Source: Picocystis sp. L7
Lineage: Eukaryota; Chlorophyta; Picocystophyceae; Picocystales; Picocystaceae
Direction: 5' to 3'
Length of the DNA stretch: 64,000 nucleotides
NCBI GenBank assembly: GCA_020975725.1
Contig: QXJR01000028.1
Coordinates: 124,001 to 188,000, forward strand
Shown here one piece after another: positions 1-64,000 of the stretch (positions are counted from its first letter, which is position 1; each line of letters opens with the position of its first letter). Position numbers and translations under genes: made by a program. The notes below the pieces were generated by a model that saw nothing but the letters and a program-made list of their open reading frames with translations, ran no database searches and had not been told where the DNA came from.

Positions 1-2
1 CC

Positions 3-923
3 ATGGTCCATGCGGTGCAAGGATTCCGTGGGAAGATCGCAAGGGAAGGACAGGTGGGAGGAAGGAAGGGATGGAGGAGGGAGGAGAAGAGGAAGACGAG
101 GGCGTGGAAGACGAGATGTGCGCCCAGGGACGACGACGTGCTTCCAGAGAGCCTGGAAGGCGCCGTCCAACAGGCGGCCGAAGCCGTCGGCACGGCCGTG
201 CGGGCGGGTGGTGGACGCGCCACGGCCGAGATCCTGCTTCCCGAGCTCTGGGATCCGATCTCTGGAGCGCTGATGGCCGACGAAGGGGACCAGCAAAAGT
301 TCTGGGAGATCACGAGGTACTTCGCGGAACTGCTCGTTCGCGAACTCGACGTGCGTGCCAAGGTGTTGTATCCGGACATGGGATGTGCAGCCATGCTCAA
401 GAACGCATGGCCAGACGCAGGATTCGAGATCGGATGCTTGGCCGATCGGACGCCCGTCCAAGACACGGACGAACTCGTCCTCATCGCTGCGCCGGATCCA
501 CAAGGATTGGAAGACGCCAAGAGGATCACCCAACTGGCCGGTGCGGTGCCGGTGGTCCTGTTCAATCCGCGCCTGGTGAGCGGCGACGTCGGGATCGGAT
601 TGAACGTGAGGCGCATGCGTGAGCAGTTTTTGAAGACCTTCGTGATGGCCTACTCGTTGCGTCCGATCGGTGCCGGATCGGTGTTTCGCAAGTATCCTGG
701 CAATTGGCAAGTCTTCGTGGAAGAACAAGACACGCCAGGAAGGTATCGCAAAGTGTACGATTCGACCATCCGACCGCAAGGAGAGAGGTTGGATGCGATC
801 CTCGAAGAAGCCTTGGAAACCGCCGAACCAGGCGATCCGGACGGTGGGGGTCCTTCCTTCTTGAACAACGTCGGCAGGACCCTCGCGTCCATGCAGCGTT
901 TCATGCGCAGCTTGAGCCAGTAG
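3..923 (+). CDS. DUF1995 plastid protein (LPA3-like), start uncertain
   Basis: The domain begins near residue 48 with VLPESLEGAVQQAAEA and ends with the family signature RPIGAGSVFRKYPGNWQVF at about residues 219-237. DUF1995 proteins are plastid and cyanobacterial; Arabidopsis LPA3 assists photosystem II assembly (family knowledge), so a plastid assembly role is inferred. The first ~45 residues are Arg/Lys/Gly-rich and could be a transit peptide, but the ATG lies 2 bp from the window edge. A 5' exon outside the window is possible, because AGGTGGGAG near base 50 resembles a splice donor. An AATAAA signal follows at 955-960, about 32 bp after the stop. The gene converges on Psb27. Confidence 0.8.
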   Translation: MVHAVQGFRGKIAREGQVGGRKGWRREEKRKTRAWKTRCAPRDDDVLPESLEGAVQQAAEAVGTAVRAGGGRATAEILLPELWDPISGALMADEGDQQKFWEITRYFAELLVRELDVRAKVLYPDMGCAAMLKNAWPDAGFEIGCLADRTPVQDTDELVLIAAPDPQGLEDAKRITQLAGAVPVVLFNPRLVSGDVGIGLNVRRMREQFLKTFVMAYSLRPIGAGSVFRKYPGNWQVFVEEQDTPGRYRKVYDSTIRPQGERLDAILEEALETAEPGDPDGGGPSFLNNVGRTLASMQRFMRSLSQ

Positions 924-954
924 TTGGTGGGGTCGACGTCCTCCTCGTGGAATC

Positions 955-960
955 AATAAA
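955..960 (+). terminator. AATAAA poly(A) signal of the DUF1995 gene
   Basis: A canonical AATAAA lies 32 bp after the DUF1995 stop, in the 129 bp convergent gap before Psb27. Confidence 0.6.
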
Positions 961-1052
961 GCGACGGGGTAGGTACGACGCGCGCAGTTTCATTACGCGC
1001 ATGCGCCTTGTTGAAACCAAAACTTTCCTCGGTCGATCGGATCCTCCGTCCA

Positions 1053-1565
1053 TCAGCGTCCACGTGCCAATGCGTTTTCCGCGGTGTTGATTTCCACGAG
1101 GACGCGTTCCAAGCGCTTCTTCGGGATGGGCGCTTTGGTGCCGAAGTTGTTGTAATGTCCGGCGATGGCGTTCAAGGCCGTGTACATGTTGCTGTAGGAT
1201 TGCTTTCCGGCTACGGAAGGATCCCTACGGTACTTGGCCACCCATTGCGCCGTCTCCTTGCGAAGCGTGGCGATCTTCTCCTCACGCGTCGGGTCCCCTT
1301 TCTCCAGCGCCAGCGTCTCTTTCACGCTGTCCAGCACCGCCTGCGTCTCCGTCTGGTAGACCTCTTCCTTCGGCGGTCCGAAGATCCCCGCACGTGCGGG
1401 TTTTGCGCCCACGACCATCGCCGCAGCCGAGAGCATCGCGGCGGCATCCCTTCGGGACACCGTGGTGGGCGGTGGGACCGTCTTCGTCCCCTTTTCGCAC
1501 GCCCTTGCGACCTGGACGCGCCTGGACGTCGCCACGGGTGTCGTGCGGACCTGCATGACCTTCAT
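1053..1565 (-). CDS. psb27: Photosystem II assembly factor Psb27, lumenal
   Basis: The protein has 170 aa. Residues ~1-60 form a bipartite targeting signal: a basic transit region, then SRRDAAAMLSAAAM with a twin arginine and an ARA cleavage site before GIFG, which points to Tat import into the thylakoid lumen. The mature part carries the Psb27 pattern: Y..ET.AVLDSVKETL, a charged helix, WVAKYRRDPSV, SYSNMYTALNAIAGHYN and PKKRLERVL. Psb27 binds CP43 and unassembled or damaged PSII during assembly and repair (family knowledge). The ATG at 1565 gives a normal length. The gene is divergent from the G-patch gene. Confidence 0.93.
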   Translation of the reverse strand: MKVMQVRTTPVATSRRVQVARACEKGTKTVPPPTTVSRRDAAAMLSAAAMVVGAKPARAGIFGPPKEEVYQTETQAVLDSVKETLALEKGDPTREEKIATLRKETAQWVAKYRRDPSVAGKQSYSNMYTALNAIAGHYNNFGTKAPIPKKRLERVLVEINTAENALARGR

Positions 1566-2050
1566 CTCCCACGTGGGATCGGCTGGTTGCGCTTCGGCGG
1601 ACGCACGTCAGCGGCACCACACCACACGGTCTCTGAGCGTTGCTTGGATCGATTGGAAGGACGTGATCTTCCCTCTCCATGGCACCTCGTTCCGGGACGA
1701 CCTGATCCGGACCCCCCCCCCCCACCACCCGCGAAGGATATCCCCCTTTCACGCAGAGGAATCGTAGGGGATGATTAGGACGTCCTCTGCGGGAAGAGGG
1801 GAGAAAAAGGGGGATCGATGGGATCCTCTGCGGGGTGAGCTCTCCTGTTCCCACCCGAAAGGGGACCGTTTCCTTCGGACGGGTTCCGGTTCCCTCGCGA
1901 TCGCAGAGGAACGCCCGCCCGACGTGGACGGGGGAGGTCCCGACCCTCCTCCCTCCCCCCCCCCCGGGTTAACCCGATCGTAAACTCGAGGGAAGGGGTC
2001 CTGGACCTTCCCATCCAGCTTCATTCGAACGACCGACGCCTCGGACGGTG
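1566..2050. promoter_or_regulatory. Divergent promoter region, Psb27 / G-patch gene
   Basis: No convincing gene is present. The gap holds two long C-tracts (about 1711 and 1955), a perfect GGGTTAACCC palindrome at 1966-1975, and four copies of CCTCTGC or its complement GCAGAGG near 1745, 1783, 1826 and 1905. The repeats point to shared regulation, but no factor can be named. Confidence 0.5.
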
Positions 2051-3343
2051 ATGGACATCCGCGGCTTTCTGTCGACCCTGGAAGGCGCGGAGGCGTCCGT
2101 TCCGATGGAAACGGAGGGTGGGAAGAGAGAAGGGGAGGTCGTGGACGAATGGAGCGGGGAAGGGGATCCAGAAGAGAGCACCTCGGAAGAGAGCGGAGGG
2201 GTGAGCGCGACCAGCAGTGATGGCGAATGGAGCGACCTTGCACGTGATTTCATGGACAATCTCGAAGCGCAAGGGGAGGAGATGGTGGTGCTGAAAATGG
2301 CCGAACAGACGCCCGTGGAAGAACGAGGAAGAGAAGAACCCTTCGACGGCGAAGATGGCGAGTCCGACTCCACCGACACCTCGGTGGACACCACCAACGC
2401 AGTGGAACGGTTCGAAAGAGACGTGAGGGTGTCGCTGCGGACCCAATGGCCCGTGCACAACGGAAGAGAAGCAGGTGACTACGGAAGCGGAGACAGGAGG
2501 CAAGGTGCCAACGTTTCCAGCAAGGGAAAGAAGAAACTGCTCCCGGGAGAGAAGAAAGCCTTGCGCCGAGAGAAAATCAAGGCCAAGAGAAGCGAAAGGG
2601 AAAAAAACAGAGGATTCGACCTCACCATCATCAACACGCAGCTGGAAGAATTCGTCAATTCGGGAGGAGACCTCTGGGCCCTCCCGCCCGTCAAGAAGAA
2701 AGACCATCACCGCGTGGCCCAGCTAGCTGCCGTATATGGTCTGAATTGCACGCGCTCCGGTGGAGGGAAGAAAAGCGTCCCAACGCTCAGACCCACGGGC
2801 AGGACTTCACTTCCCACGGGCAAGAATCTGGAGCGTCTGAAGGAACTGCTCGGTACCCACGCCGAGGATTCCTCGCCCAAAACCAGTTCGGCGTTCACCA
2901 GCAGGCAAATTTCCATTCCCGGAGCAAGCAGAATCCGTCAAGCAGAGTCGGGTCTCTCCCTCTCTCCCGGATCAGATGCAGGGTTCGTTCGTCGCTCTGG
3001 CCAGAGAAAGTCACGCAGGAGGGATGCGGCGACATCGTTGCCCACGGAACCGCTCTCCAGATCGTTTGTATCGACAGGAACGGTGGAGGTGGAGCGGCTG
3101 GAAGCGATGTTCCGAGACACACACATGAACAGTACATCCACATCCTCGCTCCAGCGAGGCACAAGCGTAGTAGGCTTTGCCAGTTTTGAGAGTCACACAA
3201 CCGGATTCGGATCCCGTATGCTGGAGAAGATGGGATTCAGGGGTGCGGGTCATGGCATTGGGCGTGAAGCACAAGGTCGTGCATCTCCGCTATCGGTTCA
3301 GATGCGGGAGAAGCGCGTGGGATTGGGCGCAGAGCTGCCTTGA
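2051..3343 (+). CDS. R3H and G-patch protein (SQS1/Pfa1-like Prp43 cofactor)
   Basis: The protein has 430 aa. The acidic N-terminal half is low complexity and includes Lys/Arg-rich stretches near residues 160-190. An R3H domain at ~190-265 has the pattern F.NSGGDLWALPPV, DHHRVAQLAAVYGLN and a trailing K.VPTLRPTGRT. A G-patch closes the C-terminus (MLEKMGFRGAGHGIG through VGLG). This R3H + G-patch order matches yeast Sqs1/Pfa1, which stimulates the helicase Prp43 in splicing and ribosome assembly (family knowledge), so a nuclear or nucleolar role is inferred. The ATG at 2051 is preferred over the GTG one codon earlier. Confidence 0.85.
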   Translation: MDIRGFLSTLEGAEASVPMETEGGKREGEVVDEWSGEGDPEESTSEESGGVSATSSDGEWSDLARDFMDNLEAQGEEMVVLKMAEQTPVEERGREEPFDGEDGESDSTDTSVDTTNAVERFERDVRVSLRTQWPVHNGREAGDYGSGDRRQGANVSSKGKKKLLPGEKKALRREKIKAKRSEREKNRGFDLTIINTQLEEFVNSGGDLWALPPVKKKDHHRVAQLAAVYGLNCTRSGGGKKSVPTLRPTGRTSLPTGKNLERLKELLGTHAEDSSPKTSSAFTSRQISIPGASRIRQAESGLSLSPGSDAGFVRRSGQRKSRRRDAATSLPTEPLSRSFVSTGTVEVERLEAMFRDTHMNSTSTSSLQRGTSVVGFASFESHTTGFGSRMLEKMGFRGAGHGIGREAQGRASPLSVQMREKRVGLGAELP

Positions 3344-3543
3344 CCGTGTCGCATTCACTTGGTCTGTCAATGTACATTACCGTCCGAATTCTCGGTTTCG
3401 TCCCTTTCGCTTCCCGATGAAAGAGGATCCGGAGTCCTTTGGGAAAGGAAACGATCTCGGGTCTGACCCGACCGTCCACACCTGTCGAACCGACGAACGC
3501 ACATTGGTGGCGGTCGCGAAGGCGCGTCGCACTTCGCAGCGCG

Positions 3544-4602
3544 ATGGCGGCGTTGCGCCGTGCTTGGAAGACGTACTCGTCACTTTCCAAGGCGCGTCTC
3601 AGTGCGTTGGTGGCGTCCACCTCCACAGCAGGATTCGTGCTGGGCAGCGGGGAGGAGGTGGACGTACCGAAGCTGGGATGGACCACGCTGGGCACGATGG
3701 GCGCAGCTTGTGCGGCCAATGCGACCAACCAGCTGATGGAGGTCACGCACGATGCACGTATGAACCGCACCAAGGCCAGACCCTTGCCTTCTGGTCGTCT
3801 TCGGGGTCCCCAGGCGGTGGCATTCGCGTTGGCCTGTGGTGGACTCGGACTGGCCACCTTGCACTTCCAGACCAATGACCTCGCAGCTGGACTGGCAGCA
3901 GGGACCATCGCGTTGTACACAGTAGCTTACACGCCCATGAAACAGAGGCATGCTGTCAACACTTGGATTGGAGCAGTGGTTGGCGCGCTGCCGCCACTCA
4001 TTGGATGGGCGGCAGCACAGGGGCAGCTGGATCCGGGTGCAGGGGTGTTGGCTTTAGGCCTGTATTTCTGGCAGATTCCACACTTCATGGCGTTGGCATG
4101 GTTGTGCAAGGACGACTACGTGCGAGGAGGCTATCGGATGGTATCCCTGGCAGATGTTTCGGGCAAGAAAACTGCTGCCATTGCAATGAGGAATGCCCTA
4201 TACATGGCACCGCTTGGTTTTATGGCTGTCTCCACTGGAGTTGCAACAAATCCATTTGCTTATGAGTGCGTAGCTATGAGCGCAGCATTCGGACTGGTGG
4301 CTTCTAGCATGTTCAGGAATCCATCCTTGCAGCAAGCGAGGATACTCTTCCGTGCCAGCCTCGTTCATCTCCCGGTGTTTATGGGAGCATTGATGCTGCA
4401 TCGACGGCCGAATCCAGCGCTTTTGGCCCAGAACGAAGATCAAGAAAGAGAAGAGGACCAGGATGAAAGAAGAGCATCGAAAAAGTGGCGCCAGGAAGGA
4501 GGAGCACTGCCGTCCATGTCCAGGCCTCCCTTTCCCTTTTTGCCTATCCCGCCCATGCACTACCCCATCGGTGCAGAGTGCCAGAGTGACACCAAAGAAT
4601 AA
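3544..4602 (+). CDS. COX10: Protoheme IX farnesyltransferase, mitochondrial
   Basis: A UbiA-type prenyltransferase that makes heme O for cytochrome c oxidase in the inner mitochondrial membrane. The first Asp-rich loop reads NATNQLMEVTHDARMNRTKARPL, which is diagnostic. Later loops include YTPMKQRHAVNTWIGAVVGALPPLIGW and YFWQIPHFMALAW, with 7-9 hydrophobic segments. The chosen start, MAALRRAWKTYSSLSKARLS, gives 352 aa and a basic amphipathic presequence. The frame stays open upstream to 3439 without an ATG, and a CTGAC at about 3463 leaves room for a 5' exon I could not place. AATAAA overlaps the stop codon (4599-4604). Confidence 0.92.
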   Translation: MAALRRAWKTYSSLSKARLSALVASTSTAGFVLGSGEEVDVPKLGWTTLGTMGAACAANATNQLMEVTHDARMNRTKARPLPSGRLRGPQAVAFALACGGLGLATLHFQTNDLAAGLAAGTIALYTVAYTPMKQRHAVNTWIGAVVGALPPLIGWAAAQGQLDPGAGVLALGLYFWQIPHFMALAWLCKDDYVRGGYRMVSLADVSGKKTAAIAMRNALYMAPLGFMAVSTGVATNPFAYECVAMSAAFGLVASSMFRNPSLQQARILFRASLVHLPVFMGALMLHRRPNPALLAQNEDQEREEDQDERRASKKWRQEGGALPSMSRPPFPFLPIPPMHYPIGAECQSDTKE

Positions 4603-4604
4603 AC
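4599..4604 (+). terminator. AATAAA overlapping the COX10 stop codon
   Basis: The last sense codon GAA, the stop TAA and the next base spell AATAAA, so the poly(A) signal includes the stop. Confidence 0.6.
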
Positions 4605-4754
4605 ATCACGATCAAGCAAAAAAAAATCAAGGAAATAAAAGTGTACCCCTCTCTTTACAGCAAGTTTCTTTTTGGGTTTTGAGATTCTGAGCGTGCTTCG
4701 GCTAACCCAAATGTCACCCAAAGCCCTTGCACTTATCGATGACGACAGAGAGGA

Positions 4755-6239
4755 TCAAAAGCAGCCATCGATCCCACACACGTCTGAATAATCTTCTTGA
4801 GTGGCAGGAATAGACCACCTGCCCAGATGACTATGGTAGTTGATGGACCGCAACACCCCTTTCCCTTTCAGTGCGCCATCCGGAAAGTCCATGATGGTGA
4901 CTCCACCAGTCTCAATACGAAACAGGGAGATTGCGTCCGGTCCTAGGCCCAAGCAGTGGCACACAAAGGCTGCGTGGGTTGCTCCATGCCCTACCACCAG
5001 AACATTTTTCCCCTCGCCCTTGTCCAGCAGCTTCAAAGTTTCGTGCCACGCAGTTTTCGTCCTCTGCCAAAAATCATCCATGGATTCACCTCCCTCCGGC
5101 CACTCCTGACCCCGAACTGTGGCCATAGGCCTGCCTGCCCAATCTCCAAAGTCCAGGTCGGCAAGCTCGTCGTATTCCAATATTGGAGGGGTTTGATGGC
5201 CACCCAGTGGCTGTAGCAAGGCAATTTCTCTAGCAGTTTCAACCGCTCTGTACAAAGGCGAGCTCATTATGGTATCGATTTCAAGATCGAGCAGGAACTC
5301 TGCAGTCTTAACGGCATGAAGCCTCCCAAGCACATTGCATCGCTCGTCTTCCTTGCCCGCAATCAGGCCATCTTCGCTACGATCCGTACCACCATGGCGA
5401 ACAAAGACCAGCCTGGCTCTGGCTTTCCTGCCCGCTCCGGATCCAGCAAATGGTGGATCCGGCGACTGGTTGAGGCGGTCAAGAGTGACCCTGGTGCCCC
5501 CCTCATTGCTATCAGCACTGTTGTTGGCAGCGAAGTCGAGCACAGAAACGGCGGCGTTACTTTGCAGCATCCTTCTAAAGTAGTTTGGATCAAGGCCCAA
5601 TGCAGTGGCCAGCAGCGCCTGATTGACTGCATTGTGGGCCACCACTAGGCAGGAACGGTAGTCTTTGCTTTCATCAAGAACATCCTGCCATGCCAGAGAA
5701 GCCCTGTACCAGAGCTCTCGGACTGGATAATGTTCATCGATGCAGAAGTTGGCGGCGTCTTTCTGCCACTTGACAAACTCGTCTCCGAATGCGGCCTTCC
5801 CTTCCTCTTTGAGAAGGCCTTGGAAGGAGTACAAGTCCACTTCGCGCAACGAAGGCAAGATGTGTTTTGGCTGTTCTCTCTCTCCCCAAATGATGTCTGC
5901 CGTTTCCGAAGCTCGCTGGAGCGGACTGCAGAAGAGTGCATCGAACCGATCCTCTCGCAACATCTCGGAAGAGGTCTGTGCCTGTTCTTTTCCCTTCTTC
6001 GTGAGCTTCGCGAAATCGCTGCATCCTTGGATGCGTCCTTCCGCATTCCACGTGCTTTGTCCGTGTCGCACCAGGACCACGCGCCTCGGCGTCGACAGCG
6101 TCGGAAGCGGACAGGGAGGGAGGCTTTGGCGATCACCCAGGGACGTGAACTCGTCTTCTCCACGCCACTTCCATTCCTTTGCCGCGCGGCTGGTCGCATG
6201 CGCGCGTGCGACGCTGCAGTGGGTCAGGATTGGCGCCAT
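4755..6239 (-). CDS. Two-domain histidine phosphatase, 2-carboxy-D-arabinitol-1-phosphatase-like
   Basis: The protein has 494 aa and two RHG phosphatase domains. Domain 1 begins RRVVLVRHGQSTWN (catalytic His ~59), contains EIDLYSFQG-like and YPVRELW segments, and has LVVAHNAVNQALLAT. Domain 2 begins RLVFVRHGGTD and keeps VVGHGATHAAF. The tail HLGRWSIP...CGIDGCF closely matches plant CA1Pase, which destroys the Rubisco inhibitor 2-carboxyarabinitol 1-phosphate in the stroma (recalled homology). Residues 1-50 resemble a plastid transit peptide. In Arabidopsis CA1Pase, as I recall it, domain 2 has lost the RHG; here both domains look active. The ATG at 6239 is preferred over an upstream GTG. Substrate in this alga is unproven. 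Confidence 0.88.
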   Translation of the reverse strand: MAPILTHCSVARAHATSRAAKEWKWRGEDEFTSLGDRQSLPPCPLPTLSTPRRVVLVRHGQSTWNAEGRIQGCSDFAKLTKKGKEQAQTSSEMLREDRFDALFCSPLQRASETADIIWGEREQPKHILPSLREVDLYSFQGLLKEEGKAAFGDEFVKWQKDAANFCIDEHYPVRELWYRASLAWQDVLDESKDYRSCLVVAHNAVNQALLATALGLDPNYFRRMLQSNAAVSVLDFAANNSADSNEGGTRVTLDRLNQSPDPPFAGSGAGRKARARLVFVRHGGTDRSEDGLIAGKEDERCNVLGRLHAVKTAEFLLDLEIDTIMSSPLYRAVETAREIALLQPLGGHQTPPILEYDELADLDFGDWAGRPMATVRGQEWPEGGESMDDFWQRTKTAWHETLKLLDKGEGKNVLVVGHGATHAAFVCHCLGLGPDAISLFRIETGGVTIMDFPDGALKGKGVLRSINYHSHLGRWSIPATQEDYSDVCGIDGCF

Positions 6240-7013
6240 GGCCGACACGTCCTTTAGGAGAGTCCAACCTTCCCCTCATCCGAAACTCCACATCCTCTTC
6301 CCGGATGACCCTCCCCCTGCACACACTTGCACATGCACATACACGTGCACCCACGCATGCATGCTGGGATGGAACAACACCAACTCATCGAGTATCCATG
6401 AGTGGTTTTACCAATCATCCACACTGGAAACGATGGAAGGTGGATGAAGGGGTGGGTACTGAGAGCAGGAGAAGGAATGCCGATGGAATCGGAAGCAAGA
6501 GGGAGCTCGAACTTGCGAATGCTCATGAGATTTAAGACAAAATGCAGCATCAGTATCTCTAGATGTCACAATGACAACGAGTTTTGGTCTTCGTTTTCTG
6601 ACTGCTCACAATGACGCCAGCTCGAATGTAGTCGGTCAAGCAGAGAATAAAGGATGGTTCCCCACACAGCAATAAGCTGCTGAAACTACCCTCCACCGCC
6701 ATCACCAGTAATCGTCAGGGGTTGATCGTTGTACGTGTGCAAACGAGTTGCCTTTGCGTAAAAGGGGGTATCAGTGAAGGGAGAAAGTCCTCCTTTAGAT
6801 TTCCAGGCAAGAATGAATGTTCCTTCAACAGTCCCAGAAGCCTACCTCAAAACGAAGGCACTCATGCCTTGATGACAATCCACCGGCGTGCATTCAAGGG
6901 GCGATTGCTATGCTTGGCCATGGTGGGAAGATCGATTGCTCCAAGCGAACAAAGGTTGTTGAGGCAGTCCTAGGCCTAGCAGGACACGGAACCTTGTCCA
7001 TACGCGTGTCCTT
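6240..7013. other. Intergenic region with alternating TG/CA tract
   Basis: No supported gene. A low-complexity run rich in TGCACA/CACACG at about 6321-6362 creates spurious short ORFs. An AATAAA at about 6645 has no obvious + strand gene upstream. The zinc-finger gene ends at 7014. Confidence 0.4.
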
Positions 7014-8015
7014 TCATAGGTGAGCCTCCTGCGACATGTGTGCTGCGGAAGACGGTGATGCAAAAGCAAGCAAAGAACGATGGACCAGTGACAGTGATCT
7101 CTTCAATTCATCGATCTGAGCCAATTTTTCCGAAATCTGTGGCTCGGTAGCTGGGAGGTTGTGAGTTGCTTTCTGTAAGGTGTCTACCCAACCCCGTAGA
7201 GTTTCTGTCACCGCCTTGGTTTTCCTTTCTAGACCTGGCCTACGAAGATTCTCATCCGCCTGCAGTACTCCAAGCCCCAGCGAATGTGCATGCCCGTACA
7301 TGTACTGAATGATACCGGCATTTCCCGACTTCGACACGTAGGTCTTGAGATGCACAGGGCAGCCACATTTGAACGGCGGCCGTCCCCTTTTCTTCCCCGC
7401 CTCCATGTATCCTTCTAATTGTTCTGTGGGGCGTCCGTGGAACCTGCAGAAATAGTATCGATTTCTTCCAAGGCTTGAAGTACTCCTTTGAGACACAAGG
7501 CGTACCAAGAAAACTTCCACCAGTTTTTCGAGCAGCTGGTCGATATACACTCCGCTTCTCAGCAGGAGGGTTGCAATTCCATCTTCCAAGCTGACCACGA
7601 TGGCTACGCTCTCCAGCTCCTGCACCCAGTTGACGAGGTCTTCTCCGACGATGGTTGTATCGCTTTGGACCGGGCTAGGGAATAGGGTTTCGAAGAGTCC
7701 AATGTTTTCGGCCAGGAAGTCTGCCTTTTTGTCTGGACACTTTATGTTTTTCAAAAGAGCCACGAGCTGCTGGAAGTTCCCCACAGCAGGTGCAGGCACA
7801 CCGTGTCGTTTCATGGTCGGCAAGTCTCTCAGGATGGGATTTTGTCTCTTGTAATGCTTCCACCGGTCTTGTGCGGCACGGTATCCCAGCCCAAGCGCCT
7901 TTTGCAGGATGGAAACCACCGACACGAGCTTCAGCTCGTGGTCCACCACGAGCTCGCCGTCGGGCTCCCTTGGATCCAGGTCTTCCGCCGCCACTTCCAT
8001 TTCTCCGATCATCAT
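7014..8015 (-). CDS. Uncharacterised protein with C2H2-type WRKY-GCM1/FAR1-like zinc motif
   Basis: The protein has 333 aa and I do not recognise the family. Residues ~26-110 (ELKLVSVVSILQKALGLGY..A.DRWKHYK) form a compact helical domain. A putative zinc motif follows: C190, H193, then CGCP (C217, C219) and HAH (H242, H244), preceded by the basic AT-hook-like KKRGRPPFK. That spacing, with GCP and a terminal HxH, resembles the DNA-binding fold of FAR1/MULE transposases and WRKY-GCM1 proteins. The C-terminus is helical with heptad-like leucines. A DNA-binding regulator, perhaps of transposon origin, is inferred. No transposase catalytic core is visible. The ATG ATG at 8015 is used. Confidence 0.6.
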   Translation of the reverse strand: MMIGEMEVAAEDLDPREPDGELVVDHELKLVSVVSILQKALGLGYRAAQDRWKHYKRQNPILRDLPTMKRHGVPAPAVGNFQQLVALLKNIKCPDKKADFLAENIGLFETLFPSPVQSDTTIVGEDLVNWVQELESVAIVVSLEDGIATLLLRSGVYIDQLLEKLVEVFLVRLVSQRSTSSLGRNRYYFCRFHGRPTEQLEGYMEAGKKRGRPPFKCGCPVHLKTYVSKSGNAGIIQYMYGHAHSLGLGVLQADENLRRPGLERKTKAVTETLRGWVDTLQKATHNLPATEPQISEKLAQIDELKRSLSLVHRSLLAFASPSSAAHMSQEAHL

Positions 8016-8951
8016 CGTTTCCTTCTTGTTTCGATATCACACGAACGACGGGAACGCTTTGGTTTCAACGGCGTCGCACGCGCGGAAGGAGGCTTCGGAC
8101 GCGGCTGCGTCACCACCCTTTTTGGTGCCCGTTCCCTTTCGCCTCCTTTTCCCCACCCTTTCGAAAGGGGGTTCGGGAAGTTTCGAAAGGGAAATCATGC
8201 GGGTCTGATCGGGACCGAACGGGATGGCCTCCGAAACCGACACCCCGAGGGCAACGTCTCGGACGGGTCGGGTTAGGGTTTAGGGTGCGGGAGGGTGGCC
8301 TGCCTCGTCGAGTTGCGAGACAGCGGGATCGGCCTCCACGGTGGATGGGTGCTTGAGACGCGATCGGAACGCACCTTGGCGATGGCCATCGGAATGGTTC
8401 CTGCCTGGCGATCGAAGGGACGATGCAGGTGGCCTTGCGAGAGCCACCAAGTCGGTCCAGGATTGGGAAAGGGCAGCTACTGCTAGGACCACGGGGTCGG
8501 TTGGGAAACGGACGTCCAACGTCCATCGATGCTGGAGGAGCCTTGTCAACGCGTGGGGGATGCTTCGGGGGGTTTCCGAGGACGAGGTCCTTCCCCTTCG
8601 GACACGTGCGTCGGATGGATCCAATCCTGTCGTCGGAAGCGACCATGCGCCGTGTCGGCGCACCGTCCAATCCCCATCGCCCATATCCGTTCCTACAAGA
8701 ACGTCGGGTGGGTTCGGCTTCACGTGCATCCGATCTCCACCTTGTGCAAGGTACGGAACCGGTCCCCGAACCAGATCCTGGACGTCCGTTTCGTGACGTG
8801 TCGATCCACGAACCGACCCTCACCCCGGTCCGATCGGGTTCGGCGGTCCATTCGAACCCGAAGGAAACCCGGGATCGATCGAGGAATGTTGGGAAACCGA
8901 ACCGGATCCAACCGAACCGGTACGATCCGATGGAGATCAGTCCGACACGTG
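8016..8951. promoter_or_regulatory. Divergent upstream region with telo-box and CCTTTCGAAAGG
   Basis: Long overlapping ORFs on both strands show no protein-like character. Visible elements are CCCTTTCGAAAGGGG near 8157-8171 with a second TTTCGAAAGGG 20 bp on, the telomere-like TTAGGGTTTAGGG at 8273-8285, and a cluster of CGAACCG/GGTTCGG motifs at about 8810-8930. Confidence 0.45.
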
Positions 8952-9692
8952 ATGGGCGTCTTGGCGCGTATGTCCATGCTCTCCGAGCGGACGCTCACGG
9001 GAGAAAGACTCCCGAAACTGTCGGTGGGAAACAAGAGTTTGGTCCCTAGGGATGCGGCACAAGGAACCAAACGCGTGGTCCTCGTGCGACACGGACAGAG
9101 CACGTGGAACCAGGACAGCCGTGTGCAGGGAGACACCGACGAATCCGTCCTGACTGCAGACGGAATCGCACAGGCGAAGAGATGCAAAAACGCGCTGAAG
9201 AATGTTCAGTTTGACGTCTGCTTCTCCAGTCCCATATCTAGGGCCAGGACAACCGCCGAAATCCTGTGGGGAGAAAGAGAGGAACCCATCGTCTACGTGG
9301 AAGAACTCAAAGAGATGCATCTGCCCAAGATTCAAGGGTTGCTGAACGCAGAGGCCGCGCAAGTGCATCCTACGGAATACAGAACGTGGAGGGAAGAGCC
9401 GCATCGATTCCATGTGGATGGTAGGTATCCCGTTGTAGAGCTCTGGGGGAGATCGCTCACCGCGTGGGAGACCATCCTCTCCCAGCCCGGTAGCAGCTGC
9501 TTGGTCGTGTCCCACAAATCTGTTTTGAGATCCCTGGTACTCACCGCAATGGGACTGAGCCCAAGCAGCTTCCGTTCCATAGAAATACACAATGGGGGGA
9601 TGTGCACCTTCGAAGTAAACCAACACGGCGAGCCTACACTGGTGGCGATGAATTCAACTGCTCACATGCATGCCGATGGCGTTTATTACTGA
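8952..9692 (+). CDS. Single-domain histidine phosphatase, plastid type
   Basis: The protein has 246 aa. RVVLVRHGQSTWN carries the phospho-accepting His (~47); FSSPISRARTTAEILWGERE, RYPVVELWGRSLTAW and LVVSHKSVLRSL complete an intact phosphoglycerate-mutase-like catalytic set. Many segments parallel domain 1 of the two-domain CA1Pase-like protein 3 kb away, so the two are paralogues. Residues 1-38 resemble a plastid transit peptide. The frame is open up to 8529, but that stretch reads like promoter DNA, so the ATG at 8952 is chosen. Substrate unknown; a plastid sugar-phosphate phosphatase is the best inference. It converges on alpha-tubulin with 82 bp between stops. Confidence 0.82.
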   Translation: MGVLARMSMLSERTLTGERLPKLSVGNKSLVPRDAAQGTKRVVLVRHGQSTWNQDSRVQGDTDESVLTADGIAQAKRCKNALKNVQFDVCFSSPISRARTTAEILWGEREEPIVYVEELKEMHLPKIQGLLNAEAAQVHPTEYRTWREEPHRFHVDGRYPVVELWGRSLTAWETILSQPGSSCLVVSHKSVLRSLVLTAMGLSPSSFRSIEIHNGGMCTFEVNQHGEPTLVAMNSTAHMHADGVYY

Positions 9693-9774
9693 TCGCTAGT
9701 ATTGGAGCAATTGCCGTAAGTTTTTCCTTGGGGTAGTTCTCGCGAGGGAGGTGGTTGGCTGAGATGTCAAGCTA

Positions 9775-11175
9775 TCAAGCGCTTTGTGTTACATGGCCCT
9801 CGGCATCCAGGTAGTCAGCCTCAAGTGCCTCCACATCAGCACAGGCACTTCTCATTTCATCCATTTCCAGACCTTCCCCTTGAAACCAATGTACAAAAGC
9901 CCGTTTGGCAAACATCCGTTCGAATTTTTTTCTTTCCCGGTGAAAAACTCCACGTATCCCGGTGTGGTTGCCAAGCATCCCAATGGAATGCGCACTGTCA
10001 GTCTGTTTGCATGTGCTGCCGGAAGAAGATGTCGCCTGAGAGAGATTGCATTGGTCCATCCGATTAGTGTTGATACCAAATTTGACCGCAGTGGGACTCC
10101 AGTCGACGAAACGTATTCGTTGCTGTTCACGTAGCTGTTTCACGGCCTGTTCGGCATCTTTCGTACCCACACATCCCCTGTAAAGCAAAGCGCATGCCAT
10201 GAATTGGCCCTTGTCTATGTCGATCCCCGATAGACCCGAACTTGGGTGGAAAGCATTCAAGGACAAGTCGTACACCGTCTCTGTTTCACAACCGCCCGGG
10301 AAAAGAGGTGCGAAGCTATTCGAGAGAAAATGAAGCTTTCGGTGAGGCACCAAGTTGTTGTAGAGCTCTGTGAAGTCCATGTTGAGCATCCCCCCTGCAG
10401 AAAAAGATCCCAAGAGACAGTTTATTGGCATGGCCATGATTCGATTGATGTCTGCTAGGTTCGGGGACCTATGGCGTACCTTCGGTTTACATATGCGGAA
10501 AACCGACTCGTTGTCCAAGACGTTGCACACAAGGTTCGATTGGTGCAGCAGTGCCGCTGTGGTCAGTATCGCATTGTACGGTTCGACCGTGCTCGAAGAT
10601 AACTTAGGGGAGGGGAAGACTGTGAATGACACCGCATGCAGTTTGGGATAGTCGTCTCCGATGTGTGCCAGCAGCAGCGATGCCAGAGCAGATCCGGTCC
10701 CACCTCCCACGCTGTGGTACACGGAGAATCCTTGCAGCGTAGAGCATCTTTCTACCATCCCTCTGATTCGGTCCGTCATTTCATCCGCCATTTTGGGCGC
10801 CACTTCGAACAGCCCCCTGGCAAAGTTTCCTGCGGCACTTTCCCTTCCCCACACCTTCTGTCCTGCTCTCAGCTGCATCCCCTTGGTGTGCTGCTGCAAT
10901 GCGTTGGGTTCTGCGTCCACCCACAAGGCTCTCGGAAAGTAGAAGCTTGCGGTTCCATCTCCCACTTCCATGCCTTGTTCGAAATACACGCTCCTTTCGA
11001 GGCCTTCGTTGGGGATCCCCTCGCTTCGCCTTCCTCCTTCCCAACCTGCGTCTTGGCCCCCTTCTCCCAGTCCCGTGGCCAGGTCCACGCCGTGTTCCTC
11101 TCCCAACCTCTCCCACGCCTGCCTACCGATCCCTGCGCCTGCTTCCCCGACGTGTAGCGAGAGGACTTCGCGCAT
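9775..11175 (-). CDS. TUA: Divergent alpha-tubulin
   Basis: The protein has 466 aa, close to the usual ~450. Alpha features: GGGTGSA nucleotide loop, TVEPYNAILTT, DFTELYNNLVP with the catalytic Glu that activates beta-tubulin GTPase, RFVDWSPTAVKFGIN and KRAFVHWFQGEGLEMDE. Divergence is strong: the N-terminus is MREVLSLHVGEAGAGIG, the H1-S2 region is Gly-rich, GGGTGSG becomes GGGTGSA, and the tail ends HVTQSA without the acidic EEY-type tail. Reduced tubulin constraint suits an organism without flagella (inference). The frame extends upstream to 12438, but alignment to tubulin fixes the start at 11175. Confidence 0.9.
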   Translation of the reverse strand: MREVLSLHVGEAGAGIGRQAWERLGEEHGVDLATGLGEGGQDAGWEGGRRSEGIPNEGLERSVYFEQGMEVGDGTASFYFPRALWVDAEPNALQQHTKGMQLRAGQKVWGRESAAGNFARGLFEVAPKMADEMTDRIRGMVERCSTLQGFSVYHSVGGGTGSALASLLLAHIGDDYPKLHAVSFTVFPSPKLSSSTVEPYNAILTTAALLHQSNLVCNVLDNESVFRICKPKVRHRSPNLADINRIMAMPINCLLGSFSAGGMLNMDFTELYNNLVPHRKLHFLSNSFAPLFPGGCETETVYDLSLNAFHPSSGLSGIDIDKGQFMACALLYRGCVGTKDAEQAVKQLREQQRIRFVDWSPTAVKFGINTNRMDQCNLSQATSSSGSTCKQTDSAHSIGMLGNHTGIRGVFHRERKKFERMFAKRAFVHWFQGEGLEMDEMRSACADVEALEADYLDAEGHVTQSA

Positions 11176-11493
11176 GTCGCCTTGGACCGACGGTGGACAT
11201 CGTCGGTTCGATTCCCCATTCCCCATTCCCCATTCATCCGGTGGGGTCCTTCCTTTCCCCCATCCCCAACCATCCCAATGGAACCCAGAACCACCCAAGG
11301 GAACCCCCGGGTGGATGCACGGGGATGGGACGAGGCCAGGAGCAAGTCCGGGTACGTGGGGGTTGGATGGGAAGCGATTCCCTTTGGGAAAGGGAGGTGC
11401 AGGTCCGATCGAAAGGGGGCTTGTTGGGAGGGAGGAGGAAGGGGTCGAAGACGTGGGCGATCGACACGACGTGGCACGATCCATTCGCCGAGG
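11176..11493. promoter_or_regulatory. Divergent promoter, alpha-tubulin / HAD gene
   Basis: A 318 bp GC-rich gap. A CCCATTCCCCATTCCCCATTC-type run at about 11215-11237 is a short tandem repeat. GGGAAAGGGAGG and TCGAAAGGGG occur near 11388-11417. No gene seen. Confidence 0.4.
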
Positions 11494-12534
11494 ATGGAGA
11501 CGAGGAAGGACGCGTGCTCGCGAGCGATGGCGACGCCGCGAACGCCAATTCGCGCCACAGGGAGATGGAAAGGGACCATGTCGAAATGCTCGAGGAGTCG
11601 GAGGGTCCACGCGTGGCCTGGAGAGCGCGCAGGGAGCGAGTACGGGGGAGGATTCGAGTACGTCGCACGTGACGGAAGGAGCATGGACCAAGACGTGGAT
11701 TACTGGAACGAGAAGCTTCGATCCTGTGGCAGGCAGAGGCTGAGGGAACAGATGGCACCGGACGAAGCGTTTGGATTGGTGTTCGCGTGGGACGGAGTCA
11801 TAGCAGACACCAGGAAGCTGCGCGAGACGGCCTGGCGGAACTTGGCCGAAGAAGAGAACTTGCACTGGCCGAAGCATGAACGACCCCTTCATGGCGCACC
11901 CCCAGAAAGAATCGTCACCGAAGTGCTCAGATGGACGAAAGATTGGAACAGGGCCAAAAAGCTCAGCGGACGTATGTCGGAGCTGTACATGGAAGAGTTC
12001 CGAAAGTGCACACAACCACTCCCAGGTGTGAGAGAATGGCTGAGCGCATTGCAATCGGTCAAAATTCCCAGCGCCCTCGCGTGTACCCTGCCGCGAAGAG
12101 AAATCGAAGACGCACTGGAAAGGATGCAGATTCGTTCGCTCTTCCGTGCAGTGACGGACGAAGCAGATGGCATGGAGCTGCCTTCCCAAAGATTTCTGTG
12201 CTCTGCGCTCAAGCTGGAACGGCCACCCAACCGATGTGTGGTATTCGAGAGCACACCCACAGGTATCACAGGTGCGCACAATGCAAGCATGAAGGCCGTT
12301 GCTGTCATGGGCGTGCATAGAGGGTACGAGCTTGTCCAAGCAGATTTGACGGTGGCCAACTTGTCTGAACTTGCCATCATGAATGTCCGGAGACTTTTTG
12401 CCATCTCTGGACATGAATTTATGGACCATCAGAAGCAACCTAGAAAGCCGCCCACGCAGTACCCACGCACGCTTGTTGGAACTTACCCTGACCCCGAAGA
12501 ATGGGGAGAGGACGCCGACCCGAAGACAAAATAA
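11494..12534 (+). CDS. HAD-superfamily protein lacking the nucleophile Asp (plant PYRP2-like)
   Basis: The protein has 346 aa. Motif I reads VFAWDGVIADT where active HAD enzymes have FDxDGVLVDT, so the first Asp is Ala. The core then follows: RETAWRNLAEEE, IVTEVLRW, LPGVREWL, SALACTLPRREIEDALERM (motif II region), QRFLCSALKL, and CVVFESTPTGITGAHNA.MKAVAVMG, ending SELAIMNVRRLF. This order matches the plant plastid HAD protein annotated as PYRP2 (At4g11570, from memory), whose motif I is also unusual. A catalytic role is doubtful. Residues before 11683 (METRKDACSRAMAT...) resemble a transit peptide; MDQDVDYW at 11683 is the alternative start. Confidence 0.72.
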   Translation: METRKDACSRAMATPRTPIRATGRWKGTMSKCSRSRRVHAWPGERAGSEYGGGFEYVARDGRSMDQDVDYWNEKLRSCGRQRLREQMAPDEAFGLVFAWDGVIADTRKLRETAWRNLAEEENLHWPKHERPLHGAPPERIVTEVLRWTKDWNRAKKLSGRMSELYMEEFRKCTQPLPGVREWLSALQSVKIPSALACTLPRREIEDALERMQIRSLFRAVTDEADGMELPSQRFLCSALKLERPPNRCVVFESTPTGITGAHNASMKAVAVMGVHRGYELVQADLTVANLSELAIMNVRRLFAISGHEFMDHQKQPRKPPTQYPRTLVGTYPDPEEWGEDADPKTK

Positions 12535-13124
12535 GGCGACGTGATTAATGCGATGAATTCAATGTTGTACAAGAATCAATCTACCATCCTCTTGAACCAT
12601 CTCTCTTCTGCTTTAAGAAGAAGCAAACTCATCCATTCGAACAGTGCCATCAGCGCACATTCTAGTGCATGGCCAGATTGCCTCTGTGGTTCCTGCATGA
12701 TGATGGTTGGCATTCTTGCCACCGGCCCTGTATCAACTCCTGAAATGGAGCCCCCTTGCAGAGATTCGGGGTACGATGATGAGCCTCTCGTCTATCCAAA
12801 GAACATACAACATGCATTGGCCTCCAGCACCGGCACAGGAACCGGCTTAATCGCAAAGAGGTCGTTCGTCGATTGCCTGGCGCTGCAGGCATCCAACTCT
12901 GGAAACCTCAAGCCTGAATGCGTGCATGAGAACAACGATGGGAAGTTATTCAACATATTTACAATGCCGTTGCGAATGGTCCCTCGTCCAAGTGTTCTGA
13001 ACGATGGCCAGCACCGCCTTTGGTTCACCAGCTCCTATGGATATGCCTGCTAGCCCCCCTTTGGCATCATGCACCTGCTCGACATCCCATGCGTTGCCCC
13101 AGCGATCCTCCATGTTGCTTGGTG
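12535..13124. other. Convergent intergenic region with small ORFs
   Basis: A 590 bp AT-richer gap between the HAD and ApaG stops. A 60-codon minus-strand ORF (13128 to 12946, MTPSNMEDRWGNAWDVEQ) overlaps the ApaG stop as ATGA, and a 170-codon plus ORF spans 12541-13053. Neither shows a family I recognise; most of the gap is probably 3' UTR. Confidence 0.35.
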
Positions 13125-13838
13125 TCATTCCTTGGAAGGTTTCAGTGCAAATGGCGCAATGGCCACGTCGATCAGTTGTCCATCCGCGGTGATCATCGCA
13201 TACTGTCCCTGCATCATCCCTTTCGTCGTGCGTAGGTGGGCCGCAGACGTGTACTCGAAATGCTGCCCTTTGTGCAGCATCGGTTGCGCGCCTACGACGC
13301 CAGGTCCGCTGACGTGTTCGGTTTCACCATTCTCGTCGACGATGGTCCAGTGTCGGTGCACGAGCTGCACTGGTTTGTCTTGTCCAACATTGGTGATTCG
13401 GACTTTGTACAGGTAGCAGAACCTCTCGTCCCGTGGAGAGGATCGTTCAGGCACTGGGAAACTCTCGACGGTGACGCGTATGCCGTTGGTGGTCTCGTCG
13501 CTGGAAGGATCTGCAGCCAGTTTTTCCAGCATGCCGAGCCTTCGGTTGACGAGTGCGAGGGCGGCAAATCCACGGTCCAATCTCGCACCGACCTCTTTGA
13601 GGCTCTCGCTCAGCATGGTGGGTTTTTTACGAAACCAACGCCGTACGAGCGCGACCACATTGCCAGCTTCCTGTTCGCTCTGGAGGAGGGCTCTTCGCAG
13701 GCTCGGGACGTTCAAATCATGCAGATCTTCCAGTGCCAGCACGTTCTTGGCACCGTGACGCACGGCCTGCTGCTCCAGTCGCTTCGCCGAACGCAGCAAA
13801 CCGCGGTAGAGCGCGCGCGTCACCGTAGATTCGGCCAT
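13125..13838 (-). CDS. LYR-like N-terminus fused to an ApaG/DUF525 domain
   Basis: The protein has 237 aa. Residues ~8-20 read RALYRGLLRSAKR, an LYR-type motif, followed by ~90 helical residues ending RRLGMLEKLA. Residues ~115-235 are a full ApaG domain: IRVTVESFPV, FCYLYKVRITNVG, VQLVHRHWTIVDENG, VSGPGVVGAQPMLHKGQHFEYTS, GMMQGQYAMI and DVAIAPFAL. ApaG is a fibronectin-III-like fold seen in bacteria, PolDIP2 and F-box proteins. LYR proteins act in mitochondrial Fe-S and complex assembly, so a mitochondrial role is inferred. The MAEST start at 13838 is preferred; the frame stays open to 14186 through Pro/Arg-rich sequence. Confidence 0.82.
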   Translation of the reverse strand: MAESTVTRALYRGLLRSAKRLEQQAVRHGAKNVLALEDLHDLNVPSLRRALLQSEQEAGNVVALVRRWFRKKPTMLSESLKEVGARLDRGFAALALVNRRLGMLEKLAADPSSDETTNGIRVTVESFPVPERSSPRDERFCYLYKVRITNVGQDKPVQLVHRHWTIVDENGETEHVSGPGVVGAQPMLHKGQHFEYTSAAHLRTTKGMMQGQYAMITADGQLIDVAIAPFALKPSKE

Positions 13839-15547
13839 GGGAACGTGCGGATCCGATCCCACGCGAAGGTCACGACAACAAGTGTGGGGTACGTCCCCTC
13901 GTTGGGGTTCTCCTGCCTCGGCCGTATCCCGGACGGGACGTACGGTCCACGTCGGACGGATCCATGTGGGTGGAAGAGAAGCCCAATCCATGGGATGGAT
14001 CCCGGGTAGTTGATAGGGCCTCTCCTTTCGGAGGAAACGCACAGAAAGGGGAGATACCAGGAACGAAAGGATACGGATCGGGGGAGGTGGGGGTGCCGAA
14101 GAATCAAGAGGAAGATTGGATGGCCAGCATCCTCGCGACCTCCAATCGATGCGCTTGCCTGGTGAATTCGAAAACAGGCGAACCAAAGGATGATCCTACG
14201 AGTGTGGTGGACTTGCACGAAAGGACCTTGCTATGCATGTGATGTACTGCTTTGCGACGTTGTTCCTTGTAGATCAGATTCGTCAAGGAATCGATCCATG
14301 ACAAACGTCGAAGACCAAAGTAAATACTACACTCAAAGGGGCATGCACGAGTCTCTTGACTCGTCCCACGGATAGGAATCTTTGTGCATTCAGGGCTTTT
14401 GCTGGGCGGAAGCTAGCTTGCAAGCGAGCACGATAACGCCGTGCATCTAGGTATGGGAGGAGGGTTTGCCATCGTAAATCCACCAAGGGTATAAGTTTTC
14501 AGGTTTTTCATGACTACCCGAACTCAGCAAATCTGTAATGGAAGCCCTCTCTACCACGTAGCATGTCTAAGGTCTCGTGACCTCTTTCAAAGTTGCGTAG
14601 TTGCAAGTGCAATGGAAATCAAATTTCCCCAATGATCAACCCAAACGACTCATTTTGATGACCTACAAACATACAATGTTTAGCGCCCATTAATTTTTCA
14701 ACCATGTGCATGATCTACACTCGACTTAAACGGAGGGCAAACAATCAACAAACCGAAACAAGTTCAAGCGAAGCGGTGATGGGATGTCGACCTTTGCCGT
14801 CCGGAAGTGTACAAGGGAAGGGCGCGAAGGATGCCCACGATGCCAAGCATGAGAAGATTCAAGCGAAAGTGCGAAGCATCGAGGAACTTCCCCGTTCGAC
14901 CCCATTGCGACGACCTGTTTTCTTGCTTCAAACCTAGCACACGCATACGAAGATCCAAGCAAGAAGCGACCTTGGATCAAAGGAGACCGCCATGATATAA
15001 TGTCCAATCCAACCGATCCAAGATTTCAAACATGATACGCAAGTGAGGGTGAAAAGCCCGGGACGCCGCATTCGTGCAATTTCAGCGTTGGATCGAAGCG
15101 CAATCTTGCGATAGGTCACATCCGTGCTATTAGTGTTGGAACTTGCGAGGTGAGCTACCTACCTATCGCGTCGCTACGGTGCGTTTGGAAAGCCTTGTGG
15201 ACCTCTTGTTTCGCACACTCCTTCGATCATTCACTTTATGCGTCCATCACGGGGAACTCGAAGAGTTGCGGGGGCGTGCTTTCGAATTCAGGCCGCGTCG
15301 TTTGCGATGAACGCGGCTTCATGCGTCTCGCCAACCCATGCCTTCACGAGGATTTGACTGTCCTAGGGCAATCGGGCCTGGACCCCGGATTGTCCGATCT
15401 CTTGCGTTCCGACCCGAGCGATATCCGGACTCGACCTGGGTTCGATAAGGGATCGAACCGGCTTCGAAAGGAACATCCTGGCGGTCTGTCGACGAGAAGT
15501 GTGGCCATTTCGAGCGCCATCGTCGCGTCGCAACGCGCTTGACGGCG
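13839..15547. other. 1.7 kb gap with a low-GC core, no recognised gene
   Basis: No ORF here looks coding. About 14230-15130 is clearly poorer in G+C than the surrounding coding DNA. Features seen are a perfect CGAGTC...GACTCG hairpin at 14349-14364, an AATTTTTC run near 14692 (weakly Sm-site-like) and scattered TGATGA/CTGA motifs. I compared it by eye with 5S rRNA, U1, U2, U4, U5, U6, RNase P and tRNA signatures and found no match. A non-coding RNA gene is possible but unsupported. Confidence 0.35.
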
Positions 15548-16954
15548 ATGGCGCATGCGCAAACGCGCATTTCGTGCCTTCTGAAGTCCAAGGCGACCAA
15601 TGTAAGGCATCGAGGATCGCTGTCACGGCACGGGTATGCGAGGAGGGTGCGACAAGAGCCGCTTCGGGAGCATGGCCTCCGTCCGACGTGCGCGCCGTGC
15701 GAGCGCGACGGAGGAATCAGAGAGACGGCCGAAACACACCAAACGGATTTTATGGGACTTGCAAAGAGGCTTCCTGCCCAGAGGATCCTCATCTGGGGAG
15801 GCGTGGCTCTCACGGCGTACGAACTCAAGGAATTCACAGGCATTGCCATTGGGAGCTTCATCTTGTGTTTTTTGGGGAACAGTATCATCGATTGGGCGCA
15901 ACGTTTGCCGGCGATGGAACGAGTCCCTAGTGGAATGCGGAGGAAGTTGCTCGTGGTGTCCTATTTCTCGTTCATCGTGCTGCTTGTTGTGGGTTTCGGG
16001 TGCTTGACGGTGCCCAATGTTCTTCGGGAAGGAACAGACTTCATCTCCAGGCTCCAGAACGAGAACATGTGGGTCGTGGTCACGGACAAGATGAGACAGG
16101 GGCTAGGCGACACGGTCATGAATAATCTGGAACGATTCCTCATGGCTTCGTCGGCAGGATTCGAGGGAGAAATCCTGCCACCCACTTTTAACACGCAGCC
16201 TTGGACGCAGGAACGGGTCTACCAGCTGGGACTCACCATCCAGAAGGCCCTTCGTGGATACACCTCGGAGGCGGCCTCGATCATCACCACGCTTCTTCTG
16301 GCCACCACGAGGATCACATTGCAGGTGATGGTCAGCTTGGCCCTGAGCTTCATGATTGTATGGGACTTGCCTCGGATCTCTGTGGGTGTTCAATCGTTGG
16401 CTCAGTCAAGGCTGAAGCCGATTTATAACGAGGTGGTTCCGAGCTTCGTTTCCTTCGGCCGTTTGTTTGGCAAAGCCCTGCAGGCGCAGGCCACCATTGC
16501 GTGCGTGAACACTGCCCTGACCTGTGCCGGGATCTGCTTGTTGGCTCTACCTGGCGTGGTCTTTTTGACCCTGTTTGTGTTCATCTGCTCGTTCATTCCC
16601 ATCGCTGGATGTTTCATCTCGACCGTCCCGATCGCCTTTGTGGCATTGACGGAGTACGGCTTCATCAAGGTTGCATTGGTCCTGCTGATGGTGGTGGTGA
16701 TCCACTTCTTGGAGGCTTACGTGCTGAATCCGGCGATCTACGCCCAGCACCTGAAGCTGCATCCCCTCCTGGTGTTGACCGTGTTGGTGGTGGCGGAGTC
16801 CATGTTTGGCGTGTGGGGCCTCCTCTTGGCCGTGCCATTGACCGTGTTTGCTTTGGATTACTGCATACGTTATCCAGCCTCTAGCTTGGAAGAGGTCTGT
16901 GCAGCAGAGGAGACCAACATCACCCCGTTTGAATCTCCTCCCCCACCCTTGTAA
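15548..16954 (+). CDS. AI-2E/PerM-family transporter, probably plastid
   Basis: The protein has 468 aa. After a basic N-terminus of ~75 residues (MAHAQTRISCLLKSKATNVRHRG...), likely an organelle transit peptide, come paired helices (ILIWGGVALTAYELK.., FILCFLGNSIIDW), a soluble loop around residues 130-230, then LQVMVSLALSFMIVWDLPRI. A block of ~6 helices follows, with QAQATIACVNTALTCAGICLL, FICSFIPIAGCFISTVPIA and the family end LHPLLVLTVLVVAESMFGVWGLLLAVPLTVF. PF01594 proteins export small molecules or ions; the substrate is unknown. The ATG at 15548 is preferred over a TTG at 15539. The next gene on the same strand begins 46 bp after the stop. Confidence 0.88.
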   Translation: MAHAQTRISCLLKSKATNVRHRGSLSRHGYARRVRQEPLREHGLRPTCAPCERDGGIRETAETHQTDFMGLAKRLPAQRILIWGGVALTAYELKEFTGIAIGSFILCFLGNSIIDWAQRLPAMERVPSGMRRKLLVVSYFSFIVLLVVGFGCLTVPNVLREGTDFISRLQNENMWVVVTDKMRQGLGDTVMNNLERFLMASSAGFEGEILPPTFNTQPWTQERVYQLGLTIQKALRGYTSEAASIITTLLLATTRITLQVMVSLALSFMIVWDLPRISVGVQSLAQSRLKPIYNEVVPSFVSFGRLFGKALQAQATIACVNTALTCAGICLLALPGVVFLTLFVFICSFIPIAGCFISTVPIAFVALTEYGFIKVALVLLMVVVIHFLEAYVLNPAIYAQHLKLHPLLVLTVLVVAESMFGVWGLLLAVPLTVFALDYCIRYPASSLEEVCAAEETNITPFESPPPPL

Positions 16955-17000
16955 TGGGCACGTGCCGAAGCCATTCCCCACGTCCAGCGACGTCCTTCGG

Positions 17001-19283
17001 ATGCGATTCGCACGCGCCATGCGATTCCGACGCGCGCGATTGAGCGCCACCTTCAGCCACTCGCGGTTCCTTGACGCGCCCAGCAGCACCACGGACGTCG
17101 AACAGCTGCTGGACGCCTTCCTGCGCGCACCGTCGGTCGCCTCCGGGAAGCTCCGAGGCGGAGACGTCGCGTTGGTGCGCGTCGCGCGTCGCGATCTCGT
17201 GCGAGATGCCACGCAAAAGGCTGCCGTGGGACCTGTGCGGCTGTCCGAAGGCACGTGGAATGCGCAACACCTGCAGCCGCAACCGTGCGACGCCGAGTAC
17301 GCCGCCGAATGCACGTCGCCGAGCGGAAAATGGACGCTGCGAATGCGCAGCCACGGCGATGGCGAGGCGAAAGCGACGCTCCTGGAGGTGTGGGACGGAT
17401 GTGGAGTGGCGTGCGAGGTGCACGTGCCGCAGAAGGTGCACGGTCCGCCGCTGGCCGACGGCTGGTTCGCCTCGTGCGCCTGGGACGAACCACACATGCG
17501 CGTGGTGTACGTGGCCCAAGCCTCGAAGAAGGAACCCATCCAGCTGGGAAATCGAACCGGAGCAGATGGAGAGAAAGAAAACGACGGTGGAGGCGGATGG
17601 AAAGCCAAAGGCAAGTGGGAACCGGACTGGGGAGAGGCGTACGAAGGACAACGAGCGCCAAGGTTGTTTGTGCTGGACATTGCGGCAAGACGGGTGGAAG
17701 CTGTGCCGGTGCGGGATGAAGAGACCTCAGTAGGACAAGCCGTGTGGACTCCTCAAGGAGACGGGATTGTGTTTGCGGAATTCCCACATGCACCCTCCAA
17801 CTTTGCCAATGCCGTCGCCCGGTTGGGAGCCATCTACTGCACTCGACCCTCCAAGATTTGTCACATCCACTGGCCGGCGAGCGCGGAAGAGAAGCCCTGC
17901 CCCATAACAGAGGATGCGGAAGCCGCGGTCTCACCTCGTTTCACACCTCAAGGGGATGCATTTGTGTATTTATCCCGAAGGGCCGCGCTGCACAGTGGGA
18001 CCCACCAGGGGACGGTTGAGCTGGCACGCCGCAACTGGCCCGACACAGAACAGCATCGTATTCTCGTGCCTGTGGTGGAGGAGCCCGAAGCGGGGCAGTT
18101 TCCTGGGCTTTACTTGCAGTCCTTGGAACCTACGCCATGGGTTGCGAAAGGGCAGGCTTTGCTAGCGACCACGATATGGAGGAGCGGCACAGCGATCGTG
18201 GCCCTGGACCCAAGCGGTGCCAATCCTCCTTGCAGAATTTCAACCACCGGCGTTCATCACGGAGCATGGACTCTTCTCGACGCTTCGGAAGATTTTGTTC
18301 TAGCCAGCCGGTCTTCCCCTGCGCTCCCAGCCGCCCTCATGGTCGCGAAAGTACCAGGAGATCCTTTCGATCCTACTGCATGGCATTGGGAACCGATGGA
18401 ATTTTTCAGCCAGGTGCTGTCGGATGATCTACGCAACATACTGGGCAGGATCAGGTACCGCTTTGTGAAGGTTGAGCCCACCCACGATGTGGACTCTCAC
18501 GGGAAAAAGGGCATTGATGCGCCTTTTGAAGCCATCTTGATTGAGTCGGCAGATACGGAAGGTCTGCCTGGCCCGGCCATCCTTTGTCCTCATGGGGGGC
18601 CTCATGCCACCTTCGTGTGCAATTGGAGCCCCGAGTATGCTTTTCTTTGCACATTGGGGTACAAAATCATTCTGGTGAATTACCGAGGCAGTCTAGGGTT
18701 CGGAGAAGCTGCCCTGCAATCTTTACCAGGAAAGGTAGGTCAGCAAGACGTGACGGACATGCTGGCCGCATTGGACAAGTGCATCGAACTTGGCTGCGTG
18801 GACGCATCAAGGGTGGCTGTAATGGGTGGTTCACACGGTGGCTTCTTAACTGGACACCTACTTGGCCAGGCACCAGACCGGTTCAGGTGTGGCATCCTTC
18901 GCAATCCAGTCTGCAACATTGCTGGCATGGTGAATGTAACAGACATCCCAGATTGGTGTCACATAGAAGTTCTAGGGGCTATGGGGAAGGAATTGTATAG
19001 TGAAGCTCCTGACCCGGAGATGTTGCAGAAAATGTATGATCATTCACCAATAGCTCACGCTGGAAATATAACTGCTCCTACGTTGTTTCACTTGGGAGCA
19101 AAGGACAGAAGGGTTCCATATTCGGATGCCCTGCAGATGATGCGTTTCCTGCGGTCAAAGGGGCAGAAGGCGGAGGCCATTATGTTTCCAGAAGACAAGC
19201 ACCCTCTGGACAAGCCACGTACAGAGTACGAGCGTTGTTTGAGTGCACAGGAGTTTTTGCAGGAGCACATCCCACCGCTTTGA
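17001..19283 (+). CDS. AARE: Acylaminoacyl-peptidase-like S9 serine peptidase
   Basis: The protein has 760 aa with an N-terminal beta-propeller (to ~residue 490) and a C-terminal alpha/beta-hydrolase domain. Catalytic residues are visible: Ser in VMGGSHGG (~611), Asp in GAKDRRVP (~702) and His in PEDKHPL (~734). Strand motifs PAILCPHGGPHA and YKIILVNYRGSLGFGE are typical of acylaminoacyl peptidase. These enzymes release N-acylated residues from peptides and also attack oxidised proteins in cytosol or plastid. The start MRFARAMRFRRARLS is basic and could target an organelle. The frame is open further up, but that stretch overlaps the transporter gene. It converges on FPGS. Confidence 0.92.
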   Translation: MRFARAMRFRRARLSATFSHSRFLDAPSSTTDVEQLLDAFLRAPSVASGKLRGGDVALVRVARRDLVRDATQKAAVGPVRLSEGTWNAQHLQPQPCDAEYAAECTSPSGKWTLRMRSHGDGEAKATLLEVWDGCGVACEVHVPQKVHGPPLADGWFASCAWDEPHMRVVYVAQASKKEPIQLGNRTGADGEKENDGGGGWKAKGKWEPDWGEAYEGQRAPRLFVLDIAARRVEAVPVRDEETSVGQAVWTPQGDGIVFAEFPHAPSNFANAVARLGAIYCTRPSKICHIHWPASAEEKPCPITEDAEAAVSPRFTPQGDAFVYLSRRAALHSGTHQGTVELARRNWPDTEQHRILVPVVEEPEAGQFPGLYLQSLEPTPWVAKGQALLATTIWRSGTAIVALDPSGANPPCRISTTGVHHGAWTLLDASEDFVLASRSSPALPAALMVAKVPGDPFDPTAWHWEPMEFFSQVLSDDLRNILGRIRYRFVKVEPTHDVDSHGKKGIDAPFEAILIESADTEGLPGPAILCPHGGPHATFVCNWSPEYAFLCTLGYKIILVNYRGSLGFGEAALQSLPGKVGQQDVTDMLAALDKCIELGCVDASRVAVMGGSHGGFLTGHLLGQAPDRFRCGILRNPVCNIAGMVNVTDIPDWCHIEVLGAMGKELYSEAPDPEMLQKMYDHSPIAHAGNITAPTLFHLGAKDRRVPYSDALQMMRFLRSKGQKAEAIMFPEDKHPLDKPRTEYERCLSAQEFLQEHIPPL

Positions 19284-19627
19284 AGCTGGTGAAGATGCAC
19301 AGACAGAAACTTGGATGGGACACTGGTTGAATCCTGCAGCACGCCTTTATTACGCATAATTCATAGGATGGTGCGATTCGACATCCTCACATCTAGTACA
19401 ATGATATTTTCTGTCACAATCCTTCAGCGAGGGATTGCTTTCAGTTGACAGCTCTGCTCCTTCCTTACCCTAGCCACCTTCCTGCAAGGGACCCAGCCCT
19501 GCAAACTTCCTCGGTTGCCTGCGCTCTTGCGATCCTGGGATCTGCGTCCCTGAATGCAGTGACCCAACACTTGCCGTACAAAGCTGCGTTGCATATCTTT
19601 CGCCTTTCCTTCGATCCTGTGTGGCGA
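19284..19627. other. Convergent 3' region, AARE / FPGS
   Basis: A 344 bp low-GC gap between stops. TTTATT at 19346-19351 reads AATAAA on the minus strand and may end the FPGS transcript. No gene seen. Confidence 0.4.
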
Positions 19628-21190
19628 TCACAGGGGTCTACCCTTTCGCAGCACACGCAAGGCATCTCCAACCAGATAGAGCGATCCGGTGACGAGCACC
19701 TGCAGGTGTGTTGGTGGTCGTCCCTGGACCGGATAGTTCCGGATCCATTCCATGGCCATGGCCACGGACGGCACCACTGCGCTGTGGGTTGTGTTCTGCC
19801 GATCCTCTACTGGCCAGGGCACCTTGGGTGGAGGCGGAGGCGGGTGTTTATCCCGAAGGATCTCCCACGTGGCTTGCAGGTGTCTTTCCCAGGTGCTGGT
19901 GGGAGTTTTCATGGAAGCAGAGGGTGTGGTCAGGGTGGTCACCGACGAGTCGGGAGCCACGAACAGTGCGCGCTGCACGTCGACCTGTCGAGCTCGCAGG
20001 CGGGATGCGAGGGGAGCCAGCAAGCGGGCGGGGTCTCGGTCTTTCTTGCAGTAAAACACCATCCATCGCTCGTGGACACGTGCCTCGTCCTCTGCCTCTC
20101 GCACCTGGGACGTCGCGTCGGCGAACCACTGCGCACAAGCGTCCATGCTCTCGGCCGTGTGCGCACCGTCCAAGTAGTAGGTGATGTCTTCGCTCTCTTG
20201 CACCACCTGAGAGCGTCCTGGCCAGCTCGCCTGGCGCAATCCCTCTTCGTACTCGCGCGGCAGGACGCCTGCAGCCAGCAGTTGGCATCGACGTGTTGCG
20301 GATGCAGTGGATGTGCCGTTCCTCTCTTCCCACGCGTGGCACAAGGATACCGCCAGGGACGCATTCACGCGTTGGTGATTCCCTTGGAGACCGATGGGCA
20401 CGCCGTGGAAGCTCCCGCCGCCCACTTCTGGATCGCGAAGGTAGCTTTCGAGCGGCTTCGCCACGTGCAGAGGCGCTTGCACGGCGTCGGCTACGCGTTG
20501 GAGCGCCTCCATGGCCTCCTTTTCCTGCGGGACGGTGTATGCCGGCACTCCTGGCTTCAGGATGCCGGCCTTTTCCGTGGCGATGGCCGACAATGTGTGT
20601 CCCAGCAGCTCCATGTGATCGAATCCGATGGTTGCGACACCGCACACCGTCGGTGCAGGCACGATGTTGGTGGCGTCCAGCCGTCCGCCCAATCCCACTT
20701 CGAGCACCGTTGCGTCCACGCCTTGTTCGGCGAAGGTGTGCATCGCCACGAGCGTCAAGAAGCGGAAGAGAGCCGGCACGCCTCCTTCTGGCGCGGCGTC
20801 CTTGATGGTGTGCCAACAGTGCCAGAACCGCTTGGCGAACTGCTCCTCCGACACCGGTTGTCCATCGATACGGATGCGTTCGCGCACGTCCAGGAGGTGC
20901 GGCGAGGTGTACATCCCGGTGCGCCTTCCCGTGCATCGCAGGATCGATTCCACCATGGCGCACACCGAACCTTTCCCTTTGGTGCCGGCGACGTGCACCA
21001 CGCGCAAGTCGGCGTATCTTTCGGGAAGGTCCAGCGCCTGGGCACAGGCACGCAGGGCTGCGAACGATTGCGCCCAGGCTGCACCGTCCCGCTTCCCACG
21101 TGGCGTTTGCGACACCAATGCGTCCAATGCCGCCACCGCCGACGCGTAGTCCTCCGCCATGCTCGTCGTCGACACGAAGTCGGTTCGCAT
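19628..21190 (-). CDS. FPGS: Folylpolyglutamate synthase / dihydrofolate synthase
   Basis: The protein has 520 aa of the Mur-ligase fold. The ATP loop is GTKGKGSVCAMVESIL, then TSPHLLDVRERI, FRFLTLVAMHTFAEQGVD, VLEVGLGGRLDATN, DHMELLGHTLSAIATEKAGI, QGNHQRVNASLA and YYLDGAHTAESM. It adds glutamates to tetrahydrofolate, ATP-dependently. The C-terminal part (about 380-520) holds the mixed Mur ligase C domain with a Pro-rich loop (PPPPPPKVPW). The start is MRTDFVSTTSMAEDYAS; the shorter MAEDYAS at 21160 is equally possible. No clear targeting signal is present. Confidence 0.93.
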   Translation of the reverse strand: MRTDFVSTTSMAEDYASAVAALDALVSQTPRGKRDGAAWAQSFAALRACAQALDLPERYADLRVVHVAGTKGKGSVCAMVESILRCTGRRTGMYTSPHLLDVRERIRIDGQPVSEEQFAKRFWHCWHTIKDAAPEGGVPALFRFLTLVAMHTFAEQGVDATVLEVGLGGRLDATNIVPAPTVCGVATIGFDHMELLGHTLSAIATEKAGILKPGVPAYTVPQEKEAMEALQRVADAVQAPLHVAKPLESYLRDPEVGGGSFHGVPIGLQGNHQRVNASLAVSLCHAWEERNGTSTASATRRCQLLAAGVLPREYEEGLRQASWPGRSQVVQESEDITYYLDGAHTAESMDACAQWFADATSQVREAEDEARVHERWMVFYCKKDRDPARLLAPLASRLRARQVDVQRALFVAPDSSVTTLTTPSASMKTPTSTWERHLQATWEILRDKHPPPPPPKVPWPVEDRQNTTHSAVVPSVAMAMEWIRNYPVQGRPPTHLQVLVTGSLYLVGDALRVLRKGRPL

Positions 21191-21526
21191 TGGCCCCTCC
21201 CCCACGAGTTAATCCCGTGTTTCCTCCCCTGTTCCTCCGTGGATGGAACGAGTTCACCATCGAGTTAAGCTTCCCCGTCGGGATGGCGGGCGGAAAGGGA
21301 GGGGGAAAGCCAGGGTCGTTCCTTTCGAGCACCACGAACGAACCCGGGGGCGTCCCTTTCGAAAGGGAGGTCGAAAGGAGGAGGGAAGAGGAACGTCGAT
21401 CCCAGGGGGGAGACGGATCCACCACCAAGGGAGGCAAGGAGAATCGATCGGAGAGGAGACGGGTTCGAACCGGGATCGAACCGGGTTCAAATGGAAGAGA
21501 AACGATCGGCGGCGGACCGGCGGGGA
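21191..21526. promoter_or_regulatory. Divergent promoter with two CGAGTTAA copies
   Basis: A 336 bp gap between FPGS and QTRT2. CGAGTTAA occurs at 21205-21212 and 21261-21268, CCCTTTCGAAAGGG at 21354-21367, and paired GGTTCGAACCGGGATCGAACCGG-type repeats at about 21463-21490. This is the densest overlap of the window's promoter motifs. Confidence 0.55.
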
Positions 21527-22753
21527 ATGGCGCGCGCATCCGGCGCCAGCTTTCGCCTCGCGGTCGCCGCACACGGCGTGGAAGGGGGTCCCAGGATCGG
21601 AAGGATATCCGGTGCACACGCGGGAGACCTGGAGACGCCTGCAATGCTCCTCCCGACGCGCAGGGGTGCACCCACGCACATAACACCGGACCTCGCCGAC
21701 GCCTTGAACGCGGATGGAACGCTCGCTGCCCAGGTGAGCGTCCTGCATTTCCTGGAGTTTCCCAACAAAGATACACTGCGAGAGAGTGGAAGGGGAATCC
21801 ACCAATTCGCTGGACTAGGTAAATACTTCGTCATGTCGACGCTCCGAGACGTCCTCCACCCGGAGCTCAGCGACAAGCGGAACACCAAAACCAGCGTGCA
21901 CCTAGACACACCGGCAGGATACAGACACGTGAGCGTCGAAAACTACATGGATACCGTGCTGGCCTTGAAACCCGACATGTTCGTAGCCCTCTCGGACGAT
22001 GTTGGGACGAACGCCACCGGAAAGAGGCTGGACAAGTCCCTGCAACGCACGAAACAATGGACGGTCGAATGCTTGGATCGTGCCAAGGAAGCCGATTGCC
22101 ATGGCATCATGCTGGCACCACTCGTTGGAGGGAACAGCCTCGAGCATCGGAGGCGCGCTGCTGAAGCCGTGAGGGAAATCCAAGATGTAGCTGGGTATGC
22201 TTGGACGGACTTTGGGGCTGGGGAGACGGAAGAAGAGCGGTTGCAAGCCTTGAAGCTCTCCATGGGCTTGCTCCCCACGGAAAAGTTGCGATACGCCACG
22301 GGTATGAGGACCGTGCAAGAGATCCTGCAATGCGTCGCGCTCGGGATGGATCTGTTCGACTCCGCCTATGTGCACGAGGTATCGTCCCGGGGTCAGGCCT
22401 TCACCTTTCCGTCAGATCCGCAGAACGGCTTGGAGAAGGCCAAGCTTGTAGGGCAGACCAACGGGCGTGCGTCGTTGCCGTTCCTGGTGGAACTGGAGGA
22501 CAAGGTTTTCGAGAGGGACCCTCTACCGATCAGCCCGGGCTGCGAGTGCATGGCATGTCAGGAGTACAGCAGACAGTACATACATCATCTCTGGCACTCC
22601 AAAGAACTGCTGGCCGACGTGTTGCTGCAAGTGCACAACTACCACCATTTTTCGAAGTTCATGAGCAGTGTTCGTGCCTCCATCAAGGAAGGCACCTTCC
22701 TCGAACTACAGACCGCTTGGATGGAGATGTACGGCACCGACGGGCGAGTCTAG
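21527..22753 (+). CDS. QTRT2: Queuine tRNA-ribosyltransferase accessory subunit 2
   Basis: The protein has 408 aa of the TGT barrel fold. GMDLFDSAYVHEVSSRGQAFTF corresponds to the QTRT2-type DLFESFFPYQVTERG segment, and the zinc site appears as CECMACQEYSRQYIHHLWHSKELLA with three Cys and a His. QTRT2 pairs with QTRT1 to put queuosine base into tRNA wobble position 34, often at the mitochondrial surface. QTRT1 is not in this window. The start at 21527 (MARASGASFRLAV) aligns with human QTRT2; an in-frame ATG at 21491 would add 12 residues. An AATAAT element follows the stop at about 22796. Confidence 0.92.
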   Translation: MARASGASFRLAVAAHGVEGGPRIGRISGAHAGDLETPAMLLPTRRGAPTHITPDLADALNADGTLAAQVSVLHFLEFPNKDTLRESGRGIHQFAGLGKYFVMSTLRDVLHPELSDKRNTKTSVHLDTPAGYRHVSVENYMDTVLALKPDMFVALSDDVGTNATGKRLDKSLQRTKQWTVECLDRAKEADCHGIMLAPLVGGNSLEHRRRAAEAVREIQDVAGYAWTDFGAGETEEERLQALKLSMGLLPTEKLRYATGMRTVQEILQCVALGMDLFDSAYVHEVSSRGQAFTFPSDPQNGLEKAKLVGQTNGRASLPFLVELEDKVFERDPLPISPGCECMACQEYSRQYIHHLWHSKELLADVLLQVHNYHHFSKFMSSVRASIKEGTFLELQTAWMEMYGTDGRV

Positions 22754-23401
22754 GAGCGCTCCGACTCCGTGCACGATTCTCTCTTTCCTTCCCTTCAATA
22801 ATCGCCCTTGCCGACGCTTCGGGTCACTTGCCTTTCGTCGTCGCATGGATGCACCCCTTCCCTTTCCTTTCCTTTCCTTCTGCTAGAACTTGGCCATGTG
22901 TCGGAGTACGGCCCACCTGTGGGGTTTCAGGGCCGTGGGAACGCCTTTCTCTTTCCTCAGGAGATCGCTGCCATGTCCTTCCCAACACGTGTTCGTCCCG
23001 TCGGCGTGGAGGCGGTCACGTGTTGTCTCCCCTCCTCTCCTCCCTTGCATAGGCACGACCCACCAGAGATATCGATACGTTCCCTGGAGATCTCGATCGG
23101 ACCCGGGGAGGGGGTCGATCTTCGGGTCACGGTACCCTTCCGAAACGAACCATCCTTCCGATCAAGCATCCCCAATTGAACCCGTTGCTTCTCGGGTTCG
23201 AACCCGGTGGTTTGAAAGGACCCCGTGTCCCCCAAAGGGCATCCCCCATGGTTCATCTTCCGCGTTTGAATTCCTTCCTCGCCTCCTTTCGACCCGCGTC
23301 GAGAGGGGGAGGGGTTCAGGCGGTCGAGAGGGGGGTCCAGGGGGCAGGGTGGGAGAGAAGGCGGCGCAGAGGCGGCCCGAAGGACCGGCGCACGTGCTCG
23401 A
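22754..23401. promoter_or_regulatory. Upstream region of carbamoyl-phosphate synthase
   Basis: A 648 bp gap. It contains a pyrimidine run (CCTTTCCTTTCC type, about 22858-22880), GATATCGATACG and GAGATCTCGATCGG at 23068-23100, and GGGTTCGAACCCGG near 23191-23205. No gene seen. Confidence 0.45.
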
Positions 23402-26400
23402 ATGGCGATGGAACGAAGCGCAATGGCGAGGCTGGGAGGCGCCCATTCGACGGCCAAGGGTCCTGCACGGTGCGTGAGGACGTGGAGCAGGGTGCCGTCC
23501 CGCAAGACGGGAACGTGGAAACGCGAAACGACCGCGGTGGAGCTCGGAAAGAGGTCGTCCGGGATGGCCATCGTGCGTGCTTCAGCCACAGGCGCGTCGG
23601 AAGAGGCCGTGCCGTCGTTCCTGAACGTGGGAGGGGAAGTGAAGGTCACGAAACGGACCGACATCAAGTCCATCCTCATCCTGGGCGCCGGTCCAATCGT
23701 CATTGGACAAGCGTGCGAGTTCGACTACTCCGGAACGCAAGCCTGCAAATCCCTACGCTCCGAAGGATACCGCGTCATTCTGGTCAACTCGAACCCAGCC
23801 ACCATCATGACCGATCCGGAGACTGCAGACAGGACCTATGTGGGTCCCATGACCCCGCAGTCGGTCGAAGAAATCATCGCGAAAGAAAGGCCCGATGCCG
23901 TCCTTCCCACGATGGGTGGGCAAACCGGACTCAACCTTGCCAAATCTCTCGCGGAGAGCGGTGTGTTGGAGAAATACGGCGTGGAGCTCATTGGGGCGAA
24001 GCTCGATGCCATCAACAAGGCAGAAGATAGGCTCCTCTTCAAGGAAGCAATGGCGCGCATCGGACTGAGGACTCCATCCTCTGGGACCGCGACCAACATG
24101 GAAGAAGCGCACAAGGTGGCAGAGATGATCGGGAGCTTTCCCATGATCATCCGTCCAGCCTTTACGCTCGGAGGTACCGGAGGTGGTGTTGCCTACAACC
24201 AGGAGGAATTTGATGAAATTGTCAAACGTGGCATCGATGCATCGGTCACGAACCAGGTGTTGATCGAAATGTCTCTGCTTGGATGGAAAGAGTATGAATT
24301 GGAAGTGATGAGGGATCTTGCAGACAATGTAGTGATTGTTTGTAGCATCGAGAACTTCGATCCTATGGGTGTTCACACCGGAGATTCCATTACGGTGGCC
24401 CCCGCTCAGACCTTGACGGACAAAGAGTACCAGCGTTTGCGTGATGCATCGGTGGCCATCATTCGGGAGATCGGGGTGGAATGCGGAGGATCCAATGTCC
24501 AGATGGGGGTGAATCCAGTGGATGGAGAAGTCATGATCATTGAGATGAACCCTCGCGTGTCCCGTTCTTCTGCCCTTGCTTCCAAGGCTACGGGCTTCCC
24601 TATTGCTAAGATGGCTGCAAAGCTTGCTACTGGCAACACCCTGGACATGATCCCCAACGACATTACAAGGAAGACTCCCGCGAGTTTTGAGCCGTCCATT
24701 GACTATGTGGTGACCAAGGTCCCGCGCTTTGCCTTTGAAAAGTTCCCTGGAACCTCCAGCACCCTGACCACCCAGATGAAATCTGTTGGAGAAGTCATGG
24801 CGATCGGACGCACCTTCCAGGAGTCCTTTCAAAAGTCCATGAGGGGACTGGAGACAGGTTTAGATGGATGGTCATTACCGAGGGGTTGGGAGAACCACGC
24901 GGAGGAGGAGATTGAACACGACTTGCGTGTGCCCAACCCAGAAAGGCTTATCATGGTCAGGGAAGCGATGGAAAAAGGCTGGTCGGAGAAGCAGGTATGC
25001 CAGGTAACTGCCATGGATCCTTGGTTTATTTCGCAGCTAGGGGAGCTGGTCAAGATCTCCAAGTGGTTGGAGACCAAGACTTTGGATTCATTGACCGCTA
25101 CTGATATGAGGCAGCTGAAGAGGCACGGTTTCAGTGACAGACAGATTGCCACCATGACAGGAAGCAACGAACTGGAGGTTCGCCAGACAAGGAAAAACCT
25201 TGGTGTGATCCCATCATTCAAACGTGTAGACACGTGCGCTGCTGAGTTCGAGGCATCGACGCCGTACCTCTACTCCTCATATGATGGCAGCTGCGAAGCC
25301 GATGCCACGAACAAGAGGAAGGTGCTTATTCTTGGAGGTGGACCCAATCGAATTGGGCAAGGCATCGAGTTCGACTACTGCTGCTGCCATGCCTCCTTCT
25401 CGTTGAGGGATGCAGGTTTTGAAACTATCATGATGAACTCGAATCCAGAGACTGTGTCGACAGATTATGATACGTCAGATAGACTTTACTTTGAGCCGTT
25501 GACTCTGGAGGACGTCCTGAACATTATTGAACTGGAGAGACCCGAGGGCATTATTCCCCAGTTTGGTGGACAGACACCACTCAAACTCGTCAAAGGGATT
25601 CAGATATATCTGGACAAGAATCCTATTCCAACAGCGACTGGGGAGGGCTTTGTAAAGATTTGGGGAACGCAACCAGATATGATAGATGCTGCAGAGGATA
25701 GAGAACGATTCGAAGCAATGTTGAACGAGTTGAAAATTCAGCAGCCACCTGGAGGTATTGCCCGCAGCAAAGAGGAGGCTCTCTCTGTTGCCCAAAAGCT
25801 TGGATACCCTGTCATGGTGCGTCCCAGCTATGTCCTTGGTGGTAGAGCAATGGAAATCGTTACAAGCGATATAGACTTGGACAGGTACATTCGGGAAGCG
25901 GTGAAGGTTGACCCGGAGCAGCCCGTGCTTGTGGACAAATACCTTATAGGTGCAACTGAGTTGGATGTGGATGCACTTGCAGATCAGGAGGGAAATGTTG
26001 TCATCTGTGGCATCATGGAACACATTGAACAGGCAGGTGTGCATTCTGGAGATTCTGCCTGTAGCATTCCCACACAGACCATTCCTGAGGCAGCATTGCA
26101 GACCATTCGCGAGTGGACCCCTGCTCTAGCGAAAGCTCTTGAAGTCGTTGGTCTGATCAACATTCAGTATGCTGTCGTGGATGAGCAGGTGTACATCATT
26201 GAAGCCAACCCCAGGGCATCGCGAACGGTTCCTTTTGTGGCCAAAGCCATTGGACATCCGATTGCAACGTATGCGTCTCTTCTCATGTCGGGGATGACCC
26301 TGAAGGATCTCAACTTTACGGAGGAGCCCAAACCAGAGCACGTTTCGGTGAAGGAAGCCGTGTTGCCCTTCGAGAAATTCCCTGGTGCAGACACACTGCT

Positions 26401-26941
26401 AGGGCCAGAAATGCGATCGACGGGCGAAGTCATGGGGATTGATTATGATTTCAACAAAGCATTCGCGAAAGCAACCATAGCAGCTGGTGCCAACCTGCCC
26501 CTGACTGGGACCGTGTTTGTTAGCATGAGTGACCGATACAAGGATGCGATCATTCCTGCAGCGAAACTAGCCGAGGAGATTGGTTTCAAGCTCGTAGCTA
26601 CTGGTGGCACGTGCAAGGTCCTTGGGGAGAACGGTATCAAGTGCGAGCGTGTCCTGAAGATTCACGAGGGGAGGCCCCACGTAGGTGACCTCGTCACCAA
26701 TGGGGACATCCACCTGATGCTCATCACTTCTAGCGGAGATGAGGTTGACAAGAGCGATGGTAGAGACCTCCGTAGGTTGGCCCTTGGATGCAAGGTGCCT
26801 CTGGTTACTACAGTGGCAGGCGCCATGGCCACAGTGAAGGGAATACGGGCAATGCAGCAGGGGCCTTTGGAGATGAGCGCTCTCCAGGACTTCCACCCCC
26901 GGTCCCTGGTAGACGTAATAGATCCATCTGCCTCGGGTTGA
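23402..26941 (+). CDS. carB: Carbamoyl-phosphate synthase large chain, plastid
   Basis: The protein has 1179 aa: ~75 residues of Arg/Ser/Thr-rich transit peptide, then the bacterial-type large chain. Half 1 starts [21 protein letters not shown] and has the ATP-grasp segment [15 protein letters not shown]. Half 2 starts [21 protein letters not shown] and has [19 protein letters not shown]-terminal MGS-like allosteric domain ([16 protein letters not shown] to [11 protein letters not shown]) completes it. It makes carbamoyl phosphate for arginine and pyrimidines from glutamine-derived ammonia; the small chain (carA) is elsewhere and is plastid-encoded in many red algae. The length is normal and no breaks are seen. 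Confidence 0.96.
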
Positions 26942-27011
26942 AATGGATCCTCAATAACCCTCCTGCTGAACAGTCTTTGCATTAACCAAAGCCTTCTGTA
27001 ATGAACTGCAT

Positions 27012-27017
27012 TTTATT
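27012..27017 (-). terminator. AATAAA overlapping the alpha/beta-hydrolase stop codon
   Basis: On the minus strand GAAAAATAAAAT ends the ORF, so the TAA stop lies inside AATAAA. The neighbouring CarB stop is 71 bp away on the other strand. Confidence 0.6.
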
Positions 27018-28035
27018 TTTCGACAGTCGAGATTGTCCTGGAAAATTGCTGCAGCAGCGGAACAACAAGATGAGGAGCTTCGTCCTGTGGGCAATGACCG
27101 ACCTCCTCAAGTTCCACAAAGTCTTGTACACAAGGGAAAGATGCATACTGCCTTCCTTGCACCACGGGCTCCCACGGGTCCTCCTTGCCCCATATGATTA
27201 GGACTGGACGCTTCATCAACGGCAACAGAGTTTCTGGCAATGGGCCTGTTGAGTAGGAGATGAAATCAAGGAACACTTTCGAAGCCCCATCTTGGAGTCC
27301 AGGACGGAGAATTTTCTCGACCACTTCTGGGGTCACAGTATCAGGATTATGGTAGGCTTGTTTGAGGATATTTTCCACACCGCTAGAAGTGGCCACTTGC
27401 TGAAAGAAGTATTCTCCCAGATACGTGTTGCGCATCAAGTCTTGAAACGCACGGATAACGGGACGGGCAAAGGCAGGCTGTTTTGTGACATGCAGTCCTC
27501 TCAATGAAATGTTCAACAGCGCCACGCCCAGGCAAGACTCCGGTGCGTAAACGGCCGCTTGCAATCCAGCTACACCACCAACCGAATTACAGGCTATCAC
27601 GCAAGGTCTTCCATCGAAGAACGCCTGGCTGAAATCCACCAATTGCTGTCCCCACGTTTCAAAGCTGTACAAACGCTCCGGATCGTACTTCTTCGGATCC
27701 GGCTTATCGCTGAATCCGAACCCTAGCAAGTCCACAGCATAGGTGTCCTGTTCTTGTCCCAGAGGCTTGAGACATTCGCTCCAATGGTCGCAATTGCCGC
27801 CGAATCCGTGCACGAGCAGCATGGGCGGTCGCGTGCTGGCATCCTTCGGACCTGGCACGCGCTGGTACCTCACGCGGTGTCCTCTCCACGTCCATGTGCC
27901 TTCGAACACGCCTTCCCGCACCTCGTTCTCTTCTGCACGAGGCGCTGGAGACGTGGGTGCGGCCCTCGGGACCAGAATCGAACGCGTTCGCGCGGCATTC
28001 CTCGTGCAGCGCGTCGTCCACATCGTCCTCTCCAT
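27013..28035 (-). CDS. Plastid alpha/beta hydrolase, chlorophyll-dephytylase/pheophytinase-like clan
   Basis: The protein has 340 aa. A basic Thr/Arg-rich start (MERTMWTTRCTRNAARTRS) fits a plastid transit peptide. The fold shows PPMLLVHGFGGNCDHWSECLKPL, YAVDLLGFGFSDKP, the nucleophile elbow IACNSVGGVAGLQAA, acid GKEDPWEP and VGHCPQDEAPHLV with the catalytic His. The HCPQDE and DPW motifs are typical of plastid esterases related to pheophytinase and CLD1, so a lipid- or chlorophyll-ester substrate is inferred, not shown. GNSxGG is CNSVGG here. AATAAA overlaps the stop codon. The gene is divergent from CbbY. Confidence 0.85.
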   Translation of the reverse strand: MERTMWTTRCTRNAARTRSILVPRAAPTSPAPRAEENEVREGVFEGTWTWRGHRVRYQRVPGPKDASTRPPMLLVHGFGGNCDHWSECLKPLGQEQDTYAVDLLGFGFSDKPDPKKYDPERLYSFETWGQQLVDFSQAFFDGRPCVIACNSVGGVAGLQAAVYAPESCLGVALLNISLRGLHVTKQPAFARPVIRAFQDLMRNTYLGEYFFQQVATSSGVENILKQAYHNPDTVTPEVVEKILRPGLQDGASKVFLDFISYSTGPLPETLLPLMKRPVLIIWGKEDPWEPVVQGRQYASFPCVQDFVELEEVGHCPQDEAPHLVVPLLQQFSRTISTVEK

Positions 28036-28358
28036 CTCGTCGGTCGATGTGGTGGCACGTGGACCTCCCTTCGTTCTCCCTTGCTTTCCTCAGGATCTTT
28101 CCCCTCGAGATCTCGATCACCGATCGCGATCTTTCGGTCTCCCCATCGATACCTCCGCGGATCCGTACGTTTCCGCAGAGGTCTCGATTATGGATCGAGA
28201 TCTTCGGGGAGATCTCGATGGGAAGGCAACCTCATCCGATTCCCCCTGGTGGCGAGACACACGTGATCGACACGGAAGCACGTCCATCACCTCCTTCGCA
28301 GCACGAAACGAGCGCGATTGTAGCAAAGGAAGAAGGACACAGGAGGTTCTGAAGCGTC
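28036..28358. promoter_or_regulatory. Divergent promoter with GAGATCTCGATC repeats
   Basis: A 323 bp gap. GAGATCTCGATC at 28107-28118, GGTCTCGATTATGGATCGAGATC around 28179-28203 and GATCTCGATGG at 28210-28220 form a cluster of the same motif in both orientations. It separates two plastid-protein genes. Confidence 0.5.
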
Positions 28359-29246
28359 ATGAAGAGGTGCCTGGTCGGACAGAAGCCTCTGGGGAGCCGA
28401 TGCGCGCTCCCGCGACGCCTGCCGAGGTCGAAAGCCGACGCAGTGGTGCGTGCGGTGAGGAACGTGGATTATCCCGAGGCGCTGCTTTTCGATTGCGATG
28501 GAGTGCTCGTGGACACCGAGAGGGACGGACATCGCGTCTCCTTCAACAAGGCCTTCCAACAGAAGGGATTAGACACCGTCTGGGACGTCGAACTGTACGG
28601 CGAACTGCTGGAAGTCGGCGGAGGGAAAGAAAGGATGACCGCCTACTTCAACAGGAAACCGAATGAGAAACCTTTCGCCGACCTTCCGACAGAGGAAGAA
28701 AAGCAGGCGTTCGTGGCGGAAATGCACAAATTGAAGACCAAGCTCTTCATGGACGTCATCGAGACCGGACAGCTCCCTCTCCGGCCTGGGGTCAAACGAC
28801 TCGTGGAGGAAGCACTTGCGAACGACGTCAAGGTCGCCGTGTGCAGCACCTCCAACGAAAACGCCGTGTCTGCGGTGGTTCGAGTTATGCTAGGAGAAGA
28901 CATCGCTAAAGTCATGACGGTGTTTGCAGGAGATGTTGTGCCCAAGAAGAAGCCAGATCCCGCCATCTACAAGCTTGCAGCAGAAGAACTCGGAGTGGAC
29001 CCTGCGCGTTGCGTGGTGATTGAGGACAGCCGTATTGGATTGATGGCCGCAAAGGCGGCAGGAATGCGTTGCATCGTGACCAAAAGCTCGTACACTCAGG
29101 ATGAGAACTTTGACATTGCTGATGCCATTTTCCCGTACATTGGAGATGGGGCAGACGCACAATTCGGCCTTCACGACCTCACTACTCCGGGCAACCTCTG
29201 GCTCAACCCACCACTTCCCATGGCAAGTGCGACCCAGCAGTCTTGA
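28359..29246 (+). CDS. cbbY: CbbY-type HAD phosphatase (xylulose-1,5-bisphosphate phosphatase), plastid
   Basis: The protein has 295 aa. A short basic transit region (MKRCLVGQKPLGSRC...) precedes ALLFDCDGVLVDTERDGHRVSFNKAF with both motif I aspartates intact. Then come LYGELLEVGGGKERM, LPLRPGVKRLVEEA, VAVCSTSNENAV (motif II), PKKKPDPAIYKLA (motif III Lys) and VVIEDSRIGLMAAKAAGM (motif IV). This matches plant/algal CbbY, which hydrolyses xylulose-1,5-bisphosphate, a Rubisco misfire product and inhibitor (family knowledge). In the same window a CA1Pase-like enzyme has a parallel role. It converges on COG3. Confidence 0.92.
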   Translation: MKRCLVGQKPLGSRCALPRRLPRSKADAVVRAVRNVDYPEALLFDCDGVLVDTERDGHRVSFNKAFQQKGLDTVWDVELYGELLEVGGGKERMTAYFNRKPNEKPFADLPTEEEKQAFVAEMHKLKTKLFMDVIETGQLPLRPGVKRLVEEALANDVKVAVCSTSNENAVSAVVRVMLGEDIAKVMTVFAGDVVPKKKPDPAIYKLAAEELGVDPARCVVIEDSRIGLMAAKAAGMRCIVTKSSYTQDENFDIADAIFPYIGDGADAQFGLHDLTTPGNLWLNPPLPMASATQQS

Positions 29247-29436
29247 GCGTGAAGAGAATAGATACTCGCTGTGTATGCCGAGCTAACGAACGTGTCTTTG
29301 CTCAATTTTGACTCAACCACAGGATGCCGACTGGAATTGGATCGATCCTCCGAACACCTTTGGCGAACCTTCCATTGATGACCTTTTCTTGTAAGATATG
29401 TTCTGTGCAAAGGTTGGACCTCTTCTCATCTACGTT

Positions 29437-31965
29437 TCATCCCAGCAAACCCATCACTTCCTCCAGCTGTGTAGAGGATAGCATGGATATCTCTTTTTTG
29501 TCCGATTCGCTGTAATCTGATTCCAGGAGTTGTGCGATCTGTGCGTGTGCTTCTGCAATGTTCAACCGGACTGGCTGAAACAGCACTGCCCTTGTGCTTG
29601 CATTGGGGAGGTAGATGGTGGTCAACTTGACAACGCCCTCCAGCTCAGTCGTAAGAGCCTCTTTTGAGCGGGCCACAGCCAAGGATAGTTTCTCCACAGA
29701 AGCAAATGCTTGCTCACGTAATGGTTTCTCTCGAGTCGATCCGGCGGTCCGGATAGCGCTTACCTTTGTGACAAAGGACAGGATCGGCTCTACCATTTGC
29801 TTTGTGATTGTCATGATGTATGCTTCGCATACAGTCTTGAGCTGGTCTTCTAGTTCTCTTTTCGAATCCTTCTGTCTTTCTTTCACCGTAGGTGCACCCT
29901 TCGACATAAGTTGAAAAACCGCATTGCTTGCGCTCAGCGTAAACATACTGATTTCTCCATTCAAGATGCGAAGGAGGTGATCTCTCATGTGAGAGAAGTC
30001 AAGCTCCTTGTCCACAAAGGAGAAGCTTGCCTCAAATGGCGCAAGCTGCTCGCGCAAAATGAGCAAATGTCTTATTTGAAAAAGAAGACCATCCATCATA
30101 CTAGCAGTCTTGGAGATTTTTCGACTGGCCACGCCAATGGACAAGGTACAAGCTTCCACTGCTTCCTGCGCCAAGCCAGCAAAGATTTCGCTACCCAACG
30201 AATAGTATATTTTAGGAATGAACTCAACTGTCAGCAACACTGCTGGGTAAACGCTGTCTTCCCTGCCATCTTCCTCGATTTCCTCTGAAGCTTCTTCAGC
30301 TTCCGACGAACCAACACCATTCCCCACTTGCTGCTCCTCGCTACTGCTCGCTTCCTGGCTTTTCCCGTAAAGTATGCCTGGGTAATCCAACTCGCCAGGA
30401 GATGGCACAAACCCACCTATCTCTTCCTTGATATAAGCTTGTGCGCGATAGGTAAGTCTCTCCTGAATATCGCTGAGAGTAGCCTCCACCAAAGGCCTCA
30501 AACAGCCAATTGGCTTGCCCCTTCTATAAATTTGATCATCGAGTATTTCTCCCTTCACGATCTCAACCAGCTCACACAGCGTATCCACATCATTTACGTG
30601 GATGAGCAGCGGACGAGCAACGTCATACATGATGGTAAACACTGGTTCAATCAGAGGCGACAAGTTGTTGGGATCATCCGCCGATCTTGGAAAGAAATGC
30701 TGGAAAAGCTGGAATTCTAGCTGACAGACCTGAACCAAATAGGAGAATCCAGAACGTAGGAGGGGTGGAAGGTACCTTCCTTCTGCAAAATGCCAGATCC
30801 TCTCTTCTACCGTGGGGCGGATCAGAGTCAGTCTTGTGTCGAAGTAATAAGACAGGCAGTCTGACACGAGCTTGGAGTATTCTGGCAGGTTGATCCTGTC
30901 CTCCATCTCCTCCATGGTGGACTTCAGTTCTGGTGCGGAGGCTTTGAATCTCACGTAAAGAAGCGAGGTCTCGGATCCATCTGCTGCAGCAAGGTTCCCG
31001 CTCTTTATGAGTCCTTCGAGGACTTGTTGTTTGGCCCGTTTCAGGCCGTTTGTGACGTAAGAGCGGACGGAGCTCAGTGCACGGAATTGGAGGTGTCTGA
31101 ACTTCGCAACGTAAGCTGCCGAGTCCGTGTATTGCGGATGATCTCCGATGAAGGTAATGCACTCATCGAGTTTCTTGACCATGGACAGGAAAGAATCCGA
31201 CTCGACATCAACGTTGGTAGACTGAAGCTTGTTGGCCACCTGCTCCAGGTCATCGAAGTATTCCAGCTTATTTTTGATGGCTTGCGCGAACTCCGCGAGC
31301 CTGCCCCGGTCCTTGACCAGGTTCTCACACGCGTTGTGTATCCCTCGTATGGTCTCTGTCACGTATTTATGCTGTTTTTCGAGTTCCTCCAGCCTTTGCT
31401 TGGCGCTCTTCTCGTGGTCCAGGATGTCGTCACAGGACTTCCTGTACCCTTGGAGGGTGCTGGCGTATTCCTTGTACTTTTCTTCCGTTTCGCTGGTCCT
31501 GGCAGCTTCCAGTTCGCTGAACCAACGATAGAACTGCTGGGCGTTGTGCAGTGCGTTTCCTTTGCTTATCTTTCCATCCCAGTCTTCCCCTCTGGTTTCG
31601 TCCCTACCCGCTGCACTCGCCACCTCTTCTTCTTCCTCGTCCTCCTGCCTTTCTTCGTCCCTCACCTGTCCTCGATCCGAACCAAGGCGTCAGCGTCGTT
31701 CGTCCGACCCATCGCTCGATCGAGAGTGCGACGGAATCCGCGTGCTTCGCTCGCCACGCACGTGTTTCGGCACGGGACGCGCGCCAGCGGTCCGTCCGAG
31801 CTTCTGCAGGGTGTTCAGGACCTCTTCCTGGAGGGGTGCTTCCTTTTCCCACGTGTGCACCACGCTGTATCCCCTCGAGGCCGCCTCTGGAAGCGCAGAA
31901 ACGCGCGCCATCGCGTGCCAATCCCGCCGGTTTCCGATCGAAAATGAACCATGGGAATCGGCCAT
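29437..31965 (-). CDS. COG3: Conserved oligomeric Golgi complex subunit 3, two exons
   Basis: COG3 (Sec34) is a core tethering subunit for retrograde Golgi traffic. The large exon 29437-31665 opens in frame without an ATG and contains AQQFYRWFSELE, a coiled coil to ~residue 200 and FIGDHPQYTDSA.YVAKFR. Exon 1 is at 31762-31965 (68 aa): its MARVSALPEAASRGY, EAPLQEEVLNTL and RPVPK align with the animal COG3 N-terminus. The intron 31666-31761 (96 bp) runs GTGCGT to CAG, phase 0, with CTGAC 23 nt before the end. The product is 810 aa, near the human 828. The ATG is 17 bp from the edge of a large inverted repeat that supplies its promoter. Confidence 0.9.
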
Positions 31966-31981
31966 CGCCCCCTCCCCCCCC

Positions 31982-32527
31982 GGGACGTCCTTAAATCGAC
32001 GAGAATAGGGGGGCCTTCCATCACGGTCCTTGTCGATGGGTCGGTCGAATAAAACAAGCCCCACGGACGATTTCCTGCCCAGGAAACGAGGATCCGTCGA
32101 GGATTCATCGATATCTTCGATCGAGATACCGACACGTTTCCCGTCATCTTCGCCCCCCTCCGACGATCGAACCCATCGAACGCGCATTTGCCCAAGTCCG
32201 AACGACCTGAGGAAAATCGGATGCAGGAAAAGCGACCACGGTAGGAATCACCACCACCCCTCCCTTCCCACAGCCCAGGGACTCAGGCAAAGGGGACCGA
32301 ACGTGTCGACCTGCGCATGTGCGACCGTCTCGACTGCTTCGATCCGACGCTACGAACGAAGCCGATCGAGACGGTCGCACACGTGCACGGGAAGATCGAG
32401 AGGAGATCGTCGGGATCGGAAACGAACGAATCGGGTGGGAAAAATGCAGTGGTGCACGTGACGAAACAGCGAACGAAGCTCCGACACCGTCGCAAACCAT
32501 CCACCGAACGGGACGGTGCGTCGAACA
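31982..32527 (+). repeat. Inverted repeat, left arm
   Basis: The outer end begins GGGACGTCCTTAAATCG 17 bp upstream of the COG3 ATG and includes ATCGATATCTTCGATCGAGAT, a relative of the window's GAGATCTCGAT promoter motif. Confidence 0.93.
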
Positions 32528-32995
32528 GTGGCGCAGGCCTGAGCGTCTGCAACCTTGCGAAACGTGTCGAATAGACGGCAAACCATACCTTCAGTCGCGT
32601 GCCATTCGGTTGTGGCAAACCGGACTCGCTTGCTTCGAAGTCGAAGCTGCTGTCGCTATCGACGTCGATGGTTCCGAACCCAATCCTTCTCCAGCACCTG
32701 CTGTCGACGCAGGCCCAGACGAGCAACAAACACCCGCGAACCACCGTTCGATCAAAAATTACGTGCGTTGATCACATCCGCGAGAAAGATCGGATCGACC
32801 GGATGCGTGGTTGGTCGCACGCACCGTCTCTGCATTCGACAGGCGGAGCGTCCACCGTGCGGGTCGACGAGGTGGCGATGGCGTGCCACCGTGCCCTACT
32901 TGAAGCGAACGAATTTGCTCGGATTCGCACCGTGCCGGTTCTAGATGGGGTTCTTCCAAGCAGCGAGGCTTCGAGCGCTGTCTGGAGGGATCGAC
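32528..32995. other. Unique spacer of the inverted repeat
   Basis: A 468 bp single-copy stretch. ORFs run across it into both arms (for example 32599-33240 on +, 32283-32744 on -), but none has recognisable domains and their codon pattern is repeat-driven. Confidence 0.5.
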
Positions 32996-33541
32996 TGTTC
33001 GACGCACCGTCCCGTTCGGTGGACGGTTTGCGACGGTGTCGGAGCTTCGTTCGCTGTTTCGTCTCGTGCACCACTGCATTTTTCCCACCCGATTCGTTCG
33101 TTTCCGATCCCGACGATCTCCTCTCGATATTCCCGTGCACGTGTGCGACCGTCTCGATCGGCTTCGTTCGTGACTTCGGATCGAAGCAGTCGAGACGGTC
33201 GCACATGCGCAGGTCGACACGTTCGGTCCCCTTTGCCTGAGTCCCTGGGCTGTGGGAAGGGAGGGGTGGTGGTGATTCCTACCGTGGTCGCTTTTCCTGC
33301 ATCCGATTTTCCTCAGGTCGTTCGGACTTGGGCAAATGCGCGTTCGATGGGTTCGATCGTCGGAGGGGGGCGAAGATGACGGGAAACGTGTCGGTATCTC
33401 GATCGAAGATATCGATGAATCCTCGACGGATCCTCGTTTCCTGGGCAGGAAATCGTCCGTGGGGCTTGTTTTATTCGACCGACCCATCGACAAGGACCGT
33501 GATGGAAGGCCCCCCTATTCTCGTCGATTTAAGGACGTCCC
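32996..33541 (-). repeat. Inverted repeat, right arm
   Basis: The reverse-complement copy of the left arm. Its outer end faces rightward toward BolA, whose coding strand is opposite, so a promoter copied here would drive BolA antisense RNA. Confidence 0.93.
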
Positions 33542-33672
33542 CCCCCCCGACCCTGGGTGAACCCCTTCGTAAACATCGCCTCGACGGGCCTCGGCCCTCC
33601 TCCCCCGGTCGAGGGGGGACCGAGGGGGGTGCGGGGAGGAAAGGGACGCGTGGCGTCGAGGCAGGAAGGGAG

Positions 33673-33678
33673 TTTATT
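33673..33678 (-). terminator. AATAAA overlapping the BolA stop codon
   Basis: On the minus strand CAA TAA ACT contains AATAAA across the stop. Confidence 0.6.
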
Positions 33679-34024
33679 GCACGTGGGCGGGTTCGATTTC
33701 GTCAGGCGTGTAGGCTTGGACCGCCAGTGCGTGGAGCCCGCTTTGGAACTCGCGATCGAGGAGCTTGTACACCATGCGATGGCGTTGCACCAGCGTCCTC
33801 CCCCCGAAAGCCTCCGAAACCACCTCCACGCGGAAGTGGGTCTCTGCGTCCGGTCGACCGGTCGGATTCCCTGCGTGTCCGGCGTGCTTGTGCGATTCGT
33901 CTTCCACGCGGAGCTTCGTGGGATGCAGCGCCTCCTGCAGCTTGCTGACGATGGCCCGACGCACGGGACGCTCTTCCATCGTTCGCGCGGCTGCGCTCCA
34001 CCACCGGATCGAACGCAGAGCCAT
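33674..34024 (-). CDS. BolA-family protein, probably organellar
   Basis: The protein has 116 aa. MEERPVRRAIVSKLQEALHPTKLRVEDESHKHAGH begins the BolA class II KH-like fold; THFRVEVVSEAFGGRTLVQRHRMVYKLL and HALAVQAYTPDE complete it, with the conserved His residues. BolA proteins partner monothiol glutaredoxins to carry or deliver Fe-S clusters in cytosol, mitochondria or plastids. The 15 residues before MEERP (MALRSIRWWSAAART) form a short basic presequence, so the start at 34024 is chosen and an organellar site is inferred. The gene starts 65 bp from the divergent DUF4258 gene. Confidence 0.92.
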   Translation of the reverse strand: MALRSIRWWSAAARTMEERPVRRAIVSKLQEALHPTKLRVEDESHKHAGHAGNPTGRPDAETHFRVEVVSEAFGGRTLVQRHRMVYKLLDREFQSGLHALAVQAYTPDEIEPAHVQ

Positions 34025-34089
34025 CCGAACCTCGACCGTTGTGACGCGAGCTGGCGCACCACCCTCAGGGAGATACGGAACCTTGTCCC

Positions 34090-34704
34090 ATGCAAACCTC
34101 CATCCCACCCGGTTCGAAGGGACGGTTGACCGGGAAGGAGTTCCCGTTCGAAAGGGAAGGAAGACCCATCCGTCCCTGGGAGATCCCCTGGGGAAGGAGA
34201 TCGATGGGAAGGGGATCGCGTCGGTCCGTCGCGTCGCGGAATCGACACGTGCCGAGGAGGAAAAAGCCGAAAGAAAGAGGTGGAGAGGACGAAAAGCATC
34301 CGAAGAAGAGCAAGAAAGAAGAGAGGAAAGGATGGAAGCTTGCCGCCGTGGCCGGTGGGCTCCTGACCGGGCTACTAGGAGCAGTGCTGCACACGGTGGT
34401 GGCGAGGAAGAAACTCGTCACCAGGAGCAGAAACATTGGAGATAGACTCCTGGGAAAACCCATCGTGGAGACCGAACATGCCACCTGCAGGATGGGATGC
34501 AGGTTCATCAACAAGCAAGATGTGCGAAAGGCACTCGAGAAAGGAACGATCAACGACAAGAAAAGCGACTTGAAAGCCGCACCTTATCCGAAGATCGCCT
34601 TCGACGACGGAAGAGTGAGAGCCGTCTTCTCCGAGTATCCCAAAGAAACCAGAGTGGTCACCGTCATCGATACAGAAACGGAACACATCTGCCCGCCGTG
34701 CTGA
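34090..34704 (+). CDS. DUF4258 protein with a membrane segment
   Basis: The protein has 204 aa if it starts at 34090; an in-frame ATG at 34204 (MGRGSRRSVASRNRH) is equally likely and leaves a basic, Lys-rich N-terminus. Residues ~85-108 (LAAVAGGLLTGLLGAVLHTVV) look like one hydrophobic segment. The C-terminal domain has HATCRMGCRFINKQDVRKAL, GTINDKKSDLKAAPYPKIAFDDGRVRAVFS and VTVIDTETEHICPPC, the DUF4258 pattern with paired Cys. Function is unknown; in bacteria the domain occurs in small RelE-like or plant-style stand-alone proteins. Organelle membrane attachment is inferred. Confidence 0.78.
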   Translation: MQTSIPPGSKGRLTGKEFPFEREGRPIRPWEIPWGRRSMGRGSRRSVASRNRHVPRRKKPKERGGEDEKHPKKSKKEERKGWKLAAVAGGLLTGLLGAVLHTVVARKKLVTRSRNIGDRLLGKPIVETEHATCRMGCRFINKQDVRKALEKGTINDKKSDLKAAPYPKIAFDDGRVRAVFSEYPKETRVVTVIDTETEHICPPC

Positions 34705-34756
34705 AGGAGAAAAAGCAGAAAAGCAAATCAATGGCTGGTCGAAGGGATGAGTGCAA

Positions 34757-34762
34757 TTTATT
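34757..34762 (-). terminator. AATAAA signal of the ZIP gene
   Basis: TTTATT on the plus strand, 40 bp beyond the ZIP stop at 34802; the convergent gap is under 100 bp. Confidence 0.5.
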
Positions 34763-34801
34763 TTCGTCCCTGTGTGCGAAAGGAAGTTCTGCTCCGTCCC
34801 T

Positions 34802-36920
34802 TCAAGACGCAAGACAGTACGGTGTCCAGTGACACAGCATCCGTAAGCTTATGTGAACGAGCAGCACCAGGGAGGCTCCCATGAAAGATACATAACGCAA
34901 ATACGATGCACCGTGGCCCTTGTGTGATGCAAGAGGAATCAGTTGGCTGCTCGTGGCAATCAAGCTCCCCGCCACAAGGCAGTGAACTACCTTGACCCCT
35001 GCGGTGCTTGTACCAAGATCCCATCCCGCAAGCACCAAAAACCCTACCGTGATTTCCACAAACCCTGCCAGTGAGGCCATCCCCACGGCCCAGACCTGTC
35101 GTCGACCTATTCGAAGGAGGAGGATTGCCAGCATGGCTGCGGCTACACCCTTGGGAATGTCAGCAACGGCCGCTGCCGCCAGCATTTGCAAAGGGTTGTT
35201 TTGCAAGTTGCGCATGGCCCTTCCAAGGAAAATGCCATCGAAAAAGCTGTTGCACACTAGACCCATCAACCCAACGATGGCCGCACGAAACAAGGGCAGC
35301 TCCACCTCCATGATCCTATCCCGCCTTTGCTGAAGTTCCTCCTGCATGCGTGCATGCGGGAGATCTTCTTTGGAGTGGTCCTGAACCTTGCCATCTAAAG
35401 TGTGAGGCATACTGCAACGAGTCCCGTCAGAGTTTCCCACCACTATACTCACCATATCTGGACTATGTTGATGTACGACATCTGCCTGCTTGTCATCCTT
35501 CAGTTTAGCTTGGGAGCAGTGCCTATACAATGACTCCATGTGCGTGTCCAGCCAGCTTACCAGGGATGAAAATGCGAAGTAACCAAAAAGCAAGAGCACA
35601 ACACTGCTGACCACAGAGAACGGGCCTCCCAGCTCTTCCAGTATATCTGAGACTCCCAAAGCCAAGAGGATTCCACCAGACATGCCAAGAGACAAGATCC
35701 GTGACACAGGTCTTGAAAGCTGCACAAGGGAAATAAAGCTCACAAAGAACAGCGCAACAGAAATGAGAGGCAAGGGAGAAACAACGATGGCCCCAAGAGC
35801 TGGTAGCTGCTCTTCGTGCACCGGAGGAGTCATGCGTCCATCTGGCGTCTCTAGAGATGCCATTGCTAGGCGGAAGCATTCCAAAACTGCGGCAGCAAAA
35901 GTGGTGCACGTAGCCACAGTTGAGGTACTCACTTCTTTCAGGCTTGCAGGAACCAACTCAGCAAAGACCATCCAAATCATACATCCCGCTGCAAACCCCA
36001 TGGCAAAGGGGAGGCAGGACCTGAACATTTCAACAAACATGAAAGAAGGCACGGCAATGAAAGGTTGAGGAAGTGATGTCAGCACACTCCAGCAGGCAGC
36101 TTGTTTCGGAGACATTCCTCTCCCGATGAGAACAGTTGCCACTGCAAGTCCTTCTGGAATGTTATGGATTCCGATGGCCAGGGTGACCAAGATACCCTCC
36201 ACCCACCCCCTGTTTCCGCTGAAAGATACCCCTACGCCGGCACCTTCCGCGAACGAGTGCGCTGTCATGATGCCTATGATAAGGAGCATGCGATGTGCAT
36301 CCGCCCCCTTAAGGTCCGCAAACGAGATGTCCTCGTACTTGTGGAGCGAATGCTGCACGTACTGTATGAAGAGAGCGCCAGCTAAGACGCCAAAAACTAC
36401 CGACGTGCCGCCATAGGGTCCCCCCTCGTGGATCAAATCGAAGCTCGCAGCAAGCATGACTCCGCTTGCCAGCGCATGGGAGACTCCCGACCACGTGGAC
36501 GAAAGCTTTCCAAACACTAGAAACGGTATGCTACCCAAGCCTGTCGCGAGTGCCATGAGCAGGGTATACAAGAACACATCGCGTGGCTTCACATCCTGCG
36601 TGGTTCACGTCCCAAACGACAGCGGTCAGCGGCAGTGCCATCAGGGCGCCCCGTTTCAAGCACTGGACCGTTGTTTCGTGGCTCGAATCTCCGTTTTCTC
36701 TTTCGAGCGAAGCCTCGGACGCGGAGGCTGGCCAGAGTCGGAGCCCGCTTCGACGGTTCGCGCACGTCTCTACAGCCGTGCGTTCGCCGCTTCTCACCCC
36801 TTCGTTTCCCAGTTCCACGTGCAGATCCAGGTCCATCCCTACCGTGGGAGGCTGAACGACGGTTTCTGCGCCTGCCACGACCGCGAGGCACGCGAACAAG
36901 GCGGCCGCACGTGCGGCCAT
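34802..36920 (-). CDS. ZIP-family metal transporter with two ZIP-like halves, two exons
   Basis: Exon 1 (36798-36920) codes a signal peptide, MAARAAALFACLAVVAGAE, and HVELGNEG. Exon 2 (34802-36595) opens DVKPRDVFLYTLL without an ATG. The intron 36596-36797 (202 bp) runs GTGAGA to CAG, phase 0, with CTGAC 29 nt before its end. The 638 aa product has a first ZIP bundle with FDLIHEGG, TAHSFAEGAGVGVSF and AIGIHNIPEGLAVATVL, the metal-binding helices 4 and 5. After a His/Asp-containing cytosolic loop, a second bundle has CNSFFDGIFLGRAM and VADIPKGVAAAMLAI, which resembles the same pair with weaker ligands. Zinc or iron uptake from lumen or medium is inferred. Confidence 0.85.
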
Positions 36921-37367
36921 GCCGTCGTGCTTCGCTCCGGTCTCGCACGTTGTGGCTGAGCGATCCCCGAGGGATTCCCTCGAACCCGAAGGACCGTCTG
37001 AAGACCGTTCCTTCCCCTTTGAAAGACCGTCCAAAGACCGCGAATATTCCAGTCTCGGAGGGATCGATCCCGTCCCGTGGGGGGCGGTCGTCCCCTTCCT
37101 GGACCGGGTTCGAACCCGTTTTCTCGCCCCGATGGAAAGGGAGGGTCTTCTCGGTCGAGTTGGGAACGATCGATGGGTCTTCGTCCCGATGGACCGTTCC
37201 TCCCCCCACCCGAAGAGGAGGGCGTCCTGGAGGCTGTAGCGAACCATCCCCCCCAAGGGAAACGGTCCGAAACGTGACCATGGACGAACCGAGGAAAAGC
37301 GCAGATACAAGCGGCTCGGGATGCCAAACAGACATTTATTCGATGGGTGGAACGGTGCCAGGAACGA
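36921..37367. promoter_or_regulatory. Upstream region of ZIP with GACCG repeats
   Basis: A 447 bp gap between two minus-strand genes. GACCGT/C occurs at 36992, 37003, 37025 and 37036, followed by GGGTTCGAACCCG near 37102-37114. TTTATT at 37335-37340 is a minus-strand AATAAA, 28 bp past the PAP stop. Confidence 0.5.
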
Positions 37368-39553
37368 TCACTGGCCTTGGCGAGCCACCGATGCAGCCGC
37401 AAGGGGCTTGTTGAGCTTGATCAAAACCCGCTTGCGCTCCCCCTTGTCAGGAGCATCTGGAGCCTGGAGCTCGTCCGTCTCGTAGCCCAACAAATCGGCC
37501 TGTGCAAACTGTCGATCCTGCGATACCTTGCCGTTACGCTCCCCGACTTCGATCTCTTCGGGCTTCAATTCGTCGTCGTTGTTCTGCTGGCCGTAGACGA
37601 CTTGGAGGTCCTCGTCGTCCTTCGGAGGTGCGTCGGGGACCACTCCCTCCGACTTCCGCTTCTTGGACACGGGGGCCTCCGCCTCCTGGTTCTCGAGATC
37701 TGCAGCCGAAGCTTCTTCCCTTTCCCTCTTCTGAACGTCCTCCTTTGCGGTCTCCTCCACAATTGGCTTCTCAGGAGAAGCGGGCGCACTCTCCGGAGGA
37801 GGAGGCGTCATTGCCAGGACCCATTCCGGCAACTGCTTCTGCTTCACGTGTCGGACCATGATGTCCATCCCAGGCTTGAAGGAAGGCCAGCTGAAGACGT
37901 GGAGGCGAAAGTCTTGGACGGCTCCTCTCAGATCCACGCTCACCGGTCCGGTTGAGCCTTGAGGCTGAGCCTTCTTGTGCATGCCCATGAAGTAGTATGT
38001 CTTCAGAGGCTCCTGCTCGTTGTATATCTCCTTGGCCCACGGATGGGCCAGGAGGATTCCATAGCTGAACCGTTCCACGCGCATGATCAATTGCCTGAGC
38101 CTGGAATGCACCCAACCCTCCCACAACCTGTGATCTTCCTCGCAGCTGGCTGTGACTTCAATCTGCAAGTAGTTCTTGTACATTTCAAAAAAACGGACGG
38201 GCTCGAGTAGCTCTTGCCAAAGAGAATCGCTCGTACCAGACTTTTGACAGAGGAGGTCACCCCGAGTCCACTCCTCCTTCATCACCTTCAGGGTGGACTC
38301 TGACACATTGTAACTGCTATTCATGCATGGATAAGCAGGAGTGATGATGGGCATGATGTGACCCCGGTCGCGCGGGTTCTTTCGAGGGTCCCATATCTGC
38401 AATCCCATAGGATCATCCTCAATCTCCTTCAACATGACCGGGTTTGGCCATCTCCACTGCGAGTACACACGAAAGAATCTGGAAACGACGATGTTCGCGC
38501 TAGCATTGGGATAGAGCTGGCAGATGCGTGCAACCAAAATAGCCCAGTTCACCCCGCCCAAGTATCCAGTCACGTTGGAATAAACCCCCCTGGTCTCAGC
38601 CCAAAGCTTGATGAATTTCAGAGCCAAACGGAAGGTTGGGATATCCGGTACTAGCTTAAGCATCTGATCCGTCACCCTACATCCGTTCAAACTCCTGATG
38701 GTCTGTTCGTCGATGTTTCGCAATATCAGGTTGCTATTGATGTCCCAATCATCAGGTATTTTGGGAATGGCCAGTTGCGCATAGAGTAGATCGATTGAAA
38801 TTCCCTCGAACACAAACTTCACCACCGGCACGTGGGCGTCCGGAACGGGGGCCAGTTCCTTCACCGTGCCTTGCTCTTCCAGCGCCTTCAGCTTGTCGCA
38901 GAGGCTACCGAAAAAGTCCCTGGATCGGTCACAATGTTTCGGTCCGATGCAGAGTGTATCGATGTCTGACCCGGGTCCGTGCACGCCGAGCCTGTATGAG
39001 CCGAACGTGTAGACTCTTCCCCGCAGCCCCTGCATGAACTCTTCGCTAAACCCTTTCTCGTCGCTGACCTCGACGATCCAACTGTTGACGAGTGCATCTA
39101 GCCTTCCTAGTACCTGCGGTAGAGTGTTAGGTCAGATTCCGTTCACTCGTGTCTTCGTACCGTCTGCTTCCCCTTCGAATCGTCGCTTTCACACGTACCT
39201 CCTGCCTGTGGCGGGATTCTTCTTCCGTTTCGTACTTTCCCAAATCGCGGAGCAACTGTTTTTCCATCCCGTCCCATCGGGCACACGCGGGTCAGCCACA
39301 CGCCCCGATACGCTCTTGTTTTCGCCTTGCATCCTTCCAACTCCCTCGCCTTGCTTCCTTCCTGTCGCCCTTTTTTGCCGCCTTCCCGACGTCTGGTCCG
39401 ACCTGCGGACGGTAATTTCGCGGCTCCTGGACGTCATTTTCTCCCCCTTCGCTTTCCCTGTCGCACCTTCTCCATCCCTTCCGTGAGCTGGAAGTCCCTG
39501 GCCGCCGGTTTGGCCAGGCTGATGGGATCGGTGACGCCGAGACGCGTGGCCAT
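37368..39553 (-). CDS. PAP: Nuclear poly(A) polymerase, three exons
   Basis: Exons 39467-39553, 39199-39255 and 37368-39113 give 629 aa. Exon 1 encodes MATRLGVTDPISLAKPAARD, exon 2 LLRDLGKYETEEES and exon 3 starts VLGRLDALVNSWIVEV; these join into the canonical PAP N-terminus. Introns are 211 bp (39256-39466, GTGCGA...CAG, CTGAC) and 85 bp (39114-39198, GTACGT...CAG, CTAAC), both phase 0. Catalytic aspartates sit in GSYRLGVHGPGSDIDTLCIGP and VFEGISIDLLYAQ; the central domain has LKFIKLWAE and GYLGGVNWAILVARICQLYPNA. The acidic Lys/Arg tail (KKRKSEG) carries a nuclear signal. It adds mRNA poly(A) tails in the nucleus. Confidence 0.93.
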
Positions 39554-39747
39554 CGCGCCACGTGATGGTACACGTCGTTGTGACCTTCACAACAATGCGC
39601 TTCCTCCCTAGTGCGGCTCCCCCGACCTCGAGTTAACCCCACATTCGAAGGTGAACACGAGCGGGAGGGGGACCGTGTGGTGGACCGTGTGGACCGTGTG
39701 GGGGAAACAGGGAGGGGACCGTGGTGAGATGGATTGCAGGCATGGGG
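39554..39747. promoter_or_regulatory. PAP upstream region with CGAGTTAA and GACCGTG repeats
   Basis: CGAGTTAA at 39629-39636 continues into ACCCC; GACCGTG repeats occur at 39671, 39683, 39692 and 39717. Confidence 0.5.
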
Positions 39748-41214
39748 TCAGTCGAGGAGGAGCAATGCCGCATCTCGACACGTCGTGCCGTCCTCCAGCT
39801 GACCGCCGAAGACAAACATGGCCGTGTGGCCGTCCCGGGTCTTGACCCGACAGGAAGAATGACCACAACGGGCACGAGGAGGTGCGTGGAGAACGCTGGC
39901 CTTCATCCAGTGCCAGCGGTGCACGTCGAGGAGGTACGTGTCGTCGAAATAGGAGACCGGATGGGTCTCCCAACCACCCCAAACGATCAAGTGAGAGCCG
40001 TCGTCCGTGGAAACTGCGGAGTGACCTGTGCGAGATCGTGGAAGATCGCCACTTGTCTCGGGCTCGTGCCAGGTCCATGTCTCTGTGTCCAGATAATACA
40101 CCTCCCTGAAAGATTTGGAAGCCCCGTTGCCACCGAAAACCACAATCTTCCCGTCGGCCATCGCAGTGGCCGTGTGGTAGGACCTGGCCTTGGGTGGTGC
40201 ACCTCGTATGAGAGGCTTGAACCAGCTGTACACCCTCGAATTCAATACGTGGACATCGTTTGCCCACTTCCCATCACCCTTGACACCTCCAAACACGACC
40301 ACGTTTCCATTGGGCAAGGCAGTCGCCGAGTGTCCACCTCGGGCAGAAGGAGCTGCTCCAGAAGTGTACGCGGGAAACCAGAGATTGGCTTCGCTATCGT
40401 GCACGACGCAATCGTTGTAATGGACGGTGGCACCTCCCTCCTGGCTCGTGCTTTCACCACCGAAGAGTAGGAGGCGCTCCCCCAGCATGTTCAACGAATG
40501 CCATGCCCGGGGAAAGTGCGCCTCGTCACCTGTTAGCTTGGACCACTCCGTCGTCTTCAAATCAAGCTGCCACAGCTCGTCCAAAGTCCCATCTCCAGAG
40601 TCTCCTCCGCTGAGGAACACCTTGTCTCCCTCTGGGGTCGCCACAGCAGCACCGCCCCAACGCGCGCAGGGTGCACTTTGGCCGCTGGCAGCCTGCAACG
40701 TGACCCATTGGAGATTCAGGCCACCATTGGGAAGGTCAAGCGTCTCTTTTTTCAACGAATTCGAGCGTTTTCTCGACTGCCGAGCCTTTTTTCGCTTGGG
40801 CGGGGAGGGTGTGTCGAGGTCCCAAAGACGTTCAACTAGTGGAGGTCGCGAGGCTGGATGGTTTTCTTTCGCCTCGGCAAGCGCAGGCGTAGCAGGTGGC
40901 ACGTTTTCCTTGAAGTCATCCGGATGCTCCTCGTACTGTTCCCGTTTCGTTCCCCCATCTAGCGCATCCAAGGACGAGATCTTGATCTCGCATTCCTCCC
41001 GATCGCCTTTCATTCGGATCCGCAGTGCGCCATCTCGTTCTTCCACGTGCGCCCCGCGCGTGAATTCCACCCGAACGCCGGCGAAGTGCACCGTTCTTGC
41101 GTCCAGTTTCCCCTTGGTATCCTCTTCGTCCTCGCTGCGGCTGTCTGCTGCACGTAAGAAGGAGAACATGGCGCGCTCCACGTGCGTCCTTCCCGCGCTC
41201 TTTCGAAAATCCAT
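39748..41214 (-). CDS. Kelch-repeat protein of unknown role
   Basis: The protein has 488 aa. Residues 1-160 are charged and hold a basic segment (PPKRKKARQSRKRSNSLKK) that could be a nuclear signal. Residues ~165-488 form a kelch propeller with about six blades: ARWGGAAV..KVFLSGGDSGDGTLDELWQLDL, RAWHSLNMLGERLLLFGGE, ARGGHSATALPNGNVVVFGG, ARSYHTATAMADGKIVVFGG, SRTGHSAVS..HLIVWGG and ARCGHSSCR..AMFVFGG. Such propellers are scaffolds, often in ubiquitin ligases or signalling. There is no BTB, F-box or catalytic domain. The ATG at 41214 is clean. Confidence 0.82.
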   Translation of the reverse strand: MDFRKSAGRTHVERAMFSFLRAADSRSEDEEDTKGKLDARTVHFAGVRVEFTRGAHVEERDGALRIRMKGDREECEIKISSLDALDGGTKREQYEEHPDDFKENVPPATPALAEAKENHPASRPPLVERLWDLDTPSPPKRKKARQSRKRSNSLKKETLDLPNGGLNLQWVTLQAASGQSAPCARWGGAAVATPEGDKVFLSGGDSGDGTLDELWQLDLKTTEWSKLTGDEAHFPRAWHSLNMLGERLLLFGGESTSQEGGATVHYNDCVVHDSEANLWFPAYTSGAAPSARGGHSATALPNGNVVVFGGVKGDGKWANDVHVLNSRVYSWFKPLIRGAPPKARSYHTATAMADGKIVVFGGNGASKSFREVYYLDTETWTWHEPETSGDLPRSRTGHSAVSTDDGSHLIVWGGWETHPVSYFDDTYLLDVHRWHWMKASVLHAPPRARCGHSSCRVKTRDGHTAMFVFGGQLEDGTTCRDAALLLLD

Positions 41215-41696
41215 TCGGAACCCACCCCGGTTTCCTGGTTTGGTTCACCAAGGCAGACTTCACCGATCGGCAAACGGACCCGGGAGGGAATAGAACCAGA
41301 AGACCCAGGTGCGAAAGGGAATCCGTCCCTTTCGAAGGGGACACCGATCGGGTTCGTAGAGAGAAGATGTCCTTAGGGCGAATGCGAACGGTGGTGCAGT
41401 GGGAAGGAAACAAACAGGTGTTCTAGACCAAAAGAACAATGTCATACCTCGCGTGTTACTGCTTCCCTTCGTGGAGGCCATCCAATATGTAGGAAGAGAG
41501 GCAACTCCTCACTAGCTGCGTGAGAAATTTTCGGGCAGCACGGACGAGGGAATTCCACAGCGGAGATGGCACTAGTTGAATGCCTCCCCGAAAGGGTGCA
41601 GAAGAAAACTAGACGTATTGGAGCAATCGGTTGCGTTTCTTTACCATCCCGGAAAAACTGACAGGTGCTGAATTGGAGTCCATACATTCGGGATTC
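41215..41696. promoter_or_regulatory. Kelch upstream / BRCT downstream region
   Basis: A 482 bp gap between two minus-strand genes. CCCTTTCGAAGGGG at 41327-41340 lies on the promoter side; 41395-41640 is AT-richer and probably 3' UTR of the BRCT gene. No gene seen. Confidence 0.4.
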
Positions 41697-43834
41697 TCAT
41701 GCCAGAGCATTTTGAATGCTTTGCTCCAAGGCCAACAAACGAGGCCCGGGGTGCGTGGAGAACAATGCGAAGCGATGGGAAGGGGTACCCGGATGAGCCA
41801 CCCACTCCACCACAAAATTCCCATGGACACAAAAAAGACCCGCACTTGCACAGCGGCTCGCATATGGATCCGAGCGCCGTACGGATGTATCGAGTACGGC
41901 CACATCCACAGAATGCAGAGGTGACTTCTGGAGTACAACCGTACCATCCCCAGCTTTGATGACGCGTTCCAACATTCCTCGAGTAAGAGGACCGGTTAGC
42001 CTGCTTGGAAGAGCAAAAGTGATTCCAAAGAACGGACCATGGCCGTGACTGGAGCGGTAGAGCCTCCAGAAACTGAAGATGTTGCTGGCAAGCTTTGAAC
42101 CTCCCCCGCCCGACCACTCGTGCTCCACTTCGGACACCAAACTCCTTTGAGCTAGACTCGCCTCGATAAATGATGTGCGCAGTACCCATATGCCAGCAGC
42201 AGCTGCAGCAACAACCTTTTCTCCCCGAATCAAGCGGGGAAGGACGAGGTGGGTGGTTTCCGGCTTCCACTCATGCTTATCACTGGACAGTTTACAACCT
42301 AAATCCTTGACATGCTTTGTGAACTTGTTTTTCTCGTCTGTATGCATACCGCTTAGCGCGACACAAGGGGAACTTGACTTTGTCTCTCGGTCTTTCTCCA
42401 CCCTGCGGCTCTTTTCTGGCCTTGATAGTTCGGGGCTTTGTGGCGGGTTGGTTGGCCCAAGTGGCCTACGGGTGTTTAAAGCCGTCCTTCTGGACCCGGC
42501 TTTGCTAGCGATACCTCGTCGCTGCTTGGCCTGTGCAAACAATCTCTCAATTTCTTCATCTGCTTCTGGAGTTGGGTCGTCATCCAAGATGTCTGCCCCT
42601 GCCTCGGCAGGAGCGCCTCCCTCCGGGCTTAGAACGGGTTTGGAGCCTTTTCCACAATCCCCAACACCTGATGGCCGCATCGCAGGGTCTGCCCTTCGTT
42701 TGTTGCCTTCGGTACAAGGCAATCGGATTTCTTCACCACGGGTTTTCGTCTCTTCCGCACTGGGTTTGGCTTGTCGGGCTTTTGCGCACCCCTTGCGTTC
42801 AATATCACTCATTTCTTCCTCGGCGGCAGGGGCGACAGCATCGTGGAAATCTACCTCGGTTGGGGCATCGCTGTAGGCTTCCTCGTCACGGTGCGCAGAG
42901 TCAGGAACTTCGTTAGCTGTTTCTGGAACACTTGAGCGAACGATGTCATCCTCCTCCTCCGTCTGAAGTGGCCGAAGCTCTTCAAAGTAGCTTCCAAGGT
43001 CTTTGCCCTTCAGGTCCAATGGGGTACATTCAAGAGACGAAAGCCCAATATCCTCGCCGCTCAATCTACAGTAGGGTTCTGGTTCGAGCCACTTTTGCTC
43101 CTTGAAGCAATCCAGTAGCCAAAGGTGGTTGACCACAAAAGGACGTCCGTATTGCGCCGGTTCTCTCGACCATTCTTTCGCCCTCTCAAACTTCATTCCA
43201 GTGTGCTCGTAGCAAATCAGCAGATCATTTTCCCTGGAAAAACTACCCGTGTACGAAGCCCCTGCCTGTTCTACGAGTATTTTCAGTTCTTCGCGGTTGA
43301 GCCCGTTGTATCCTGTTAGACTGATTTTCTTCCCAGCCATACCGGGCAGTCCATTCTTACTGGGCAGGGGCAAATAGGACTTCTTGGAGCATGGGTCAAG
43401 AAGACGATCCATCTGTATGCACTCCTCTAGCCAGCATGGATGCACGACTGATTTGCAGCCGAATTTCTGGACAGCCTCGGCGTACTTTGGGTGCTCCTGA
43501 ACACGCGAACCAGGGTCAGCACCCTGTACAAGCGCGGCCCGACCCTGCACTGTCAAGGGAAGTGCGAAATTACGAGACGGCGCTTTTCGGGAGGAAATGC
43601 GGCGATTTATCCATCGGATGGTGCTTGCACGCATTTCCTTCGCTGCTTCGGCGCTCCTGCTCGTAGTATGGTTCGCTCATTTACCTTGTGCGCAATCAGG
43701 ACGGCGTGGGCTTTCTCGTCGATTTCCTCCTGCACCGTTCCGCCTCTCGCTTCGACCTCTTCGAAGACCTCTTTGATGTCTTGCTCACGGTATCCATTTG
43801 GTCGCGGGAGGGCGAACCTCGTGCCGCTGAACAT
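41697..43834 (-). CDS. Multi-BRCT protein (plant At4g02110/PTIP-like), two exons
   Basis: Exon 1 (43685-43834, 50 aa: MFSGTRFALPRPNGYREQ...VLIAHK) supplies the first half of BRCT1; exon 2 (41697-43496) continues EHPKYAEAVQKFGCKSVVHPCWLEECI. The intron 43497-43684 (188 bp) is GTAAAT...CAG, phase 0, with CTGAC 18 nt before its end. BRCT2 spans about residues 88-190 (GKKISLTGYNGLNREELKILVEQAGASY...FVVNHLWLLDCFKEQKW). A low-complexity middle follows, then BRCT3-4 near 425-640 (CVALSGMHTDEKNKF..LGCKL, THLVLPRLIRGEK..AAGIWVLRTSFIEASL). The order resembles plant BRCT proteins in the DNA damage response. Total 649 aa; nuclear, phospho-peptide-binding role inferred. Confidence 0.85.
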
Positions 43835-44550
43835 TGCGCCTTCCTCGCGCGTCCGCGTCGCAGCATTCGCCTTCAACTGCGACGAGCCACCCCCTCCTTC
43901 CCGCCAAATCGTTGCGAATATTCGCACCGTTCCCCTTGACCGAGCTCTGTTCGGCAATCCTTCCCGTCCGAATATTCCCACCTCCCCCCTCCGAGCTCCC
44001 CCCCCATCCCCTTTCGCTCGTGTTTACCTTCGAGTTAAGTGAATGCGGGGGGAACGTAGGGGATCCTTCCGAGAAAGGTCGTGGCGCCTATCCGTTGGAC
44101 ACGTCCACGTGCACGAGCCACTTTGGCGAGCGAGGAGGTGCGTGTTTCTGCCTCGTCGTGCTTGGATGGGCAATCAGGACGCACGTTTCGATCCACACCA
44201 CCGGCGGACAATGCCTGAGGCGCCTCCTGGCCACGGCCGAGCGTGGAGGGCGCCCTCAACTTCGTCCGCCGAGAACATCACGCGCCGCCACGCGGTGCAA
44301 GGGGACAGACAACCCCTGGCCTTCGCCTTCCACGGCACGTGACGTGCAGCTTCCGATAGCCGCAACTCGTCACGTGCCACTAACAGCGGATGTACACGTC
44401 CCGTGAAACAGCTGTCCCACGACGAAGACAGGCGACCGACGTGGGCTGACCGAATCGTACCTATGACGAACAGGGATTCGTCGGAGCGTCGCCAGGTGCA
44501 ATTCCTGGAAGAAACCGTCATCGAGAGCGCATGAAAGCTACCGACTGGCG
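43835..44550. promoter_or_regulatory. Divergent upstream region, BRCT / APE1
   Basis: A 716 bp gap. CGAGTTAA lies at 44031-44038. Plus-strand ORFs at 44043-44342 and 43834-44406 show no family. A 5' exon or transit peptide for APE1 could hide here, but I could not place splice sites. Confidence 0.4.
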
Positions 44551-45786
44551 ATGCAAGGATCGTGGAACGGCGGGCAGACCATAGGAAGAACTGCTGGACG
44601 CCTACGAAAGGACACACCCGTTCGATTCGGAGCCGCCACTCCAACGCGAAAAGCGGTCGGAAAAGGGCGCACAGAAGCGGCACAGCTGTCCAGCTCCGAA
44701 CGAGAGGTGCCGGAAATCGAAAGGGAGGTGCAAGACATGCGGCTTCAGGGGAAGTTGGGCAGCCTGACGGTGAGGACGCTCCAAGGATTCCTGCGAGCCC
44801 AGGGGCTGAAGACCTCTGGACCGAAAGCGGAAGTCATCCAGCGCATCGAGGAGTATTTCACGGGAACAGAGTCCCTCCTGAATGGAGCAGGGGCAAGCAG
44901 CTCGAGAATGGAGGGATGGGACATCCCTTTGGATGGGTTTGTGGACTGGGATTCTAGCATGCGCAGGCCCGATCCGGAAGCTCCACATTTGAAGCTACTT
45001 TCTTGGAACGTGAACGGTCTCCGCTCGCTGCTGAAACATGAGGAAGATCCCCTGCGCAAGCTCCTGGAAGGAGAGAGACCAGACGTGCTGTGCCTGCAAG
45101 AGACCAAGCTGAAGAGTAACGACATCCCAAAGATTATGGAAACACTCGTGAAGGAGTACCCCGAATACAACTTGCACTGCTGGAATTGCTCCAACCCTCG
45201 GCTCGGCTATTCCGGCACAGCCATCTTTTCGCGCGTGGAACCAATTGGCAATCCAAGGTACGACTTCAAAGGGGAGGCTCACAGCACGGAGGGTAGGACC
45301 ATCACGCTGGAATTCCCCGATTTCTTCCTTGTGAACGCATACGTGCCCAACTCTGGGCAGGATCTTGCCAGGTTGTCGTACCGCACGCAGGAGTGGGATC
45401 GAGACATGCGGGAGTACATGAACGCTTTACGAAAACGAGGGAAACCGATTGTATTCTGCGGAGACATGAACGTAGCCCGGACTAGGGCGGACATTCATAA
45501 TGCAGAGGGCAATCTCGAGTCAGCAGGGTTCACGGACGAGGAGCGCAGCGCGTTCTCCTTGCTGTTGGGTGGCGGCCTGCGGGATGTATTTCGAGAGCAA
45601 CATCCACAGGTAAGGGGGTACACGTACTGGAGCTATCGATTCCGTGCAAGACAGCGCAACATGGGTTGGCGCATCGATTACTTTCTGGTGAGCCCAGAGC
45701 TCAAAAGCAGAGTGTACGATTCCTACATTTTGGAGGACACCATTGGCAGCGACCATTGTCCGGTGGGAATAACTATGCTGTGCTGA
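44551..45786 (+). CDS. APE1: AP endonuclease (ExoIII/APE1 type) with SAP domain
   Basis: The protein has 411 aa. A SAP-type DNA-binding motif sits near residues 66-107 (GSLTVRTLQGFLRAQGLKTSGPKAEVIQRI). The ExoIII domain follows from ~150: LLSWNVNGLRSLL, DVLCLQETKL, GYSGTAIFS, TLEFPDFFLVNAYVPNSG, FCGDMNVARTRADI, YTYWSYRFRARQRNMGWRIDYFLVS and IGSDHCPVGI. Metal and catalytic residues are intact. SAP + ExoIII is the layout of plant ARP. It incises DNA at abasic sites in base excision repair; nuclear and/or plastid. AATAAA lies near 45859, ~70 bp downstream. Confidence 0.93.
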   Translation: MQGSWNGGQTIGRTAGRLRKDTPVRFGAATPTRKAVGKGRTEAAQLSSSEREVPEIEREVQDMRLQGKLGSLTVRTLQGFLRAQGLKTSGPKAEVIQRIEEYFTGTESLLNGAGASSSRMEGWDIPLDGFVDWDSSMRRPDPEAPHLKLLSWNVNGLRSLLKHEEDPLRKLLEGERPDVLCLQETKLKSNDIPKIMETLVKEYPEYNLHCWNCSNPRLGYSGTAIFSRVEPIGNPRYDFKGEAHSTEGRTITLEFPDFFLVNAYVPNSGQDLARLSYRTQEWDRDMREYMNALRKRGKPIVFCGDMNVARTRADIHNAEGNLESAGFTDEERSAFSLLLGGGLRDVFREQHPQVRGYTYWSYRFRARQRNMGWRIDYFLVSPELKSRVYDSYILEDTIGSDHCPVGITMLC

Positions 45787-46053
45787 GGAGCATTTTCCCT
45801 GCAACCCGTGCTGGGTGCAGTGGATGGGATTGTTAAGTGGCTCTGCAGCATTGCCCCTCAATAAACTTCGCACCTTCCACGTACGCACTCTCATGATGCA
45901 GGTTCACGGTGGGTGTCATTTTCGTCCACCGCGATGTCCATGTGCCACACAGGGACGATCGACCCGTGAAAGAGCCTCTCCAAGCGCATTGCACGAAACC
46001 CCTGTTTGCTCACGTTGCTTTTGTTTTCATGGAATTTCGGCCATCATTCCTTC

Positions 46054-47094
46054 TCAAGGTTTGTAGATCCGCAAAACTGGGGAGGCGGCTCTGCAGATGG
46101 GGCACTTGGAGAGCCGCGAGCTGCACCTCGTGCAACAGCAGGAGTGTCCGCAGGCGGTGAAGACGGTCTCCAGGCTGTTTTCTAGGCAGATGACGCACAG
46201 GTCTGGCGCACGATCGGCTTGGAGCGTCCGTCCTTCTCTCGTCTCCTCGTCCCCTTCCCTCGCTTGCGATTGAGTTTGGCTTTGTCTCCTGGACCTCTCG
46301 GCTTCGGCGGCGCGTTTCCTGAACTTCTTGGCTCTCCCTCGCACGACGAGGTATTTCGTGAGCCTTCTGGCGATGAGGAAGACGCCGACACCGGCGAATC
46401 CGACGGCGAACCACTTGCATTGCCTTGCGAGAGCGCTGATATCTCCGGTGAGTTGCGGGAGGGACTTTCTCGTGACGTAGAAGGGTTCTCCTGCGGCCGG
46501 TTTCCTCAGCACGTACTTTCCTTTTCCTTCTCGTGCGAGTTCTCCCACGCATGTGAGCGGCGTTCCAACGGCAAGCACGCGTTCGGTGCGTCGCACTCCG
46601 AGCAGTTTGATGCCTCGGAGGTAATCGATGGAGCTCCGCACCATCCCCTTGGAGGTGGTTTCGAAGGCATCGTACACCTTGCTGAGCTGCAGTCCAGAGG
46701 CGTTCCTGGCGTCGTTCACGTGCACTTTGTTCTTTCCACCGTCTTCGATCCACCAAGGCGTTTCCCTGGCGTGGGTGAGCACCACGGCTGCGTCTCTCAC
46801 CCACTCTCCGTTTTCCGTCTGTTTGAGGAAGTGCTGTTCGGCCACTTGCTCGTACATCACCCCTTTATCTTCGGTGTGTTCGCACTCGAGCGCATCGTCG
46901 CATCCCACGCGTCCGGCGAGGGCCACCACCAGCGGCAGGAGGTGGGTCCATGCCTGCAGTTGGTCCAGGCTCGGAAGTTCTTTCGCCTCTTCCAGCGCCC
47001 TTGCGCTCTTTCCTGCTGCTCTCGAGGCGATCCAGAAGGACGCTCCCAGGGCCAACGAGGCCGCACCTGGCCACGAGACGGCTCCACCACGCAT
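46054..47094 (-). CDS. MUL1/SP1-type organelle outer-membrane E3 ubiquitin ligase
   Basis: The protein has 346 aa. A hydrophobic N-terminus (GGAVSWPGAASLALGASFWIASRAAG) precedes the intermembrane GIDE/BAM domain, with LVVALAGRVGC, GVMYEQVAEQHFL..ENGEWVRDAAVVLTHARETPWWIED and GKYVLRKPAAGEPFYVTRKSL. A second helix (WFAVGFAGVGVFLIARRL) leads to a basic linker and a C-terminal C3HC4 RING, CVICLENSLETVFTACGHSCCC...CPICR. MUL1 acts on mitochondria; plant SP1/SPL act on the plastid TOC complex or peroxisomes. Which membrane is used here cannot be read from sequence. The ATG at 47094 is preferred over the longer open frame to 47160. Confidence 0.9.
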   Translation of the reverse strand: MRGGAVSWPGAASLALGASFWIASRAAGKSARALEEAKELPSLDQLQAWTHLLPLVVALAGRVGCDDALECEHTEDKGVMYEQVAEQHFLKQTENGEWVRDAAVVLTHARETPWWIEDGGKNKVHVNDARNASGLQLSKVYDAFETTSKGMVRSSIDYLRGIKLLGVRRTERVLAVGTPLTCVGELAREGKGKYVLRKPAAGEPFYVTRKSLPQLTGDISALARQCKWFAVGFAGVGVFLIARRLTKYLVVRGRAKKFRKRAAEAERSRRQSQTQSQAREGDEETREGRTLQADRAPDLCVICLENSLETVFTACGHSCCCTRCSSRLSKCPICRAASPVLRIYKP

Positions 47095-47971
47095 CCTCGC
47101 GCGCCTGTGCGACGGTTCGTGGACCGCCTTCCCGCCAGAATCCCACCGCCACGCCCCCACCCCTCCCGCTCGGACGTACCCAGACGGGACGTACCCGTAC
47201 GGGCGAGGGAGGGGGGCGCTACAGGGGCGGACGTTCGGGGTGCTCCGGGTTCGTCCGGATCGAGGCCAGGACCACCGGGGTGACGTGGCGGACGGACGGT
47301 TGGGGGGGGGGGAACGGGAGGGGACGTACGCCTCGACGGGCCTCGTCGAAGGAGGGGCGCGGTCCTTGAAGGTCGGGTCCGGGATGCTCCCGAAGGAACC
47401 GACGCGTGCCTCCGAGGAATGCCCCCTCCCCTCGCTTTCGCGTCCCGTCCTCCTCTCCCCGCAGAGGACGCCCTCTCCCCGTGTCTCCCCTCCTCCGCGC
47501 CTCCCGGGTTTCCCACCCCCTCTTCGGTTCGGGTTGGGGTGGGGGAGGGTTCCGTTGGCGACCCCATCCCCACCGTCTCTCCCCTCGTTTCGTTTCGGGG
47601 CGAGGGGAGGGTGGGTCTATCCACAACCCCACCCCCCTTTCGACCCGGTTTCGTTTCCCTTCTAGAAGGGGAAACCCACCCCGCACAGTCGAGGACTCGT
47701 CCCGTATCGAAACCGAACCTCTTCCCCCTTCTCTTCCCCGCCGCCGGCCCCTCCCCCCGTGACCCGCGGAGGAACCCCGACCGTACCCGCTCCCCGCCCC
47801 TCGCACCCCCGCGTTCCTCGTCGGCACGCGTGGGGGTTCCCCCGAGGTGGGGGCACGAACGTGGTGGACACGAGAGACGCACGCGACCACGTCCATCGCC
47901 GCGACGTGCGCCGCCTCTCTCGCTTCGCCACGCGGATCCGAAGCGCACGAAAAGGAAGGAAGCGAACGAGG
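47095..47971. promoter_or_regulatory. GC-rich divergent region, MUL1 / sigma factor
   Basis: An 877 bp, strongly GC-rich, pyrimidine-biased gap with many C- and G-runs. Long ORFs on both strands are composition artefacts. CGTACCCAGACGGGACGTACCCG near 47175-47200 is a short direct repeat. No gene supported; a 5' exon of the sigma gene cannot be excluded. Confidence 0.4.
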
Positions 47972-49435
47972 ATGAAGAGCATGAAAGCTCAGGCACACGC
48001 TGGACCGGTCCTGCGAGCGGGAACGGCCCGTGCGGCCGCGGAAGGACCGGCGGCGCGTCCGCAGGTGCAACGAGCGCAGGCGAAGAGCGTGCTGGGCGCA
48101 ACGCCGCGCGCCTTGGCCACCGACACGAGGGAACTGTTCCCTGCAGACGTGGTGCACGCGGGAAACGCGTCCTCCACCCGCTCGCTGTCGGCACAGGCGA
48201 GAGAAGTGGCCCAACTGGCGGCCGAAGCCGCCGCACTGGCCGCAGAAGCAGAGGCGCTGGAACAAGAGCAGTTCCCGACGCACGAGGACCTGAAGCGACT
48301 GGAACGCGCGAGGGAGAAAGAAAGGGTGCACCAGAGGAGGAGCCAACAGAGCCGAGCGGCCTCGTCCCAAGCCGTGCGGGTAAGGATCAACGCCGACAAC
48401 CAACAAGTGATGCAAAGACGAAACGCAAGGAGGCAGAAGAGGAACGCCTCCGTCGGACAAGGAATGGCGTCGGCCAGGAGGGTTCGAGACGTGGGAGCCA
48501 CCGCCCAGACCAACGTCGCGAACGGTGCGCCCACGAGCAACGCCACGCCAGGAAACCGAAAGAACGCAGGACAAGAAGAAGAAGGGCTCGACCTCGTGAG
48601 GATCTACCTCAAAGACATCGGACAGTACGACCTGCTCAACAGCGAGCAGGAGGTCCAGCTCGCCAAGGAAATCCAGGACCTGCTCATGCTGGAACGGGTG
48701 CGGGACGACCTGCACATCGATCTCGAGAGGGCTCCCACCACCAAGGAATGGGCGGACGCCACCGGGCTCCCCGTGGCCGTGTTCATGAAGCGAATGGAAA
48801 GGGGCAGGTGCGCCAAAAACCACATGATCAGTGCCAACCTCAGGCTGGTGGTCTCCATCGCCAAGAAGTACGTGGGAAGGGGCATGTCGCTCCAGGACCT
48901 CATCCAGGAAGGAAGCATGGGGCTGATCAGGGGTGCAGAGAAGTTCGACCACACCAGAGGTTACAAGTTTTCCACGTACGCGCACTGGTGGATCAGGCAG
49001 GCAGTCACACGTTCCATCGCCGATCAGTCCCGCACCATCAGGCTGCCCGTGCACCTGTTTGAGATTATGTCTAGGATCAAGAAGACGACGAAGAAACTGG
49101 AAGAGAGCCTGATGAGAAAGCCCACGAACGAGGAGATTTCCCAGGCAATGGATATTCCGGAGGAGAAGCTAGAGAAGATTTTTAAAGCAGCCCTTCTGCC
49201 CGTCTCGCTGGAAGCACCAATTGGAAACAGCGGGGAACCCCAAGCACGCACCCTGGGGGATACACTGGAAGACGAGAGTGTGGAATCACCTGACGACACT
49301 GCACTGGCCACGCTCCTCGGTGAAGACTTGGAGAACGTTTTGAACACGCTGAATGCCCGCGAGGGCGATGTCTTGAGGCTGCGTTACGGCTTGGACGATG
49401 GCAAGCAGAAGACATTGGAGGAGATTGGAAATTAT

Positions 49436-49467
<32 letters not shown>

Positions 49468-49600
49468 AGAAGCGAAAGCGCTACGCAAGCTGAGGCAGCC
49501 ATCCAGGAACTCCGTTTTAGGGGAATACTTGGAGTTCATGGAGGAGCCGGAGGAGGTTTCAGACATCGAAGAATCCTGGCTCAGCCTTAACTGCTTGTGA
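47972..49600 (+). CDS. SIG: Plastid RNA polymerase sigma-70 factor
   Basis: The protein has 542 aa. An Ala/Arg-rich N-terminus (~1-190) is a plastid transit peptide plus a variable coiled region (EVAQLAAEAAALAAEAEALE). Region 1.2 starts DLVRIYLKDIGQYDLLNSEQEVQLAKEIQ. Regions 2.1-2.4: NLRLVVSIAKKYVGRGMSLQDLIQEGSMGLIRGAEKFDHTRGYKFSTYAHWWIRQAVTRSI. Region 3: PVHLFEIMSRIKKTTKKL; region 4: [49 protein letters not shown]. It directs the bacterial-type plastid polymerase to -35/-10 promoters. The start MKSMKAQAHAG is preferred over non-ATG upstream frame. Confidence 0.95.
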
Positions 49601-50431
49601 TGATCCTGCATTTAGATGCATTGTTTTTTTAGTGCTGTGACTCGTGGTTGTACGATCAAATAATCTCGGGCGCACGTCACGACGGCGCGTGTGGGTGAAG
49701 TTGCCACACTTTGGAGGAGTGACTGTGAAGCGAGTGACGGCTCCTCAAACTCCCTAGTACATACTTATGTAAATCTCGTATGCAGTTCTTGCGTTGGAAC
49801 TTTCCGTTGTCCTTTGCACCCACGAAGCTCATGCAGGCATCTCGAGGCGCACGCGTCCCAACCCGATGCTTGTGTGGTGGATCGAGGGGGAGGTGATGCT
49901 GCGCACCTCTCGGCTATGCCTCGGAATTCGTCGAGAGCTTCGGCTCTTTGCCGTCTTGCCGGGAAGCACTGGCCTGGCCTGCGTGCGATCGATGTTGCGC
50001 TTGAACCATCTTGCATCGAGACCACCTTGCACCCTTCTGGACAAAACGGTTCCGTTCTGCCTGATCCACGCCTATTGTCTTCGACGGAGGCTTGCACTTG
50101 CACAGGTTCCATGATTCTCTCGATCGATCATCGATGGCATCGACCGACCCTGATTTGCATTCGATCATGGAATCCCTTTGCCTCTGCATGGTGCTGTTGG
50201 AGTTTGGACGGCCACGGTCCTCTTGGTGTGTCCTCTGGTTCTTTCCCGTGCACCGTCCACCCATCTGGGTTGGTGGTGTGGATCTCTCCTTCCTCCTTCC
50301 CACCACCACGTCTGTTCCCATCCTCTCGGGGATGCTTGCAGGCTTGGGTGGGTCCTTGTCCTTGTGTGGGTTTGGGTGAGGGAGAGGGGGCTGGCCATGG
50401 ACGTCGCCATCACGTCCATTCGACCTCGACG
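49601..50431. other. Intergenic region with unassigned small ORFs
   Basis: An 831 bp gap. AATAAT at about 49660 may end the sigma transcript. A minus-strand ORF at 49765-50112 has six or more Cys (CPEGCK, DACASRCLHELRGC) and a plus ORF at 49794-50114 overlaps it; neither is recognisable. The rest is GC-rich upstream DNA of METTL17. Confidence 0.35.
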
Positions 50432-51811
50432 ATGGCGTCGGCAAGGGCCACGCACGCCATGACGGCCCTCCGTGCGGCGGTCTCGCGCGCCTCCCGCCGA
50501 GATTTGGGACTGGCACGCGTGCCTGCGTCCTGGGACGCGGCCGCAGCCGCCGCCATGCGCGCTCGCAATCGTCGAAGGGTGCGCGCACACGTCCGGGACG
50601 AGGACGGTGCGTCGGCTTCGCGTGCCGACGCGGCTTCGGCGCACGCCGCCTCGCGCGCTCCGCTGTGTTTCGCGGCGGTTCGACGTGCTCTGGAGGAAGT
50701 GGCGTGGCGCAGGCCGCTCTGGAGTCCGCAGGACGTGCTCTGCGATCACGCCAAGGTCGGCGAAGGATTGCTCGCCGCCGTCGAGGCATGGCCGTCGGTG
50801 CGTCGCGCCATGGCGGTGGAGCCGGACGAGGCCATGGCGCAACTCGGCGACCACCTGATGCGTCGTGGCGGACCGAAGGACCTCGCCGTGCGCTGGATGA
50901 AGTCCTGGAAAGGCGTGCGAGGTCCCTTCGACTTGGTCCTGTGCGCCTACGCCGCGTCGGAACGCGTCGAAGACGTCGATGCGCGCATCGATGCGCTCTG
51001 GGAGAGCACTGGAGACGTGCTGCTGCTGCTGGAGAAAGGAGACGTGGAGGGATTCGATGCGGTGCTGCGTGCCAGGACCAGGATCTTGGCACGTGGAGAT
51101 GGACACGTCCTGGCCCCTTGCGCCCACGAAGGCACCTGTCCGCTGCAAGGTGGGACGCGCAGATGTCGCGTGTCGCAAAGGCTGGAACGTGCACAGGCGC
51201 AGCGACTCGCACTGGGTGCGAACCGCACCTTTGGCGACGCCTCGTTCTCCTACGTGATCCTGCAGAAAGGAAAGCGATCCAAGCGACGCCGCCACACGCA
51301 GGATCCGACGATCTGGGAGGCGCTCGCCAACGAAGGGGTCGCCGCAGGTCCTTACGCGCAGCTGCAACATCCATGGAAACCACACCTGGAAGACCTGCTG
51401 ACCCTCGGGGAAACGGTGGAACACGAAGCAGACATATCCCTCCAAGCACCCGGACCCGAACCTGCGGGAGATGATGCGGAAGGAAACGATGTGGACGAAG
51501 AACGGAGCATCAAACACAGGCTGGAATCCGCGCCGGTGGTGCAAGCCATGGCGGCAGAACTGGCGGCCAACCGCGAGGAGTGGGGCAGGATGGTGGAAGT
51601 GCCGAAGAAACGGTCGAGACACGTGCGGTTCCACGTGTGCAGGCCGTGCACGGACCAGCAGGGCAACACGGACTTCAGGAACGGAGAGCTTGTCGAACAC
51701 ATACTCACCAAAGCCAAGCACCACGAAAGCAAGCACGCAGGCTACTCTCCCTATCGACAAGCCAGAAAAAGCAGCCTCGGAGACCTCTGGCCCTTCCCTT
51801 TGCGTGCGTGA
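50432..51811 (+). CDS. METTL17: Rsm22/METTL17-like mitoribosome assembly protein
   Basis: The protein has 459 aa. Family landmarks: WSPQDVLCDHAKVGEGLLAAVEAWPSVRRAMAVEPDEAM, FDLVLCAYAASE, then ARTRILARGDGHVLAPCAHEGTCPLQGGTRRCRVSQRLERAQ (the Cys cluster that binds a 4Fe-4S cluster in METTL17) and FSYVILQKG. Rsm22/METTL17 supports small mitoribosomal subunit assembly. The Gly-rich SAM loop seen in active methyltransferases reads LCDHAKVGEGL here, so methyl transfer is doubtful. The start MASARATHAMTALRAAVSRASRRDLG is a good mitochondrial presequence; the open frame upstream to 49691 is not coding-like. An AATAAA-like AAATAAAAG lies ~65 bp past the stop. Confidence 0.86.
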   Translation: MASARATHAMTALRAAVSRASRRDLGLARVPASWDAAAAAAMRARNRRRVRAHVRDEDGASASRADAASAHAASRAPLCFAAVRRALEEVAWRRPLWSPQDVLCDHAKVGEGLLAAVEAWPSVRRAMAVEPDEAMAQLGDHLMRRGGPKDLAVRWMKSWKGVRGPFDLVLCAYAASERVEDVDARIDALWESTGDVLLLLEKGDVEGFDAVLRARTRILARGDGHVLAPCAHEGTCPLQGGTRRCRVSQRLERAQAQRLALGANRTFGDASFSYVILQKGKRSKRRRHTQDPTIWEALANEGVAAGPYAQLQHPWKPHLEDLLTLGETVEHEADISLQAPGPEPAGDDAEGNDVDEERSIKHRLESAPVVQAMAAELAANREEWGRMVEVPKKRSRHVRFHVCRPCTDQQGNTDFRNGELVEHILTKAKHHESKHAGYSPYRQARKSSLGDLWPFPLRA

Positions 51812-51918
51812 ACGAATCGGGCGATGGATACGCCCAGGACGTGGGTGGGTGGGGGCACGAATAAGACAAGAAATAAAAGATAGAGTGGACCCTGGGACTG
51901 GGCAGCATCCAATCCCGA

Positions 51919-51924
51919 TTTATT
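51919..51924 (-). terminator. AATAAA overlapping the LpxB-like stop codon
   Basis: The minus strand reads ACT CAA TAA ATC; AATAAA spans the stop. Confidence 0.6.
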
Positions 51925-53335
51925 GAGTGTCTACGAAACGGTCCCATATCTCGCTGGCAATGCGAACCGCTGCACCCTCTTCCCCCATGCGTAAGCGCCC
52001 GTTCTCCTTGCAGGACTGGCGAAAAGTCGCGTCGTGAAGAACGCTCACCACCGCGGACCCCGCCTGCGTGGGGTTCTCGCACAGCACAAGCGATTCTCTT
52101 CCCAGCAACCGTTCCTGGAGCTTGGCAAAATGTTCGGTGAATTGCGGTCCTTCCCCCGCAAAGGTGACCACCGGCTTCCCTAGACCCACGAACTGCTCCG
52201 TGGCCGTTCCGGCCATGGCCAAAGCAATGTCCGCGGATCGAAGTGCGTTTCCAAACCCCCCACAGAACCACAGCAGGATGCATTCCTCGTGCCCCACGAG
52301 CTGAAACTCCGTGAATCCGTCGTGGCTGTCCACCATGTACCATCCTTGGCTCCTCATCGCCGCCTCGAAGGGGGCCACGTCCCAGGCTGGGGGATATGGG
52401 CAGAGGTAGGAGATCTTTGGATGCAGCTGAGCTGCAACTTTGGCCGCTTTGAGAAGCTCTTCCCAGTTCCTCAACACTTCCCCGTCTCTCGTGCCAGGAA
52501 GAATGAGGACTTTGGCCACCGTTTCCGGGATGCTTTCCAGCCTGGCGTTGAGTCCTGGTCGGTTCTCTGCAACCACGCCATCCATCATGGGATTTCCCAA
52601 CGACGCCACCCTGCTCCGGAATGCCTCCGGCAGTGCCTCTTGAAGGCATTTGGCCGTGATTCCGTCCCTTGGCACGATCAGACGACAGGCTTCGGACATC
52701 ATGAGCGCTCGCTCGTGCGGCATGTAGGTGCACGTGGGCGACAGGAGTCGAGAGGGCAGCGAAGCAGGATCGTCGTAGAAGCTCCCGTCCGGTAGTCGCT
52801 CGTAGAACTCCGATTTGGCACATCCCACGAAGGCGAAGGGGGTGTTTCCTCCTGCTGCAGCCGCCATGAAGAGCGGCACGACGTCTCCGACGGCCAAGAT
52901 GGCCTGTTTGTGTTCCTTTCCTTCCCAGTTCATCCCTGGATCCGTTCTTGTCCCTTCGACCACGTCGTACTCTCCCTTGGTGCCTGGCGCTTCGTCCTTC
53001 CAAGCGTCTATGGACGCCATTTGCTTCATGGTGAGCCCAGCGAGACCAGCTTGCAGGTCTTCCATCCAAAGCTTGGGATCCCACTTGAGGAAACCACCAC
53101 TCGGCATGGGCTCCAGGGGACCACGCAGAGCCACGCCTGCGCGCACGTAGGCTCCACCTTTGCCCACGACGGGCAGTGCCTTGGTTTCCAGAGCTCCGTT
53201 CCTCTCCTGGGCGTGCTTCTTCAGCGCCTGCAGCACGGCCGCAGCGACGGCATCCTCGCCGTGGCCATTGCTCACCGCCAACAACCTCAGTTTCGGTCCG
53301 CTCGGGTTGGCTTTCTGCGTCCCAAAGGCGCGCAT
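51920..53335 (-). CDS. Cyanobacterial/plant LpxB-like glycosyltransferase (TIGR03492 type)
   Basis: The protein has 471 aa. LRLLAVSNGHGEDAVAAAVLQAL, LPVVGKGGAYVRAGV, PSGGFLKW, ILAVGDVVPLFMAAAAGG.PFAFVGCAKSEFY, LIVPRDGITAKCLQE, ASLGNPMMDG, VLILPGTRDGEVLRNW and ADIALAMAGTATEQFVGLGKPVVTFAGEGPQF form a GT-B fold of the lipid-A-disaccharide-synthase-related family found in cyanobacteria and plastid-bearing eukaryotes. Substrate unknown; a plastid lipid-linked sugar transfer is inferred. The start at 53335 (MRAFGTQ) leaves a short presequence. AATAAA overlaps the stop. The gene is divergent from the ShKT gene. Confidence 0.85.
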   Translation of the reverse strand: MRAFGTQKANPSGPKLRLLAVSNGHGEDAVAAAVLQALKKHAQERNGALETKALPVVGKGGAYVRAGVALRGPLEPMPSGGFLKWDPKLWMEDLQAGLAGLTMKQMASIDAWKDEAPGTKGEYDVVEGTRTDPGMNWEGKEHKQAILAVGDVVPLFMAAAAGGNTPFAFVGCAKSEFYERLPDGSFYDDPASLPSRLLSPTCTYMPHERALMMSEACRLIVPRDGITAKCLQEALPEAFRSRVASLGNPMMDGVVAENRPGLNARLESIPETVAKVLILPGTRDGEVLRNWEELLKAAKVAAQLHPKISYLCPYPPAWDVAPFEAAMRSQGWYMVDSHDGFTEFQLVGHEECILLWFCGGFGNALRSADIALAMAGTATEQFVGLGKPVVTFAGEGPQFTEHFAKLQERLLGRESLVLCENPTQAGSAVVSVLHDATFRQSCKENGRLRMGEEGAAVRIASEIWDRFVDTQ

Positions 53336-54135
53336 GAATCCCCAAAGCACCGATACGGATCCTTCGGAACGGTATTCGGTCCTTCCCTTCTCGTGGTTCG
53401 ACGTCGGCGATCGATGCGACGCCTACGAACGTCGTCCGACGACGTGTGCGCATCGTCGGTCCAAAGGGAGGGAATCGACCCCCCCTGTCGCAACCATCCG
53501 TACCCGTACGTACCGTACGGAAGCGGACGGGCGATGGCGTCGATCGGTCTCTCGGACGTGCGCTGGCTTGGCGCAGCGCATGGCATGGCATTGGCGAGCG
53601 AACGAGAAGGGGGAAGGGAGGTGGAATCTTCGAGGATGGACGGGTGGCGATCCTTCTGCGTCGCGCTTTCGAAGTTGAGAGGGTGGGAAGTGCGGTTGGA
53701 TGGGATTCGGAAGGGTCGGAGGCCGCCCTCAGTTCGATGTCCATCCGGCGCATCGTTCGGATCGCGGCCGATTCCGTGCACACGCACGGCTATCCATACC
53801 CTGCACGCACTTTCCTCCGAGTGAAGGCGAGCCTGCACCCCATCATGGACGCACTTGCACCGTCGTGTGTGATGGTTTCGGGGATCACGTGTACCCAATG
53901 GTTCCCTGTCCTGCGTGCCCATGGGTCCAAGGACCCGATCACGTGATCCAGGCACGTTTCCCTTAGGATCCCTGGGGAAACGTGCACCGTACGTCCTGGG
54001 GTCGGACCCTGGTGGCCTTCGATTCGGCTCTGAAGACGAGACCGAACAAGGAAGGTGGGGAGAAACCAGGGGTCCGACCCCAGCCTGTCACAAAGAGGGG
54101 TTCTGGACGTGGAGGGATCGACGGTGTGCCGGCCG
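53336..54135. promoter_or_regulatory. Upstream region of ShKT gene with several palindromes
   Basis: An 800 bp gap. It contains the palindrome GATCACGTGATC at 53937-53948, a hairpin with 11 bp arms GCACGTTTCCC/GGGAAACGTGC at 53952-53962 and 53975-53985, and an inverted pair TGGGGTCGGACCCTGG at 53997-54012 with its near-complement at 54066-54082. The ORFs here (53446-53946 +, and a minus frame) have no recognisable content. Confidence 0.5.
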
Positions 54136-54642
54136 ATGGCCGCGCACGCCGTGCTCTCGCCACAGCGACAGCCGAAGTCGATGGCCGCCGGGATGGATCG
54201 CGTGCTGGTGCTCGTCCTGGTGCTGTTCACCGTGGTGCTGTGGACGTGCTTCGAAACGACGCACAAAGAAAGGGTGGGAATGGTACGAGAGCAACTGGCC
54301 AAAGCCAAGCGGGAAAGAAGGAAAAGCCAAGCCAAAGCCAACCGGAGAGAATTCAGGAAAGTGTTCGTGCACGTGGACAGGTGCGTCGATGAGATCGCGG
54401 AATGCAAGTCCATGTCGAACAATCGCATGTGTTCCATGCCTTTCGTCCGAGACACGTGCAAGCTCAGCTGCGGGATCTGCGATCCGACGAGATCCGACAG
54501 AATTGCATCCGAAGAAGCAAGGAAGGGAGTGACGTTGTGCTACGATCTGAACGACAACTGCCCAGCGCTTTCAGAGGAACCGAGCTTCTGCGAATCGGAC
54601 GAAGCAGAACTCCGATGCAGGGAATCCTGCGGGCTGTGCTAA
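54136..54642 (+). CDS. Single-pass membrane protein with two ShKT domains
   Basis: The protein has 168 aa from the ATG at 54136; later in-frame ATGs at 54181 and 54193 would place the hydrophobic segment DRVLVLVLVLFTVVLW right at the N-terminus, as a signal anchor. A basic Lys/Arg linker follows. Two six-Cys modules come next: CVDEIAECKS...MCSMPF..DTCKLSCGIC and CYDLNDNCPAL..SFCESDEAELRCRESCGLC, both ending CxxxCGxC. ShKT modules act extracellularly or with prolyl hydroxylases and proteases. No catalytic domain is attached. A secreted or cell-surface, disulfide-rich role is inferred. Confidence 0.82.
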   Translation: MAAHAVLSPQRQPKSMAAGMDRVLVLVLVLFTVVLWTCFETTHKERVGMVREQLAKAKRERRKSQAKANRREFRKVFVHVDRCVDEIAECKSMSNNRMCSMPFVRDTCKLSCGICDPTRSDRIASEEARKGVTLCYDLNDNCPALSEEPSFCESDEAELRCRESCGLC

Positions 54643-54790
54643 CAGGAGCATCTCGTGCTTGAACCAAGCACAGCCAAGGCTCAAAAGGGTACACTCACCA
54701 CGCCACGCACAACCCACGCACCGCACGAAAAAAAACTGGGCCGAACGAAAGAACAGCAACATTGGATCCATCGAATTCGGCACACGATTC

Positions 54791-54796
54791 TTTATT
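54791..54796 (-). terminator. AATAAA overlapping the TRAPPC3 stop codon
   Basis: The minus strand reads GAG TAA TAAAG, so the stop begins the AATAAA signal. Confidence 0.6.
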
Positions 54797-55539
54797 ACTC
54801 GTCGTCTTTGAATGGGTACTCTTCGGGGATCCGCTCCAGCAAACGCAGGCGAATCTCGGTGACCTCGTCCCCTTTCAACACGTCTCGCTCTATGGTCGCC
54901 TGCACTCTCAGGGACACTTGGAGCAACGCTCCACGCAAGACACCACAAAGCATGTTGCAATAAACCAGATTGGCATATTTTTCAGGTATTTCTACGTGAT
55001 CGATCATCGGGTTGTCCTCCAGGCACAAACTGCACTCCGTTTTGTCCTCGTTCCACTTCCCCACGGTGGCGCTCACTCCCAAGAACATCCGAAAGGCAGA
55101 GCTGGCGATGGTTTCCACGGTGCCTTCGAAGCTGCTGCATTTGTCCGCCTCGGACTTGGCAAGGAAGTCGTCGATGATGCGCACCCCGACGTTGTAGCCC
55201 CTGTCGGTCGCACGTCGCAGCAGGTCCGTCGTCGGTCAGTCCTGAGTTTCGCGAGGCCCGCGCTCATTCCACCTTCGTCCACGTGCTGCTGTTTTTCTAT
55301 CCTCACATTTCATCCAGCTGCTTGTTGACCTCGTCCAGGTCCTCGTAGTCCTCGATGAGCTGACGCACCACGGCACCGTAGGTGAAGGTGAACAGCTCGG
55401 CGTTCTGGACGCGTGCAGGCGCGGTCAGTCCCGTCCTTTCGCTCACCCACGCTTCCTGTCGGCTCCTGAACTTGCCGACACGCACCACCTTCTCCACGTT
55501 GGCGTGGCTGGGTGCCGTTCGCGATGCATTCGCTTTCAT
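54795..55539 (-). CDS. TRAPPC3: TRAPP complex subunit 3 (Bet3), three exons
   Basis: Exons 55489-55539, 55307-55404 and 54795-55200 give 184 aa, the usual Bet3 length. They encode MKANASRTAPSHANVEK, then NAELFTFTYGAVVRQLIEDYEDLDEVNKQLDEM, then GYNVGVRIIDDFLAKSEADKC with LVYCNMLCGVLRGALLQV and GDEVTEIRLRLLERI. Introns: 55405-55488 (84 bp, GTGGTG...CAG, phase 0) and 55201-55306 (106 bp, GTGAGG...CAG, phase 2), each with CTGAC 19 or 34 nt before the end. The reconstructed protein aligns with plant and human Bet3, including the palmitoylated-Cys/channel region. It tethers ER-derived vesicles at the Golgi. Confidence 0.92.
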
Positions 55540-55792
55540 CGCCAAGCTTTCCTGGGCATCGAATGGTCCTTTGCACCGTCGACCGTCGGCTTCCCCCCTG
55601 TTCTCCCCCTCGGAGAGAACATTCTCCCCCCTCATGGACCGAATAAAGACCGCTATTACGGCCTGTTTTTGAAAGACCGTCCGTGGACCGTAGAAAGACC
55701 GTGAATGGACCGAAGCACGACGGTGCCACCATCAGGCAGAACCGCGCGGCGCCGATCGGCGCGCCACGCCTGATCCGTCCGAACTCGCGACC
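55540..55792. promoter_or_regulatory. Divergent promoter TRAPPC3 / UBE2O with six GACCG repeats
   Basis: GACCG occurs at 55637, 55648, 55675, 55686, 55697 and 55708, several in the form GAAAGACCGT with ~11 bp spacing, one helical turn. Part of the block (GAAAGACCGTCC) also occurs upstream of ZIP at about 37021. Confidence 0.55.
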
Positions 55793-58783
55793 ATGGCGGA
55801 GGTCACGGTCGAAGATCTGGTGCGAATCAAGGGGGATGGATGCCTGGCGGTCGTCACGGACGTGATGGAGGAGGAAGACGAGGACGAAAGCCGAGACGAA
55901 CGCGGGATGGAACACGGAATGGCCGAGCTCGTGCGTTTCGTCGACGACGTGGATCGTTTCGTGGTCAGCCTCGAAGATCTGGAGGTTGTGGATCGCATGT
56001 GGTCGCCTGGAGACACCGTCGTGCGTGCAGGAGAAAGGGATGGACAGATGGGACGTGTGATTGACATCGACGTCTTCGTGGACCTGCACTTGAATCACCC
56101 CTTGGTAAGGAAAGGAAGAGGGGAAGCACGTGTGATTCGCGGTATCAATGCCAGAAGGATTCGACCCACAAGGGACATCAATCCAGGAGACCACGTACTG
56201 GAAGGGAACAAAATCGGTACGGTGGATTTGGTGGCCAACTTCGTCACCATCGCCTTCAAAGGAGGGGTGTGCAGAGTGTATTGCTCTGATCCGTTGGATA
56301 TCGCAGTAGTGGGGCACAGGTTCTTGTACGAGGAGGAGTTGGGGTACGAAGGTCGTCCGTTGAAGGAAGGCGACAAAGTGGAAGTGCTGCAAGAGGATTT
56401 GCTGAGGGACGGCCAATGGATCAGGGGAAAGTACAGAGGCGAGAAGAAAGGGAAGGTGGTAAAGGTTGAGCCCGCCGAGACTGTGGTAGAGTGGCTGAGG
56501 AACATACACGATGAATCGGAATCTATCGAAACCTATGAAGATGTGCTGCCGAATTCCGATGGCTTACAGGTCATACACAGTTTTGCCCACACCTGCTGGA
56601 GGGTGGGCATGTATGCATGGGTTTCATCTGAAATCATTGAGGAGCATGGACTACTGAGCGAATCCAAAAGGCCCGCTGTGGATCCTACTGTAGGGCGGTT
56701 GAAAGCCTCAGGACAACAGATCTCTACAGTCACGGAGAATGTAGAGCATGTGCGAGATTCTGATAGCGCGTGCGGCCCAGGCCAGTGCTGTCATGAAAGG
56801 CAGATGCAAGTCGATGGTGATTCAGTGTCTTTCGAGGAATTGGCTGTTGTTTGGTATACAAAGAGTGAGATCACAGTACAATGGCAGGATGGCAGCATTG
56901 AAAACTCTGTGCCAGCCACATCGTTGGTGGAGTATGACTGGACTGGTGAATATAACTTCTTGCCCGGGGACTTTGTGATGGAGACTGATTTGCAAGCGCA
57001 GATTTCAGGAGGACAGTCCAATCCTTTGCATCGCACAAGAATTTCTGATGCGGGATTTGAGCCAAGCCGTGAAATCCCCGATGGCGATAGTTTTGGAACA
57101 TGGAAGGTGGGCATTGTGATTTGTGCAGATCACTTGGAAAGAACGGCCATTGTACGTTGGGGAATATACCATAACCCTCCGGTTGGCCCATCCTCTCTTT
57201 CTTTTGCAGAAGGCGGAGCAAAGACAGCCAGTGTGTACGAGTTGATTGTTCTTTCTGCCTTTGAGTGCAACATCGGGGATGTGGTGGTGCAGGTTGGCGA
57301 GGCCCACTCGCATGCCTGGGCTGGGGAGATCGTGGGGATGAGGGAAGGGATGTACGAGGTGTCTTGGATGGGTGGAACATTGTGCCTTGTCTCCCCCGAA
57401 CGTTTCCGTGTGGTGCTCCAAAACTATGAAAGCGAGGATGATTATGATTCGGAATATTACAGTTATGCAACTACTCAAGACTTGGGAAGCGAAGACGACC
57501 TTGTAGAAGAAGGAAGGGACATGGAGGGAACTCGTTTAGTTGCAGAGGAGGAAGATGAGTATACAGACGCGATTGTGCAGTTTGAAAGGGGAAGAACGCT
57601 ACAGATGAGGGAATTTGCAGAGCAAGAACACGATCATCGCTTGCAGTCAGACGACGATGGCGACGGAGAACCGGACTCAGCTGGCCCGCACAAGAGAGAT
57701 TCCAAGATCCCTCCCGAAGCAATGGAGTTGCTTTCAAGGCTCGCCAAGCAATGGGTCCCAGCACAAAACGCGTCAGATGCCAAGGAGCAGCCCCCCACAG
57801 TAGGAAGCATCCTGGATCTTCATTACAAGACCAAGGCAGCACATGAGGGCTGTGTAGTAACAGGTCAAGAGGCGAGCGTGCAGGCAGAAAGCCTTTCAAG
57901 GCTTGGTAGCGAAGAAGAATGGGCAGACCAGTACAAAACGTTGATAAAATGCCCGCAGTTTGATTCTGTCCCTTCCATTGGGGACCATCGCTACATTCTT
58001 GAGGCAGGCGGTGTAACCGGGTCGCGTCTGAGGGCACGGCAGCGGCTCCTGCGTAAAGAATGGGAAATCCTTCAAAAAGATCTACCCCACAACATCTGGA
58101 TTCGATTTGATGAACAGCACACTGACTTGCTGCGAGCAGCCATCGTGGGTTCACCTGGAACACCTTACCATGACAACCTCTTCATCTTTGACTTGTTCTT
58201 GCCACCAGACTACCCAGATGTGCCACCTGCAGTATTCTACCATTCGTATGGCCTTCGGTTGAACCCCAACTTGTATGAAAATGGCAAGGTCTGCCTGAGT
58301 CTACTAAATACCTGGGAGGGAAAAGAAACAGAGGTCTGGAACCCAAAGATATCAAACATCCTCCAAATTCTGCTGTCCGTACAAGCACTCGTCCTGAATG
58401 AAAAGCCATATTTTAATGAGGCAGGGTACCACAAACACGCAGGATCTCTGGAAGGAGAAAAGAATGCCAGGACATATAACGAAGAGGCATTTCTCCTTTC
58501 CTGCCAGAGTATGCTTTTACTGTTGAAAAATCCTCCAGATCAAATGGAGGAGCTTGTGGCACAACACTTTCAAGCTAGCGGACCCAGGATCTTGGAAGCA
58601 TGCCACGCGTATCTGGGTGGGACCGGCATCGGGGGCGCTTTCTGTTCTGGTCAAACAAACTCAAAGCCTCCACCTAGACAGGCCGGCGCGACCTCTGCAG
58701 GCTTCAAAATCATGCTTGAAAAGCTCATTCCAAAGATCAAAGCTGCACTGACTCCAATCGCGCAGCCTGACGCCGAAGAATAA
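55793..58783 (+). CDS. UBE2O: UBE2O-type E2/E3 hybrid ubiquitin-conjugating enzyme
   Basis: The protein has 996 aa. Residues ~1-560 hold several SH3-like conserved regions (GDTVVRAGERDGQMGRVIDIDV, PGDHVLEGNKIGTVD, GDFVMET, GDVVVQVGEAHSHAWAGEIVGM), as in UBE2O/PHYTOCHROME-related UBC23-25. An acidic linker with DDDGDGEPDSAG follows. The UBC domain starts about residue 755 with LLRAAIVGSPGTPYHDNLFIFDLFLPPDYPDVPP; the catalytic Cys is ~834 in NGKVCLSLLNTW, followed by WNPKISNILQILLSVQALVLNEKPYFNEAG. UBE2O acts as an E2/E3 for unassembled ribosomal and other orphan proteins. The stop overlaps AATAAA and lies 21 bp from the convergent stop of the UVR/TPR gene. Confidence 0.93.
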   Translation: MAEVTVEDLVRIKGDGCLAVVTDVMEEEDEDESRDERGMEHGMAELVRFVDDVDRFVVSLEDLEVVDRMWSPGDTVVRAGERDGQMGRVIDIDVFVDLHLNHPLVRKGRGEARVIRGINARRIRPTRDINPGDHVLEGNKIGTVDLVANFVTIAFKGGVCRVYCSDPLDIAVVGHRFLYEEELGYEGRPLKEGDKVEVLQEDLLRDGQWIRGKYRGEKKGKVVKVEPAETVVEWLRNIHDESESIETYEDVLPNSDGLQVIHSFAHTCWRVGMYAWVSSEIIEEHGLLSESKRPAVDPTVGRLKASGQQISTVTENVEHVRDSDSACGPGQCCHERQMQVDGDSVSFEELAVVWYTKSEITVQWQDGSIENSVPATSLVEYDWTGEYNFLPGDFVMETDLQAQISGGQSNPLHRTRISDAGFEPSREIPDGDSFGTWKVGIVICADHLERTAIVRWGIYHNPPVGPSSLSFAEGGAKTASVYELIVLSAFECNIGDVVVQVGEAHSHAWAGEIVGMREGMYEVSWMGGTLCLVSPERFRVVLQNYESEDDYDSEYYSYATTQDLGSEDDLVEEGRDMEGTRLVAEEEDEYTDAIVQFERGRTLQMREFAEQEHDHRLQSDDDGDGEPDSAGPHKRDSKIPPEAMELLSRLAKQWVPAQNASDAKEQPPTVGSILDLHYKTKAAHEGCVVTGQEASVQAESLSRLGSEEEWADQYKTLIKCPQFDSVPSIGDHRYILEAGGVTGSRLRARQRLLRKEWEILQKDLPHNIWIRFDEQHTDLLRAAIVGSPGTPYHDNLFIFDLFLPPDYPDVPPAVFYHSYGLRLNPNLYENGKVCLSLLNTWEGKETEVWNPKISNILQILLSVQALVLNEKPYFNEAGYHKHAGSLEGEKNARTYNEEAFLLSCQSMLLLLKNPPDQMEELVAQHFQASGPRILEACHAYLGGTGIGGAFCSGQTNSKPPPRQAGATSAGFKIMLEKLIPKIKAALTPIAQPDAEE

Positions 58784-58784
58784 A
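58779..58784 (+). terminator. AATAAA overlapping the UBE2O stop codon
   Basis: GAA TAA A: the stop lies inside AATAAA; the opposite gene's stop is 21 bp downstream. Confidence 0.6.
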
Positions 58785-58804
58785 CTTGAACGCACGCACT
58801 GCAC

Positions 58805-59707
58805 TTATTCTTCGTTCCTCTCAGCGTTCTCCTCGATTTTCCTGCAGTATTCACGAATCTGGGGGAGTCCAGGATGAATCCTGAGGGCATCCCTGAAAGC
58901 ATGGAGGGCCTCTTGCTGTCTATCCAGTCCAAGGAAACACAATCCCATGCCCGACATGGCTCCAAAATGATATGGTTGCAGTTCCAGGGATTTTTTGCAG
59001 TCTTCTATGCTTGCTTCATATTCCTTCAGCAGGTACGAACATGTTGCTCGCTTGTTGAATGCTTCTGCGAAGTTTTCATCCATCTCTATCATCTCGGAGA
59101 ATACCTCCCGGGCTCTGGCCAACCCGTTCGGAGCGGCCATGAGTGCGGTGCCTACCTCCATGAGTTGTCGCATTTGAGAGTCCTCATGCTTGTGAAAGAT
59201 GGACCAGATCGTGATCTCCACGGCCTGCCTCACCTCCGGTGATTCTTCCGCCGCGAGCCTCCGCACGAGAATCGACACGATGGGTCCGGTGCCGAGTTCG
59301 GCGAGTCGACGACAGGCTTCCAACCTGTCCCGTTCACTCCCGCCCTGTAGGCGTCGCAGCAGCTCGACCTGCAGGCTTTGTACGGTGGTGAGTTTCGACT
59401 CCATGTTCTCCGTCTCGTCCCTTATCTTTGCGGCCGCTTGGTAATCTTCGTCGGCCACGGCCACTTCGAGCTTCCTCCTCTGCAGCATCAAGGCTTCCAG
59501 AGCGTCGGTCCATGCGCTCTGCTCCCCCTTCAGCGCCTCGCGGGCCCATGTCTTTCCTTTGCAGCACTTCCACGACCTCTGACACGCCCTGCTGATCCCT
59601 CTTCGCGTCTTCATCGTCCCACCAGGCGAAGAGAACTGCGTTGCGACCTTCACCATCGCCATCGCGTCCTTCCACGTCGTCCACGTGGCATCTCCCTTCG
59701 AAACCAT
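58805..59707 (-). CDS. Plastid-targeted UVR-motif and TPR protein
   Basis: The protein has 300 aa. Residues 1-60 are Thr/Lys/Arg-rich and acid-poor, like a transit peptide. A UVR motif follows (ALMLQRRKLEVAVADEDYQAAAKIRDE), then helical repeats (RLQGGSERDRLEACRRLAELGTGPIVSILVRRL, ESPEVRQAVEITIW) and three TPR units (ARAREVFSEMIEMDENFAEAFNKRATCSYLLKEYEASIEDCKKSLELQPYHFGAMSGMGLCFLGLDRQQEALHAFRDAL). UVR + TPR proteins in plastids act as Clp-system or assembly adaptors; the exact role is unknown. A parallel frame before residue 60 (MDGFEGRCHVDD...) also looks protein-like, but I found no splice sites linking it. Confidence 0.78.
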   Translation of the reverse strand: MVSKGDATWTTWKDAMAMVKVATQFSSPGGTMKTRRGISRACQRSWKCCKGKTWAREALKGEQSAWTDALEALMLQRRKLEVAVADEDYQAAAKIRDETENMESKLTTVQSLQVELLRRLQGGSERDRLEACRRLAELGTGPIVSILVRRLAAEESPEVRQAVEITIWSIFHKHEDSQMRQLMEVGTALMAAPNGLARAREVFSEMIEMDENFAEAFNKRATCSYLLKEYEASIEDCKKSLELQPYHFGAMSGMGLCFLGLDRQQEALHAFRDALRIHPGLPQIREYCRKIEENAERNEE

Positions 59708-60136
59708 CCATCCGATGGGATCGAACCCGAAACGCCTTCCTTCTCTGTAAGGAACCCGTTCCCAATGGAACCCGAAATGACGAACCCGTTCCCATCCCCA
59801 ATTCCAGAGACATCGAGATCTCGATGAACATCTCGATACCAATCGGCATGGATATCGATGCAGGGGTCAAGGTATCGAGATTTCGGATCGGGAAACATCG
59901 AGAGCTTCGGGGGGGCCGTCTCGGGAGATGGGGGTCGTCATCGATATCTATCGTTACATCTCGATCCACGAGAGAAAAGATATCGGTACGTGGAGAGGGC
60001 GGGATCGAGGGCACACGAACCGGAGAGCACGAGCAGACGTGGCATGGAGACGCCAACCGGCGTGCTGCGCTCCACCAATCGAACGTGCGACCTTTCAGGC
60101 GCAGTTCCGACCTTGGAATCGAAGCATGGGGTCGTG
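59708..60136. promoter_or_regulatory. Divergent region with dense ATCTCGAT motifs
   Basis: A 429 bp gap. GAGATCTCGAT at 59815-59825, ATCTCGAT at 59830, GATATCGAT near 59851, GTATCGAGATTTCGG near 59871-59885, and ATCTCGATCC near 59959 form the densest cluster of this motif. ORFs across it are motif artefacts. Translation of the SWSAP1-like protein could start at an ATG near 60044. Confidence 0.55.
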
Positions 60137-60955
60137 ATGGACCTCCACGAAGCGAAGCAGGCGCATGCGATGCGGGAGGAGGATGCAGCACGGGTCCGTT
60201 TCTCGCACTTGGCCTCGTGTCGCGAAGACGTGGCTCTGCAGTCCGCCGTGGACGCGCTTGCTCCTTTTCCGGACGGTCTTGGACGACACGTCCTGCTCGT
60301 GGGTCCTCCAGGATGCGGCAAGACGTCCATGCTCTTCCACTGCGCACGCAGCTTGGCCGAGGCCGGTCAGGTCGTCCTCCTCCTCCTCGTCCGGAGGCGT
60401 GTTGAAGCTCGTCCGCCACACCTGCCTCCTGGCGCATCGCCTTCCGACGCGTGCTATGGCCTCGTGCACGTCAAGTACGTGGATGGAGGACGCGACCTGC
60501 GATCGTTCTTGGCCTGTGCGCACCTGTGTGAAGTGCATCCTTCGGCGGTCCTGGTGGACGACCTGAGCTGGCACGTGGAGAACGACGTTCCGAGCGCGAT
60601 TGGCCAGGCGCGCGGCCGCGAATCCCGCCTCACGCGCCTGCTTGCGGAGCTTCGAGAGGCTTCCGAGGTGTTCGGAAGCCGTGCCGGCCGTCCTTGCGTC
60701 CTGGTGGCGACGGAACGAGGCGGCGAGGAAGGACCGCCGCTACGTTACATCTACGAGCGTTGGTTCCCACTGGTGCTTTGCGCCACACCTCGTGGCGGTG
60801 GTCGACACGACCTGTTCCAGCTGCCGCGTGCACACGGCGAGTCCCACTGCGCCTCGCTGCGATACGTCCATCTCGACGAGGAGTTTCGATTGGAGAGAGT
60901 GTTGGCCGCACCGGCCCGCGAAACACCCACCAAACGACCACGTGGTCGGACGTGA
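60137..60955 (+). CDS. SWSAP1-like RecA-fold ATPase
   Basis: The protein has 272 aa. Walker A is GPPGCGKTS (residues ~56-63), preceded by HVLLV and followed by MLFHCARSLAEAGQVVLLLLVRRR. Then VHVKYVDGGRDLRSFLACAHL, Walker B-like SAVLVDDLSWHV and a Gly/Arg-rich loop. The segment KYVDGGRDLRSFLACAH and the ATPase order match SWSAP1, the Shu-complex partner that helps RAD51 paralogues in homologous recombination (recalled family resemblance). The C-terminus ends in basic TKRPRGRT. The ATG at 60137 is chosen; one near 60044 is possible. DEGP7 starts 64 bp after the stop on the same strand. Confidence 0.68.
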   Translation: MDLHEAKQAHAMREEDAARVRFSHLASCREDVALQSAVDALAPFPDGLGRHVLLVGPPGCGKTSMLFHCARSLAEAGQVVLLLLVRRRVEARPPHLPPGASPSDACYGLVHVKYVDGGRDLRSFLACAHLCEVHPSAVLVDDLSWHVENDVPSAIGQARGRESRLTRLLAELREASEVFGSRAGRPCVLVATERGGEEGPPLRYIYERWFPLVLCATPRGGGRHDLFQLPRAHGESHCASLRYVHLDEEFRLERVLAAPARETPTKRPRGRT

Positions 60956-61018
60956 ACGGAACCGCTCACGGCGCGTCCAGCGCAGGAGGAACGCGGGAGG
61001 AACCGCTTCGACACGTAC

Positions 61019-64000
61019 ATGGAGTGGAACGAGCCGGAAGTAGGATGGAGGACGACGTTGGAACGTGTGGTGCCTGCGTGCGTGGTGCTCAAGACGGTCA
61101 CCACACGCTCCTTCGACAACGACGCAGCGGGAAGCGGATTCGCCACCGGATTCGTCGTGGACAAAACAAGGGGCATCGTACTCACCAATCGGTACGCACA
61201 TCGAGGCGGGGAAGGAGATGGGGCGGGCAGAAACGATCGAAGCGATGGCGAAGAGATGCATTCGAAGGAGAAGTCATCTTCGGAGGAGCTGACCTGATGG
61301 TTCCGAACCAAAGGCACGTGGTCAAAACTGGACCGGTGATGGCCGAAGCCGTGTTCCTGAACCGGGAAGAGTCAGCAGTACACCCACTTTACAGGGATCC
61401 TGTGCATGATTTTGGGTTCATGCGTTTCGATCCAATGGCGATCGAATTCATGGAGCTGCAAGAAATCCCCCTCCGGCCACAGTCCGCACAGGTGGGACTA
61501 GAAGTGAAGGTCATCGGGAACGACTCTGGTGAAAAGATCTCCATCCTCGGTGGAACACTGGCCAGGCTGGACAGGGATGCGCCGCACTACGGCTCTGGAT
61601 ACTGTGATTTCAATACGTTCTACTTCCAGGCGGCCAGTGGTACTAAGGGAGGCAGCAGCGGTTCCCCGGTGGTCGACATTCACGGTCATGCTGTGGCCCT
61701 CAATGCCGGTGCCAAGAATAAGTCTGCCTCTGCTTTTTTCTTGCCGCTGGATCGGGTGGTAAGAGCACTGGAGATAGTGAAGGACAGCTGCAGAATATCT
61801 GCGGATGGAACAAGGTTGTTTTGGAGCAATCCTACAGTACCTAGGGGAGACATCCAAGTCACTTGGACTTACAAAGGCTTCGAAGAAGTACGCAGGCTGG
61901 GGCTAAGTCGTGAAAGCGAGAAGATGGTGAGGCACACCGTGACTGCCATGCCGGGTACAGGGATGCTGGTGGTGGATTCCGTTGTGCCGGGTGGGCCGGC
62001 GTGGGAGCAGCTCCATCCTGGTGATGTGCTGGTGAAGGTGAACAGCAGGATCATCACCCATTTCCTTGATCTAGAAAATTTGATGGACGACCTCGTGGGG
62101 GAGGAGATTCATGTGGAGCTGGAGCGAGGGGGGAAGGGCGTCCACTGCTCTGTCATGGTCGGAGACCTGCATGCCATTACCCCCAGCAGATTCTTGGAGC
62201 TTGGTGGGGGCACCCTTCAAGCGCTTCCCTACCAGGTTGCCCGTGTCCAGCAGCTCAGATGTGGACAAGTCTACGTAGCTGAAGCAGGCTACATGCTTCA
62301 ACGAGCAGGCTTGCCTCGCCAGTCCATCCTGACGACCGTGGCCGGAAGACCTGTGGATTCGCTGGACCAGTTCATCAAAGTTTTTTCTACTCTACCGCAT
62401 GGAAAACGCGTCCCACTTCAGTTCTTTGTGTTCCCTGACCGCCATCGAAGGTACACAATCATCCTTCATGTGGACCGGAGATGGTATGGAGAGCCCAGGC
62501 TTTGGACTAGAGATGATCTGGCTGGAGTGTGGAGTGCTCGGGAGTGTGGTGCATACGAAGCTTCCAACCACAATAGCCTGGATGATTGCACGCCAAGCAA
62601 CTTCAACCCTCGTTGCAATGCTTTCTCTAGCAATACGACAGATGTGCCTGCGCAGCTGTTGAGCTCTCTTGCGCTGATCAGCTTCAATATACCATCCATT
62701 GCTATGGTAGATGGTGTCCACTCAGACTCGTTCAAAGGTAGTGGGCTGGTCGTTTACCATTCTGAAGAGTTGGGTCTTATAGTAACCGATAGAAACACAG
62801 TGCCCATCGCTAGTGGGGATCTGCTTGTCTCCTTTGGTGCGCACCCGGCCGAAGTGACTGCTAAGGTTCGTTTCCTGCATCCCACGCACAACTTTGCGAT
62901 TTGCTCGTACAACCCTGCCGAGCTCAATAAAACTACGAGAAAAGCCATACGAGCTGGAGAAATGTGTCTGGAGCCGCCTTTGAAGAGGGGTGATTCTATC
63001 CAATTAGTGGGATTGAGCAAGAGCATGAGGCCCACTGGCAGGGTCTCAACGGTAACATGTGCTGCTGAACCAGTCGTCGTCCATATTCCCGATGTACCCA
63101 GGTACCGATCAGTACACGAAGAAGTCATCAAAGTTGACCATGATTTTGGTTCAACGTTTGCCGGAGTCCTTGCAGATGAAAGGGGGAGGGTAAGAGCCCT
63201 TTGGGCCAACTTTGCCAGGCAGGTATCCGGTAGGGAGAAAGAGTTTTGCGCGGGAATACCATCCTCGATTTTCAAGCCATGGGTGGAATATTACAAGGGA
63301 TGCTGCACCAAAGATTTTAAAGAGCCGTCCGTGCTGGTGATGGATACTACACTGGTACCCATCTTACTTTCCAAAGCATCTAGTTTGGGCCTCCCAGAGA
63401 CGTGGATCGAACGGATGGTGCAGAAAGACCCAGAACGCCGACAGGTTCTAAAAGTTGCTACGTGTGTTGCTGGCTCTCACGCTGCGACTGTGCTTGAGGA
63501 AGCCGACATCATCCTTGAGATCAATGGAAAGCTAGTCACAACGTTTGCGGACACGTATTTCGCAATGGAGGATGGCAGGCTACCAGCTCTCGAAGGCGTG
63601 GATGGTTTACCTCGGGCTTTCGCTCTGACCATTTTTCGTAGGGGCAAGTTGCTGGAGGTGCAAGTTCATCCTGGCCTGGAAAAGAGTTTGGGCACCGATC
63701 GTCTCCTCCATTGGGCAGGCGCTCAGCTTCAACCCACTCATCGTGCAGTAAAAGAGCTCGGATTCCTGCCTGCTGGTGGGGGGGTGTACGTTTCACGCTG
63801 GCAATATGGATCCCCGGCTCACCGTTACGGCATCTACGCACTTCACTGGATCACGCACATAAACGGTGCTTCGACACCGGACCTGGCATCGCTCAAGCGT
63901 ATCGTGCAGGAATTCACGCACGGCAGCTTCGTGAGGTTGACGTTGGTGGATTTGCAGGGGAAGACCAAGGTGATTTCACTCAAGGTGGACCACGTCTACT
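61019..64000 (+). CDS. DEGP7: DEGP7/Nma111-type HtrA protease, two exons seen, 3' end outside window
   Basis: Exon 1 (61019-61191) encodes WRTTLERVVPACVVLKT and ATGFVVDKTRGIVLTN; exon 2 starts at 61314 and restores LTNRHVV. The intron 61192-61313 (122 bp) is GTACGC...AAG, splits the Arg codon after two bases, and has CTGAC 20 nt before its end. The triad is intact: His ~59, Asp ~90 in VHDFGF and Ser ~173 in KGGSSGSPVV. PDZ domains follow from about residue 280 (TGMLVVDSVVPGGPAWEQLHPGDVLVKVN), then a second, degenerate protease half (SGLVVYH..LGLIVTDRNTVP, HPTHNFAICSYNP) and more PDZ sequence. At least 953 residues, still open at the edge. Plant DEGP7 repairs PSII; yeast Nma111 is nuclear. Confidence 0.93.

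Follow-up and report, generated by a model that had tools for sequence, protein, structure and literature searches.

A near-perfect inverted repeat between BolA-like and COG3 genes interpreted as a probable non-autonomous Mutator-like foldback transposon

Gene context of the locus

The 64,000-nucleotide stretch of DNA that was analysed, referred to here as the window, codes for eukaryotic proteins on both strands. It contains 53 ORFs of at least 260 amino acids, many of them overlapping, and the Pfam survey covered 30 ORFs, one of which lies in the inverted repeat described below. Matches were obtained to COG3 (conserved oligomeric Golgi complex subunit 3), BolA-like, ZIP transporter, poly(A) polymerase, Kelch, BRCT and SAP/Exo_endo_phos nuclease families, as well as to tubulin, a UBE2O-like enzyme, UbiA, DUF1995, tRNA-guanine transglycosylase and Rsm22; a bacterial-type carbamoyl-phosphate synthase large chain carries 87 residues ahead of its first Pfam domain. 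For the DUF1995 and COG3 proteins, no match was found in the PDB. Many of the matched frames span long domains unbroken, and the host genome appears to be gene-dense and intron-poor and to belong to a eukaryote with a plastid.

The inverted repeat sits between the BolA-like and COG3 genes, both of which are encoded on the minus strand. The BolA-like ORF (33674–34108, with its stop end at 33674; Pfam BolA, E = 7.2e-32) lies upstream of the repeat in the direction of transcription. On the opposite strand, an ORF with a DUF4258 domain (34090–34704, plus; Pfam E = 2.3e-10) has its start within the 5′ end of the BolA-like ORF.

The COG3 gene, downstream of the repeat, was assigned to 29437–31965 on the basis of its Pfam matches and of a proposed first exon and small intron. 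Its main frame (29437–31665) matches both COG3_N (E = 9.2e-41) and COG3_C (E = 1.4e-80), and the start listed for this frame is a GTG. An in-frame segment further upstream opens with an ATG at 31965 (MADSHGSFSIGNRRDWHAMARVSALPEAASRGYSVVHTWEKEAPL..., translated as MADSHGSF at its beginning); a single in-frame TGA separates it from the main frame. We infer that this segment is the N-terminus of COG3, which would place the start codon at 31965–31963; the TGA within 31665–31965 would then probably belong to a small intron or, otherwise, mark a damaged 5′ part of the gene. The proposed intron has many candidate positions: 39 of the GT/AG pairs tried take out the TGA and keep the COG3 frame open, among them one giving a 96-nt intron with the donor GTGCGT. 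Downstream of the proposed start there is another in-frame Met. The left end of the element delimited below is 17 bp upstream of this proposed start codon, so that transcription of COG3 may begin inside the left arm.

Architecture and boundaries of the inverted repeat

A repeat search of the window placed the two arms at 31982–32529 and 32994–33541, each 548 nt long, 99% complementary and separated by 464 nt. Direct comparison of the arms revealed six mismatches in 548 positions and no gaps; numbered inward from 0 at the outermost base, the mismatches occupy positions 366, 368, 369, 412, 477 and 517, and the outer 366 bp of both arms are identical. A first-pass annotation of this DNA had described a near-perfect repeat with six ungapped mismatches and about 360 identical outer base pairs, a description upheld by this comparison, as the structure is real and its arms have hardly diverged. 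The coordinates given there also stand, while the arm and spacer lengths of 546 and 468 bp were off by 2–4 bp.

A 548-nt repeat is far beyond chance: elsewhere in the window no exact inverted match exceeds 17 bp, and the longest in each of 20 mononucleotide shuffles of the window measured 14–24 bp. Apart from this repeat, the window contains a single inverted pair of at least 40 nt (6016–6083 and 9072–9139; 68 nt, 78%) and no direct-repeat family of that length. The 68-nt pair touches two histidine-phosphatase ORFs (4755–6248 on the minus strand and 8529–9692 on the plus strand), which are probably paralogous coding sequence. No second copy of the long repeat was detected within the window, the best other blastn match having an E value of 0.29. 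The 20-base element end had no exact match in viral and prokaryotic contig collections, and a distant DNA search with the whole repeat against phage sequences returned no match; these null results say little about a eukaryotic element, because the collections are viral or prokaryotic.

Trimming one base from each arm yields an element of 1,558 bp (31983–33540), delimited by its inverted ends and by a flanking direct repeat. Its two 547-bp ends, the left terminal inverted repeat (TIR) at 31983–32529 (plus) and the right one at 32994–33540 (minus), both begin with GGACGTCCTTAAATCGACGA and enclose a unique spacer of 464 bp (32530–32993), in which protein-family scans recognized no coding content. 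Both flanks of the trimmed element read CCCCCCCCG, an exact 9-bp direct repeat with its left copy at 31974–31982 and its right copy at 33541–33549. The one-base trim was picked from seven end offsets as the one giving the longest direct repeat, which measures 9 bp at this trim, 7 bp at the untrimmed ends and 0–6 bp at the other offsets. In a control using random position pairs of the same spacing, with the repeat region left out, the same seven offsets allowed and the other C-runs of the window included, a direct repeat of at least 9 bp arose in 32 of 300,000 pairs and one of at least 7 bp in 319 of 300,000; a variant with a spacing of 1,560, in which the repeat region was retained, gave at least 9 bp in 27 of 300,000 pairs. 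Eight of the nine bases of the duplication are C, making it less specific than a mixed 9-mer, and its final G fixes the register, making the direct repeat more than a homopolymer. The plus strand of the window holds seven C-runs and three G-runs of at least 7 nt, and the flanks of the element are two of these C-runs.

At both boundaries, inverted symmetry reaches as far as the ends of the element and gives way to direct symmetry beyond them. A direct repeat at both ends is the expected mark of transposition, and this pattern fits insertion by a transposase at a staggered cut.

Each arm harbours a nested imperfect palindrome, located by the repeat search at 32312–32387 in the left arm, where stems of 22 nt that are 91% complementary are separated by 32 nt; the counterpart in the right arm lies at 33136–33211. 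The left palindrome region (32305–32395) folds as DNA at −31.1 kcal/mol (z = −5.26), a value equalled by none of 200 shuffles, and may represent a putative subterminal binding or hairpin motif. Two weak Rfam matches to mir-1247 fall on the palindromes at 26 bits, against the 70 required, and were rejected as reflecting hairpin shape and not family membership; nowhere in the window did an Rfam match attain its gathering score.

All six arm mismatches lie within the inner 182 of the 548 positions (p = 0.0013, or p = 0.012 if the three changes at 32348–32351 are counted as one event, both values to be doubled because the outer side was picked post hoc). With only four to six events, this distribution gives a hint of conversion between the outer parts of the arms or of constraint on them. 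Three of the six differences are crowded into a 4-bp stretch of the nested palindrome (32348–32351 in the left arm versus 33172–33175 in the right). By eye, this cluster betters the local hairpin of the right arm, which is consistent with a hairpin-templated change of the kind produced by a quasi-palindrome template switch.

Coding content and relationship to known elements

The repeat contains 21 stop-to-stop frames of at least 60 amino acids; Pfam scans at E values of up to 5 covered 17 of them, and the other four are arm-to-arm duplicates with the same translation. No match attained a family cut-off: the best, to GlyL_C (E = 0.024; 15.2 bits against a cut-off of 21), and those to DUF4640 (E = 0.18) and DUF7902 (E = 0.21), likewise below their cut-offs, were taken as chance. 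NCBIfam gave no match for the eight of the 21 frames searched, nor did Pfam for the longest frame in a shortened form. This longest frame extends over 251 codons from stop to stop (32762–33514, minus strand), a length found in five of 500 mononucleotide-shuffled repeats. As it is longer than in most shuffles, a lost coding history of the repeat is possible; mononucleotide shuffling controls poorly for biased DNA, and little weight is therefore placed on this frame.

No transposase was found among the scanned ORFs, including the frames of the element. The statement of the first-pass annotation that no transposase or other element protein is visible is thus borne out for family-level Pfam and NCBIfam matches in the scanned frames. 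Its further claim, that a simple transposon is not supported, does not survive. Non-autonomous DNA transposons are by definition devoid of transposase, so that the absence of the enzyme is no argument against a transposon, and a perfect 9-bp direct repeat is present at both ends.

The inverted repeat is probably a foldback/MITE-type DNA transposon, Mutator-like and non-autonomous, with 547-bp TIRs and a short non-coding spacer. Its placement in the Mutator superfamily is suggested by comparison with described elements. Mutator-like elements (MULEs) are characterized by TIRs longer than 100 bp and target-site duplications (TSDs) of 8–10 bp (PMC5225508), while those of plants are described as having TSDs of 9–11 bp, TIRs typically of 100–500 bp and promoters within the TIRs (PMC3310237). 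The arms of the present element, 547 bp with six mismatches, are well over 100 bp and slightly above the range typical of Mutator-like TIRs (PMC3310237), and the perfect 9-bp CCCCCCCCG falls within the span of 8–11 bp, with some doubt attached to it by its low-complexity sequence. The likeness to the plant elements lies in the long TIRs and in the TSD of 9–11 bp; as described, the plant TIRs can carry promoters, whereas a promoter role in the element analysed here is putative (PMC3310237).

A close parallel is offered by MuTAnT, a foldback MULE family of Medicago truncatula with GGGG ends, which is described as inserting in simple repeats near genes, with most of its TSDs hidden by those repeats (PMC4486113). 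The two share near-identical long foldback TIRs, G-rich outer ends, 9-nt TSDs, a MITE-like organization and insertion in simple-sequence runs close to genes, represented here by the C-run (PMC4486113). In contrast, MuTAnT targets (TA)n, the TIRs of the element first described measure 144 bp as opposed to 547 bp, and the family is reported to comprise 218 copies with a putative autonomous member, compared with the single copy within the window (PMC4486113).

The Tm1 Mutator/Foldback elements of root-knot nematodes also have foldback-like TIRs, and some members are described as lacking coding potential (PMC3169594). Their TSDs are of 8–10 bp, mostly 9 bp, in 45 of 53 elements, in agreement with the 9 bp found here (PMC3169594). 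Unlike the present element, in which the ends are symmetric and no tandem array is seen, Tm1 is reported to have TIRs built of tandem repeats of approximately 14 bp and asymmetric end motifs (PMC3169594). TRF likewise detected no tandem array in the repeat. Assignment as a foldback element with modular TIRs was considered and rejected, the arm containing two direct-repeat families of 13–15 nt with two copies each, more than 200 nt apart.

Elements of the hAT type have an 8-bp TSD and short TIRs. An 8-bp TSD with asymmetric ends is possible in the C-run; the 9-bp repeat at symmetric ends and the 547-bp TIRs speak against a hAT element. Among the papers found on algal Mutator elements and on poly-C targeting, none seemed from its listing to cover an element such as this one, which is most likely one more instance of an already known element type.

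According to the proposed mechanism, the Mutator-like element would be mobilized in trans: a transposase provided by another part of the genome would recognize both of its ends, and the 1,558-bp element would insert into the C-run between BolA and COG3, duplicating the 9 bp CCCCCCCCG. Without the element, the gap between BolA and COG3 measures 150 bp, or 141 bp after subtraction of one copy of the duplication, which is inside the range of the other non-overlapping gaps (71–2,207 bp) in a hand list of 21 ORFs and 20 gaps, one of them an overlap. The insertion is likely to be recent, or the arms would have been kept alike by gene conversion.

An improbable alternative to transposition is an inverted duplication, in which a single-copy stretch would have been copied in reverse beside itself by template switching or fold-back repair, with no need for a transposase. 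Such an event is in keeping with the presence of one visible copy and no visible transposase within the window, and the C-runs could have served as microhomology; moreover, if the cluster at 32348–32351 is hairpin-templated, as it looks by eye, it would show local template switching. What this process does not predict is the 9-bp direct repeat at which the symmetry stops on either side; misassembly does not predict it either.

A role as a hairpin-RNA locus, with a transcript running from end to end and forming approximately 547 bp of double-stranded RNA that is cut into small RNAs, is very improbable as the primary explanation, and such a locus may itself have begun as a transposon. Judging from the sequence, RNA transcribed through both arms would form a nearly perfect duplex, and Porphyridium purpureum, a unicellular red alga, is reported to have small RNAs (PMC4981961). 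Against this stand the reported loss of DCL1 and AGO1 in Cyanidiophyceae (PMC9812998), the description of Cyanidioschyzon merolae as being without RNA interference machinery (PMC11376382), and the Rfam result given above, in which the mir-1247 matches fall far short of the gathering score.

Although misassembly is known to produce long inverted repeats, a fold-back artefact is scarcely credible at this locus because of the six differences between the arms, the unique 464-bp spacer and the flanking target duplication.

Insertion site and implications for COG3

If the assignment to a non-autonomous Mutator-like transposon is right, a cut-and-paste system with very long ends is, or recently was, active in a compact, apparently intron-poor genome, and the exact ends of the element provide a handle on the remaining family members and on their transposase. 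The element itself is ordinary; what is unusual is its position, almost on top of the putative start codon of a housekeeping gene. With the left end so close to this codon, COG3 would now be transcribed from within the left arm, and the insertion offers a natural test of transposon ends as promoters in this host.

A broader proposal is that the element represents a foldback Mutator-like family of the host lineage that targets C-runs in the 5′ leaders of genes and whose long ends act as outward promoters, here driving COG3. We regard this extension as rather unlikely; if true, the housekeeping gene COG3 would be driven by a transposon end. Gene conversion may also keep the arms alike because of a functional outer part.

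Two further C-runs, at 1712–1723 (12 nt) and 1955–1965 (11 nt), lie approximately 230 bp apart ahead of a G-patch gene. They were considered as marks of a second element, a candidate that was set aside as no convincing terminal inverted repeat was seen there. Between these two runs, the motif CCTCTGCG / CGCAGAGG can be recognized by eye four times.
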